Shown here piece by piece: positions 1 through 64,000 of a stretch of DNA of 64,000 bases. This stretch comes from Xylaria sp. FL1777 (Eukaryota > Ascomycota > Sordariomycetes > Xylariales > Xylariaceae): assembly GCA_022578965.1 (NCBI GenBank), contig MU400694.1, positions 16,831 through 80,830 of the forward strand, written 5' to 3'. Below the pieces are notes generated by a model, which saw nothing but the letters and a program-made list of their open reading frames with translations, did not search any database and was not told where the DNA came from. How positions within the stretch are numbered: position 1 is the first letter of the stretch; each line of letters starts with the position of its first letter. Made by a program: the position numbers and the translations under genes.

Positions 1-372
1 GGGTTTATAATTAGCGAATGGGCATGCTCAGTATAGGTAGTGGCGGAACGGTTCTGTCCGACGACAGACGGCAGTCGATAATTTAGCGGGGAGCGAAAAA
101 ACCTTGGATTAATGAATGCAACAACAGCTCCCATTGCGTTCACTGTGGTCAGAACAAACATAGGCAAAGTACTTACGGTATATACTATTATTTGACCTCA
201 TTCTGTTTAGAATTTAGCTGCATAAAAGGACGAGCGTTTAACCACAACCAAACAAAGCGTTCAGGTATATCAGGTCCTAAAGAAGCGCATCGGCTTGGCG
301 CATCTGCTCCCTCCGTAACCCCTCCAGTTCACTGATAACCCGCGCAGAACAAAGGATAAAGATAATTGCAGG
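1..372. other. Upstream intergenic, window edge
   Basis: No recognisable coding sequence. It contains the presumed promoter and 5' leader of the SAICAR synthase gene that starts at 373. I see no convincing TATA box or known element. Confidence 0.5.
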
Positions 373-2299
373 ATGACAACATCAATAGTCACTTCAATCG
401 ACCTCAAGTCATTGCCTCTGGTGGCCCAGGTTGGTTGACGTCTTGCAGCCCACCTGTCTCTGGACCCAGGCACTGACAAAGGCGAATATGCAGGGTAAAG
501 TGAGAGAAATCTACGAGGCCAGCGACTCTACGCTCCTTCTTGTTACCTCGGATCGCATCTCTGCCTATGATGTAATCCTGGAGAATGGCGTTCAAGACAA
601 GGGCACTGTGCTCACCCTGCTCACAAACCATTGGCTTAACACGGTCCTGCCAGAGCACGTTCCCGGATTAAAACACCACCTCATCTCGTTGAACATTCCT
701 CCCACACTTAACATAAGCTCTGAAGAGAAGAAGCAACTCCGAGGCCGCTCGATGGTTGTCAACAAGTACCGTGTCTTTCCTATCGAGGCTATAGGTCCGG
801 TTCCTGCAAATTCGTCCGTTGCTCGACTATGCACTGACTCTCGCGGTTCTAGTACGCGGTTACATCACAGGTAGCTCTTGGGCCGAGTACAAGCAAAATG
901 GGACAGTGCACGGCATGCAACAGTCCAGCGGGCTAGAGCAATGCCAGGCCTTCCCTGGCGGCCCTATCTACACGCCGTCTAGTAAGCTGTTGCAATGCCC
1001 TCCAAAATTCGCTCAACTCAAGGCGTATGAATAACCGCTAATCGTCACTGCTATAGCGAAGGCGCCTGTGGGCGGGAAGGATGAGAATGTAGGCATTTGG
1101 AAATCAAAGTCTCTTTATTTCCCCCTTTGACGAGTCTGGGTTCATTGCTGCTGCAGACCTCCGAGACTATGCAGAGTGATTACCGCGTATGGAGAGAACT
1201 GACAGTCGATTTCGGACAGATAACCCCCGAGCAGGCGCGACAGATCGTCGGCGATAAATATGCCGATAAGATAGAGAACCTCGCTTTGGCCATTTACAAG
1301 GCTGCACACACCTATGCTGTAAGTGTCTTGCCAACCTTTGTTCGGCGCCCAAGAATCGGTCGAGCAAATCCCAAGACCAGATACCAGGGCATCTCTCGAC
1401 AAGTTCTTCGCGTCATTAAACGGACAGAGAGTAATTTTATGACAAGATCAACTGACTAGTCGGCGATGTAGCTTGAGAGGGGAATCATCGTTGCGGACAC
1501 CAAGTTCGAGTTTGGTGCGTCTCAAACTTAGTAACTATTAGGAGTCTCGTACTAGATGCTAATAGCCGCTGTAGGTCTCGATGAGGAGACAGACGAGGTG
1601 GTGTTGATCGACGAGGTTCTGTCAGTATTGCCCCTTCTAGGCTCGAATCCACACATGGAGGAGAGAAATACTGACGAACGGATGCAACCAGAACACCTGA
1701 CAGTTCACGATTCTGGCCAGCTGTAGACTATGCCCCGGGTCATGACCAGAAGAGCTTTGATAGTAAGATTGAAAACACCGAGACGATGATAAAGATGCTA
1801 ATTCACTCCGACTTAGAGCAGTATTTGCGTGATTGGTTGACTGGTACGCATTTGGAGTGCTTTATCCCCCATCCCGGCAAAGCCTTTGGCCCACATGCCT
1901 ATGCATGCTCCCGAGAATGCATAGGATAAACACAGGCAATAGTTTCTAACTCGTCAATTCTAATAGGTCAGGGCCTTAAAGGTAAAGAAGGTGTTTCGGT
2001 ATGTTTTCACCAGGCCCTATCAAAATTGAACGTGGAGTTTACTAATCAAGCGATTCAGATGACGGAAGATGTCCAGTACGTGGTCTAGACTCAATTCATT
2101 TCTTGGCTCACCAAATTCGCTGCCCCGATATGTCAAATACTCCTGCATGGCCCCCGAAGCCGAGTTGACTCTTTTTCATGGGTGGGGAATCTAACGCAAG
2201 ATTTTTGACAGGGCCCGAACGAGTGCCAAGTACCTTGAGGCTTTCCAGCGTCTGACCGGAGAGACCTTGGACCAGGCACTTGCCAAGCTGGAAAACTAA
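373..2299 (+). CDS. ADE1: SAICAR synthase, 12 exons
   Basis: Phosphoribosylaminoimidazole-succinocarboxamide synthase joins aspartate to CAIR in de novo purine synthesis (cytosol). Exons by hand: 373-429, 494-794, 853-981, 1057-1088, 1220-1318, 1472-1514, 1575-1620, 1692-1762, 1817-1843, 1967-1998, 2059-2075, 2212-2299. They total 942 nt (313 aa plus stop), close to the roughly 306 aa of yeast Ade1. Each junction is GT-AG, most with a CTRAY-like branch site, and rejoins family blocks: GKVREIY, SDRISAYDVILENG, VRGYITGSSWAEY, TKFEFGLDEETDEV, TPDSSRFWPA, LRDWLTG and SAKYLEAFQRLTGE. Read without splicing it looks like a frameshifted pseudogene, but no lesion is needed to explain it. Eleven introns in 1.9 kb is many for a filamentous ascomycete. 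Intron 9 (1844-1966) contains a perfect hairpin. Confidence 0.9.
1844..1966 (+). other. ADE1 intron 9 with hairpin; possible diverged introner
   Basis: This 123-nt intron has a perfect 9-bp inverted repeat, CCTATGCAT at 1898-1906 and ATGCATAGG at 1917-1925, around a 10-nt loop. The 16-mer at 1901-1916 (ATGCATGCTCCCGAGA) occurs exactly in the near-identical intron pair described at 25584-25710 (reverse complement, 25643-25658) and 55106-55232 (plus strand, 55158-55173). Offset from the intron edge is also similar (58 against 53), and a TGGAGT lies near offset 10-11 in both when the other intron is read antisense. Homology is my inference from these matches. Confidence 0.45.
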
Positions 2300-3308
2300 G
2301 CGAGTTCGTCCAAGATGCTAGCAATACGAGGCGCGGGACCGTCGGCTCTCGTTAACCGCATGTTGAACAAGACTGCTTCAAGAGGTGGCTGTTGCGATGT
2401 CTATGGCACGAGAGTGAAGTTGCCTCTTCGTCGCATTGAATTGTAGTGTGAAGGCTAGCAAATAGAGTAGCAGTGAACCCAGCCCTTGGGATGTATTTCG
2501 GGGCAGCGCAAAACCTATCGAGGTCATATCAAACTAGGGGTGAAACCCCTTGGTTTCCGTCTGTGCGATTTCTGACAGCGTGTCTCTATGAACTGGGGAG
2601 TGATCATAATTCCGGAACTCTGCTAGCTGCTCTCGGCTCGCTTCCGCTATGGGGTTTTCTTGCATTTGATAGCTTGAACAGCTTGAGCGGTGGTTCTACC
2701 CATAGGATGCGTTGCACCAATTGGCGGTGTTAGTCGACGTAATGACGGTGTAGAAAGCGTGACGAGTAGGAGAATTCAAGCAATAAACCGGGGTATGGTG
2801 GGGTTTATCGGCGATCTGTTGCCCTTTTCGAGTCAGATTTGGGCGGAGAATTATACCAAGAGCTGCTCCAAAATACCACCAAGCCTCGTCTGGGAGGCGG
2901 CTGGGCTTGTCCAAGCAGGATGACTATGCGCCCAGCAAACCGGTTGTTCGGATTCCCCCTGACTTGGAAAAGGAGGCGAGAAGAATGTTCTCAGTGGTCT
3001 GCGGCTTCGGCATACCTAACAATAATGGGCAGGTCGAAACTTTATCGAGATCTCTGGTTGCATCGGACCCTGTCCCGGAGCACACGGATGGAGTGATGTT
3101 TCTAAAATCAATAGTGTTTCTGAATCAAAACGGGGCGGAGTGGGAAACGGTATATAGTTGGCCATGTCCTGCTCTACGGCTCCCTCAAGAGGGGGATATC
3201 CCAAATCGCGCGGCTGTCTGAAACAGGCTGCCTCAAATCTACTTCTTTTGAGCTCGTCGGCTGCCAACATACCAACCTTTCCCTTTTGCTACCTGCAAAT
3301 TAGACAAG
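2300..3308. other. Intergenic with unassigned short ORFs
   Basis: Open stretches of 60-104 codons occur on both strands (for example 2473-2733, 2907-3221), but the longest lack an in-frame ATG at the listed start and I recognise no family in them. The last 160 bp hold the cutinase promoter. Confidence 0.5.
3151..3157 (+). promoter_or_regulatory. TATA-like box of the cutinase gene
   Basis: TATATAG lies 158 bp upstream of the cutinase ATG and is followed by a pyrimidine-rich leader. The position fits an RNA polymerase II TATA element with a leader of roughly 130 nt. This is inference from sequence and spacing only. Confidence 0.4.
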
Positions 3309-4016
3309 ATGAAGGCTTCCCTGTTGCTCTCCACGGCGCTCATCGGTCTGGGTTCCGCCGTGCCCATGACCTTCGATCTCTCGGATGAGATGATCGCCAA
3401 GCTCAAGTCAGGCAAAAGCTCAGGCGTGCTCGAGGTCTCAGCAACCGGCACGACGGCGAACGAGTTTCTCGACGGCGGTTGCCGCGCCGTGATCTTCCTC
3501 TACGCCCGCGGGAGCACGCAGGAGGGCAACATCGGTAGCTCTCCGGGCCCGCAGACCATCGACGAGCTGAAGGCCAAGGTGGGCACTGCCACCGTTGCCG
3601 CTCAGGGCCTCGACTATCCCGCGAGTCTGCTGGACAACCTCCGTATCGAGGGCTGCGACCCGGCTGACGCAGCCAAATTCGGCGACCTCATCACCAAGGC
3701 CGCCACGCAGTGCCCGGCCTCCAAGCTCGTCCTCGCCGGCTACAGCCAGGGCGCCGCACTGGTACACGCGGCTTCCAAGCTGCTCACCGCGGCCGTGGTG
3801 AGCAAGGTCGCTGCTGCCGTCACGTTCGGAGACACGCACAAGAAACAGGACGGCGGCGTGATTCCCAACATCAGCCCTTCGCGGACGCTTATCTTATGCC
3901 ACGATGGCGACCTGGTATGCGATGGCACGCTGATCATCACCGATGCGCACCACGATTATGAGGATCTGGCCCCGACGGCCGTTAGCTTTATTGTTAATAA
4001 GCTTGTAGGGCTGTGA
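3309..4016 (+). CDS. Secreted cutinase (CE5 family)
   Basis: Intronless 235-aa protein. Residues 1-17 form a signal peptide with likely cleavage after GLGSA. The fold signature is cutinase/acetylxylan esterase: the FLYARGSTQEGNIGS block, nucleophile Ser146 in GYSQG, catalytic Asp201 in the Cys-HDGDLVC segment, and His214 or His215 in DAHHDY. Length is normal for fungal cutinases, which hydrolyse ester bonds of plant cutin outside the cell. The codons are GC-rich. It faces a second secreted-protein gene tail to tail (stops 350 bp apart). Family assignment is firm; substrate preference (cutin against other polyesters) is not visible. Confidence 0.93.
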   Translation: MKASLLLSTALIGLGSAVPMTFDLSDEMIAKLKSGKSSGVLEVSATGTTANEFLDGGCRAVIFLYARGSTQEGNIGSSPGPQTIDELKAKVGTATVAAQGLDYPASLLDNLRIEGCDPADAAKFGDLITKAATQCPASKLVLAGYSQGAALVHAASKLLTAAVVSKVAAAVTFGDTHKKQDGGVIPNISPSRTLILCHDGDLVCDGTLIITDAHHDYEDLAPTAVSFIVNKLVGL

Positions 4017-4365
4017 GCGGGCTTCGAGTTGGATTAATCGAAATTTTCATTGGGATAATTACACGAGTAACGCAGATGCTTGGCATGGTAATGACGACTA
4101 CATGAACATATATATACTTTACTTACTCTAGTATTAAATACATGTACCGAGATACATACTCTGAACCCCAATATAAGCTAATTTTATTTGGTAACGGAAT
4201 CACCACGAGGAATATATTGCAACCCCAAGGTTCACATTGAATACTATCGCATAGGGACTACTTATTTACTATACCTAAGATCTGGGGTAAGACCCACGGT
4301 AATATCCATGTGATAGGTGAAGGTTACCATAGTTTTCCTCGAGTATGTAGAAACTTAGCCCCAGC
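4017..4365. other. Convergent intergenic, AT-rich
   Basis: Shared 3' flank of the cutinase gene and the oppositely oriented secreted-protein gene. It is rich in TATA/ATACAT tracts that could serve polyadenylation on either strand. I see no coding signal. Confidence 0.5.
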
Positions 4366-5567
4366 TTATTGCAACGTTCCCTTAATCTCAAAGTCAGACG
4401 TCGCGACGCAAGTCGTGTAAGTCTCGACGAAGACACCGCCGCCAATGGTATAGTTGTCCGACTTAGATGTGCAGCTCAGCAGAGATTTGATGTCCTTGTC
4501 TCCAATGCTTTGGAACCGTGTCCTAGAGAAGAAAGGGGTTAGCGATGTAAATTTCTCATTGCATATGTTTAAATGGGATGGTAGAACTCACGCTCCAGAG
4601 GCGCCGTCGTCACAAGTCCACGTCTGGTTAATGCGGAGCAGGTCCTTGTCGTCGAGGACCCAGTCGAAGTGGGTGGGCGGCACGTCGGCCGCGTTGGCCT
4701 CGAAGACGGTGCAGCTGTAGGGCGTGATGTAGACGCCGCCCTGGGGCCCGTGGAGCGCGGGCTCGTCGCAGGTCATGCGCGGCGAGTAGTTGAGCGCCTC
4801 GTTGATCAGGTGGAACGTCATGTTCGAGAAGCCCGGGTCGAGCCCGAAGGTCGTCGTCCGCGTCACCCACACCAGGTCCTTGACCGTCCAGTCCGGCGTC
4901 GCCTCGGACGCCGCCGCGCACTGCCGCGTCGGCGCCGGCAGGATCTCCACGATGGTCGCGGCGAAGGACTGCTGCGAGCCGGCGTTCGACGCGCAGGCTG
5001 TCCGGCGCGACTGGTCGTCGAATGTGCAGTCGAAGCCCGTTATGCCGAGCTGGCCTGTGGCGCGCATCGGCTTTCTAAGGTGGCGATCGGTCAGGCCAGT
5101 GTGCTAGGAGAGGATCAGGAGAAGGGGGGAACTCACCCTGTCGTCGGACATGTCCAGGTCTGTCGGATCTGGACGGTGTGGGTATCCCACCAGACCAACT
5201 GGAACTCAGTCTTGACAGACGTGCTGGCGCCCGTGCACGTGTACCAGTTGTACGTGGGCGTCCTGCCGGCCAACTGTCGGGTGTACTCCTCAGAGAACTC
5301 CTTTCCTTGCGCCGAGCACTGCACCGAGGCCCCGTCGAAGTCGCTCTGGAGCGCGAAGGCCACGCGAGCCTCGTCGAAGTCGTTGTCCGGAGGCGGCCAG
5401 GTCGCGCCGCTGGAGAACTTGGTCAGAGTCCAGTTCAAGTTGCTGAAGACCCATGGCTGAGAAGCTGCGTGGCCGATGTCGTTGAGCTGCGGGCAGAGAT
5501 CTGCCGCGTGTCCAACGCCCGCGAGAGCAGCGAGGAAGAGGAGGGACGAGGAAGCCTTGAAAGCCAT
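4366..5567 (-). CDS. Secreted Cys-containing protein with two related repeats
   Basis: Three exons on the minus strand (5567-5137, 5074-4592, 4522-4366) give 356 aa. Introns of 62 and 69 nt start GTGAGT and end TTAG and CTAG. Residues 1-21 are a signal peptide. The mature part looks like an internal duplication. The first half has PWVFSNLNWTL, then VAFALQ, VQCSAQG, YNWYTCTG and IRQTWTC. The second has DWTVKDLVWVT, then MTFHLI, MTCDEPA, ITPYSCT and INQTWTC. A C-terminal tail has further cysteines. I do not recognise a named family; it could be an apoplastic effector-like or wall-associated protein. Codons are GC-rich like the adjacent cutinase. Confidence 0.8.
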
Positions 5568-6891
5568 CGTGAGAACAACTTGAGGGATGAACTAGGTAGA
5601 CTAAGTTGTTGAGAGCCCGGAGCGAGGCAATGATCTGCTTAAAATATATACTTTTTCATCTGCTCTTCTGCTTCTCCTTCCGTTTCCATGCTGGTGACCT
5701 GAACCCCCCGTCCTCTGTTTACCCCCTTTCATTTTCCACTTCCAGCAATTCGCAGCTTCTAGCAATATCACCTCGCCGCGGCCGTGCAGTTCGACGAAAC
5801 ATCCTTGACCTGGACGGGTGGCAAGCCGCGACCTGCGTTGGGCAGGTAGGTAGTAGAGTCGACTAACTGAATGGGTCGACAGCCAAGACGACGTTGCTTC
5901 CAATGCACCCCACGATCTGTACTCCTCTTGCCCCCGAGCGGAATCTTACTGGTCCGGATGCCGCCCTGCGTCGTCCTGCCATCTCGATCGGGACGTCGGA
6001 GACGCAAGGTCACCACCTTATGGGATTTTCCCAACTCCAAAGTTTGGTGAGCGCCTACATGGTACTTTTGTCTCCCCACCATTAACTCAATTTCCATCCC
6101 TGTTGCTCGAACGGATGAAGAAGGAGCAAGAGTCTCCCGACCGCCTGATCTGGCGAGAGTCAGAGCATGATGGTGTCGTTTTTGGCGCGCGCGAAGTGGG
6201 ATGACTACTGCCCGCCCTGTGGATTGTTGACTTTGCTGGCTGTGCCGGTCGGTTAAGGTATCCAGAATAATTATACAAATTCGAGTAAATGGCGTCGGAA
6301 TTCGACGTGGAGGGCCCGAGAGAGCGAGAGCGAGGTTATATAAGCCTGCAAACCCGCCGCGGTCTTCCACTGCTATCGATAATGCTGCGATGGTAAGCTT
6401 GGTAATATCGTGTGATTGGCCGTGGACAAGATTCTTAGACAGGTATTACATTTAAAATTTCGTGTTATGCTTTGTACTGGAGTACTTAATCTTAAGATAA
6501 ATGTAAACTGTGTGCAGTTAGGAGTGCTTCAAGTCAGATGAGGCTTGAACGACGTAGCTAAGTAAACGGTTCTGACTGACTCGGGTAGTAGTAATCATGA
6601 ACGGGTTCTTCAATTGGAAATTTTGAAACATGAAACGATGTTATCGACTTGTTATAATTATTCCCGCTTGTATGCGATTCATTGAAGTTCCCTGCCTACT
6701 ACTGTTGAGCTCGATTATCTACTTTATTAACTCTTAAAAGTGAAGCTCTCCTGTTATCCTGCCAGTAGTGGGTGAGTCAAAGTCGTTTAAACTTGTACCG
6801 TCAGTTAATTGCTTCACGCGGTAAAAACATTAACACTGGTTACATAATGATGAATATATACATATATAGTATCTATGATAGAATCCCAGAA
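5568..6891. other. Intergenic, AT-rich in the middle
   Basis: It lies between two minus-strand genes and so holds the promoter of the two-repeat secreted protein and the 3' flank of Lunapark. A 200-codon open frame at 5768-6370 (minus) is low in complexity and matches nothing I know. At 6336 a TATATAAG motif on the plus strand has no convincing gene after it. 6380-6760 is notably AT-rich. Confidence 0.5.
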
Positions 6892-8187
6892 CTACGGCAC
6901 CATCTGCGACTTTTTATCACGTCTCTTTGCCCGAAACTCTTGCATGTTGCGCCTCGTCTCCGCCTCGCTCTGGGTATTGTCGTCGCCCTCCCCTTCGACC
7001 TTTACCACATCACTGGATCGATCACTCTCTCTTTCGTCGGTGCTCCTACTCTCATCGCGAAACGTCTTCTTGCCACCCAATACCTCTTGTATGATCTTTT
7101 TACCCTCGTCCATTTCGCCGTTGGTGGCTCCACAGCCCATACATTTCCAAGCCCCGAGCTCAGCTACATTCTTTACCCCAGGGGGTGCTTGACCGTTAAC
7201 AAGTCGGCACTTGTGACATATCAAAACGATGCGATTCTTGGGCGCTGTCTCGTCCTCGCCAAGCATAAGGTCCAAGATGCGGTCATACCAGCGAGGGGGT
7301 CCGGGATTCAACTCGTACTGATTGTAAGTTGGTGGAAGGGGTCCCGCATTGGGAGCGAATTCTTCGATTGGTTGGTGTTGTGGCGATGATGGGATTGGCT
7401 CGAGACTCGGGCTCGAAAACTGGCCGTGCCGGTTCGGAGGCAGACCCGAAGCAGTTGAAGGCCTTTGAATGTTGGCAGTAGGGGGCGGAGGAAGGTGTGT
7501 TCTTCCGGTGAGATGACTGGAGTCGATACTTTGACGATGTTTCTTCCTCGAGCCATCGTGGTCTGGTGTCGGGGCCCCGTCGTTTGCATCCTTCTGCTTC
7601 TTTGCCTTGTTCCGCTTCTCGCTCGAGCCTCCGTATTTCTCGAGTAATTCGAGGGTTGAATCATATCTGGTAGCGTCCTTGAGCTTTTGAATGGTCTTGG
7701 CGCGCTCTTCTTGCCGGGCCTTGAGACGGGACTCGAGGCTATCTAATCGGAAACTGTAGTATTCGTTGGCGACTGTTCGGACGACGTAGATGCTAGTCTG
7801 GAAGTCAGCATGGCATCCCAGAGTGAGCGGCTGACAGGGTGGTGGCTCTCACAGCACGGGCCCGCCGGCCATACCGGTCCATTCCCAGGGACCTAGGTTC
7901 TGCCATCCCACCACCAGAGTCAAGACAATGGCGTAGACCAGGTATCCGAAGGCGAGATAGAGGGTCCACAAGAGCTTGATGCGGCGGGAGCTGTTGCGCA
8001 CTTGCTCTAGCTGGGCTTGGGTATTTGTGATCTTGGTGGAGAGGGTCGCGAGGGTCTTCTCAAACTCGGCTGGGGAAAGGCCATCACCCTGCTCACGAGG
8101 AAGAGAGATTAGTGATGGGTGACAAGTTTCTCTGCGTGGACGAGGGATCGGGCTTGAGCTTACCTTCCAGGGCCAAAGCGACACCAT
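6892..8187 (-). CDS. LNP1: Lunapark-type ER junction protein
   Basis: Exons 8187-8164, 8088-7853 and 7792-6892 encode 386 aa. Introns are 75 and 60 nt; the second splice restores GGPVLIYVVRTV. Lunapark stabilises three-way junctions of tubular ER. Visible features are an N-terminal MVSLWPWK, a coiled segment, two membrane segments (LLWTLYLAFGYLVYAIVLTL and the one around GGPVLIYVV), the conserved TRYDSTLELLEKYGG block, then PRWYDRILDLMLGEDE and a C-terminal zinc ribbon with CHKC and CMGC pairs. The tail is acidic and charged, as usual in the family. It is divergent from the golgin gene. Confidence 0.93.
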
Positions 8188-8329
8188 GTTGTTGTCGGGT
8201 TGATGTCAAGGGCTGAATTACAAGACCATGGCGGAAGTTTATATTGTTTATACCTTCGAGAGGGCGAGAGGCGGGAGAGAGACAGGCGACTGGGGAAAAA
8301 AAGGCAAGACTACTGGGATGTAGTGGTAT

Positions 8330-8372
8330 GTAGGAGAAAAATGTAGGAGAATGTAGGAGAGTGTAGGAGCCG
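8330..8372. repeat. GTAGGAG short tandem repeat
   Basis: Four spaced copies of a TGTAGGAG-like unit follow one another in the Lunapark upstream region. It is a simple-sequence repeat with no evident regulatory meaning. Confidence 0.6.
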
Positions 8373-8779
8373 AAAGAGAGAGAGAGAGGTAGAGGATAGC
8401 TTCAAGTTTGGTGGCTGCCTTGGGTACCTGACCTATACCTGTGCATCTACATGTAGGGAGGTATCTCGTGTAGCCATGTATCTACTACTGTAGTACGCAG
8501 TATAGGGGGTGGAAGGACTATGTAGTGTATGCGAGCTATCCAAGGCGGTGGGTATGTATATAAGGGTTTACGAAGGTATTGTAACACAGAAAGGACGACA
8601 AAGAGAATAAAGAGAAGGGGAGACAATGTTGAGAGAATGTGATGATGTTCAATTTTGGTGGTGGTATTATTGTTGTCATGAAGTGGAAATGTGGAAATCT
8701 GTAGGTGACCTACATGCAGGCTAGCTAGCTGTACCTGCTGTAGATGGGGCGGTGACGACAGAAATCAGCTGTGCTGGAA

Positions 8780-9010
8780 CATGTGCCTAAGTAGGTAAAT
8801 AGCGGGTAGATAGTGGGTATCCTACCTACAGTAGGTACCTAAAACATTTGCAACATGTAGGTACCTACCTAGGCAAGTAGGTATGTTTTAGGATGTTTTA
8901 GGTGAAGCCTTAGTGCTTCTTCCTTTATAAACCTTCTCTGTAGCCAATAAGAACCTACCTAGGTACCTATGTAGGTACCTTCTACGGGTAGAAATTAAGT
9001 AGGTATACGG
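8780..9010. repeat. Cluster of GTAGGTACCTAC palindromic words
   Basis: Repeated TAGGTACCTA and ACCTACCTAGG words form overlapping perfect palindromes. The same vocabulary returns near 26455-26520, 43780-43890, 43990-44010 and 58965-59300, always outside coding sequence. Confidence 0.6.
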
Positions 9011-9564
9011 GAGGTAGGTACACGCACGCCGTACGCCTAGAAGGTCCCTCTCCATAAGATGTATACATGTACATACACGTGCAAGTGTTATCCATGGGCA
9101 GGGTCAGTGTCGTTGGCGGCCGGTTTGAATCTGAATCTGACATCTTCATCATTCGAACCCAGCCTTAGGTAGTATCTGACCTTGACCATTTCGACGGATG
9201 GCTCGTGAGTTATAGAGCAGATGATTCCCGATAATTCCGAGCTCCTCTCGTACTCTTCTTATTGTAATACCCGAGTCTTCGTATCCCTCAATTATCCGCA
9301 TACATATTGCCGTCCCCCCTTTGAATCGCTGCTGAGGTGACGCCTTTCCATCTCTGAGCCATCTGACCAAAGCCCCATCATCGACCCCCACCGATACCGC
9401 CCTACCTGCGATTTGCGAGAAGTTGTACACGTTGTACGCACTTTGGGCCAGCTTGGCGCATGGAGGCGAGTCACGTTGCTGGTTCCCAGGGCGCGTCTGA
9501 GAAGAGAAGAGACGAGGCAGGCGAGACGAAGACAAGGAAAAAGGGCGAGGTTGAATAAGCCATC

Positions 9565-12500
9565 ATGTTTTCTGTAAGAGCCATTACAATCTCATTCGCC
9601 AGCTTGACTCCCTGCTGAACAATCCTCGCGCCACTTTTGTAGAGAATCAAAGATGCCCTCGACCGCACCATAGCTGAGGAGCAGGCCCGCCATAAGGTTT
9701 CTGGTGAGCAGAAAGTAGGTGTTAAGAAGCCCGCCCAAGGCAACCCTACGAATTCAGATCCTGCCGTCTTCGAGGCTGCCTTCAAGCTCGAGGATGACCC
9801 CGACAGCTCCAGTCCCTCTCCTACCCCGAGGCCCGCCGCGCCTAAGGAGGCTACGAAGCTCGACGCCAATGACCCTTCCTCTGAAACTAAGAACTCGACA
9901 CAAGGTCAAAATGGCGACAGTAACAAGGCTTCGGGCACCCTTACACTAGGGTCACTCGATGAGCCTACGCTGGCACCTGAGGTCAAGGTGAAGCTGAGGA
10001 GGCTGAACAGGCTAGAGGCGACATACGTGGGTAAGCGATAATCCTATTATGTTAAGGTTTTGGACGCCTGACTAATATGCGCTTGGTCATAGATCTCCTA
10101 CGCTCCTATCGGATAGCGCATTCAAGGGTAGCGGTGATTGATCGCTTTGAACGTGCACTTCGAGAAAACACTCCGCTAAATACCATCAAGGAGCCAGATG
10201 CCTTTGTTGAATATATGTACCAGTTGAACCTGCAGAGTGACATGGTCGTGAAGGAGTTGAAGCGTGTCTCCGCTGACAAAGACGGCCAGCAGAAGAGACT
10301 CGCGGATTCTGAAAAGGAGATTGCCACCTTAAGATATGAGATAGCTACTCTTGAGGCTGCAAAGGGGGATAAACCCGCCGCACCGCTGGATGAGGCGGAT
10401 GGCAAGGCTGCAGAGAGGGGGGTTGAAGGCGAAGACATGTTCTCTTACGATGACGAGATTCCTAAACTCCAAGCTGAGTTGCTGTCAAAGGATGAGCAGA
10501 TCGCAAAACTAACCTCGGAAGTCGATACACTGAAACGAGACTTAACTGTGGGTAAAGAAACATCTGCAGGAGAGTTCGAAGAGGCTGTACTCAATATGGA
10601 AAGAATGCGAGTTGATATGGAGGCGGACAAGACGAGTTTTAATGCTACGCTTGCGGCCAAGAAGGTCGAAATTGATACATTAAAAGCCTCTATTAAAGAA
10701 CAGGAGGCTGAGCTCGAAGAGTTCAAGTCAGCTGTACAGGCGGAGAAGGGGCCGTTGGATGATCCGTCAGCTACACCAACAGCATTACCAGCTCCAACCG
10801 CCGGCTCGGCCAAAAAGAAGAACAAAAAAAAGAATAGGAAGAAGGGTGGCGCCTCTCATATACTTACAGATACCGCGCCTAGTGAAACGTCAGAGCACCC
10901 ACAACTCTCTCCCCTCGAAAATCCGGAGACTGAAGCCCTCAGGGCCGAAGTCTCCAAACTCAAAGGGGAGATTATTGAAAAGGACTCGCGGATTGACAAG
11001 TTATCTAACCAGAGAAAGACTGAGGAGGATCTTCGTGAAGAGATAGAGAACATGCAAGAGAACCTCATCAACATTGGCCAGGATCACGTTGAAGCGAAGG
11101 AGCGGATTAAAGAACTTGAGAATGAAAAGGCCGCACTCAAATCTCGCATTTCTGAATTGGAAAAGGAACTTGCCAGCTCCATGGAAACCACTAAACAGGC
11201 AGAGTCCACCTCTAATCTGCTGGCTGAATATGACTCGATAAAAAAGGAATTCGACGAATTAAAGGTCCGATCCCGGGCACTTGAATCTGACTTGGGTGCT
11301 GCGCAGAAGCTTGCCCAGGAGCGATTCGAAAAGCTTACATTTTCTAAGGATCTATTAGCTAAAATCCAGCCTGAGCTCAAGACACTTCGGCAAGATTCCG
11401 CCGCCTTGAAGACTACTCGCGAAGAGCTTGTGACGAAACAAAATGAACTACGTGCTCTTGAGAAACGGGAGAAGGAGCTAAAGAACGAAATGAGTCGTGT
11501 CCAGCGCATCTCTGCCGACCGCGAATCTGAAATCAAACTACTTAACGACCGGCTAACTACCGAGAAGACGTCTCGTGCAAAATTAGAAGACGAGAAGCGG
11601 ACTTTGGGCCGCGATTATCGGCGCTCAGAAGCTGAGAAAATTGAGATAGCTGCAAAGGCAGAGAAGACTGGCTGGGAACTCGAGAAAGTACAGTTTGAGT
11701 TGTCTTGTCTACAACCCAAGGTCAAGGGGCTCGAGGAGGAAGTTGCCAAGTTAACGAAGGAGAAAAATGTTACTCAGGAGGACATTGATTTGAAGACGCA
11801 ACAATACAACAATGCTCAAGGCCTATTAACTTCGATGCGTGATCAAATCACAGAATTATCGATGCAGCTAAAAGAGGCACAAAATCAAGCTGAGAGCCTA
11901 GAAGAAGAACTAGCAGAGGTGCAGAAGCATCTTGCTGAGAGAACACGTGAAGGAGAGACTATGCGCCGAATGCTGGCAGACGTGGACGAACAAGCCGATG
12001 CCAAAGTTCGCGAGATGAAATCTCGATTGGAGACGGCGATTGAAGACCGTGACCGTCTCGAAGACGAATCCTCAACCGTCGCTCGACGGCGCGCTCGCGA
12101 AGCCGAAGAACTCAAGACCAAAGTGCGTGAGTTAGAACGTGAAGTCAAAGCTCTAGGTAACGAAAAGGACGACCTCGAAGCACGCGAAAGGGAATGGCGC
12201 CGACGACGGGAAGAATTGGAGCAAATTGAGGAGAAGGCCACGGCCGAAACTGAGGACATGCGCTCCACCGTCTCGAGTCTCCGTTCAGCCCTCGATGCAT
12301 CTGAGCAACAGGTTCGCGACGCAGAGAAGCAAAAGACAGACCTAAGGAAGCTTTTGGATGAAGCTCGGGGCCGATATGAAAGAGCTAATAAGGAACTCAA
12401 AGGTGTACAGTCTAGGCTCAACCTCGGCAGCGGGTCCAATGTGGCAAGCAGTGGGAGATCCAGTATAGACTCTACGAGAAGTGGCTTGAATACCTCACCT

Positions 12501-12674
12501 TCCAAGGGGTTACATGGCGGACCTGATATTGCGTATCTCAAGACCATATTCTTACAGTTTCTTGAGGTTAAGGATGACAAAGTACGGTCACAGCTAGTGC
12601 CCGTACTAGGCAAATTGCTTGGACTTGATAAGTATGATCCCCACTCACATACCCATCCTCCAGCCGGTAACTAA
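9565..12674 (+). CDS. IMH1: GRIP-domain golgin (Imh1-like)
   Basis: Exons 9565-9573, 9643-10030 and 10093-12674 encode 992 aa. Introns are 69 and 62 nt; the first exon is only 9 nt (MFS). The spliced start MFSRIKDALDRTIAEEQ is typical of fungal GRIP golgins. The body (about residues 140-900) is near-continuous heptad coiled coil with a Lys-rich patch near residue 372. The C-terminal GRIP domain is at about 942-982, with YLKTIFLQFLEVKD and LVPVLGKLLGLDKYD. Such proteins bind Arl1-GTP at the trans-Golgi and tether vesicles arriving from endosomes. The gene shares a promoter region with Lunapark. Confidence 0.9.
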
Positions 12675-13535
12675 CAACCTCAGAAATGAACAAGAGAAAT
12701 GGATGCAAGCCGTTCAGCACCGGCATAAATAGGGAAGATAGCACCTAGGTCTTGGGGGTTTGAGGTAGTCAAGGGACCTGGCAACGACTGCTGGTATGTA
12801 TTAATACAAAAGTTGCATAGCGAGGGGAGTTGGTACACATTGTACGCCTTTCTTAGAAAGCGCCTTTGGCTTATATTCATGTACAAGGTAGTGGGCCGGG
12901 TTGCACTATACATTATGTGTCTATGGTATTGTCGGCCATAGCGTTCAACGGGCAACCATTCAGCATCCATGTGTCCTCGAATCGATTATCTCGTGCATGT
13001 CAGACCTCGGTCGGGTTGATCAGTCGCCTCCGATCAAAGTCCGGTCCGGAGCGGAAGTACGCGGCTTATCTAACTTAGTCGAGATAGCTTAGGCGATCTT
13101 TGTATTTTGCATTCGGGGCGTGTGGTTTTGGAAAGATGTCAGGTGATCAGTTAGGTAACCTCTCTCTTCTGTGGACTATTTGTGAATCGCGTAATACCTA
13201 TACATCTAGATTCTAGGCTAATTTGTGAAAGCTCAGATCTCCGATGAGGGGTTATATATAAGACGGTCGCCGAGACTCATGTAAAGATTACGGAGGCATA
13301 CTCCCATGCTAATGTAGTGACATTCCGTGATCGTCTTTATAATCCCCACCCCCGCCTAGTAACGGGATTAACGATTCAGGTGTAAATGACTATTATATAG
13401 TCCAAGCCACCATCTAGGCGAAAAGCAACACGTACCCGAAGCTTCAGGGTAATACTTATTGTAGTAGTTTATACACCCTAGCATACTACCTTCGGCCGAA
13501 TCACGGGGGTAAATTATCTCATCCTCGAGCGCATC
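12675..13535. other. Intergenic, no coding signal
   Basis: Same-strand spacer between the golgin and CoA-transferase genes. Short open frames at 12680-13092 on both strands lack family features. There is a TATATATAA stretch near 13253. Confidence 0.5.
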
Positions 13536-15038
13536 ATGATTGACCGCAAGGCCTTCACATCTTTCGACATAGTCAAAGAAATATGGACACACCTTGATCT
13601 GCCACCCTCGGCGCTCGCCTCCCTTTCTCTCCCAGGAGCCTCGAGGCACCCGGTGGTGCCCTCATCTTTCAAGATCGGACCTCTCGCGCAAAGCACCATT
13701 GCGCTCTCGGCCGTGGCCGCCGCCGTAGCGCACTCTACACGCACTCGCTCGGGCCAAGCCATCCCGCGGACCACGGTTCCCCTCCGGCATGCCGTCCTCG
13801 AGTTCCACTGCGAGCGACTCTACAGCCTCGCCGGCAAGCCGCCGGCCGAAAGCTGGGGCCCCATAGGCGGCCTACATCCCACGGCCGACGGCTACGTGCG
13901 CATCCATGACAACTTCCCTCATCATCGCCACGGCGCGCTCGCTCTCCTCGGCCTGCCTGAGACGTGCGTCGACCGCGCCGCCGTGGACGAGCGCACGCGC
14001 GCATGGAAGAGCGTCGACCTGGAAACCGTGGGCACCGAGCAGAAGGGTCTCGCGATCTATGCTCTACGAACCTTTGCGGAATGGGACGCGCTGCCCCAGG
14101 CGCGGTCCGTCCCCGATATACCGGTGGCTGTACGACGGGTCGACATCCCGCTCTCGGAATCCCAAACCCCCAGACGTGACCTCGGTGGGCGTGGCTCGAG
14201 GTGTCTTTCGGGCCTCCGCGTCCTCGAGTTCAGCCGCATCATCGCCGCCCCAGTAGCCGGGAAGACCCTCGCCGCCCACGGCGCCGACGTCCTCTGGGTC
14301 ACATCCCCGCGACTGCCGGACCTGCCGGGCCTGGACCGCGAGCTCGCGCGCGGGAAGCGCAGCGTGCACCTCGATCTCGACGACGCGGACGATAGGGTGC
14401 GGGCGCTGCAGCTCGCGCGCGAGGCGGACGTTGTCTTGCAGGGGTATCGGCCTGGCAGTCTTGCGGCGCGCGGGCTGGATGTCGAGCAGCTCGGAAAGGC
14501 CAATCCCGGGATCATCGTTGCGAATCTGTCTGCTTTTGGGCCCGAGGGGGAGTGGAGGGATAGACGCGGCTTTGACTCCCTCGTGCAGACGGCGTCCGGC
14601 ATGAACGTTTCCGAGGCCGAACATCGCGGTCTCGGAGAGGTTGCTAGGGCCCTGCCGTTCCAGGCGCTGGATCACGGCGCCGGCTTCTTGCTTGCTGCCG
14701 GGGTCTGTGCGGCTATTTATCAGCGGGAGAAGGATCGGAATGAGGGCCGGCGTGTGGGCGCGTATGTGGTTGATGTTTCTCTCGCGGGCGTGATGAAGTA
14801 TCTGAGGAGTCTCGGACAGTATGAGGGGCAGTCTGGGTTCGAAGGCGACGATTATACTCTTCGCTGGGAGGACAGGGATAAGAGCGAGGAAGACCGGGCG
14901 TTCTTCGAGACAAGGCAGACGGAGTTTGGCGAGATGACGTTCTTGAGGCATAGTGCTAGTGTCGAGAATTTCGAGCCCGGATGGGATCTCATGCCGACGC
15001 CTTTGGGGTCGTGTGAAGCTGTTTGGTCCGGTTCGTGA
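13536..15038 (+). CDS. CoA-transferase family III (CaiB/BaiF-like)
   Basis: Intronless 500-aa protein with strongly GC-biased third positions through about 14.5 kb. The C-terminal half has the family core: LSGLRVLEFSRIIAAPVAGK, GADVLWV, the GKRSVHLDL strand, ADVVLQGYRPGSLAARGLD, VANLSAFGPEGEW and RRGFDSLVQTASGM. Asp379 in ALDHGAG sits at the usual catalytic aspartate position. The N-terminal 200 residues resemble the extended form common in fungi. Members move CoA between carboxylic acids or racemise 2-methylacyl-CoA; the substrate here cannot be read from sequence. The end (PTPLGSCEAVWSGS) looks like a normal family end rather than a truncation. Confidence 0.85.
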   Translation: MIDRKAFTSFDIVKEIWTHLDLPPSALASLSLPGASRHPVVPSSFKIGPLAQSTIALSAVAAAVAHSTRTRSGQAIPRTTVPLRHAVLEFHCERLYSLAGKPPAESWGPIGGLHPTADGYVRIHDNFPHHRHGALALLGLPETCVDRAAVDERTRAWKSVDLETVGTEQKGLAIYALRTFAEWDALPQARSVPDIPVAVRRVDIPLSESQTPRRDLGGRGSRCLSGLRVLEFSRIIAAPVAGKTLAAHGADVLWVTSPRLPDLPGLDRELARGKRSVHLDLDDADDRVRALQLAREADVVLQGYRPGSLAARGLDVEQLGKANPGIIVANLSAFGPEGEWRDRRGFDSLVQTASGMNVSEAEHRGLGEVARALPFQALDHGAGFLLAAGVCAAIYQREKDRNEGRRVGAYVVDVSLAGVMKYLRSLGQYEGQSGFEGDDYTLRWEDRDKSEEDRAFFETRQTEFGEMTFLRHSASVENFEPGWDLMPTPLGSCEAVWSGS

Positions 15039-15209
15039 GTACCACCGTATCAATATCTCTGGATTTCATGAGGAGGAGATATACCCGGAACCGCTAGATC
15101 TGTCTGGTATGATCGAAGCTTGCTGTCTTTGGGGGCGAGGTAAAGTATAGTATACCTAATGTATATACCATCTATCATCGTGAAATCTCAACTTCACCTC
15201 GTTTGATAG

Positions 15210-15647
15210 ATGTTCGTCTTTGTTTGTTTTATCAACGCATGGCTTGTCGTAGCTTATACCGTAATGGCTATTCCTAGTTTCAAGCAATACACATATGATG
15301 AGGCCCAGGCGGGTGTACCTCTCTGGGACTTCAAGACTGACATTGGGGACTTCTCGTTTTGTACGGACAAATACTGCTTCACTCCTAAGGGGCGTGTCTA
15401 ACTACACCAATAGGATGGACTGGGGCTCCCTAGAACTGCTGGGAGGGGCACTCGGAGTCACATGAGGATTCAAATTCAGGAGGTGTTTCTCCCTAAAGAC
15501 GATCTGCCCAAGTCCACGGTAGTATTGGCTAAGTATTATACGCCTTTAAAGTTTGGACTGTCATTAGAACACGACGCACAGCTCTGTATGACTGGGCATA
15601 AGGTCCACGTTGATAATCATTCAGTTCTTGTCTTTTGCAAGGCATAG
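15210..15647 (+). CDS. Possible small secreted protein, one intron
   Basis: Two open segments, 15210-15395 and 15480-15647, can be joined by an 84-nt GT-AG intron into 117 aa. The N-terminus (VFVCFINAWLVVAYTVMA) would be a good signal peptide. The 5' splice site GTCTAA is weak and I know no homologue. It could equally be two unrelated chance ORFs or a relic. Confidence 0.3.
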
Positions 15648-15972
15648 AACAACATTTCTAGGATTGCAATAATCATCTCCCTTTACCTAGCTTAGATATT
15701 GCTAATTCTATAATGTTTCTCCTCTTTTAACAAACTCAGAGTAAGATATTACTACTCTCAAAGAGAACGGGTCTACAACAAATCCCTACTAGAATAACGC
15801 TTTCAACACCTAAAGAGGGTGCACGCCTGTGAGGAGACTTTGAAAATCAACGGATAGGTGCAGCCAATCTTCTAGTCGGTGGTGTCACACAGCAGGCCGA
15901 CGTGGCAGTCCAGAAAATTTTATTTCCAACGTGTCTACAGAATTTACTTCCATCTACTCATTCCAAAACTGT
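15648..15972. other. Intergenic upstream of the SET gene
   Basis: AT-rich spacer with no coding signal. It presumably contains the promoter of the SET/MYND gene. Confidence 0.5.
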
Positions 15973-17831
15973 ATGATTCCTACATCAACGAAGAGACGAG
16001 ACAGACTTTCGTCTCAGTTCGCCGCTGCATTTTCCATGGCAAATGAGAATTGTGGAAACTTAGAGGGAGCAAGAATGTATGCCTTGCAAGATGTGCCGGG
16101 GAAAGGAAAGGGTCTCGTGGCAACCGACAAGATCTCCAAGGGCACACGAATTCTTTCTGAAGAGCCCATCATTACAATAGCTAGCAATGGGATGACCAGC
16201 GAACGGCTACAGATCTCCATCTACCAGCAAGTCGCTTCTCTTAGCGAACACCAGCAGCGAGCCTTTCTCTCTATGCACAACATCCACCCATATGACGATG
16301 CTGCTGCGCGCTACCTCGGGATCTTCAAAACAAACTCCTTACCTGCTGAAGCTGTCGGAGAAAAAAGGGCAATTTTCCTAGAAGCATGCCGCATCAATCA
16401 TGCCTGCGATAATAACGCACAGAAGAGCTGGAACGATAATATCAAACGGCACACAGTGCATGCCTTGAGAGATATTGACAAAGGCGAAGAGATCACGATA
16501 ACCTACATAGGCCCTCTCAAGAACCGTGAAGCTCGGCAGAAGGTTCTTCAGGAAAGTTTCGGCTTTACATGTATGTGCCGCCTCTGCTCCTTACCGCCAG
16601 ATCAGAGTCAGGAAAGCGACAGGAGATTGGAGGAGATTCACCGCTTGGATGGTGTCATCGACCAACTCGGTATAGAGGGGATTTTGGTATCCCCTCTCCG
16701 GACCCTCCGCTACTTTGATCAACAGGTACATCTCTATCGCGATCAAGGAAGAGAGGACGTTGGTTTCGCACAGGCTTTTGTCAATGCCGCTCAGCTTGTT
16801 ATCGCCAATAGCGACTTAGCGAGGGGACGCATCTTCGTAGAGAAGGCAGCGTCTGCTTGGAAGATTCTCGTTGGCGGTGACGACACGGAATCTATTAGGC
16901 ATGAAGCTCTGGCACAAGACCCCTCGAAGTACGAGCTATACGGAGTCTCAATGAAGTGGGTGACGAAAGTGGATGAAACCCCGCAAGGACTTGACCCAAG
17001 CGACTTCGAAGACTGGCTTTGGAGGAGGGAGAAGCCAAATGGCCCGGGGAATCTGCGGCGCCGCGCAATCTTCCCCGGGTTCATTGACCTCCTAGACGAG
17101 AACGCCATTGACCTGGAGTTCTATGAGAGCAACAACACGGAATCTTACCAACCACGGCGCCATTGGTGCTTCTTAGCCGAGATTGTGGATTTCGCCACAC
17201 TCTTTCGTCTGCAGATGGAAATCAAGGACGTTGATGGTACAAAAATTCCGCTGTACTTCTATACTAGCAGCCGAGGCCGTGAGTTGGATCCTGCGCAAGT
17301 TAAACAGGGGCACACGGTCGCCATTCTCTACGCAGAGCGTCACCAATTTATGTCCTGTGAATCCGGCATCCGTCATGAGGATCCCCGGATGATTAAGGTA
17401 TTAATACAGTAATTGTCAATCAAGCTTGATTCAGGTTCGCTAACCGAACGCGACGTCATATAGATCTTCCCACTATCACTGGATAAGTTGCTAGCGTTGA
17501 GCGACCAGTTCCAACAGTTCTCGACAGAGCTTGATGGTATTAGAATGTGTCACGGGTGTGGTAAGAAGGCAGCCTCTCTACAACGATGCGGCAAATGCTT
17601 GTCTTTCTGGTATTGCGATAGGGTAAGACTGCCATTGAAGATCATCTCTTATTATGTTGACTTGGATGCTAATGTGAGTGTGATAAGGCCTGTCAAGTAG
17701 CTGGCTGGAACGAGAAAGGTCACAAGGCTGATTGCAAGCTCCTCAAAGATCCCGATTTGCGAGGATTGTTCGTTTTCAATTGGGACAAATTTGATAACCA
17801 CATTCGATTTCCTTTAATGAATAATATTTAA
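15973..17831 (+). CDS. SET-domain protein with C-terminal MYND zinc finger
   Basis: Exons 15973-17397, 17464-17622 and 17688-17831 encode 575 aa; introns are 66 and 65 nt. The open frame extends upstream to a GTG, but 15973 is the first ATG; ATG 16036 (MANENCG) is an alternative and gives the more usual SET start. SET features: GKGLVATDKISKGTRILSEEP, RINHACDNN (about residue 140), HALRDIDKGEEITITYIG and a post-SET CMCRLC (about 200-205). The MYND finger spans Cys504-Cys544 (CHGC, CGKC, YCDRAC, GHKADC) and is made whole only by splicing. SET proteins are protein lysine methyltransferases; MYND binds proline-rich partners. In animal SMYD proteins MYND is inserted in SET, while here it follows at the far end. 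Histone or non-histone target unknown. Confidence 0.85.
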
Positions 17832-18210
17832 GGGTTACGTAGCAATCCCAATTTGACCTACGGTAATGAAGGATAAGCCGGATTGCAGTGTAATAGAAAA
17901 TGGAATGTCCGCAGCTAGCGAAGCAATTTGACTATGAGAAGGATCAGGGCTCAAGATAAGCTACCTTGGGGAAACAAAAAAAAAAAAAAAACTCTACGAA
18001 TGAATGCCTTTAGTCTCTATTAAGCTCATGAGAGCCGAGAACTCGATAGCAACAACCCTTATTCACCATTTTAGCTATCAAGCTGCCGATGTTTCTACCT
18101 TCTACTTATCATCCAAGTACATCTCACGATATACTACTAAACATGATGGCCGTCCCGATTATAGTAAGACGACAACTAGTAGTATATCAATTTCTATAAA
18201 AGAACATGGC
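17832..18210. other. Convergent intergenic with poly-A tract
   Basis: 3' flanks of the SET gene and the serine-hydrolase gene. An A-run lies near 17976-17991. The open frame at 18004-18267 is short and unrecognised. Confidence 0.5.
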
Positions 18211-19521
18211 TTATTTCCTCTCTGCTGTAGAGAGCTTATACGCTTCCCTCTGAAAACCTTCATGTAACTCCAATATTTTGGGATGCATTGGCGGCAGAAT
18301 TTGGCAAAATGCAGCCCCGTAAATGCCGGTATCATGATCGATGAACCACTGAGCGCTTGGTACACCACCCCAGAACACTGTTCCTGGGCCGAAGCGCCCT
18401 TCCTGTGCCTCCTTCGCGACCAACCCGGCAAAACTCCACGTCTTTCTTATCGACGCCGGTATTCGCATGCCTAAAAATTGCGTGTGAACCGGAGAGCGAG
18501 CAATGTAGTCGTTAAGAGCATTTTCTTGTTGTTCATCCAGCTGCGGACGGAACAACTCGTCGAATGACTTTGGCTTCAGAAGTTTGGCATCTCTACGGGC
18601 GACCGCTGAGACAAAGGTAGCATATGCTCGAGGAGACGTGAAGAGACCAGCGCCGCCCAGGCAGTCCGTACCGCCAAATAGAATGTCAAAGGTAGCAGCG
18701 TCAACAGCAGGTGGCTCGCCTTTGTCGTTTAGTGTGCTCATGTCGGCTATTCTGTCCTTCATGTTTTCCTTCGTCTTAGGATAGAAAGTAGAGTCCTCTG
18801 CGATCCCCAAGGGTTCCCAAATGCGCGCGCGCATAAAATCTTCTAGGCTGGTACCTGTGACAACTTCAATAGCTTTCCCTGCCCAATCATGGCCTCCGCC
18901 ATACGAGAAGCCCGTGCCCGGTGAGAATAGCAGCGGGAGCACTGACTTGTGCTCTACAGTAGGGCCAGTCCAAGGCTGTTCGCCGCGTGACGCGCGCCAT
19001 TTTCCTAGGAGAGGACTAAGCCAGTCATATTCGTGGCCGCTAGTATGAGATAGAAGCATTCTCATAGTGATGGGAGTCGAGTCAGGCTCGAGAATAGGGG
19101 TATTGTTCTCGTCATCGAAGCCGGTGATTATACCATGCGTTCCTATACTAGGTAACAACGGCTTAACGTCTTTATCCAAATCTAAAAGACCGTCCTCAAC
19201 GCATTGTAAGACAGCTATAGATGTCATGAGCTTGGTCATTGATGCGACAGCGCATACTGTTGATTCGGTGAATGGGCGATTGACGCCTTCTTTGAGGCTC
19301 GCCCTGCCGAGGGATTTAGAGAATGTGATTTCGCCTATTTACTCAGCAGTTAGATTAATATCTTATGTTCGCGTAGCATCCATAAATGGCCGTGTCAATA
19401 TGCAAAATGAGAAAAAGTTAGTAGAGCTGGCTTTACCATTGATGTCTCCCGCGACCAGCGACACCCCGGGGAGAAGTCCGGATGACACGGCTTCTTCGTA
19501 TGCCTGAACAGTGGTAGTCAT
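18211..19521 (-). CDS. Beta-lactamase-fold serine hydrolase (LovD/EstB-like)
   Basis: Exons 19521-19437 and 19334-18211 encode 402 aa; the intron is 102 nt. The class C beta-lactamase-type signature is present: Ser60-x-x-Lys63 in ASMTKLM, Tyr173 in FSYGGGHDW at the YxN-like motif, and a conserved LLSHTSG. The C-terminus has VFWGGVPSAQWFIDH, matching the conserved WGG block of LovD-like acyltransferases and EstB-like esterases. No signal peptide is visible, so it is probably cytosolic. Such enzymes act as esterases or acyl-transferases, some in secondary metabolism, but no PKS or NRPS gene is in view. Confidence 0.85.
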
Positions 19522-20004
19522 GATTGTAATTAGTATTACGATGTTGCTATTTGGGAAATCAACTTAATGAACTGAATATTTCCGTCGCTGAAGAATAACT
19601 GGGCGTTATGCTGATTGAGACTTTCCAACACCTTTATAACACATCGTTACAACAGAGCCCTCCGCATTGAGACCCCTCACTTGCTGTTGGGACGCATTGC
19701 ATTTCGGTGATAATATGGGGCTTATTAATTGTGCTTCATGATTAGTCAAACCGTTTGAAACTAAAGGAGCACCTACGTATTGTTGGCATAAATAAAAGCT
19801 AGGAATGAGCTAATTCCATTTTTAGCTATTAGGTATCCTTCAATACACGCGGCGTTTATCTGGCATCGTTTTGTGCCACCCACAAGTTCGTTCGTTCTTG
19901 TAACAAGCCCAACGAGTAATATGATGATTGTAACGAGGTAGTCCTTCTCAGTTCCACGATGGGCGAATCTAGATTATGAAGTCTGTGGGGAAGTAGACTC
20001 TCTT
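19522..20004. other. Intergenic
   Basis: Upstream region of the serine hydrolase. No coding signal or known element seen. Confidence 0.5.
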
Positions 20005-20533
20005 CTACAAGGCGGCAATCCCAATGATCCCAATGCTAACAAGCATCATAATTAGGATATCACTAGCTAATGCCGATCCCGAAATCTTGTCTTTCTTCGG
20101 TAAGAAAAGGGCGATGAGCTTTACCGGCTTGTTATCGCCATAGTCGGCGTAGCAAGTAAGTTTAAGGTCTTGCGAGGTAGCTCTAACACGTTAGTTTCTG
20201 GAATAATTGGAATAGGTACGTTCGAACATCACGTTACACTCATAGAGGTTTCAAGTTGATATGAATATGGCTGATCATAGCCACTGCCATGCAGCTGATC
20301 GGAAAGAAGAAATTTACGTCGCAAGGGAGCATGATGTTCTGTTATAAGCATGCCGGTGGCGTCTCTGATTGAACAAAGAAGGTATTTCTCGGAGTTAAGA
20401 TCTTTCTCACGCTCAGATATGTATAGTTTGGGTACTGTTTACTAACTGATCCTGAGCAAGAACAACTAAAGCCACGGATAGGAGGTTGTAGATAATAAGA
20501 CTCGTTGATATCTTGAGGTTCCAGTACCAGCAT
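20005..20533 (-). CDS. Doubtful multi-exon gene, tail-anchored membrane protein
   Basis: Three segments, 20533-20436, 20364-20240 and 20180-20005, splice (71- and 59-nt GT-AG introns) into 132 aa ending in a hydrophobic helix (ASDILIMMLVSIGIIGIAAL) before the stop, after a basic FLPKKDK stretch. A TATA-like motif (TATATACTTTATAG) lies about 65 bp upstream of the chosen ATG. Alternatively this is the 3' part of a longer gene: upstream minus-strand segments (about 20600-21480) also give open, intron-delimited frames, including a canonical GTAAGT site near 20692, but one frame carries an in-frame stop. It may be a decayed gene. I recognise no family. Confidence 0.3.
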
Positions 20534-21973
20534 TGTAGGACTGGTATTAATTATGGAAGAGATAGAAGCGGAGTGTCTTCTATAAAGTATATAGTTCTCA
20601 TAACATGGCAAAACAAAATAAGTGCAGCTTATTGAGGGGAAAGTCTTAAGGGTGAAGGACGAGTGAAGTCAGTTGCCTGAGAAATGGACTTACATAATCT
20701 CTATGGGTTGCTCTAGCGTCAGACCCCAAAGCAGCGTTATATGCAAGGCCCAAGTCCCTGGGAATCTCCCTTTAGGCTAATATCGAAGACCAAGGCGCTG
20801 GGACGAAAAGAGAGGCTCAACGGCATCTCGTGGCACATGTAGGAAATTGATTGATAATGCAACAATAAAATCTCCACAGACGTAACAGTAGTCCGTCAAA
20901 CCTATATTGGAGGTGTATTGCCGACGTCGTCGCTTGGGGACATCACCACTGCCGAGCTAGCGGTGACAAAGTAAGAATCCTGGTAAGCCACACGTGCGTC
21001 GTTCAAATCCTTGTCGTGGTCTCTACACTAAATGTAACGCATCCCTGATACGGATGAACAAGATGTGTCTACTTATAATTACATACCCATTTACGTAGTA
21101 TGCAAGATCCGGTGGAGCTTGGGTAGTATTCGTTGCACACCATCTGATCTCAGCATCACCTCTCTTGCCCAATCAAGCCGGCCTGTGCCTCATAATTGAT
21201 TTCGCTAGCCGACGATATTTCTCATCTAATGGCCTTTCTGTTAGGTCGATATCCCGGGGATGTGCAGACTGTCTGATCCTTCGCTTGGCAAACACCACAC
21301 AGCATATCGAGAGATCTTTTGTTTCTCGTCAGACTCTCGGCAGTGGAGCTTATGTCGGCGACGACAGCCATTATTCCGCCTTGGCGTCTCCCCCATCCAG
21401 ACTAAGCTATCCAACATGCCATCTCCATTGGTGTAAGAATGGTGACGAGGGTTGTTAGAAACGGGAAGCCTCGCCGACATGCAAGGGTCGAGAGGGATAA
21501 GTCGATAGTCATCGTATTACGTTCTTATAATTTCACAATTCGACCTCGTAACGACTGGTATCAGCACCGCTAGATGATGACCCCGGGGGTTGATTCTCTT
21601 CAAGAGAACACTAGCTACGTCCTTGGCATTTCTGGGGAATGGTGGGGAAGAGCTAGTTCAGTGCAAGGCGTTGCGAGGCCAGTCCCAGCTTGCGACCCCA
21701 AATTCTTGCTTAAAGTTAAGTTCGTATGCGGGGGTTCGGTAGCCGGGGTTCGTCCAGCCATAGAAAGGACATGGAGCGTAGAGGTGTATATAAGATGAGG
21801 AGGGCCATGTCTTCAACTGGGTGGAAATAAAATACCGTACGCTTCCTCCCAGTATCCGGCGTGTGGTTCCCTGAGAAGCCCCCACCCTGAACGACTGGGG
21901 ATCAGTGTTCATTGAGGCAGGAAGCTTAATAGGAGAGTTCTTCATATCCCCTACTACGAGACAAGTGTAGAAG
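20534..21973. other. Gene-poor region, possible decayed exons on the minus strand
   Basis: Minus-strand segments such as 21480-21241 (ATG at 21480) and about 20950-20780 (contains DYCYVCGDFIVALSINFLHV) read as open frames separated by splice-like sites, yet I cannot join them without a stop. No protein family is evident. 21800-21973 is the sugar transporter leader. Confidence 0.35.
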
Positions 21974-24040
21974 ATGGTCGCTTTCAAATCCGCGGAGAAG
22001 GCCCAGACGGGCACGTCAGACCCTATTCTGACTCGTCTCGCCGACGAGGACAAGGTGCCGTGGTACCGGAAGCCAAATCTGAGGATGTTATATTTCCTTC
22101 TCTTCCCTACGTGCATGGGCATCGAGTTAACCTCCGGCTTTGACTCGCAACTCATCAATGCTCTTCAGATTGTGCCTTCATGGGTTACCTGTGAGTTTCC
22201 ATGTCACCTTGTTCGACACGCATAGCTAGGTTGCTCGGTATTAGTATCGACGTAGACTAGAAGGCTGACTTTGATGGGATACAGATTTCGATAATCCCCA
22301 AGGTTCCATCAAGGGTATCATCGCGGCTTCATACTCACTAGGTGCCATTCTATCTTTACCTTTTGTAGGTATTGTAAACGACAAGTTTGGTCGACGTTGG
22401 TCTATCTTCGGCGGTTCTGTGATCATGGTGATTGGTGCCCTTATTCAAGGTCTTTCAGTTCATGGTAAGTCTCTATCAGACTAGGGGATGGACTCGTGGT
22501 ATTAGCAATACTACCTTCTGCCGATGGAATCTTGGAATCAAATAACTTACGAACATGATGCCCCAGTTGCTCAATATATCATCGCACGTCTCATATTGGG
22601 TTTCGGTATACCCGTCTGTATCGTCTCGGCTTCATCTCTCATCGGCGAACTATCATATCCGAAAGAACGCCCAGTTTTGACCTCACTCTTCAATGTCTCA
22701 TACTTCATCGGGCAACTACTGGCTGCAGGAATCACCTTTGGCACCAACAACATAATGAACAATTACGGCTGGCGCATTCCTTCGTGGTTGCAGATGGTCC
22801 CGTCGCTCTTTCAAATAGCCTTCATCTTCTTGGTTCCAGAATCACCTCGATGGCTTATCACTCAAGAGCGACATGAGGAGGCGTACAACATTCTCGCTAA
22901 GTATCATGCAGAAGGAGATCGCGAGTCCGAGTTTGTAAAGGCAGAGTTTGCCCAGATGCAGACGACTATCACCATTGAGTTAGAGCATTCTAAGAAATCT
23001 ATGGCGGACCTCGTTCGTACAAGCGGTAACCGGCGCCGTTTACTTATCAGCACTATGTTGGGATTGTTTACTCAGTGGTCCGGCAACACACGTACGTTTA
23101 GCCGAGTGATTTGATACTTATTTAAAACTGGGAGACTAACCTTTTATTTTCGTTTCAGTAATCTCGTACTACCTGGGCGATATTCTCGAGGCTATTGGAC
23201 AAACAGATTCTGTGTTCAAGCAAAAGATCAACGTGGCTGTAAGCACCCGTCTCCTTTCGTTTTTGATGCAATGAAGGTTTGCTCTTGTCAAGCTTTGCTG
23301 ACTATTCAACGTTCGAAGATCGCTGCATGGGGCTTGGTGTCTGGAACGATTGCATCTCTTCTAGTCAAGCGGTTCCGACGTCGTGTGATGTATCTGGCTT
23401 GTACGTGCAGCTTGCTCGTCGTATACATCAGCTGGACGATCAGCATGAAATATGCCATCGACGGCAAGAACTCCGGTAATTTGAATACAGGCGCCGGTGG
23501 CGCCGTTCTGTTCTTCATCTTCGCCTACAGTCCATGTTATAACTTGGGTTATAACGCCCTCACGTACAGTAAGCGTGCCTAACTTTTAGTCCTTTGATTA
23601 TGTGCTGACAACGGGGTCCCCAACAGCCTATATGGTTGAGATCTGGCCGTACGCACAGCGTTCTCGCGGTATCGCCTACTTCCAGCTATGGGGTCGACTA
23701 GCCGGCTTCTTCACCACCTTCGTCAATCCCATCGGGCTCCAAAACGCTTCCTGGCGCTACCTCATCTCATATGTCGTATTCCTGGCTTACGAGATTACAT
23801 TCGTATACTTCTGTTTCCCCGAGACATGGGGTCGGACGATTGAAGAATTAACATTTTGTGAGTTTACACATCAATCGTGAAGCCCGCGTAACTCTAGCTA
23901 ACCCGTGTTTCCTTTTCCCTATAACAGTGTTCGAAGACAAGGCATTCGCCGATGAGGCCGTCCACGCCGTTGAGAAGGCTGTAGGGATCAATGGTCAAGC
24001 TGGGCGGGACGAGACGATTGAAGTTCGGAAAGAGATGTGA
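21974..24040 (+). CDS. MFS sugar transporter (hexose transporter family)
   Basis: Seven exons, 21974-22190, 22285-22464, 22567-23091, 23159-23238, 23319-23568, 23627-23857 and 23928-24040, encode 531 aa, the normal length for fungal sugar/H+ symporters. Signatures: GFDSQLINALQ in TM1, GRRWSIFGG in loop 2-3, RLILGFG, VPESPRWLI after TM6, YMVEIWPYAQRSRGIA and PETWGRTIEEL after TM12. It is a 12-helix plasma-membrane transporter; the sugar cannot be read, although the lactose/hexose-type subgroup is likely. Intron 2 (22465-22566) is the least certain because its acceptor was chosen to restore the VAQYIIARLILGFG helix. Confidence 0.9.
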
Positions 24041-24340
24041 TGGGAATGAGACAACGGCATTTGGTGTGAATTAATTCAACCTTGCCTCCTTCAGAATATA
24101 ATATTTCGTCATTCGTAACTCCGTAGGGGGCATAAATACCGTTCTGAATCTCCATATCAATTCAGCGAAGATTACCTCTGGATTAGACGGCCAGGGGTAT
24201 CTCTCTTCTAGAGCTGACAGCTGTTCTGCGACTTACGACAGCTGGCTCAGATTGTGCATATATACCAATGCTCCATACCTACCTCTCTAGAGAATGAGGG
24301 GAATGCCTGTATAATCAATCTATCGACAAACAGTCTGGTG

Positions 24341-25823
24341 ATGGCTCAACACCTCGTCTTCCACGGCACGCTCATTCACTGCCTTAGCGTCCAGCAGGTG
24401 CAGATAATAGAGAATGGCTTGATAATAATCACACCGGACGGCATCATCTCTAGTTTAGTGAAGTCGGTCGAAAAGGAGTCAGTCTGGCAACACTTGACTA
24501 CAATCGGACTGTCCAAGCCCGAATGCGATGTTCACTTCCTTGAGCGAGGGCAATTCCTCATCCCAGGTTTTGTGGATACACATAACCATGCGCCTCAATG
24601 GGCACAACGCGGTATTGGCCAGGGTATGCATATTTTGGATTGGTTGAACAAACACACATTTCGGAACGAGGCTCGCTTCTCTGATCCGGAATATGCGCGA
24701 CGTATCTATGCCAGTTGTGTCGACGGTTTTCTCCAGCAGGGCATAACGACGGCTTCTTACTACGGATCCATGCATGCCGAGGCCACCAATATTCTGGGTG
24801 ATCTCTGTCTCGAGAAGGGCCAACGCGCATTCGTAGGCAAATGCAATATGAATCGCGACGCGCCCGACTACTATCGGGACGCAACAGTCGCATCCTCGCT
24901 AAGCGAAACGCAGCAGTGTATGGCGCATATGAGAAAGATTGACCCAGAAGGCAGGCTTATCAAGTACGTGCTCACCCCTCGCTTCGCCATCACTTGCGAG
25001 GACGACTTGCTTGCTGGACTAGGAGAGATCGCCAAGTCCAATCCAGAGCTCCCAATTCAGACGCACTTCAACGAAGCCGAGCAGGAGATGTCGTTTACGA
25101 AGAAGCTATTTCCGACATTCGAGAACGAAGTTGACCTTTACAACCATTTCGGCTTGCTCACTAGGCGCTCCATCTTGGCCCATTGCTGCTACGTATCAGA
25201 GTACGAGCTAGAGCGCCTCAAGGATCTCGAGTGTGGTGTCGCGCACTGCCCTATCTCTAATATGACCGTCGGCGGTGGCTTCATGGCTGCCCCCGTGCGT
25301 GAATTCCTCCGGCGAGACATCAAGGTAGGTCTTGGAACGGACAGCGGGGGCGGGTTCTCGAGTAGCATCTTGGACGCTATGCGACAGGCCCTCGTGGCTT
25401 CGAATGCCAGGGAGGTGATGAGCCAAGGAAAGGACAAAGGGCTATCAATCAATGAAGTGTTCTATCTGGCGACGCTTGGCGGAGCTCGGGTCTGCTGTCT
25501 GAACGAGAAGATCGGCAACTTTGCTGTCGGAAAGGAGTTCGACGCGTTGTTGATCGACTCGGAGAGCCCAAGGCCGGGGATTAGTATGTGCCCACTGGAG
25601 TCATTTTCTTCCCTTTCTAGTTACCTGATGACTCCCAACATGTCTCGGGAGCATGCATCAGGGGTATAATATTTACGCAAAAGAGTAATTGCTGACTCCA
25701 GCGAACATAGTGACCATGATTGACGAAGATGATACCATGGATATCATCTTCGAGAAATTCATCATGACGGGCGATGACCGCAACATTAGAGAAGTATTTG
25801 TCCACGGGCGCAAGGTTAAATAG
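24341..25823 (+). CDS. GUD1: Guanine deaminase, interrupted by an introner-like intron
   Basis: Exons 24341-25583 and 25711-25823 encode 451 aa. The frame extends upstream to a GTG, but ATG 24341 (MAQHLVFHG) is the first ATG and fits the family. Guanine deaminase turns guanine into xanthine in purine salvage (cytosol, zinc enzyme). Visible: PGFVDTHNHAPQW with zinc ligands His81 and His83, QTHFNEAEQE, ILAHCCYV, HCPISN and GLGTDSGGG (metal-binding Asp). The second exon restores the family end FEKFIMTGDDRNIREVFVHG. The 127-nt intron splits an ATG codon after A and is nearly identical to an intron in another gene at 55106-55232. If unspliced, the protein would lose about 37 C-terminal residues and gain a 27-residue tail. 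Confidence 0.93.
25584..25710 (+). mobile_element. Introner-like element, copy A (intron of guanine deaminase)
   Basis: A 127-nt intron, GTATGTG to CATAG, that matches the intron at 55232-55106 at 123 of 127 positions, with homology ending exactly at both splice sites. CTGGAGTCA (25595-25603) and TGACTCCAG (25693-25701) are perfect 9-bp inverted repeats; outside them TATGT and ACATA are also complementary, so inverted termini reach almost to the splice sites. An internal hairpin pairs CCTGATG (25624-25630) with CATCAGG (25656-25662) and CTCCC with GGGAG. The branch site may be TGCTGAC near 25690. Compact, palindromic and duplicated precisely, it fits the introner-like elements known in fungi. 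Confidence 0.85.
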
Positions 25824-26963
25824 TACTCAAAGACAGATATAACACCCCGTGTTAATGTAGGTAGATTTACTAAGTGCAGACAGGAGGCACCCCCTCGGCA
25901 CACTGCCTTCACACCTAGTGAGGTCAACAATCATGCATTAAAGCGCTAATCTCGGGGTTGTCCTGGGAACGACTAGTCTTCAGTACAGTCCCGAAGGCGA
26001 CTAGTGCTTGCGTGTAAGATGTCGTAGCTGGTCCTACGCAGTAGTGCCGAGTTGAAGCTTCTATGTTTTATTTGACAACTCGAAGCGAAGCGAGGTCGAG
26101 TCAGTCACCTCATGCCATGCAGATTGCCGTCATAGTAACCTTGGACTTCAAAAGAAACAGGCGGGTGTGTTGACTTATTCTGCTTGTCGATGTCCTCAGC
26201 AACGTAATGTGAGCATGGTGTTAAGCGCAGGCTCGCTTATAGCAAGCTTCTCTATGCCGCCTGGCAAAGAGCGCGCATTACAGCATCGCCCGCTTTGGTT
26301 CGGCATCTTGTTTTGGAAACATGACTGGCGCGTTATTTTAATGTAAATATACTGTAGAGAGAAAGCTTCTGTACTGTATTCCTGAGCTCAGCAGCAGCAA
26401 ACTTAGCGGTGGAATCAGAGGGCGCGGCAGCACATGGCCCCGCTATCAAATCTCCACGTAGGTACCTAAACTAGGTACTTAAGTAAGCACACTGAGGATA
26501 CCTAGGTACTTATTTGTAGGTTCTTAAAGCGCTAATGATGGTTTCTACTGCCATACGTCGAGTTAGATTGCCCTAATCAACCTTCATCAACAGAGCCATT
26601 AAGAAATGATAAACCATTTCGCTTCGCTTCAAAGATGGGTATCATTACTATTTGTTACCTTATGAGTTTATGTAATCCTTCTCGGCTGCGGGGGCCTGGG
26701 AGTATGCGGTCATGTGCCCTATAATAGAATCAATCAATCATGCCTGCGCCAATCAGTAGCCTATAGGATATGGATGGCTTAGACTCGCGAGAGGCGGCTG
26801 TCTATTTATCTAGCAATGACTGTGTACACCTGTTTCCTAGGTTTCCTACCAATACAGCATCAACAGTGCCTGTCCTCGGCGTATTGCATCTTTGTTTTTG
26901 TCTCTCGGCTTCACTTCCGCGCCTGATTCAACTGGCAGCTAGATAGACAGGGCTGTTTAAGCC
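25824..26963. other. Intergenic upstream of the NLR-like gene
   Basis: No coding signal. It holds a cluster of GTAGGTACCTA / CCTAGGTACTT palindromic words near 26455-26520. The final 150 bp are presumably the NLR promoter and leader. Confidence 0.5.
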
Positions 26964-29900
26964 ATGACCCGTCCGTTGGGCTGGGTAACAGCTTGCGTCG
27001 CAGTGCTCGCGTCCCTCTTCTTCCTGTATCCTCTTGCGGCCAGGATCCGGCGTCGCAACCAAGGAACCCGACCTGATGGCATCCAGATCATATCCGACCC
27101 GGTCAATGCCAAATTCCAGTAAGACAGTCCCACCTATGCGGAAGTGTGTGGCCAAGCTAAGACGGACAGGGTTGTCGCCGTTCACGGCTTAGGTGCTCAT
27201 CCCGAGCACACATGGACCTGCGACGTAGGAGCAGGCAAGATCCATCTGCTTCGAGACCTCCTTGCAGAAAGCTTCCCCGAGGCGAGAATCCTGAGCTTCG
27301 CCCATAACTCTGACTGGCTGATTAACGCGCCAATCAAAACTGCTCAAGAGATTGGCGAAAGACTACTCGATCAGCTCGTGAAGGATGGAAAGAATCGCAG
27401 ACAGGTTAGCACTGCTGCACCAGTCAAATTGGCATTGCTAACATACAAGCTAGCGCCTGCGAATAGTCTTCATCGGACATAGCTTCGGTGGAATTATCAT
27501 CAAACAGGTCGGCTGACAAACATTGGTGTATGACCACTGGATGGCTAACCCCGATTCACAGGCCCTTTGCAGGTCGGCGAAGGCCGAGCAAATTATTCGG
27601 GATACGTCTGGCATTTTATTTCTTGGAACGCCGCATCAAGGCTCGCCGCTGTCCGTTTTTGGTTCTGTCATAGCGTGGGCCACCGGCTTCCTTGGTTCCA
27701 GTACTGGCCTCCTGTTTACTTTACAGCATCACTCAAGTCAGCTGAGTGACCTGGACTCGCGATTTGACGATGTTCGCAAAAGCCTAAAAGATGCAAAAAT
27801 CTACTCTATTTACGAGACGATGCCTTCGTATGCATTCGGATGGCTATCACTTGGACTTGTAAGATTAATCCTTTCCCTATATCAGCATCTGTAACCAATT
27901 TTCAAAGATTGTCAGTCGAAACTCAGCCAAGGGGCCGGCGGATGAGACTACCGGTGTCAACACTGACCACTCGGGACTCAACAAGTGTCCTGGGGAATCA
28001 AGCGAGCTATACGAAGCCATCTCTAGGGTAGTTAAAGACGTGCGGCAACGTCCTTCTCTACTCGAACGCGGTGATAGGCAGATTCGTGATAGCTACACTG
28101 AAAAAAAGCTGAGCATTGAACGGCTTTCAGGACATACATTGCCGATGAACCAGTGCTATATCAACCTTTCTATCGTGCAGCAGAATATGCGGCCGGATCG
28201 AGTTGCTGATGAATTTGGATTGCCGAACTTTCGTGTTTCACTTCTTGAGAAACTCAACATCGAGGAACCCGATAGAGATCTACATGTTAATCTTTCTAGT
28301 CTGTTTGAACCCCGTAGGATTCGCAATGAAGTGGATGGACGACCGCGAAGGATCTTGATCCGGGGCCGTCCCGGCGTCGGTAAAACCACTTTATGCAAAA
28401 AGATTGTTCATGATTTCATTCACTGTCAGCAGTGGAGCAATTACTTCACACGCCTGATTTGGATACCTTTACGGAACTTACAAGGACGTCAAGAAAGATA
28501 CAAAATTACAGATCTCCTTCACGATGAATACTTCCCTCAATATAAGGACCCAGAGCCAATTCTCGACGAACTATATGAGGAGTGTAAGAAGCCCGATGCT
28601 GGAGGCACTCTGTTCCTTCTGGACGGATTAGACGAAATTTGGCAGCATCAATCGCCTGGTAATTCTAAAATTCTCCAGGAATTACTCGACCAACCTAATG
28701 TCATCGTCACATCTCGGCCGTCCGTTCAGCTTCTGACACTTTTTAAACCCTTTGATCTTGAGCTAGAGACAATCGGATTCTATTCGAACCAGGTTAGAGA
28801 ATATGTTCAACAAGCGACGGGAGCAAATACAAACACGAATGTTATAGAAGGGGCGGGAAAATCTCGACAGATTTTGGACTTCCTTGACCAACATCCGCTT
28901 ATAGGAGACCTTGTTCGCATACCCATTCAACTTGATGCATTATGCTTTGCCTGGGACGACCTTTCTGGTGAAGAACCCCAGACTATGACCAACCTTTACC
29001 AAGCTATTGAGGCGGGGTTATGGATAAAGGACGCTCACCGTCTAGGAAGAACTTCGAGCAACCACCTTCTCCCGGCGGAACTTGAGGGACTCATTAAGGA
29101 TGAAGTTATTCTCCTTGAGAAGCTAGCTTTCGCTGGGCTATACAATGATCTCACAGTCTTCGATGCCAAAATACTCCATACATTGTCTGAGTACCTTGCC
29201 ATGCCAGTGGGGAAAACCATTGATCAAACGCTGCGAAGTCTTTCGTTTCTTCGTTCATCTGACGTTTCTTCGAGCGACGCGAGCCGGCGTTACTATTTTC
29301 TCCATTTAACTCTTCAAGAGTACTTTGCGGCACGGCATCTCACACGGATGTGGGTTGGTGGAACTCATTTTGAGCTACCTAACGCTAAGAGAGAGAGAGA
29401 ATACCCGGACGCTTTCTTACGCCGCTATAAGTACTTAGAAAAGTTTGACATTGTCTGGCGGTTTATGGCTGGATTACTATCCTCGAACACTGATCATCAA
29501 ATTCATTACTTTCAGATCATTCAGGCACAGCCGTTGGACTTGCTAGGGCCCGCCCATCATCGACTTCTCATGCGTTGCTTGTTTGAGATACCTCCATCAG
29601 ATGACATGCTAAGAAAACAATTTGAATCACAATTATTAGCATGGTCAGCCTTTGAATACAGTTTGCCGGAACAATATTTACGAGATGATCCATGCAAGGG
29701 TTTCCTTGCTACCGAGATAGAGTTCCCGATAGGTCTCCTTTTAAAACTCTTACAAGAGGGCGAAGACGAGTTGAGGATCCATTTAGTACGATCAATCAAT
29801 CCACGGCGCATACTTCCTACTGAAATTGTACAACTAGCCGTCTCGTGGCTCAAAAATTCTCCAAATCAGGAACTAGTGCTCGCAGTTCTATCACATCTCG

Positions 29901-31648
29901 GGATGTTTCTCAAACATCTACCAAGCGGATACCTTGGATCGATTCAACAACAGCTTGAGAAAGAAAATGCCGACATCCCGAGTTCCGCTACACCTATACT
30001 TGATATTCAATCAAACATATTAGACGCGATGGTTCAAGTAGTAGTAGCAAAACTCGAAGACACAGTTCCTAGCATCCGGCACGCTGCTGTGCAGTCTCTT
30101 CAGGATGAACTAAACCTGCCTGTAGTACTTGAAGCAGTACTGGTAGCCAAGCTTGAAGATCAGGATTATGATGTTCGGCGAGCTGCTGTACTAGCTCTTC
30201 GGAATAAATTAAACCGGCCACCAATACTACACGCAGTAATAGTCATGCTTGAAGACAAGGATCCAGACATTCAGAAGACTGCTTTAACAGTCCTTAAGGA
30301 TCAATTAGATATACCGATAATATTTGAATCAGTATTAGCAAAGCTTGAAGATAATGACTTCAATGTCCAGCACGCTACTATTAACGCGTTGCAGTGTCAA
30401 CGAAACCTGCCAGAAAGAATACTTCAAGTGTTAGTAACAAAGCTCAAAGATAAGTCTTACATTCACCAGGCTGCTATTATAGGGACTTTTCAGGGGCAAG
30501 CAAACCTGCCGGAAACAATACTTCAACAGTTGGTAGCAAAGCTTGAAGATGAAGATTCTGACACTCAGTGGGCTGCTGTAAAAGCTCTCCAGGCGCAATC
30601 AAACCTGCCGGAGATAATAGTACAAAGGTTAGCGGCAATGCTCGAAAATGCAGACTCTCACGTTCAGCTGGCTATTATCATGGTTATGCGGAATCAATCA
30701 AGTCTATCGGAAACGGTACTTCAAGTATTAGTTGCAGAAGTTGATAATGAAGATTCACATATTTGGGAGGTTGTTGCAGTAGCATTACAGAATCAATCAC
30801 ACCTGCCGGAAACAGCGCTTCAAGCGTTAGAAGCCAAGCTTGAGAGCAAAGATCATTTTGTTCTGCGAGCTGCTATAAGAGCTTTCCGGAAGCAATCAAA
30901 CCTACCAGAGACGATGCTTCAAGCATTAGTAACAAAAGTGGGGGATAAAAATCGTTACGTTCGGTGGGCTACTAAAGAAATCCTTCAGAATCATTTGAAC
31001 TCACCAGCCATACTTCAAGCGGTGGCAGCAAAACTCGAAGACCCAAACTCTAAAGTCCGGTTAGCTACTATAATCGTTCTTGAAAATCAACTTAACCTAC
31101 CAGCAATACTTGAAGCAGTAGTAGCAAGGCTCGAAGACAAAACGGAACATCCCGACGTCCGGCTAACCGCTTTAACAACTCTTTGGCATCAAGCAAGGAA
31201 GCAATCAAATTTACCGGAAACAGTCAATCAAGCCGTAATAGCTTGGCTCGAAGACGAAGGAAACTCGGCTTTCAGGTATATTGGTATAGGGATCCTTCGG
31301 GAACAATCTACCCTACCAGATTCCGCCCTTCCAACTTTATCCTCTTTTTTTGAGAAATACTCACCGCTGGACCTGAAAGATAACAGCGCTTCACTATTAT
31401 CCCTCCTAAAAAAGTGTCCGAAGCTCTTGGTAGCCACTTCTAAAGTTCACAACCATTTTAAGAGATTGGTCTACTTTTTACTACAGCAGAGTTTCGAACG
31501 CCATTTGGCATGGTACCACTATGATAATAAACTTCATCTAGTTATCGATGGGCACGTCACTGAATATGAAGGCGAGGATCCGTGTTCTTTAATCAACGAG
31601 CTTGCTCCGGACCTTCCAGATTATGGACAAAAGAATCATGGCAAGTAG
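26964..31648 (+). CDS. NLR-like receptor: alpha/beta-hydrolase, NACHT, HEAT repeats
   Basis: Exons 26964-27118, 27170-27404, 27454-27507, 27562-27858 and 27908-31648 encode 1493 aa; introns are 49-54 nt. Order: N-terminal membrane helix (about residues 8-27); SesB/lipase-like hydrolase with VVAVHGLGAHPEHTW and nucleophile Ser140 in GHSFGGI, then LFLGTPHQGSP; NACHT with Walker A GRPGVGKTT (400-408), Walker B LFLLDGLDEI (482-491), VTSRPSV sensor and the YYFLHLTLQEYFAARHL block; then about 13 HEAT-like repeats of some 33 residues (about 952-1388) with a recurrent NLPE and LVAKLEDxDSxV pattern. Fungal STAND proteins of this layout are candidate non-self sensors and incompatibility factors; ligand binding by the repeats would activate the hydrolase. 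That role is inference. No disabling lesion is seen. A HET relic follows at once. Confidence 0.9.
30022..31330 (+). repeat. HEAT-like repeat array in the NLR coding sequence
   Basis: About 13 in-frame units of roughly 99 bp. Many share the words CTTCAAGC, TTAGTAGCAAAGCTTGAAGA and AACCTGCCGGA while differing at intervening positions. The units are alike at the DNA level but clearly diverged, unlike the near-identical WD or ANK arrays of some fungal NLRs. Confidence 0.75.
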
Positions 31649-31875
31649 GGAGCAATCGTTAGATAATACACTCTAGATATTGTCACGATGACGATGGGTA
31701 GGCAACCAGCTGTAAGGCTAGATCCTGCTATCACAATTTTAGATGCGATAATTTTCTGAGAACAATAGAACATGATATAACAAATTATTGACAAACCAAC
31801 AACTTAGGAAGAATAGAGCGACAAGAGTGATGTAGCTCGACCACTGCTCAAGAATAACATATCACTAAGCATGAG
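31649..31875. other. Short spacer between NLR and HET relic
   Basis: AT-rich, no coding signal. Any missing N-terminal half of the HET protein is not here. Confidence 0.5.
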
Positions 31876-32815
31876 ATGCTTGAGCCATTGTCAAGCATCT
31901 CGAGCGAAATTCCAAGAAGTTCAATGCAGGACTCAACAGACCCTAATGACAAGGTGTATGTGATCCTGAACTTGGTTGCCGAGGGGACACACCCTCTTCT
32001 CAGCGTACGCTCTAGCGACTACGCCCTCGACACGGCGGTTCTGTACCGTAGGGTCATACTCGACTTGCTCCGCAATGAGCAGGGACTGAGACCACTGATC
32101 GGCTTCCAAGGCGAGAGTAAGAGTGTCCCGGATCTGCCCAGCCGGGCAGTGGACTGGACACATCCACCAGCAGAGCAGGAGGTTGCGGCGGCCTGGGAAC
32201 ATAACAAATTCTGGTTCAACTATACAGCCCACCAAGGGCTGCCGATGCTAGACTTAAAGAAGCTGACTTCACCTGACTACGGCGAGGATGTGTTGAATGT
32301 GAACGGTGTGTTATTTGATAAGATCCTGGTTTGTACCGATATCATTGCCAAGGAAGAAACGAAGTACCGGCCCCACGAAATGGTAGATGAGGTCGATAAC
32401 GAGGGCGCTGGCAGAAGAGCCTCACCTTGGCGTCATATCGGAGGTCTATTGGCAGGAGGTGCTAGTTGATATTATAGAAGGGAACTACGCGGACAACGAG
32501 GTCATAATGGAGGGAATACCAAGTAACGTATATTGGCGTGAGGATATGCTCAGGCACCAACGACTGTTTATCACGGAGAATGGGGCCGCCGGCTTAGGTC
32601 CGTCCGGAACATCAATTGAAGACAAGGTCCGCGTGCTGTCTGGAGGCCATTGTCCGTTCTTGCTTGGGCCATTGGATGAGAATGATACCGCTGCAAAAGG
32701 ACAGCATTCCTTGTATCACTATACGTTCAGAGGGGACGTGTTTGTTCCGCGGATCATGGCAGGCGAAGCGGTTGACAGCAGCATAGAGAACCAGGGATTT
32801 GTACATATTCATTAA
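31876..32815 (+). pseudogene. Truncated, frameshifted HET-domain protein
   Basis: Two overlapping frames (31876-32469, then 32387-32815) together resemble the part of fungal heterokaryon-incompatibility proteins that follows the HET domain. The first has DPNDKVYVILNLV, a YALDTAVLYRRVILDLL segment and LPSRAVDW. The second has RLFITENGAAGLGPSGTSIE, the VRVLSGGHCPFLL block and GDVFVPRIMAGEAV. The HET domain itself, which should precede the first block, is absent. Switching frames needs a +1 shift between about 32387 and 32469; I found no credible intron there. HET proteins trigger cell death on fusion of unlike strains. Its place 228 bp after an NLR gene suggests the remains of a paired incompatibility locus. 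Confidence 0.75.
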
Positions 32816-34509
32816 GTGGGTTCAATTTGTTACCAATATAGTAGAGTCTGAGATGTTGTCAGACATAATCATAAGCATCATGCTTTGAAACCGAAAGAAA
32901 CAGGGGGGTTATCGTAACAGATCTCTATAACAAAAATTCACTTGTGCATAAAGATATTCAACCTTAGTGTGAAACCCTAGTTAGCTCTGGACAACTTATT
33001 GAGAGCTGTGACTAATTCATTGCCATCCACCGGACTAGTGTCCTAGAACGGGCAGTAGTCTGGTTTAGAGATTGTCCCCGGCTTAGGAAGTTATTCACGT
33101 TGAAAATAGCCACAATGTATTTGGCGGTGCAGGTTGAGGCGGCGGATAGACTGATATGCTGTAGGACGAGAGTCAGTATGTATTCATACAATGGTGCGAG
33201 TGTGTTAGTGTACCTCATAACTCGGGAGTTGTGAACTACAGTAGAACAACAGATTTGAGAAACCCCCGAGAATTGTTACTTGTAGAGACGAGTGGCGCGA
33301 CGTTGTCGGCAATATTATTCACCTAGCTGTTTAAACTGGGTGTTAGTTGCAAGTAATGCCAGTATTACGCATAATACTTCATGTTACATGCTCCCGTTAG
33401 CCGTTGCGTCAATGCCAAAAGATCTGCAATACTCCAAGCCGGAGTATGTGGTACGTCTCACTTGACAAACATAAATACCATGTAGCCAACCATTGGTCAA
33501 ACAGGCCATCTTTCCATATACGTGTAACTTACATAAGGAAATAGAGTACCTTTTGAGCATATGTACTAGCCTGAAACCTTGTAATTGCTACGTTAAGTAA
33601 AGTCTCTACTCTAGAAGTGTAGTATGCTTAGGAAGACTCTAATTATGTACTAATACTAACGTGCCATGTATAAATACACCTATTTAGGTAGGTCCTGTCA
33701 TGTTACCCCAGGCTGCTGCAAGGTAGGAATTGTCAGGTGTCACGGCGGCTCCCAGATTGTATTATACCACCGTTGCTCTACTGCGTATAACCACCTTCTG
33801 GTTTGAATCAAGCGAGCCACTAACGAATATTGGGTAATTATAAGCGATAGATTGAGATGAAGCCGACATAACTGTGTACTCTAAAAGTAGTAATAAATGA
33901 TATAAGGCTAGAAAGTTGGGCTTGAGCAGCCTTTGCAACACCGGACTTCGAAAATGAAGAGAACAGCCCTGCCTTGAAAATAGGAATTAGGTCTATAGCC
34001 TGCAGCTTTCGAATCCCCAAAAAGAGCATATAAAATAACTCATAACATGTCCGAGTGCTGAAAGTTTACCTACGTGACCAGTGACTTTGGTTAAACCGAT
34101 TACAAGAACGCCAGATAGGGTTCTTTTGTTTTCCTATAGGTAACATCCGGTTACTAAATTTCGAGACAAGCGGATATGAAGTAACACGACCTATGATCAT
34201 GAAAACTTCTCCAATTTGGAGGAGACGGACAGGTAGTGTTCAACAGTGCACAAAAAGCTGTGCATGGATCAACAGTTTGATGGAAGGCCGGTGGAAAGGA
34301 GCATTGCACAAGCCTTTAGAGTTCATTCTGGGAATAAAATATATAAACTGGCGTTCTTCTCGTCAGAAGGGAAGAGTTCCAGAGTTGTTAGACATCAACA
34401 AGCACCTTCGGATCGCACCCCAACCCACTGCCAAATATTTATTACCCATTTCCTTTGAGTTTCTTCGTGTACCCATCACTTCGTCGATCTATCCTATTCA
34501 TCTGCAGCC
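32816..34509. other. Intergenic, AT-rich
   Basis: About 1.7 kb with no recognisable gene. Open frames at 33012-33218 and 33838-34029 (minus) and 34193-34534 (plus) are short and unrelated to known families. It may include degraded repeats. Confidence 0.5.
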
Positions 34510-35253
34510 ATGCCTTCCGACTGGCAGAGCCTGATCAATAAACGAGTTGCGCTCGTCAAACTATGCCTTGCCACCGAAAACTTTACCCCCTTCCACGTTC
34601 TTGCGGCACAGCAGGCAACAGGCCCATCCGTTCGTGATGATTTGCCAACTGAGGTCGCGGATGCTGTGGATAAGATCAATGCCGACACTGTCGGGGCTGG
34701 TGAGCAAGATTTCAAGGAGTTCTTGGACCAAGTTCAGACCTTGAAAGACCAGAAGCCCGACGAGGAGGCGTGGAAAAAGACGATTAGTGATGCCGCTGCG
34801 ACAGCCACGGCAAAATGTGCTGCTGCAATTGAGAAAGCGAAAGTTGACGCTCTTCAACTCATCGCGAACTTACCAGAAACCCTACGTGTGCCTGCGAGCC
34901 AGCTTTGGAAAGAGGGCTTGACTGCGGTTGCAGCCTTTTTCGAGAGCGTCTACAGAAGCTTCAAGGATATCGCTCAGGCCGTCTACCAGTTTCTCAAAAA
35001 TATATGGGGCCAGATCACGACCAGTTTGAATACAATTCTGTCCGCCGCCCAGGCCGCTATCGATCTCATCAACGGTCTTGTCTCCCCCAGCGCCCCCTCG
35101 GCCACACCTATCCTCCTACCCGCTTCGACTTCGCTCTCCCATGTGCAGAGCCAGATCGGATCCTACCTCCAGCAACTCTCTTCCAGCGCCGACCCCGCGT
35201 CTACCGTGACTGTCAACAAGCAGAATCGAGGATGGGAAATCACGGTCATCTGA
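34510..35253 (+). CDS. Orphan alpha-helical protein, 247 aa
   Basis: Single exon with a good ATG context (GCCATGCC) and a pyrimidine-rich leader. The predicted protein is mostly amphipathic helix: an acidic N-terminal half with many Ala, Lys and Glu, then a central stretch (VAAFFESVYRSFKDIAQAV) and an aliphatic helix around TTSLNTILSAAQAAIDLING, then a Ser/Thr/Pro-rich tail. There is no signal peptide. Codon use is GC-biased relative to the AT-rich flanks, which supports a real gene. I do not recognise the family. Confidence 0.7.
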   Translation: MPSDWQSLINKRVALVKLCLATENFTPFHVLAAQQATGPSVRDDLPTEVADAVDKINADTVGAGEQDFKEFLDQVQTLKDQKPDEEAWKKTISDAAATATAKCAAAIEKAKVDALQLIANLPETLRVPASQLWKEGLTAVAAFFESVYRSFKDIAQAVYQFLKNIWGQITTSLNTILSAAQAAIDLINGLVSPSAPSATPILLPASTSLSHVQSQIGSYLQQLSSSADPASTVTVNKQNRGWEITVI

Positions 35254-36776
35254 TGTAGACCTGCTCGAATGCCGGTTGCACTCATGCCGTCTATCTTGAG
35301 AGTAGTTTCAATTCTTCTTCATTCCGCGCCATTTTTTCCCGGAAATTTTTGATCGATTAAGGGGAGGACACGTCTGGCTGAACAGGAAAGCCTCAGCAAC
35401 CACGCTCAAACAGCACAGCAGACCCGTTGACAGGCTTCCCATGGAACCAAACAAGAACGCAGAAGTCCAAAATGGGACTGGGTAGGAAACAATGGTATTG
35501 GATTTTGGAATTCTACTATGCAATATTATCTAGTCACTCGTTTTAAATGAATAAACACCTATGGCGCGGAAGTTGTTGATTGACTACGTGAGGGGTCGAG
35601 TCCAGGTTGCGATCATCGCGTCTACTAAATCCAGCGAATAACACAGCTAAAACAAGTCAAATAATTGCCTTTTGACTTATTTTTGGCGTATTTGACCGAC
35701 TTGGCTTACTTCCGTGCTTAACTTGATCGATTACTTGACCGCACTAATTACGAATCTGTTGAGATATTGATGTTGGATACAGAGCGCAAGGGGTTAGGTG
35801 TGGAGGTTGGGGGGCGGATAGATAGGGGTTCAACGTGGGGGTGGGAGTGGGGGTAAGGGGTTTGAGTATATATAAGTAAGGACAGTGTAATTCATGGAGA
35901 CGTTAACATAACACCCCTATTTTGGAGAGAATATAGTAAGATATTTGCAGTAGTATTCATTAGCAAGTTCCAGTAGATCTTCACTTGTAGCGATCCCAGA
36001 TAGTGCTGCTCCTCTATAACCTGCTTAGGTTCGAGTAGCTCTGGGCTATATCGCAGTGGTTTACGAGGATTTGGTGATATACCGACGAGGTGTTTGATTG
36101 ATCGTCCCTGGAATTGAAAACTGGGTGCCGCCCCTCCGTTGATTCCCTGGCGAGGTGAGGGGCGGTTGGCATCATCGGCCTGCCTGCAAGCTGCCGTAAC
36201 GATCACCGTCGACTCATGCCGCATATGATATTGTGTACAACGGTTTGCGGAAAAGGGCAGGTTATCAACGGTGGATATGTGTGCTCTGCGGCGTAGAGGT
36301 CAAGAACACAACACGGCTGCCACCCTGCCACCCTGCCACCGCTTAGGAGTAATTACTGTCTGAAGCCGTGGCTCGCGCGGCTTGAGCTGCCATAAAGGTC
36401 GTGTCAGAATCAAGCCTAGTCATTGGCGGTCGGGCGTCGTATTCTTAAGTGTCAGAGGGGGGTTGTCCCGGAGTAAGTAGATAGCCCTACACAGTCACAT
36501 AGTAGGTAGGAAAGAAGTCAGTAGCAATATTGGGTGCGTTTAGGTTAGTCAATTGGCCCCTTGGGCTTTCCCAATAGCAGTTGGTGGGAATAACCCATAT
36601 ATATACACCAAGCCCACTCTATAGACCCTAGGGGGCTATAATTATATGACTATATCGCCTGGCATTAAGCCATAGGGTCTCCTCGATCGTTTTTGATGTC
36701 CATGCCCCGGAGTTGTGTGTCTCGGACAGTAGCATATGCCACAAGGGTGTCAGGGTCCCCTGTTCCCTGCTAGAGC
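35254..36776. other. Intergenic
   Basis: No supportable gene. The 110-codon minus frame at 35892-36224 has no family features. Runs of GGGTGGGAGTGGGGG near 35840 and ATATATACACC near 36600 are simple sequence. Confidence 0.5.
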
Positions 36777-37094
36777 TCATGGCAAGGGCAGAGGGTGATG
36801 GCCAGCGCCTTTCGCTGCGCCAGCGCCATTACCAGCGAGGCCGGCTTGGTCCAGCTTCCGCGCCTCGCGCTTCTTTTCGTGTTCGGCGAGCCTCTCGTCC
36901 ACAGCCTGCACGTCGCGCTTGCCCTTCTCGGCGATGGTCTGGTGCTTGAGCGAGGACGCCTGCGTCTGGGCGTGGTTCTGGTCGTTGTCGAAGGCTTGGT
37001 CGGTGGCGTTCATCAGGTTCCCGCGCAGGGCGTCGCCGGCGCCGCGGATGCCCTTGATGCCGGTCTTGACGTCGTCTATGATCTTGTTCGACAT
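36777..37094 (-). CDS. Small hydrophilic conserved-type protein, 105 aa
   Basis: Single exon. The N-terminus (IKGIRGAGDALRGNLMNATDQA) resembles a short motif found in small hydrophilic proteins of filamentous fungi whose function is unknown to me. The rest is charged and rich in Gln, Lys, Glu and Ala, without membrane segments or a signal peptide. GC-rich codons stand out against AT-rich flanks. Confidence 0.7.
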   Translation of the reverse strand: MSNKIIDDVKTGIKGIRGAGDALRGNLMNATDQAFDNDQNHAQTQASSLKHQTIAEKGKRDVQAVDERLAEHEKKREARKLDQAGLAGNGAGAAKGAGHHPLPLP

Positions 37095-38703
37095 GTTGCT
37101 TAATGTGTATACCTGGTGAGTATAATTAGGGGTTTTGTAATGGGAATAAGCGCGGTCTTGCTGGGAAAGGTTTCAAGTGTAGGTAGGCAAGTATATATAT
37201 GTGGTGCCCTCGTATGGTAATTTGTATAGGTAGCGTAGTGGTAAAAATTGGTTGTCTCTAAGAGGATGACTTGATAGATCCTGCTGCCCTGCTATATTAA
37301 TATTTGGTTGTGAAGGTGCTATGGTTACCTGCTATTAATTAGTATAGCATTACGCCAGACAAATTTCCATGACGTATGTGTGCCCAATCAGCGCTTAGCT
37401 GTTGTCTCAAAGCGGTTTATTGCTTCACAGGTACCCGAAACTAACCAGATTAGTCCCCACCATGTCGTCACTCTTTGTGACAACTTCCCCACATTTCGAG
37501 TCACAAATAACAACTCGAGAGTATAGGCATTATCAAGTCCCTACCTGATTTAGCAGATATTAGACTACAAGATAGAATTAATATGGTACATACCCTCTTC
37601 TTTCTTCTGATAATTGGCTTCTTTTAATGTTGTGTTCTTTTAACAATGTTAATACTTTTGGCACCTTGGAGCCTTTAGTCTATATAAGTTAACCTAATCC
37701 AACCTGTAAGATATAACTCGGACCAACTGTCATCGTTCACACGCTGGTGATTCCAGAACTGGTCATATTTATTGCGCAAAAACATATCTCTGTCTGTACT
37801 GGCAGAAATTAGTGTACCTAGGTACTGCTCGGCTACGGCCTGTGCTGTGAAGACTCCGTGGCTCCGGGGTCAGGTTCCGGATGGTTCCGTGACACCATCG
37901 CCAACAGCAACTACAGGACAACCCACAACTCCCACAAATTTTATTTTCTACCCCATCATAATAAAGAAAAATTGGATGGCATTGAATATCTTGGTTGTAC
38001 CGTATGTGCCTCATTACCTCTGTTCCTTCCATGTCATCGAATTACCTTCATTACGCCAGGTAGGGAGGTTGCTGAAGTTCCTGGCTGCGGGTAGTACGTG
38101 TCAACTTCTCTAGGAATATGGAAATAGGCTACACACATGATGGTCACATCACGTAGAAATTATTCCTCTAGACTTAGAATACATGGCATCCTATAAGACA
38201 TCATTAATAGATAGGATTTGTCAGTGGTAACGTAAATCTTAATAGCTTGTATTAAATCCTGAAGATGCCCCGGTGTATACATTGTGACACATACCTGAAT
38301 AACGCGGTAGAGCCGTCGCGTCAAGCTTGGAGATTAGGGCTACAGGCTCGGGTACGTGTAGGGTACACAGCTTAAAGCAGCACAAGTACCATTAGCAGCT
38401 GTAATACTTACAACACTCGTGGAAATAAAAAGTCACGAATCTAGACAGGGAAGAAATAAGGATCTCCATCACGAGAATATCAGTTGATAGCATAGTAAGG
38501 GTCAATGAGGCAAATTTATTATTATCTATCTACGACCATTAAGTCAAACCGTAGAGTGAGTCCATTTCTGCCTGAAAGTATCTACCAGCTCAGATACCAT
38601 TGCACACATGCCTTGCAGTAAAGTACATCGCAAGGCGTCAATCCAGTCGAGTCGCGTCATCGTGGGAATCGACATGGAGACAAGAGATGATGAGATGGAA
38701 GAC
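37095..38703. other. Intergenic, AT-rich
   Basis: About 1.6 kb of low coding content. A frame at 37772-38113 on the plus strand lacks family features. A 3' overlapping frame at 38544-38703 belongs to the wrong frame of the neighbouring gene. Confidence 0.5.
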
Positions 38704-39685
38704 TTAGATCTCGCCATCCTCCTCATCGTCAGTCTGTTCGCGCTTGATATAAGTGAGTTCCTCCTCATCATCGTCGTCATTCTCTTCGCGATTGGTATAG
38801 GTGAGTTCCTCCTCCTCATCGTCATTCTCGTCACGCTTGATATAGGTGGGTTCCTCCTCATCATCACGAACTTGAACAGCCTTGTCTTTCTTGGAGGTGG
38901 CCTCGGCACGAGTCTTCTTGATGCGCTTGGCGATTCTGAAAGTGAAAAGGCCGCGCTTGACGGCCTTAGAAGACGAAGCCTTGGCATGAGTCTTCTTGGT
39001 GCGCTCGACGACTCTCAAAGTGGGAAGGCCGCGCTTGACGGCCTTGGAAGACGAAGCCTTGGCAGGAGAAGCGTTGACAGCAGAAGCGTTGACAGCAGAA
39101 GCGTTGACAGCAGAAGCGTTGACAGCAGAAACGTTAACAGCAGTAACGTTGGTGTTGCCAACAGCAGCGTTGATAGTAGAAGCGTTGCTAACAGAAGCGT
39201 TGACAGCAGAAGCGTTGACAGCAGAAGCGTTGATAGCAGAAGCGTTGACAGAAGAAGCGTTGACAGTAGTAACGTTGGTGTTGCCAACAGCAGCGTTGAC
39301 AGCAGAAGCGTTGACAGCAGTAACGTTGGTGTTGCCAACAGCAGCGTTAAGCTTCTTCTTGGCAGCTGGATGAGAAGTAAGTATGAATTGTTAGTCGCGA
39401 TGTTGATTCACTATAATGATAAAAGTTACATGTCACGATGTGGGGTTAAAGGACTTACTTAAGAGAAGGTTCTGAGCGCTGCGGTGGTTGGTGTAGCCTC
39501 CGAGGGCAGCGAGCTTCTTCCAATCGATCTATAACGAGTGAGCAAGAGGAAAAAAGCTAAAGAGACGAGAGAAATTTTGTTTAGTATTTATTTACCTTAG
39601 GATTCTTGGGCAAGCATTGGAAAACTAAGGCTAGAATTCTCATCTCCTTTTCGGAAAGGACACTCTTCTTAACGTTGGCATCCAT
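38704..39685 (-). CDS. Myb-like N-terminal domain protein with VNASA repeats
   Basis: Exons 39685-39596, 39528-39459 and 39365-38704 encode 273 aa; introns are 67 and 93 nt. Residues 1-60 resemble a small helical domain common in filamentous fungi (SEKEMRILALVFQCL, then IDWKKLAALGGYTNHRSAQN, then KKKL), likely DNA- or chromatin-binding. Next comes a repeat tract of VNASA and NTNVT units encoded by a 15-bp minisatellite, then duplicated basic blocks (KASSSKAVKRGL twice), then acidic repeats ending EDGEI. The alternating basic and acidic tail suggests a nuclear protein. Function is inference. Confidence 0.75.
39060..39350 (-). repeat. 15-bp coding minisatellite
   Basis: About nineteen imperfect units of the type GCAGAAGCGTTGACA (plus strand), in frame in the minus-strand gene, where they encode VNASA-like pentapeptides. 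A 15-bp unit keeps all frames open, so long shadow frames also appear on the plus strand. Copy number is likely to vary between strains. Confidence 0.85.
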
Positions 39686-41047
39686 CGTGAAAGGTGTTGA
39701 GGTTCAGAGATCCTATTTTTGTGGTGATATCAGTTACCACCAGGCCAAATAAGGCTGATGAGATCTCGAAGAGAAGATGATGCAAATATTAAGATGTGGG
39801 TTTCGTATTCGGTGATGGGAGAAGGGATGAGGGAAAACTTACGAGCACGTCTTGCAATGGTAGTGTTGGACCAAGGGAGAACAGGTGGTGGTGAAGAGGG
39901 AGAGGGAGTGCTTGAAGTTGGGTTGGGAGGAAACACTGCTATTTATCTATTTAGGAGAGAGGGGAGTGATGTAGAACCCGGGCGGTCAAGACAGGTAATG
40001 ACTTCACCCACACTTCCCCAGCATTACCTTACTCACAGAAGAAAATTTTATTTACTAATGCTGTGGCTGATCCTGTTGTTCTTGTTGCCATGTACTGGAC
40101 TTGTAGCCTGGATGTCAAGTAGGATGTACGTGGAAGTCTAGTTTGCAGGAAATCAGGGCAAGTATACCATTTTACAGGTATAGAAACTACAAAACGTACA
40201 TAGAGAATACATTACCAATCTCCATGGTACTTCTATAAGTCGCCGATGACCCTGTGGTTTGTTTGTTTCCTCAGTGAATGCTGCGTGTAGATATCTCGAA
40301 GCGCAGCTATTGGATGTCTGGTTGGCCAATAACAAAAGCGGGCTAAGAAAAATATTTCACACCTGCCAGACAATAGATATCAAAATTTCTTCTGTTTCTA
40401 CTTTAAGGTTCACGTTGCTTCTGCATTATGAAAGGAAGGACTGCTAGTTTCTAAGTAGATAAGAGATGTATATCTTTAAGATAGTGTCTATACATGTTAA
40501 TTATTAAGAAAAACCCCTGCAATTTATATACCGGTATCAGAATTCAGTTCTTCTTCTGATTCTGCCCGAGATCATACTCTATGTTGCGTCTTCGAAACAC
40601 CTTGAACAACTTAGCCAGGAGGCTCTCTCCCGCTTAATGATATATCACTTTTATAGGTCGCTAATAGGCCCTCGTAGCTAGAAATGTAGGCCCTAAGATT
40701 AGGGCTCAGTACTTAGGTACGTATTAAAGAACTCCCATCACATAAACCTCGAGAAATTTTCAAAAGAAAACAGCGAGATCAAGCTCCTCGTACGAAAGAA
40801 TCATAGACGCACCTCCGGAGACATAATAGTTACAGCTTACGAGACAGTGATACACTATTATCCAGCAGCAGACAGGTGTCAAGTACGATTTTGTAGCGTC
40901 GTCAGCCATTATTAGTAGCATATATACCGTACCATCATCTGAGCAAGCATAGTTTAATAGCAATATTTTTTGTTCTCATTATCCTAGTAATACAATATCT
41001 CATCGAAGACTCTATTTCGTTACCTTCGACTATGTATAGTCGTGGGC
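39686..41047. other. Intergenic
   Basis: Upstream region of the minisatellite gene, then AT-rich sequence. The open frames at 39758-40141 and 40259-40447 are unsupported. Confidence 0.5.
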
Positions 41048-41584
41048 TCATTCCGGCACCTTATGTTCAGAAGCAATCTCCTCTGCATTTGCAGGCACAC
41101 GGTCTTCAGCAGCAGGATAATCATGAGCTGCCTTGCCCCTCATACCCTTGTGTACACCTTCGGGCAGATCAGCACCCTTCTCTCGTACGATGCCGACTCC
41201 CTCGCTGCCGCCGCGGCCTGCAATTCCTGTGCCCTCTTTCTTGTTATGCCTGCCGTGGGGTTTCTTGATCTCGCGAGCCTCCTGGCCCTGAAGGGGCTTT
41301 CCCATGCCTCGGTAGACGTCTTTTGAAGTGGCGCCTTGAATGGTCTCTTCTGCGCTGGGGGCTGTGCCGAGGGCTTGGGCGGAGAACTCGCCCTCGGGCC
41401 GTGGCTGGAATGTGTTCTCTCGGGGCGCTGTACCCGGGGGATATGTCTCGGCGTGGAACTCTGGAGCTCTGTCGTTGCCGACTAGGACTCCTGGCTTGTG
41501 TCCTCCCTTTTCTAGCGGTTTGGACGGCGGCACACGGCTGCGGAACTCGCCCTGTAGTGAATCGGGATTTCGACTGGCAGACAT
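41048..41584 (-). CDS. Small hydrophilic protein, 178 aa, conserved-type
   Basis: Single exon. Starts MSASRNPDSLQGEFRSRVPP, a form I associate with small uncharacterised proteins of Sordariomycetes, and continues with HKPGVLVGNDRAPEF, TAPRENTFQPRPEGE and a Gly/Lys-rich centre. It is highly hydrophilic and probably disordered, with no signal peptide or membrane segment. Codons are GC-rich in an AT-rich area. Function unknown. Confidence 0.7.
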   Translation of the reverse strand: MSASRNPDSLQGEFRSRVPPSKPLEKGGHKPGVLVGNDRAPEFHAETYPPGTAPRENTFQPRPEGEFSAQALGTAPSAEETIQGATSKDVYRGMGKPLQGQEAREIKKPHGRHNKKEGTGIAGRGGSEGVGIVREKGADLPEGVHKGMRGKAAHDYPAAEDRVPANAEEIASEHKVPE

Positions 41585-44500
41585 GGTGACTTTGGTGGTT
41601 TATGAATGAAATAGAGTACGTATATGCTTCGTGAATGTTGTTCTGATTGTAGAAGTGCTGTGAATGGGGAATTGAGATGTGTGACTGCTGCCCGCGGAGT
41701 GTGAAGCTTATATGCCAACGAAGCATTGTACTCGCCCCCCAACGACGTAAATTGTAGGGTTTGCTATGCATCCATGATGTCAAATACCCACCATATTGTT
41801 ACTTGGTTCACGGGTGACAGAACAGTCACGGCGTGGATCTACAGTTTGACATCATATCACTTATCAATCATTCTAATGAGTGGTGGACGGATGGATTTGA
41901 TGGGTCGACAGTGCAAGGAGGCAGGATGTAATAAGCTCAGGTGGCCTATAAGTGATGTTGCTCGGAATTATATGAGTTTTGCATGATGAAGCCTTATTTG
42001 TAACGGTTTTTAGACTCGAACAGCCTAAAGCCTTTCCTCTGGAATCTTCCTGTTCATGTATATAAGTTGGTATACCTGTCGTGTTAGGCATTCATTCAAC
42101 CTCTGGTGGATTTGATCTTCGAGATCGAGTTTCGAGTTCCGGAATCGTATCGTATTGACTATATTGAAAAGCTAGCAGAGTGGTTCGACTTGGGATTAAG
42201 TAGGAAGCAAAGCGCACATTTACCTGTGGCTGCATATCTAAGGCCTCTTTATGTGGCTGATAAATCAACTGTGGCTGTACAACAAGTCTTCCTACAAAGT
42301 GGCCCACACATTCTACTTGGAGAAACACCTGACAGTCCCATCATAAGGGATCAAAGACACATGGAAGATGAGGGTTTTCATATGAAATTTCTTCATCGAA
42401 AATATCGGCAGCTGCATTTTAAGACATATCGTAAATAGCAAATACTAGCCTAGATAAGAATGGCAGCTGGAATGTTTGTAGGCTAGTAATGCTATTTTTG
42501 TCTTGTAGGTAGCCTAGCTTCCAACCGCCAACCGCCCAATAACTAGTTTCTTCAAAGCACGTGGATTGAAGAGAAGGAAGGAAAAGAATTACAATCCAGT
42601 ATCACGAAATGCTTTGTTCGTGTTTTTATTAGGTAGCGCATTTCATTGTTCGTGATTGGCATGCATGTGGTCATTAACCCAACAGTTTGGCTCATGACCT
42701 TGGCAGAGACTGCGCGACAAGTAATACAAGGAATGCGAATGAAGCTACTTCTTTTGCTTTCTGTCGTAGTATATACTAGGTAGGCATACGCAGTATACTA
42801 GGTATACTAAAAGATTAGTAGAGGATTCAATAGTCGCAAATGGCCTCCCAATACGAGGGAGAGCGTGATTTTATACTAGAAGGATCACGCCAAAGTCGGC
42901 AATAGCCATTCTAGTGCCAACGAACCACCAATACAGAGTAGTGTACTCAGTCCACTAAGTATAAATAGTGTAGGGCGTGCCGCCGGACCGAATAAGATGG
43001 GACTTTGCTTAGACAAGCAAGGTGGCCTGGCTGTACCAAGAGTAATACCTACTATAGGCAGTACATTACCCAGTAGGTGCTAGGAATAAGATGTTGAAAG
43101 GCACCTAGGTAGATTTAGATGTTCTTATGCGCTGCTCGGTCAGTAATGTAGTGAATATAGTTGCCTACAGCAGTAATTAATATAATCGCCTGTTAGTACA
43201 ACCTACATACATTGTACTGAGTAACATGTTGGAGCTGTAACGTTGTATGCTTATGGGTTACCAGGAGCAGCCACATCATGAGACCCTCGAATGTGTGCTT
43301 ACTTACCGCATAGGTACTTTTGCATTACTGCGAACTCACCTAGATATCTAGTATAGAGTTTAATTGCTACTACCTATGTACCCTCCTACTGCCTAAGTCT
43401 GGGGAATCAGAGTACTACCTACGTAGTAAGTAAGGTACTGTACCGTACCGCCGATTCTTCAATGTGTGATATCTTGGCTGAAGAGGGGTGATCGTCGCAA
43501 AAATGGTACCTCAAAGTTACAACAGCGATGGCCCTTGTCATACCGTCGTTCTTGTTGCCCTGTGGACAGGGGCATGCCGGCTAAGTATCCAGCCAAGCCC
43601 CTTGGAGATGCCTTGGACAGTTACCGGCGGTACATGTATTCGATGCAAACTATCAAGCCGAGTATGCATTCCCTTCTGCCGTTCGTGCATTGCAGGTGAT
43701 GGGAATCGAAAAGTTGATTTCGTGAATACGAGAAATAAGTGCTCGATGATTAAAACTCTAGGTATCTATTAACTCATTAGGTACTTACTTAGTAGCTACT
43801 GCGTATGTTTCAACCTAGTACGGCCTCTTTAGACAGCCTAACGTCTAATAGGTAGGTAGGTAGGTAGGTAGGTAGGTAGGTAGGTACCTATTCTGGACAG
43901 AGACAGGCAGTGTAGTACACTGTAGATGTAGATCTGACTAACCTCATCAGCTAGGTGCCTTAGCTGTCTCAGCTGAATGTCACTTCACTATACTAGGTAC
44001 CTACTACTGTACGCTCGTATCAAAAATGACAGTCAGGCTAAGCCCAGGTCTGCCCGCCTCCATGTTTCAATGTTGATTGATGTTGGATCGCATCTTCTTC
44101 CCATCTCATCTGCCTTACACTAGGTCTATGTAGGTAGTCTCGGCGCAGCCACCTGGGTACAGCCTCACTTCTCTGCATTACCTATTACCTATTACATTCG
44201 AATTCACTTTACGGCACACAACATTAGACCCCAAAGCCAGTTTGCCGCCCCCCTCTTAGCGTTCACTGCGAGGTAGTACATTCCATTCACTTCAATCATA
44301 CAGTTCCCACAGTTCATACCTCCTACACTCCCGCCCTCGCCTTTAATCTCCCCTGACACACAGTATCCATTACCCAGTATACCTTGATGTGTTTGGCCGT
44401 CGGCCCTCGAGTCGGGTGTGTTTCTGCAAGTTTATCTACGCCCGGATTAGTCTAGTACTGCACAGCTGCGCAGATAGTCGCGCTCGGTCGACGTGCTCCA

Positions 44501-44819
44501 GCTACGGCGGCACAGTACGGGCTCGTCCAACGTGAGCTAGCGAGGCAATTGGGTGGGTGCGTCTGTCGAGGGCTGCCCGCTATCAAGCGCCTCTCGTATT
44601 GAAGATTGCCACGGTCGAAACCGCCTATCAGCCGAGCCCAGCAGACGGGAACGACCTGCGCACGCCTCCACACGTTGCAAACAACACGCAGAGCGAGACA
44701 CACACAGTCTTTGTTTCGGTCTCGTCGTCGACCCACCCATCCGCCCCTTCGGCTACCGGTCTTGTGCGCTCATATCATATATCAACGTCCAAGAGCGCCG
44801 TTGGGACGACGTGGGCACC
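41585..44819. other. Long intergenic with microsatellite and GH17 leader
   Basis: About 3.2 kb. The open frame 42106-42438 has no ATG at its start. A GGTA microsatellite lies at 43851-43887. From about 44200 the sequence becomes pyrimidine-rich and forms a long 5' leader of the glucanase gene; the reading frame is open from 44553 but the likely start is ATG 44820. Confidence 0.5.
43851..43887. repeat. GGTA tetranucleotide microsatellite
   Basis: About nine uninterrupted GGTA units, ending in a TACCTA palindromic word. It belongs to the same sequence vocabulary as the TAGGTACCTA clusters elsewhere in the window. Confidence 0.9.
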
Positions 44820-47057
44820 ATGGGCCCTCGTTACTCCTTCGACTCCGATGCTGGCGAACACGCCCCTTTGGACAATTCCTCCTACGCTCCCCGCGACACT
44901 CGCGCCGACGCCGCCGGGTCCTTACCACAGCAACACTCGCTCCCCGCTCGTCCCTCATACAACCTCGACGCTTCTCAGCCGCAGTACGAAGACAACTCGT
45001 CGCCTTACAGAGACGACCCTTCTGCTCCACCACGACCTCCAGCACATTCCAATTACCCTAGTGCCCACCCCGATTCAGCCTTCGCTCAATTGCGCCAGAA
45101 CAGAGCCCAAGGAAGAGACACGCAAGGAATCGCCGCTACTTCTTCGGCAGCGCAGCCCATACCACCGCCTCATTACGACGCTGTAGAGCGCACTTGGGGA
45201 CACGAATCGCAACCAAACAGTATCACTCCTGGCGCCGATAATTTCAGCGAGGCCGCCGCTGGTGGTATTCCTGGCCTCGCCATGAGCGTTGCGGAGCGGC
45301 ATGCTCGAGAAAGTGGTCTCGAGGCCATGAGAGCCGCGCAGCAGTACCAACAACAACAAGAACAACAATCACCCCCATATCCTCAAGTCTACCAGCGGAC
45401 ACAACCTCAAAATCTTCCCTACACGGAACCACAGCCATACGCACATGATCAAGGCTATCAAGGGGCCGGTGGCCATGGCTCATCGTCAAATCTCGCCCCG
45501 CCGGCTGCCGCGTCTACTCCTACAAGAAGTTTGAATAGCTTCCATAGTGATCCTTTTCGTGATCCGCAGATGGCCTACGGTCAACGGATGGATCCAAGGT
45601 TAGGTCAGTTCAATCCCAACGACATCGACGACGACGGTGATGACGGCCTCGAGTATCGGCGTTCTGCTAGAAACAGTATGTTAAGCCTCGGTAACTCGAG
45701 TGGTCGAGGCGCAAATAGCGCCTCCGCTACTGCCGCTGGCGCTGCTGGAGGCGCGGCGGCAGGTGGTGTTCTTGGCGGCCTCCTTGGAAGAAATCGTAAT
45801 AGCGCCGTCAGCTATGACCCAGTGCAAAATCCGGCTACTGCTAACCCAGGCGGAGTTGTTGGAGAATACGACCTCGGACCCAGGGCAGAGAAGTCTGACT
45901 GGATGGCGAAACAAAGCAGCAGCAGGAAGAAATGGAAATGGATCACCGCTATTGTCGTTCTACTGGTTGTGGCTGGCGCTGTCGTTGGTGGCGTGCTAGG
46001 ATCAAAGTATGCGAATAAGGGCTCTAGCTCCAGCTCCGGCTCCGGCTCTGGGAGCAACTCACAAGGACAATCGGCGAACGACGATACTTCCCAGAACGGA
46101 GACCTCAACATCAACTCTGGCGAGATTCAAGCTTTGCTGAACAATCCCAATCTTCATAAGGTGTTTCCTGGAGTGGACTATACACCTATAAATGTGCAAT
46201 ACCCCGACTGCTTAAAGAACCCCCCTTCCCAGAATAATGTGACTCGCGACGTGGCCATCCTCTCACAACTGACTAACACAATTCGGTTATATGGGACCGA
46301 CTGCAACCAGACCGAGATGACTATCCACGCTATAAACCAGTTAAAAATGGAAGACGATATAAAAATCTGGCTTGGCGTATGGCAAGATGACAATAACGTG
46401 ACTAACACCCGCCAGCTTGATCGCATGTGGACAATCCTTGATACGTACGGAGATAAGCCATTCAAGGGATTGATTGTTGGCAATGAGATCCTGTTCCGCA
46501 AGCAAATGACGACGCAAGAGTTAGGAAACTTGCTCGACAGTGTGCGCTCGAACCTCACCAAGCACAATTGGGACCTTCCGGTGGCTACTAGTGATTTGGG
46601 TGACAATTGGGATTCAACTTTAGCGCAGGTCAGCGACTACATCATGGGCAACGTCCATCCCTTTTTTGCGGGCCAAGACTCCAAAGTGGCCGCGTCATGG
46701 ACTTGGACGTTTTGGCAGAACAAAGCCGGTTCCTTTTTCAAGTCTGACCAAGAGAAGAACGTTATCTCGGAAATCGGATGGCCAACAAAAGGTGGTACGG
46801 ACTGTGGTGGGGCGACAACATGTGAAGACGGGGCCGTGGCTGGAATTGATGAGCTCAACACGCTGCTCAACACTTGGGTATGCCAGGCTCTAAATAACGG
46901 CACGAACTATTTCTGGTTCGAGATGTTTGATGAGCCTTGGAAGATCAGCTTCGATACTCCAGGAAAGGAATGGGAAGATCAGTGGGGCATTCTAGACGTT
47001 AATCGAAAATTGAAGGATGGTGTCAAGATTCCCGACTGCGGCGGCAAGACAGTCTAA
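44820..47057 (+). CDS. btgC: Membrane-anchored GH17 endo-1,3-beta-glucanase (btgC type)
   Basis: Intronless, 745 aa from ATG 44820 (context CACCATGG); the frame is open upstream but this start matches the family. A long disordered cytoplasmic N-terminus (Pro/Gln/Ser-rich) is followed by a signal anchor at about residues 374-395 (ITAIVVLLVVAGAVVGGVLG), a Ser/Gly linker and an extracellular GH17 domain. Catalytic residues: acid/base Glu556 in VGNEILF and nucleophile Glu651 in SEIGWPTKGG. The protein would remodel beta-1,3-glucan of the cell wall at the plasma membrane. Its type II topology is the hallmark of the btgC group. Confidence 0.93.
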   Translation: MGPRYSFDSDAGEHAPLDNSSYAPRDTRADAAGSLPQQHSLPARPSYNLDASQPQYEDNSSPYRDDPSAPPRPPAHSNYPSAHPDSAFAQLRQNRAQGRDTQGIAATSSAAQPIPPPHYDAVERTWGHESQPNSITPGADNFSEAAAGGIPGLAMSVAERHARESGLEAMRAAQQYQQQQEQQSPPYPQVYQRTQPQNLPYTEPQPYAHDQGYQGAGGHGSSSNLAPPAAASTPTRSLNSFHSDPFRDPQMAYGQRMDPRLGQFNPNDIDDDGDDGLEYRRSARNSMLSLGNSSGRGANSASATAAGAAGGAAAGGVLGGLLGRNRNSAVSYDPVQNPATANPGGVVGEYDLGPRAEKSDWMAKQSSSRKKWKWITAIVVLLVVAGAVVGGVLGSKYANKGSSSSSGSGSGSNSQGQSANDDTSQNGDLNINSGEIQALLNNPNLHKVFPGVDYTPINVQYPDCLKNPPSQNNVTRDVAILSQLTNTIRLYGTDCNQTEMTIHAINQLKMEDDIKIWLGVWQDDNNVTNTRQLDRMWTILDTYGDKPFKGLIVGNEILFRKQMTTQELGNLLDSVRSNLTKHNWDLPVATSDLGDNWDSTLAQVSDYIMGNVHPFFAGQDSKVAASWTWTFWQNKAGSFFKSDQEKNVISEIGWPTKGGTDCGGATTCEDGAVAGIDELNTLLNTWVCQALNNGTNYFWFEMFDEPWKISFDTPGKEWEDQWGILDVNRKLKDGVKIPDCGGKTV

Positions 47058-47946
47058 TATGCCTGGGCTGACTCTTATTCGACGCGAGTTGTTGGCCTCT
47101 TCAGCCGGAAAGAAGGAATACTGTACAGCACCGTGCGCATGAAGCTTCTAGACCTAACAGCATGAGTCCCCGAAGATTCAGTATCTTGGGCAAGTGGCGT
47201 TGGCATTTTTTTTGATGCGATTTTTACGAAATTTATTCTGATGAGGAAGGTATGGGTGGGTATATATACGCACATTGGACTCGAGGAGAGTTCTGAAACT
47301 ATTCATCTCGTGGATCGAGCGGGGAACGGAAAGACTCGGAGTTTATCGAACTGATGCCTGATTGTGGCGACATCGACATCGCTGTTTGGTATTTCTGAAC
47401 ATACATTGACGCATATATCAAAGTGTAACTAGAAGAAAAGGCTTGCACTTAAGCATTTGGGAAGGTTCTTCGGTGAGTTCGTTGTTCTCTAATGGTCGGG
47501 GACTGTTTATGACTGAAACTTCCAAGTGTTTGGCATACGAAGAACCTGGCTTGGCGTTATTATATTACAAGGGTTTTAATGTTCCAATATAGCATACATG
47601 ATGATCTCGGCGTTCAATACTGCTAAATAAGTACATGTGACGTAAATGAGCTACAGCTCTATTTAACAACTATGGGCAAGTCGCAGTTGGTTTACCTTAA
47701 ATCTACGCAGTAGTTTAATTACCACTCAAACTTGGGGGAACCTCAAGCGAAGGTATAACTATTGACGCGTAAGCTGAAATCGTAATTGATTTCGATTAAA
47801 AAGCTCTCGATATCCATTCTATCGCTATGTCTATCAAGGAGTCCGAAAAAAAAAAACAAAGTCACCCTCACCTCTTCTAGCTATTCCCCGCTCGCCATAC
47901 TATACACACACACAATCTGCTTTCTCGCGACTAAATATCTAACTAA
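47058..47946. other. Convergent intergenic
   Basis: 3' flanks of the glucanase and of the minus-strand orphan gene. No coding signal. Confidence 0.5.
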
Positions 47947-48531
47947 CTAACTAGCGAAGCTAAACCGAGCCTGCCGCCTTAGAACCCGAAGCGCAGCACA
48001 CTCCTCCTCTACAACCGCCGCATGGGCGCGATCTAGCTGTCGCGCTAACCGCGCCGAGTCTCGACTATGCCTATCCTCAGCTTCCGCTCCCACTGACGAC
48101 GGTGAGAAAAGCGATAAGTGCTGCCCGAGGTCCTCGGTGTTGATCGAGTATGGGTTTAGAGAGGCTAGAGAGGTGTATGAGCTTGGAGTTGAGATCGACG
48201 AGGGCGATTTGAGGGGCTTCGTGTGCGCTGGTATTCTGGCTGCTTCTGCTTCCTCTTCTTCGTCGCCGTAGTCTGAGATATCGTCGTCGTCGTTGGCGTT
48301 GGCGGCGCTGTCTTGGAGTGACGACGAGGATGACGAGGATGAGGATGCCGAGTCGCCGATTACGCGCTTTACTACCGCGTTGAGCTTTCGCTGGAGCTCG
48401 CTTGTTGTGTCTGGGTGTTGCTGTCGGGTGAGCGTGAGAGGGGGAGGGCGAGGGCCCCGTGACCTTGATGATGGCTTGTTTAGACTTGAGGGGTGGAAGG
48501 GAGGGGTCTGTATTCTGAGTTTAGGCGCCAT
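47947..48531 (-). CDS. Orphan Ser/acidic-rich protein, 194 aa
   Basis: Single exon. The open frame begins at 48594, but ATG 48531 (MAPKLRIQTPPFHPSS) is the more natural start because the upstream 21 residues are hydrophobic and low in coding character. It has a basic Pro-rich N-terminus, a Ser run and an acidic DDDD/EEEE stretch, then a short C-terminal coiled segment (LARQLDRAHAAVVEEECAAL). Likely nuclear and partly disordered. No family recognised. Confidence 0.6.
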   Translation of the reverse strand: MAPKLRIQTPPFHPSSLNKPSSRSRGPRPPPLTLTRQQHPDTTSELQRKLNAVVKRVIGDSASSSSSSSSSLQDSAANANDDDDISDYGDEEEEAEAARIPAHTKPLKSPSSISTPSSYTSLASLNPYSINTEDLGQHLSLFSPSSVGAEAEDRHSRDSARLARQLDRAHAAVVEEECAALRVLRRQARFSFAS

Positions 48532-49668
48532 TGCTTCGCGGGCAACTCGTAGAAGCGCTGTTAAAGGAGGTAAGATTGAATAGAGATGAATCAAGGGAGA
48601 AGAACGGGTATTGCTTAGCGTTTCTGAGTCGGGCTTACGACTCCCTGAGTCCTAGGAATGGAATCGATTTGAACAGGACCAAATCTTGAGGGGACACAGA
48701 CAAATCGGAAAATGAAACAAACAGGTTCAAACATAAAACAAGAAAAAAAAAAAGACGAAGTCAATTCGCAACCGATCAAGTATGCGAGCTGCAAAATGCT
48801 TGACGGGTTGAACCTTGTTCTGTCTTTTGTCGTGCAGAGAAGTTTCCTCCTTACCTTACCTGGAGAGGATAATCTGCGAGGTGGAAGCTTCAGAAGACGA
48901 GGGGGATTATCTGACATTTGTACTGCTCGCGAAGAACAACTAGAATATCGAGATGAAAGACGGGAAAGTAACTTTTTCTTCACAGCGGCATTGAGTCCTC
49001 TCGCCCATGCGCTTTGACTTGTCTTAAGGACTGGGGGATTGTTGCCCTTTTGAAAGGATCTGTCACTTTGACAGGTTCCACAACGGGCTTTGTTAAGGGA
49101 GGAATTAGAGACAAAGGGCTTATTCTCTGGCTTCTAGATGACGTTGGGATTATCCTTGACGACTAGACCTTTTAGTTTGGCAAGGGAGATTGTAGAATAT
49201 TAGACTGGCACTGTTACATCAGCCACTCCTTTTATCACGAGGGTAAGACGAAGTTGCGATTTTGCTGCGACACTTAACATACGGAACATTCTAACACACA
49301 ACAGCGATGGTGAGATAAACACTGGTGGATGTACTTCTCCGTGAAATGACATGATATGAAAGCCTTTAAACTGACGAAGCTGAGTCACAGCGATGAATCT
49401 CAAGACCGACTCACTTGTAAATGAGTTAACAACGCATAAATCAAGCCAGAGAACACTAGTAACAGCCAAAAACAATCAAGAAAGCATCTCAAACGCTGAA
49501 AAGTAAGTACGATGTTACCATTTTGCCTAACTGTCTATTTGTACTAGATTTGTGTAGTCAGTCAAAGGGGCGCGCTCTTCGCAAGCGACGTAGTTGAATC
49601 ACTAGCTTTCCCAAACATCGCTCCGCAATCAACATTTAAAATCTCATCGACACCGCAACGACATATGC
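48532..49668. other. Intergenic between two orphan genes
   Basis: Short open frames on both strands (48615-48983, 48712-49017, 49200-49475) without family features. Contains an A-rich tract near 48744. Confidence 0.5.
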
Positions 49669-50235
49669 TCATCTCCCAGGCGCAATATCCTCCCACTGCG
49701 CAACGGCCTCCTCAACTTCTACCCTCCTTAATACCGTCCTCAGCGCCGCGGCCATCACCCCATTCCGCAAGAAAAGTGTCTCGAGCTCTTCTTCCGGGAG
49801 TTCGTTGACGCGCGCGAGAATTGCGTGGATCTTCTCGCGCGTCGTCTCGCCTCTCGCGGATTCTATCAGCTTGTCCATCTCGCGCTCGGCAGCCTCGGCG
49901 GCGATCCGCTCGAGGCGCGGGAGGAGCGCGTCTGTGACTTGTCTCGCTATCTTTTGCCGCTCTATCTGAAGACGAGACGCTAGTTCTTCGTCTATCGAGG
50001 GGGTGTTTGATTCTTTGAGTTGGCGCCCGCGAGGAGTGCTCATGTTCTCCGCCTGCTTGATGCTTTTGCCTTCGTGCTGCTCTCCTGTCGGTGGTGGTGA
50101 GGTCGGCGGAGATTTTTTGGCTTGTGATGCAAGAGAGCGAGATGGCGGCGGCGTCGACATGAGTTGCTTGAGTGGTTCTGCAGACGAGTTCCTAGTTTTC
50201 TTGCCTCTGACTTGGAACACGGCTTCGTTGTTCAT
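49669..50235 (-). CDS. Orphan coiled-coil protein, 188 aa
   Basis: Start taken at ATG 50235 (MNNEAVFQVRGKK); the frame runs further upstream only to a TTG. A basic Ser/Pro-rich N-terminal half is followed by a helical C-terminal half with heptad character (LASRLQIERQKIARQVTDAL, then LERIAAEAAEREMDKLIE) and a conserved-looking end, ARVNELPEEELETLFLRNG. Probably a small nuclear or scaffold protein. No family recognised. Confidence 0.6.
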   Translation of the reverse strand: MNNEAVFQVRGKKTRNSSAEPLKQLMSTPPPSRSLASQAKKSPPTSPPPTGEQHEGKSIKQAENMSTPRGRQLKESNTPSIDEELASRLQIERQKIARQVTDALLPRLERIAAEAAEREMDKLIESARGETTREKIHAILARVNELPEEELETLFLRNGVMAAALRTVLRRVEVEEAVAQWEDIAPGR

Positions 50236-50302
50236 TCTTCGTCTCGTATAGGGCAAGTGACTGCTTATATGTGTCCCAGAGACTCATTGTTATACAATAG
50301 AG

Positions 50303-50632
50303 TCAAGTGAAAGGAATGTTGTCGAATAATCTGGTGAGATTTTGTTGTGTTTCTTTGAGTCGGTTGTAAACCAATAGCGTGAGTGAAAGAACTAACAGCA
50401 TGAGAGGCATCATAACAATGGGCTGCAATTGTATTGTCAAACCTATATTGATATGAACATAGATTCTAGATAAGCTGATGTGACTACTATTCTCATGGGA
50501 CATCTTCATTTCACTAAAAGAAATAGTTGAGAAGATGAAAAGACCAATTGATATCAGGAGCAGTGTGATGCTCTCATGTGTTAGTTTGTCTTCCGGTGAA
50601 CTCTTATTCACACCCAAATGTCTGCTGAGCAT
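50303..50632 (-). CDS. Doubtful small two-helix membrane ORF, 109 aa
   Basis: ATG-initiated frame with two hydrophobic helices (TLLLISIGLFIFSTISF and IVMMPLMLLVLSLTLLVYN). AT-rich codons and no recognised family. It could be the last exon or relic of a larger membrane protein, or chance. Confidence 0.25.
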   Translation of the reverse strand: MLSRHLGVNKSSPEDKLTHESITLLLISIGLFIFSTISFSEMKMSHENSSHISLSRIYVHINIGLTIQLQPIVMMPLMLLVLSLTLLVYNRLKETQQNLTRLFDNIPFT

Positions 50633-52403
50633 TGAGAATATGTCGTCTAAGGCTGTTCTTCACAAGAAAAAAAAGACTTTTTCCCTATGTATAGATGTAC
50701 AACATCTCAATAGTAGGTTTGGCCATATGATCAAGCAAGCGAATCAGAGTGTTGGTGTGTTTCTTGATATCCTCCTGCTATATCATAAGCTGTAACGAAG
50801 ATAAGACATCTTATTTGTTTAGAAGTTAGGCTCTGCTAAAGCGAATAGTTTGCTACGTCATTTCGCTCCATCAAATCTACCCGGCCCTTGAGAGGGTGTA
50901 TTGTCTATTGATTTTATGATAATCGTATTCAATTATGTATTATGAGTAGACAACATCAAGCCCCCTGGACATAGTGTATGTAAACATGACGAGTTCTCAA
51001 ACCGGCAAACTTGATATATTGCGCTCCTCATAGTTCTGATTTTAACCCTTTTGATGATGCCTTGGGTAGTATTAGGAGGTTCGGCTGGTATAGCGTGCGA
51101 GCAAGCGATTCAGGCGAGATGGTCACGCACCTTGGCCATAGTTGATCAGGCTATTGGTCACATTGTCCCATTCTTCGCGTATATTCACAGGATAAGAACA
51201 AATCATTTTGTAACATCTTCGTCTATTGCAGTCATCTACGGTGGACCTCATTTTCGGTATTTATGTTGGGGTATGACCGCACGCAGTTTTGCTCAGTAAA
51301 CAAGATGAGACGATCTCCCCGCCGCAACGTCGTAGTGAGTGCTTGGCTTGAGGTCTAGTCGTTTCACGGCCGCCCATAGTCCTGAAATATAAAGTTCATC
51401 AAGCTCCACATACGATATACTCATTCTCGGCTCCAATGAAATTGATATGAAATACTACTAGTTTGTTCTCGCCCCGGATATCGCGCGTCGATCTTGAATG
51501 GCGAAGAAAAGGGCATCACAGTTCGCGGGAGGTCGGCAAGACCCGAGCCGGCCTGCCAAGCCTGCAAGCTATTGTGTCATGGCCGTGCTGGGTCAAAGCC
51601 ACGGCGCCAGTGGACCAGTGTCGCGACTCTGTGATTTGTCCCCTGCATGGTCCTTGTACGCCTGTGACATCTTCCTCGTGAAACTTGGGGCAATGGGTAG
51701 CGGTAGCATGGGTTTGCTCCTTAGACGTGGGGTTTTCGTAGAAAGTTCACGCATAGTAAGATACCTCTTCGAAAAGAACTCAGCAGTATACTCACGGCGT
51801 CTGTATTTGAGAGGTAGGGATAGTAAGTAAGCAACGTTCGCGCATTCTCACAGGTCAATTGGTTTCGGCAATTAGCTCAAAACCATCAATATGCAAGCTA
51901 CCAGGGGCCGAAAATGACGTTTTGACCTTGTTTTGGAAGAGGAGCTTACCCATTGTGAATTATGAGACAGACCCAGTAGCATGCCAACCCGACCTTGGCC
52001 GAGCCAACAGATTAGTCGAATTGGGTAGACGAGATGTATGATCACCTCCATGGTCACATTATATGGCAAAACCAACAGACAAGACCCGGACGCTGTGAGC
52101 CCGGGTTGAATCCCTGATCTTGCTCATATGCGTAGGCAGAAATTCGAACAAGCCTGGAGCTTGATCAAGCGGTATTGCCGGATCAATTCGCCTCGGAGAT
52201 CTATCTCGTATCTGTCCCCGTCTCAGCTCGCGAGGCGATCGATCTCCCGTAGCTGATAGCTGATCTGGACATCATATAGATAATTTTCGACGGAGGAGTG
52301 AGGATTGGAGGAACGGTGACTTAATACTCGATTTCACCACAAGGTTCTTGATGAACTTGTGTCTTGAGCGCTGGATGCCCGAAATTACTGAATCGTCGGC
52401 ATC
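50633..52403. other. Intergenic
   Basis: About 1.8 kb. Open frames at 51051-51299 (no ATG at its start) and 51463-51830 are unsupported. Nothing recognisable. Confidence 0.5.
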
Positions 52404-53808
52404 ATGACGGCGACGTTCACGCCGCCTCTCGCCGCTCTCACCACCGTTTTCACACCGCCATGTCCGATAACATGGCTTTTGACGACCACGAAAGTGCCCT
52501 CGCAAATGCCCCCCTTCCCTAGTAATGGGCCAGCATCCTGTGATCCGCCTTCTTGGGATGAGTACCTCCCTCAGCGCGGATTCGAATATTACTCGCCTGC
52601 CATCTGCCCTAGCGGATTCTATGTTGGACCGTCATGCGTTATAACAAATCCGAGGACAGCTCAAGGATTTCCCGCTATCCAAGGCGGCGAGACTGCAGCG
52701 TACTGTATACCAAAGTAGGCGTCACAAGTCACATAATCGGTAGAAAATATGAACCTCTACTAACTACTCTTCCAGCGGCCACACATGTACATCCGATACA
52801 TCCGACTTTCGTGGTGGCGTATGGGGTGTCTCACGCACAGCTACTGTGAATGGCGCCCAGGTGACAGTTGGGCCAGCGATTCAGATCCGGTGGCGTGAGG
52901 AAGATCTTAACAACCTCGAGACGGATCCCCTTACGCCTGGGCCGAGATCTACGCAGCCCAGTTCAACGCAACCCAGCTCAACCCAGATTACGCCTGTTGA
53001 GACCAGCACAGATACAGATCAATTTTCCACACCGGATCCAACGACTACGTCGACGCAGCGGCTCATCTTACCGATTTTGTCGTCTACGTCGTCAACAACG
53101 ACAGTACCAAGGGAACTAACGCCAATACAGTCTTCAGTCTCATCGGTCTCATCGTCGTCATCAACGTCATCAGCATCAGCATCAGCATCAGCATTAGCAT
53201 CATCATCATCCGCACCGGCACCTCCATCGTCAACAATAACGCAAGAAAGCCAGCCAAGCACGGCCCCAACGACAAGCGCACCCTCAAGCGGACAACAAAG
53301 CACGGACGTAGACGCCCCAGCGCAAGCAAAAGGCCGCGGCGGCAACGGCGGCTCGTCGTCGAACTTCACGGTGGCGGCCATCGTGCTAACGGGGATCCTG
53401 ATCGCCATCATCGCGACGTACAGCGCGTACGCGACGCTGCGGCGGTACCGGCGGTACCGAGCGGGGGAGACGGAGGAGTTCTTCGTGTTCCAGGTGGAGG
53501 CGTGGGTGCGCGGACGGGTGCGTATGATGAGTCGTCGCAGGGGGCAATGGGGTGGTGGCGGCGGCGGCAGCGACTCGGAGAAGGCCGAGGAGGACGGCGG
53601 CGGCGACATGAACAGGAGGAGGAGGAGGAAGATGCCCGACGCCGAGCTGGGCACCGAGGGCCCGCTGCCCGAGCTCGGCAGCTCACAGCCCTTCGGCACC
53701 AAGGAGAACCCGGCCGAGCTGCCCACCGTCGACAGGTCCAGCTGGAGGTCGCGCGTGTCGAGGATTTTCGTGGCGCGGTCGCAGCAGGGGGGCAAAGCTG
53801 GCGACTAG
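52404..53808 (+). CDS. Single-pass membrane protein with Ser/Thr-rich stalk
   Basis: Exons 52404-52714 and 52776-53808 encode 447 aa; the 61-nt intron has a TACTAAC branch site. The N-terminal ectodomain-like part has paired cysteines and aromatic blocks (FEYYSPAICPSGFYVGPSC, then YCIPNGHTC, then TATVNGAQVTVGPAIQIRW), a layout seen in uncharacterised fungal membrane proteins. Next is a long Ser/Thr/Pro stalk that includes TCATCA-type codon repeats, one membrane helix (TVAAIVLTGILIAIIATYSA), a basic stop-transfer (RRYRRYR), and a cytoplasmic tail with Gly and basic runs. No clear signal peptide. A cell-surface sensor or wall-linked role is only a guess. Confidence 0.75.
53147..53212. repeat. 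TCA/GCA trinucleotide repeat in coding sequence
   Basis: TCATCA and GCATCA units encode Ser and Ala runs in the stalk of the membrane protein. Confidence 0.8.
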
Positions 53809-54401
53809 GTATAGGTTAAATGGATGTTCTTGACGGGGACGTTTTGGGGGCGTGTGTAGATACCTATCTGTGTGTGTTGTGTTCAACTTGCTGGTGCTGG
53901 TTGAGAGGAATTATATCCGTGAAGATTAGGAAGAGCATTTTGGAATGCTTCACGCGCCGACTTCTCAAGGAGAAGGAAATAGAGAAATAAAGGAAAAGCA
54001 ATTAATTAAGGCCAGAACTTTCCGTTTGCGGTGCGTCGATTTTCTAAGTTATGTGTGACGGAGGTTAATGACTCTAAGGAAGAGATGCCAAAACACTGGT
54101 CAACTAGATATTTCACGGTGAAGCGTAACTGTAATACCCTACAGGCACAGAACAAGGACTCAAGAAAATTGATCAATCCATTTTTCTCTGACTATGGATC
54201 TATATATCAAGACAATTGTGACAAGGCTTCCGCCTCACGGTTTCTATTAATACAACAAGCAAGAGCCCTTTAACCAGTTTGTCGAAACTGTAACCTAAAA
54301 GGGACCAAGGGTGGGATCTCAATTGAGAGATCTAGATGTGGAATGTTTAGGTCCCCTATTCGACGATTAGAGACGACGAATAACGAGGTCTCATGGGGGA
54401 C
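53809..54401. other. Convergent intergenic
   Basis: No supportable gene; the 80-codon frame at 54031-54273 has no family features. Confidence 0.5.
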
Positions 54402-55542
54402 CTACAAGGTGTCTTCATCTAGAGCCTTCAGATTAAACCAATTTCGGGTCAAACTGTGCATGTCCTCTGCCTCTGCATCGTCAGCAGTGTGGCCATCATG
54501 ATCATCCATATCATAGTCATCGTAATGATAGTCGTATTGATGAGCAGGTTGGGGAATGGGTGTTTGGGGAAGAGTGGGATTGCGAGTGAGACCAGAGATG
54601 AGGGGAATCGGTGTGTGATGGAGAGTGGACATCTGTGTAGTCTGGAGAAAGGTGTTCATCTGATCTCTCATGTCTTCCATGACAACTCGAAGCTTCTGGA
54701 TCTCTGCTTCAAATCGGCTTATCTGTCCCTTGAGATTCTGAATAGCATTACTGACTTCTGAGCCGGGAAAGTTAGCCACAGAATCATCAAGATATGCCGA
54801 AGGAGGCTGAACTGTCTCGTTTCCGACGAGAGTGAAGGCTGAAGTAGATGCTGAGTTGGGGGCTGGGGTGGCCGGGTTAACATATGAAGGAGCCGTCTCC
54901 TTGGGTGCAACCATGAATTCTGGGATGATTCGGGTAGGAAAATCCACATAGCCGGGCCGAGCAGTTTGCGGTATGAATCTTCCGGCAGCATTGTTCGGAA
55001 CAAAACCAGAGTGCGGGCCGGAGACATTCTCGTCAGGCTCCAGCTGCTGATTGAGAGCAAATATCTTGGAATCAGCATCGATCTTCTTGCGGCGCCGACG
55101 GTCCACTATGCTCGCTGGAGTCAGCAATTACTCTTTTGCGTAAATATTATACCCCTGATGCATGCTCCCGAGACATGTTGGGAGTCATCAGGTTACTAGA
55201 AAAGGAAGAAAATGACTCCAGTGTGCACATACTGACATCGCTTTTGACTTCCTCAAAGATCTTCCGATTCTTAATCTCCGAAAATTGCTGAAGATTCTCA
55301 CTCTTGACACGATCTTTCCAAGCCGCCGAAATAGCCTTCAGATCGTTCGATCTAGCTCTTTCCACGCTAAGTTGGTATGGCGTAAGCCTCGCCGTGCGCT
55401 GGCGGACACGGACAGTGTTTGCGTTCGTTGAATACTCATGCGGTGCCTTGCCCTTTCTGGAAGAAGGACCACTCTGATCGCTCGCACTAGGCAATGCAAC
55501 TGGGGTCTCACTCATAGGTGAGTCCGACTGTTGCGGTTCCAT
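54402..55542 (-). CDS. Orphan protein, 337 aa, carrying the second introner-like intron
   Basis: Exons 55542-55233 and 55105-54402 (1014 nt) are joined by a 127-nt intron, phase 1, inside an ATG codon. The N-terminal part is basic and helical (LSVERARSNDLKAISAAWKD, then KIFEEVKSDVMDRRRRKKI). The middle is Pro/Ser/Thr-rich. A coiled coil follows (ISRFEAEIQKLRVVMEDMRD), and the end is rich in Tyr, Asp and His. A bZIP-like basic stretch before a later coiled coil is suggestive, but the spacing does not fit bZIP. No family recognised. Without splicing, the frame ends after a tail almost identical to that of unspliced guanine deaminase. Confidence 0.7.
55106..55232 (-). mobile_element. Introner-like element, copy B
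   Basis: The 127-nt intron of the orphan gene, read on the minus strand from 55232 to 55106. It differs from 25584-25710 at four positions only: intron positions 9, 30 and 39 and one near the 3' end. Inverted repeats are at 55115-55123 and 55213-55221. Host-gene sequences on either side are unrelated to those around copy A apart from the split A/TG codon. Confidence 0.85.
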
Positions 55543-56965
55543 GTTCGTAGTTCACGGGAATGGAGAAATAGGATCCTTCTAAGAATGTCATGAGAAACCA
55601 GTTCATAAAGAAACAAAGACTGCGAGACTGTTGAGGACAGCGTGACGTGGTAATAGCGTGATTATTGATTCAGGATGACAAGCAGGGAAGCAGCTGGTAT
55701 TGGGAGCGGCTCTTGGTTATCCAGTTATCACTTACTTGTTCTGAACCTGTCTAAGATGATATGTCTATGTTGTTTGGAAGTGCGACAATGGGGAGGCTGT
55801 GGTGGATGATAGATAGTGATGTGAATATTGTAGAGTATATGAGACCGAGCAGCAGCATGAGATCAAATACTCACCAGAATAAGGCCGAAGGCAATGAAAT
55901 ATTGCACGACGGCTAAAATAGTAGGCCAGAAAGGATCGTGGTGCAGTCTCTACTCAGGGCGGTGCGTTGTCAATGCCAGAGTTGAGTAGAGGATGTTGTT
56001 GTGAAGCCGAGGAGAGTCGGAAAGAAAAGGGCAGCAGGAATGCTGTCTTCTGGATGAGTGCGTACTGGCTACCGAATAAACAGCAGCTACTTAGGTCGGT
56101 ACGTTAGACTATCAAGCTGTAAGTACGTAGATTGTTTAATACACACAGGCTTTCCAGCTTCTACTCGCGTTGCCCGGCAGCTGTGTATACAAACATAACA
56201 CAAGTGACTACCTAGGTTGATGTCAGGTTGCCTGGCCCTAAAACTTATCAATGGAAGTAAACTAGACTAGACAATAGCTTCTCCCACTGAGTAGGTGGTG
56301 AATGGCCAAAAAATATCCTGCCATGTTTTGGCAACTAGAGCTAGAATACCAGAGGTACTATGAAGTCCAAGGTCGTGTACAGGTATGATAAAGAGCAAGT
56401 CAGTATATACCGTTTTAAAAAAAAAAAAAAAATCCAAGTTAGTTGTTAACCTACTATTTACACACTGCTTAGAAGCATCCATTTGGGGGAAGAGGGAGTA
56501 GACAGACATATAATGAGTTATATAGCAGGAGCTCTAGTAGTAAATAAATTGCTGCATTGAATACCTAAATAGCTATCTCATTCCTTTGTTGAAGCCACTG
56601 CACTGGGCTCTACGTACGTTTGGTATAATATCTCCTAAAGTCTCGAGACCCAAGGGGATTGTACCTGGTAGTTCTGATATTTGTAGAGCATGATCAGCTT
56701 ATTAATTTCCTGCCAACATCGAAAACATAATGAGCTAAAGGCTTCGCTGGAGATGGTGCATTATCGACTCACTGCCTGATGCAAGTCTAGCCACAAGCCT
56801 CCCCAATTCAGGTTGGGCTATATCGCACAATGCATACTAGTTGCTCTTCACTTCCGGGAAGATGGGGACAACATCCCAGGGCGAGTCGCTGGATGACGAG
56901 TTGTCAAGGGTCTTGCTACTCGAGAGGCCCGGGGCGGACACAGGACTATGATACGATGTGCCATT
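55543..56965. other. Intergenic
   Basis: Promoter side of the introner-bearing orphan gene and 3' flank of the WD40 gene. A poly-A tract lies at about 56417-56432. No gene supported. Confidence 0.5.
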
Positions 56966-58227
56966 CTAATCAGCAAATCGTTCAGATCCATTCCCATTAT
57001 TCCCATTTCCACCCGCTCCACCGCGCCAGAGCCCATAATCGCCCTCGCAGTTTTTCCACATTTTGATGGTCCCATCTTCTGAGCCTGTTGCATACAGCTT
57101 GCCGTCTGGAGAGAATGCAACCGACCAGACAGGTCCGTGGTGGCCTTTGTGAATGTCTATCTGCTGTTAATATGTGGATCAAAATAGTGGGTGACTATGA
57201 ACTCACCGATCTCCGCACCATCATCCCATCGGTAAACTCTAGCCCATGTTGCAGGTTTGTCTTCCCCCACAACAATCTTTCTGCCCTTGGGATCCACGGC
57301 CACGCTAGCTACCTGGTAGTCCATTTGGAGGCGTTTCAGTTCGTTAGTGGCATTCATCCCACCCCAAAAGTAGACATGCTTTCCAGCAGCAACAGCCAGC
57401 ACGGGCAGACCCTCGCCAATATCCGCCCTGGACATCAACTCAGGAGCTAGACCACAGAGTTCGCAAGAACCAATCTCTCCGTCTAGGATTTCCTGCTTGA
57501 CAACTTTTCGTGTGCGAAGGTCAAACCATCGCAGAACATTGTCGGAAGCTGTAATCAAAATATTGGGATCCCTAGTCCAAACAATGAATTTGATGGAGGC
57601 GGTATGGACATTTGGGCCAATCTCGAAACCTGCTGAGGCTGGGATTGTCTGTGCCACCGCTTCACCAGTCTCCTTTGGCTTCACGTTGGTTAAGTCAAAA
57701 ATTCGAAGCTTCTTCTCCATTCCACCAGTTGCGAGAAGGTCAGAACTGTCGGGGGGGTATGAGATGGCGCGGACAATGTGATCATGCTGAAGGGTGCAAA
57801 GGACTTCACCAGTGTGAGTGTCCCAAATTTTCCTGTGGACAATGGTGAGTGAACTGGCACATGGATAAGTGACAGGGCGCTTACGCAGTGAAATCAGCAG
57901 AAGCAGTAGCAGCTGTGCTGGCATCAGGACTTAGCCTGGCCTGCCACACAGCACCCTTGTGACCTATAAAGGTTCCAATCCAGTCGCCAGTCTGGCCATC
58001 ACGAAGCATGGGATTACCATCTGGTCCCGGTTTCATTAATGCCTATGTACATACCCAAGACTTCAGGATGCAAAAGCAGAAAACATACCCTTGCAGGCCG
58101 AGATTAGGTAGTAGGACTCTTCTTCCTTCTCCAGTGGCGAGAAGCTAATATGAGGGACGGGGCGTGAGTGGCCATGGCAGGTCAAAGGCACGTATTGCCT
58201 GGGGGTATCGGAAGCGGTACTAGCCAT
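56966..58227 (-). CDS. WD40 protein, STRAP-like
   Basis: Exons 58227-58089, 58020-57885, 57832-57207 and 57156-56966 encode 363 aa; introns are 68, 52 and 50 nt. Each junction restores a WD40 blade. It reads as a seven-blade propeller: [73 protein letters not shown], then [17 protein letters not shown] and the final [20 protein letters not shown] with [10 protein letters not shown]. This order and the [16 protein letters not shown] segment are typical of STRAP (Unrip), which is associated with the SMN complex and mRNA processing in animals; the fungal orthologue is little studied. eIF3i is the closest alternative but fits less well. Confidence 0.85.
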
Positions 58228-59788
58228 GGGGAAAATAACGACGTTTACGATCTACTCTGACGAGGAAAACAGCCGGCGTGAGGGCGCAAGGCAGGTTGAA
58301 ACCGATATCGAGAGCGCAAAGTCCAGGCAGTCGACCACAACAGTTTTTTTTGGGTGATGGCAGCTGTTGTCCTGGGGAGGACTATGTAAAGTGACGGAAT
58401 CCGTCGTTGCAAAAGAATGGACAATTGTGACCAGCCTGAAAGGTGAAGAGAGAAGATAGGGGGAAGGCACAGAGAAAAAGACCGTTGCCAGTATGTAGTC
58501 TAGTCTATTCGACCTGTCTTGCTCGTTCCACCTCGGCCGGTAGATATCGTTCGCATCAAGTGGTATCGTTTCGTCTCGTTATGTCGTGCAAATCGTTAGA
58601 AAGGAAAGTGAATGTAAATTTTGTGATGGCTAGCCACTACCAATTGAGGCAAAGAGAGAGAGGAGGAGTTGCTTCGAACTTGAGCGCAACCAAATATGCG
58701 ATCTCAAGGCAGGGCAGGGCAGGGTAGGGCAGGGAAGACCACTGGGGACGTAGAACGGAGGCGAATTAGAGATAGAAAAGGGGACAAGAGAGGGCGGAGG
58801 GGAGAGAGGCAGAGAGAGGGGAAGAAAGAGAGGAGAGGAAACGGTACGAAAGAGATGGATGAGGAGGCGTGGTTGCGAGACAGGTTCTGCGCAGGTGGTT
58901 TGGAAGACGATGCGCAAGAGGCAAAAAGATGCCGTCGCACAGATTGGTGGATTTGATGGCTGGAGTCTACCTACCTAGGTACCTAGGTAAGTAGGTATGG
59001 ACCAGGCCCATGCAAGCGGCGACAAGTACACAGGCAACTTTGAATGTACCTCTCTTACCCACATCCCTACGTTAGGCTGTATTTTAAGAGGAAACTGCTA
59101 CCTACTGGTGGCGAGGGGCTCCATTCGATACCTCCTACCCAGCCTAGGTACTTACATCCTCCATGGTACCGGCAGTCGGGTTTCAGAATGACCGAGGGGT
59201 CAGTTACGACCTTTCAATGTTAGCATTGTACTTACCTTTGGTGAAAAGAGATATTGTACTGCGTACGTACATCTACCAGATACATAGCTAAGTACTTAGG
59301 TAAGTAAGTAATCTAACTAACCTAAGGTAAGTACATGTGATCGGTCTTGCAACTACCCTTCAAGCTTAGAAATGATACCATGCAAACGGGAAAGGACCCT
59401 AGAGCTTATAAGGTGTGACGTGGTGGCAGGTAAGAAGAGACCTAAACTAAGTAGGTATATGCTCGGGTTATTGCTACTCTGCTCTCTTGACTTAAAACTT
59501 CCCGTAGATGGTTATAAGTAAGTAGGTCGTATGTCCTTGCGCAGCATTAACTAGATCTCGTGTGCTACCTACTACAAATTTGCTTCCCTTTTCTCGGCAC
59601 ACCCAGCTAAAGAAAATAAAGACAAAGCGGTGGATTCATCTATTTGGCGGGGTAAACATACACCTATCACCACCGACACTGCCGATTCTCGACTCAACCT
59701 GCTTCCATCCTCCCACCTCTGCAAGCTGTTGACAACACCGCAACAACAATCAACACCCGTGCTACCCGGTCCTTCGAGGCGGCAGGCC
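58228..59788. other. Divergent promoter region with purine tract and palindromic words
   Basis: Lies between the WD40 gene and Doa1. 58640-58870 is a purine-rich stretch with GGGCA repeats near 58713 (shadow frames on both strands arise from this). TACCTAGGTA words recur at 58968-59000 and 59285-59330. No gene supported. Confidence 0.55.
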
Positions 59789-62327
59789 ATGTCTACATTT
59801 AGGCTGTCTGCGCAGTTGGCCGCTCACGAAGCCGACGTACGTATTCCAGTATCCATCTTTCTTCCAGCCATATCTGGGTTCTCCTCCACCAGCGCCGCCG
59901 ATCACTATAGAACAGGGGAAACTGATATAAATATATATATAATATCTCCTAACAATACTCTCGAAACCATTCAGGCCCCTCTTCTCTGAATCTGCTATCT
60001 AACCTGTTGTCTAAATAGGTTCGTGGTGTGAGCTTCCCCGCCCCCGATCTCCTCTTATCAGCTTCACGAGACCATACAGTACGCGCCTGGTCCCGGACCG
60101 CCTCCTCCCCTCCGACCTTCGAATTCCATGTTGTGACCCAAGGCTCCGAATTTGTTAATAGTTTGGCCTGCTTGCCACCATCTGCTGCTTTCCCCAAGGG
60201 CTTAGCTATATCTGCCGGCAGCGATGCCATCATCGACGTTAGATCTGTCACTGCTGGTCCCTCCGACAATGCCGAACGCTTGCTGATCGGCCATGCTCAA
60301 AACGTATGCGCTTTAGCCGTTGTCCCAGGTTTCAAGTCGATTGTGTCCGGGAGCTGGGATAGCACTGCTCGTATATGGAGTGTGGAGAATTGGGAGACTG
60401 AGGTTGTCCTGGAAGGCCATGAGGGTGCTGTTTGGGATGTCTTGGCTCTCAGCGAAACCCTTATCGTTACGGGCTGTGCTGATAGGAATATCCGCGTATT
60501 TGAACGTGGAAAGGCTGTCGCCGGCCAACTCCAGCCCCGATCCACCATCTATACTCCAGACGTTGTGCGCGCTCTATGTGAAGTTCCTAAAAATCACCCG
60601 ACCGGCGCCGACATCGCGAGCGCCAGCAATGACGGTGTCATACGCTTATGGAAGCTCAGTGGTCAGCAAGTTGGCGAACTTAGGGGGCATGAAAGTTTCA
60701 TATACTCGTTAACGTCTCTACCCTCTGGAGAACTTGTCAGTTCTGGTGAGGACCGCACAGTTCGGATATGGCGCGGCTCCGAGTGTATTCAGACTATTAC
60801 ACATCCTGCCATTTCTGTATGGTCCGTTGCAGCCTGTTCTGCAAATGGCGATATCGTGTCGGGAGCCAGTGATGGTATCGTTCGCATCTTCTCGCGTAGC
60901 CCAGAGCGTGTCGCTAACGCGGAGACTTTGGCTCATTTTGATGAGTCGGTCAAATCCTCCTCCATTCCCCAGCAGCAGATTGGCGGCGTCAACAAGGAGA
61001 AACTCCCCGGCCCTGAGTTCCTAAAGACAAAATCAGGCACTAAAGAAGGCCAGGTTCAGATGATCAAAGAAGACGATGGTTCTGTTACGGCACACCAATG
61101 GTCAGCGGGTCAGCAGCAATGGATCAACGTCGGTACTGTTGTGGATGCTGTTGGTAGTAGCGGCCGAAAGGTCGAGTACAACGGGCAATCCTATGACTAT
61201 GTTTTCGACGTTGCGATTGAAGAAGGCCAACCCTCTTTGAAGCTACCTTATAATCTATCCGAAAATCCTTACGCTCGGGCGCAAAAGTTCATCAACGACA
61301 ACGAGCTTTCTCAAAACTTTCTGGACCAGGTGGCCCAATTTATCGTCTCTAATACCCAGGGTGCCACGATTGGACAAACCTCGGAAGCTTCTACGGGGCA
61401 AGACGAGCCTTATACCCCGAGAATCCTGCCAGTCCGCGATTACCTAGACATAACCGTGGCCAGATATGAGCGTTAGTACTCCCCTGGCTTCTTATCTGCT
61501 CCAGCCTATACTAACTCCCCGTAGCGATATTTAAGAAAATTTTGAGTGTCAATACTGCTCTTGTTGCCGCTGGCCGCAAAAGCATCTCTCTTAACCCCCC
61601 CGCTCAAGATGCTATTGATGCTCTCAGGCTGGCATTGGAAGTAAACAAGCCCGTGACAGATGAATTCACTATCAGTTTGGTTGTCATGATGTGCACGCAA
61701 TGGGACTATCCGGATAGGGTGGCTCCTTTAGACTTATTACGTTGTATTGCGATATCTCCGAGGACCGCCAAGTTCAGAACACCGGGAGACGATAGTAGTC
61801 CGATCAAGATAGCAATCTCTGCAGTACTCGACGGCATTCCCGATGGAAGCCAGCCCAACGAGAATTGTGCAATGATGGCATTGCGGACAATTGCTAACCT
61901 ATTTAAGACCGCGGAAGGAAGAAAACTGTTAACGCAGCCTTCAGAGGTCTCCGCTGCCCTTTCGTTCATCGGTCGAGTAGTAGGGCTCAGGGGACAGCCT
62001 CCTATTGGCCCCTTCAACCGAAATCTCTTGCTTGCCTTGACGACAGTTTCTATCAACTACGCCGTTTTAGCTTCAAAAAAACTAGGGAGCATATCTACGG
62101 ACAATCAGATTCGCCTGATATCACCCTTAGCTTTGGTGCTACAGAAGCAAACCGATTCCGAGGTCATTTATAGAGCGCTCGTAGCTGTTGGCACACTTAT
62201 CACCGTGATTGGCAAGGCCGCCCCCGAAGCAAAGAGCTTATCATCTTCAATAACTTCCGCTAAGGACAGGGTGTCCGAGGCGAGGGTTCAAACAGTAGCA
62301 AATGAGTGTCTCTCTCTACTCACATAA
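59789..62327 (+). CDS. DOA1: Doa1/Ufd3 (PLAA) ubiquitin adaptor
   Basis: Exons 59789-59836, 60019-61471 and 61525-62327 encode 767 aa. The first intron is long (182 nt); the second is 53 nt with a TACTAAC branch site. N-terminal WD40 propeller (about residues 1-300, with SGSWDSTARIWSV, ASNDGVIRLWKLSG and SSGEDRTVRIWRG), then a PFU ubiquitin-binding domain (WINVGTVVDAVGSS, then YDYVFDVAIEEGQP), then an ARM-like PUL domain to the C-terminus that contacts Cdc48/p97. The protein acts with Cdc48 in ubiquitin homeostasis and mitochondrial or ribophagy-linked degradation. Domain order and length match the family. Confidence 0.93.
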
Positions 62328-63547
62328 GATAGCTTTATCGGTAATAACAGAAAGTCACTTACATGGAAGCTACCATGTCCCTCCCTTTGTAGCAGTACAC
62401 TTATGGGATAGAGTCAGAACCGCCAGGATGATGGAGGGTCTCTTCCTTTTACAAAACCAGCGAGAATCGCGTTAGAATTGGCACATTATTTTGTTACAGG
62501 TGCTCAGAGTGGTTTGTTTGTCAGATCAGGTATACTCGGAAAAAACGGTTTCTGATATATCCAAGGTCCCACAGCTGGTTGATATCAAAATAGCTCCCCT
62601 TTTGAAATTTAATGGAATTGAGGGCACTCGGCTCATGACATAGTGTTCTATGGCTTTAGCTAGTTTGGTAGGAAAAATTATACAAAGCGCCAGCCTTACC
62701 TTGAATCGGCAGTATCGTGATTCCCGGTGTGATATGCAGTGTGTGCCTTGACTGTTGTGATGGCGACCCCTATCACCAACTCGGCGCGTCTTCAAACGAA
62801 TGTGTCCCAACCGAGGTCGCACCTTGGCTCGGGTTTGCTTCGTACTCAGCGCCATGCGTATTGGAGCCTGGAGTCTGAATTCGCGTCGTATTTTGAAGCA
62901 CATGGCACAATGAGCAATATCGAGTCTACGATTCCTTATTCGCTCACACGATCATACATGCCGCATCCTTCGGAATAGCAACGCGTATCTCCTATTTCGG
63001 GCATATAAACACGTCGAGAAACAACATGTAGAGAATAGGTCTTGCGGCTTGGGCCGAGTCATTCCTGAATTCATTCATTCGTTCATTCGGTCGTTGGTAA
63101 TCGGGGGACTGTAATAACATAGGCACCAGAAAAATGAAGAGATACTTAGATAGATAGATTCAAAACTACTAGCTAAGTAAAGTTATGCAAGTATTCGTAT
63201 CATGCCGCACTTTCTTCGCCTAAACTCCAGCCTCGCCTTGACGCCGGGAAAGGCTATTATATAAGAGAAGATAGAATGTAAGAAAAAATTTGTACAGTTG
63301 AACAATTGGGTATAGAACTTTCTTTCCAACAAACAGCCTAACCCCCACCTCCCCTTTCCATCTCCCTTCCGCCTCGCCTCCTCAGCAACCAAGACCGTCC
63401 GTCTACTATTGAATTGATGGCCTGCTGATTCCGCCGCTTGGTTTCATTTTGTTGCAGTTCCGTCTCCATGGTGAATCTCGCTTGATGGTGTCAAATTGAG
63501 ACGTCCATTCGATTACTGATTCTCTGATCCCGTCATGTCGCGTTTCT
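62328..63547. other. Convergent intergenic
   Basis: 3' flank of Doa1 and of the partial gene at the window edge. Contains CATTCATTCGTT short repeats near 63070. No gene supported. Confidence 0.5.
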
Positions 63548-63775
63548 TTACATCAGTAACCACGCGGCTCCCGCTAATAAGGGGAGATAGCCCAGCCAGG
63601 AGGCCGCGCGGAAGCTGGAGGCGCCGCTGACGTTCATGTCGGCTGTGGAGCCGATGGCCTTCGTTGTGATGGTGTAGATGCTCGCGAACCCGAGATCAGA
63701 GCTGTTGTAGCAGTTGGTCTCGTTGACAATGGGGATTCTCGGGTCGCCGGGCTCAGCGAATGTGATGTCGACGCA
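63548..63775 (-). CDS. Last exon of a GPI-anchored-type protein (partial)
   Basis: Only the final exon is seen (76 codons with stop), with an acceptor CTCTAG just upstream at 63776. It reads CVDITFAEPGDPRIP, then NETNCYNSSDLGF and a C-terminal small-residue site (NVSGASS) followed by a hydrophobic tail (WLGYLPLLAGAAWLLM), the pattern of a GPI-anchor signal. The fungal wall or membrane protein it ends is otherwise beyond the window. Family unknown. Confidence 0.65.
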   Translation of the reverse strand, partial: CVDITFAEPGDPRIPIVNETNCYNSSDLGFASIYTITTKAIGSTADMNVSGASSFRAASWLGYLPLLAGAAWLLM

Positions 63776-63884
63776 CTAGAGACACATGTGGGTTAGCTAT
63801 CATCTCTTCTTGGAGGTAATTTCATCGTTGGTAATATGCCGCATTGGTTATGCTTTTATTTCTTTTTTGGGTGGGTGGGTGGCC

Positions 63885-63915
<31 letters not shown>

Positions 63916-64000
63916 AAAAAAAAAAAAAAAATAAAACAAAAAAAAAAACCAAAAAAAAGTCGGTAGTTATAGAGTAGGGAGAAACAAAAAAAACAAAAAA
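63776..64000. other. Low-complexity window edge, likely assembly artefact
   Basis: A run of about 29 G at 63887-63915 is followed by A-rich sequence with scattered C and T to the end. This is unlike the rest of the window and typical of poorly resolved contig ends. Any upstream exon of the GPI-type gene here cannot be trusted. Confidence 0.7.

Follow-up and report, generated by a model that had tools for sequence, protein, structure and literature searches.

In the accessible text of Fekete 2025 (PMC12403724), 288 stwintrons from 14 Hypoxylaceae and Xylariaceae are described as seamless insertions at seemingly random sites. Fekete 2021 (PMC8469720) makes, in the part available, a case for reverse splicing into the genome that is based on seamless insertion in the sense strand, and according to the same part of PMC8469720 the introner-like elements of van der Burgt 2012 prefer AG/GY sites. 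Gozashti 2022 (PMC9860276), as far as its accessible text goes, reports ascomycete introner families without TIRs and without TSDs, and many families elsewhere that co-opt one splice site from the target. There is no agreement on how introns spread. For fungi the argument has relied mainly on insertions that are seamless and seem random, and these reveal little of the chemistry. The site preference of copies could help to show how new introns form.

Here we describe an introner family in Xylaria sp. FL1777 whose copies have such a preference. In the open-access literature we found no earlier report of this family or of its motif; FL1777 could be included in the supplementary tables of PMC9860276.

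Two copies of one intron in unrelated genes

The window, that is the whole stretch of 64,000 nucleotides analysed, contains two copies of the intron, each inside a gene (^ marks the insertion point in all motifs below):

24341..25583, + strand: guanine deaminase, exon 5' of the introner; start codon picked by homology
25584..25710, + strand: introner copy 1, 127 nt, inside the guanine deaminase gene
25711..25823, + strand: guanine deaminase, last exon with stop
25582..25583, + strand: target bases TA 5' of copy 1
25711..25712, + strand: target bases TG 3' of copy 1; A^TG rebuilds the Met415 codon
55233..55542, - strand: second host gene, exon 5' of the introner
55106..55232, - strand: introner copy 2, 127 nt, inside a gene of unknown function known from Xylariaceae
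54402..55105, - strand: second host gene, last exon with stop
55233..55234, - strand: target bases CA 5' of copy 2
55104..55105, - strand: target bases TG 3' of copy 2; A^TG rebuilds the Met104 codon

Both copies run from GT to AG, and they differ at positions 9, 30, 39 and 122; our re-count of equal length and 4 mismatches in 127 nt agrees exactly with the first-pass annotation of this DNA. The ungapped match between them is 130 nt long (25583-25712 against 55104-55233) rather than 127 nt because both copies are placed between A and TG, and the flanks outside are unlike. Thus the homology does end at GT and AG as had been claimed, the excess being common target bases. That both introns interrupt an ATG codon after A was also seen correctly, at Met415 in copy 1 and Met104 in copy 2. 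The first-pass annotation missed that the split ATG reflects a target preference of the whole family.

In guanine deaminase the amidohydrolase domain spans the intron junction, and the split Met415 is invariant in 23 of 23 aligned sequences; the junction itself is gap-free, and two of the 23 sequences have a two-residue gap three residues before Met415. The closest among the matches listed is from Xylaria sp. FL1042 (88%), and the gene's own deposited model is absent among the 120 matches listed. In the second host gene Met104 is invariant, and the alignment gap-free there, in 10 of 10 aligned sequences. Its spliced protein is identical over 337 aa to F5Y12DRAFT_720359 (Xylaria sp. FL1777), hence the deposited form fits excision of exactly 55106-55232. 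This gene had been called an orphan, a label that has to be dropped, since 12 further homologues were found; the 10 with a source name are all from Xylariaceae, where for some of the genera the family placement is our assumption.

Three other repeats were observed in the window. The segment 36440-36590 (- strand) belongs to another dispersed short repeat, unrelated to the introner as far as seen, with 41 genome matches (61 candidates), the other 40 at 75-86% identity. A short stretch at 33630-33750 (+ strand) has three genome places at 82-100% identity, and 38608-39462 is coding sequence with repeats of 15, 45-48 and 78 nt.

Copy number and relatedness of the family

A DNA search of the fungus's own genome with the 127-mer gave 40 scored matches (95 candidates) at 89-100% identity, 39 of which run over query positions 1-127. 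Three anchor patterns, allowing up to 3 mismatches, hit 75, 74 and 99 places, and each reversed pattern hit 0; together with the 40 scored matches this excludes chance as the source of the likeness. Merged, the anchor places number 107 on 77 contigs (55 on the + and 52 on the - strand), comprising 89 with a family A anchor and 18 with the 3' anchor only. Sixteen of these 18 were inspected and all are family members, 4 of family A and 12 of family B. Searches with family B copies added 11 more places, giving 118 in total, a lower bound for 58.7 Mb in which about half of the places are known from the matched pattern alone. The whole-genome search that the first-pass annotation had asked for therefore excludes the case of only two copies. 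Its extrapolation from density to hundreds of copies goes beyond the lower bound of 118 places, and two per 64 kb exceeds the genome average found.

For family A, motif, identity and phase were scored on 53 full-length copies out of 66 table rows; L072, with its replaced 5' end, the two rows of a single rearranged copy (L080) and 10 members of family B were set aside. L093 and L095, absent from this table, turned out to be diverged members of family B, which brings the number inspected for that family to 12. The 53 copies have a mean pairwise identity of 90% and a median identity to the consensus of 95% (lowest 79%); nearest neighbours share a median of 97.6%, and three pairs reach 99.2%. The end TAG is present in 53 of 53 and the start GT in 52 of 53, the exception at the donor being copy L023, which reads ATATGT, and outside the element only target bases are common. 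Ten family B copies were measured at 84-162 nt (two shortened), with a GTRAGY donor in 9. Judged by these sequences, family B appears to be older and diverged, and family A appears to have multiplied recently relative to it.

The reading as a recent introner, a family of ready-made introns, is supported: besides at least 118 places there are near-identical pairs, unrelated hosts, sense frames, and conserved split codons in both window genes.

Several copies have features of their own. In L072 the first 15 nt have been replaced, and an internal GTAAGT could serve as a new donor; this copy is perhaps on its way to becoming an ordinary intron by decay. At L050 (G000:C8, about 75763-76503, - strand) two same-strand copies lie 613 nt apart, possibly in one gene, and at G000:C116:54762-55130 a family B and a family A copy lie on the same strand within about 400 nt.

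Ordinary introns could also be spread by gene duplication or gene conversion, and the hosts of L057 and L079 do share a similar stretch and a common Pfam family. However, comparison of the flanks of all 53 copies found similar flanks only in this pair and in the two overlapping copies of L050, the hosts come from many families, and the intron positions of L057 and L079 differ. We consider this explanation extremely improbable. The copies in L057 and L079, both within PNP_UDP_1 genes, are separated by about two codons as judged by eye and differ in phase; they are possibly parallel gains.

Insertion in sense within coding sequence

When the intron was removed, a frame open for 150 nt on each side was found in sense in 27 of 53 copies and in antisense in 2 of 53; two frame-shifted controls gave 13 of 53 each. 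The reading frame was kept intact after removal in the subset of copies checked for this. A sense frame could be assigned to 43 of 53 copies, for some by long ORFs alone. Beyond these, 4 have a same-strand domain nearby, 2 are ambiguous (L050) and 4 have neither frame nor same-strand domain (L032, L023, L018 and L068). Six of 53 copies thus have no firm frame or same-strand domain, and some of them could be non-coding.

In a Pfam scan, 20 of 20 spliced sense ORFs, chosen for length and recognisable families and not at random, matched a family at E <= 0.001, L092 falling below the curated cut-off. The best stretch crosses the junction in 13 of the 20. L049 has a repeat array on both sides of the junction, the domains of L028 and L075 begin just 3-4 residues before it, and those of L070, L079, L063 and L021 lie on one side. 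At 19 further loci, for which 20 ORFs were submitted (all but two sense, the antisense control being scanned separately), 10 have a same-strand domain within the gene of the element or close to it, at most 392 nt away. Beyond those 10, L011 encodes a dihydroxy-acid dehydratase whose alignment to a solved structure crosses the junction without a gap; a 15-nt exon of this gene (L011:1628-1642) was seen by eye between an ordinary intron and the introner copy.

The antisense control, 22 ORFs from 20 loci of which 14 overlap the element, gave no Pfam match over an element. Its sole match is to FtsJ, in a neighbouring gene at L003 with its start 77 nt downstream; the element of that locus is inside a sense acetyltransferase ORF. 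Codon-usage scoring favours sense in 41 of 53 copies and is too weak to settle orientation.

These positions bear on the possibility that the family is a non-autonomous DNA transposon with near-terminal inverted repeats, which integrates at YATG without target-site duplication and whose ends happen to splice. For such an element, neutral intergenic copies would be expected too, yet the placed copies are all in sense in coding sequence. Antisense insertions in genes would be selected against, so sense bias alone is no proof of an RNA route. The absence of antisense or clearly non-coding copies rests on the copies inspected, and the remaining places could alter the picture.

Target site and phase

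The motif Y[AC]^TG is found at 40 of 53 full-length copies; its background frequency per position in the same flanks is 1.7% (P about 1e-59). Upstream, 31 of the 53 have C at position -2 and 17 have T; at position -1, 37 copies have A, 12 have C, 3 have T and 1 has G. Downstream, 52 copies have T at +1, 47 have G at +2, 46 have both, and 45 have a purine at +3. The copies have no target-site duplication as judged by exact flank repeats of 4-8 nt (0 of 53); 3-nt repeats occur in 2, against 0.4 in permutations. In family B, TG follows the intron in 10 of 12 copies and C precedes it in 6 of 12. Since TG is frequent there too, the TG preference predates the split of A and B, or arose twice. Element variants showed no association with the base 5' of the intron that survived correction (best of 39 tests P = 0.03), and a search by eye for base pairing of the target with the element or with snRNA loops gave nothing consistent.

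The protosplice rule is AG^G. None of the 53 copies has AG 5' of the intron, and none has G 3' of it. Such a sharp motif outside the protosplice rule is unexpected of a spliceosome-catalysed reaction and counts against a reverse-splicing-like route.

Insertion phase is also strongly biased. Long frames flank the intron on either side in 24 copies, of which 19 are in phase 1, 3 in phase 0 and 2 in phase 2; with frames from domains and abutting ORFs added (n = 43), the numbers are 34, 7 and 2. Phase-1 copies split the codons A^TG (21), C^TG (6) and A^TC (3), and G^TG, T^TG, A^TA and C^TC once each. Against a null from 37 kb of host and window coding sequence, the 31 full-motif copies have phase 1 in 25 and phase 2 in 1, where the motif predicts 43% and 37% (P = 2.5e-5 and 1.3e-5). 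The long-frame set alone gives P = 6e-4 for Y[AC]TG and 0.002-0.012 for stricter motifs. Hence phase 1 is in excess beyond what the motif leads one to expect. Five family B copies with long frames are in phase 0 (3) and phase 1 (2), so the phase rule is not common to both families.

Random insertion followed by selection for splicing or tolerance could yield motif and phase with no targeting at all. Selection on splicing is plausible in general, and a phase bias above the motif prediction is in its favour. However, selection of this kind should favour AG^G, which lacks both its sides here, and family B shares the TG; we regard it as quite improbable. Capture of the excised intron RNA, or of a double-stranded form, in the repair of DNA breaks has been proposed for the stwintrons of Hypoxylaceae, of the same fungal order, in the accessible parts of PMC8469720 and PMC12403724, and both seamless insertion and complementary arms are as in that stwintron model. 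The motif would then be a preferred break site. The model was made for random sites, whereas most copies here are at one motif, and it leaves the phase bias unexplained, which makes it a rather unlikely account of this family.

Near-terminal arms and predicted structure

Three structural features were located in copy 1:

25595..25603, + strand: 5' near-terminal arm CTGGAGTCA
25693..25701, + strand: 3' near-terminal arm TGACTCCAG, overlapping the likely branch site CTGAC
25624..25662, + strand: inner hairpin, CCTGATG/CATCAGG and CTCCC/GGGAG

We take CTGAC to be the likely branch site from the branch consensus. The arms CTGGAGTCA and TGACTCCAG are complementary, and a 9-nt match of the ends arose in 17 of 20000 shuffles. 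The 5' arm lies 11 nt in from its end of the element, and the 3' arm 9 nt in from the other. Each of the nine arm pairs is retained in 43-53 of 53 copies; the inner hairpin is mostly retained, with one pair broken in 27 of 53. In 22 sequences drawn from families A and B, pairing is seen in 88.8% of cells and falls to 20-35% once the arms are slid. Covariation is marginal, with few two-sided changes and a score matched by 24 of 500 shuffles; in family B, a copy's own arms have no pairing advantage over exchanged ones (6.6 and 6.5 of 9), RNAalifold on 30 copies found a two-sided change in 0 of 30 predicted pairs, and an Rfam search of the window gave no match. The near-terminal stem is thus real at the level of sequence; the marginal covariation and the family B arms count against the RNA route proposed below. 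The stable structure expected of such elements is supported in part: folding z is -2.8 and -4.0 for the window copies, and 14 copies range from -0.5 to -4.1 with a mean of -2.0.

The arms and the sharp motif are what a DNA transposon would offer, and Acanthoeca introners with TIRs but no TSDs are reported in the available text of PMC9860276. However, the arms begin 11 nt inside the ends. Moreover, among 74 anchor places, each with a match to another anchor as far away as expected, neither a longer element with the same 5' end nor an autonomous partner of that kind was seen. A DNA element that makes no duplication can account for the motif as well, yet it does not explain why antisense or clearly non-coding copies have so far been lacking, and on balance we think it not very likely.

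Proposed route of spread

The intron has been copied, and its copies prefer a target. Their sense position in coding sequence, their seamlessness at the sites aligned and the lack of duplication fit an RNA-based route best. We therefore consider it fairly probable that excised intron RNA is returned to transcribed coding sequence by a sequence-selective, reverse-splicing-like step.

In this proposal, the family consists of U2-type introns that have been copied to new sites within a single Xylaria genome. Every copy brings its own donor, probable branch site and acceptor, and is presumably spliced efficiently. The mobile form would be the excised intron RNA, perhaps held together by the near-terminal stem, whose relevance we assume. 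A reverse-splicing-like reaction may join this RNA to mRNA, or to the exposed coding strand of an R-loop, and the joined intron would become DNA via reverse transcription or repair. The joining step, whatever its catalyst, would read target bases that differ from the protosplice AG^G. Because the motif differs from the protosplice rule and from the randomness reported for stwintrons, YM^TG should be what this step recognises.

The phase excess also permits a bolder reading, in which placement would disregard the protosplice rule and the excised RNA would be joined at in-frame N^UG codons with the coding context sensed, perhaps in a message that is or once was translated, and then copied into the gene. 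We hold this to be unlikely. If true, it would mean that introns are gained at specific sites by way of RNA, with a target that is defined and testable. The youth of the family, its sharp motif and its phase bias together narrow down the possible catalyst and predict how empty target sites should look.

Comparison with known systems

Helitrons insert at A^T targets without duplication and have 5' TC and 3' CTRR ends. The A^T target is present in many copies of the family, yet their ends are GT and TAG, and identity with a Helitron was rejected.

The [D1,2] sister stwintrons and cropped sister introns of Hypoxylaceae and Xylariaceae, as described in the accessible parts of PMC8469720 and PMC12403724, are like the Xylaria family in fungal order, in seamless insertion, in the lack of target-site duplication and in complementary near-terminal arms. 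However, the Xylaria element is a single 127-nt intron, whereas the [D1,2] stwintron is a twin intron with another arm sequence, and the strong site and phase preference of the Xylaria family has no counterpart in those parts of the two reports. The stwintron start GTATGTATAAAAAC occurs at three places in the FL1777 genome, none of them at a family place. Identity with a [D1,2] stwintron was rejected as well: with its internal intron between the first and second donor base, the unit of a stwintron should begin G^GT, G precedes GT in 1 of 53 copies, and the deposited protein fits a single 127-nt excision.

Dothideomycete introner-like elements (Fulvia fulva, Dothistroma septosporum and relatives; Collemare 2015, PMC4457414, as far as accessible) are also multi-copy canonical introns in genes with predicted structure. 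They belong to another order, and the AG/GY preference of van der Burgt's elements (according to the accessible part of PMC8469720) contrasts with the Xylaria family, which uses no such sites. The eukaryote-wide introners in the accessible text of PMC9860276 share with the Xylaria family near-identical introns in unrelated genes, and some of those families have TIRs without TSDs. Many of them borrow one splice site from the target, whereas the Xylaria family carries both.
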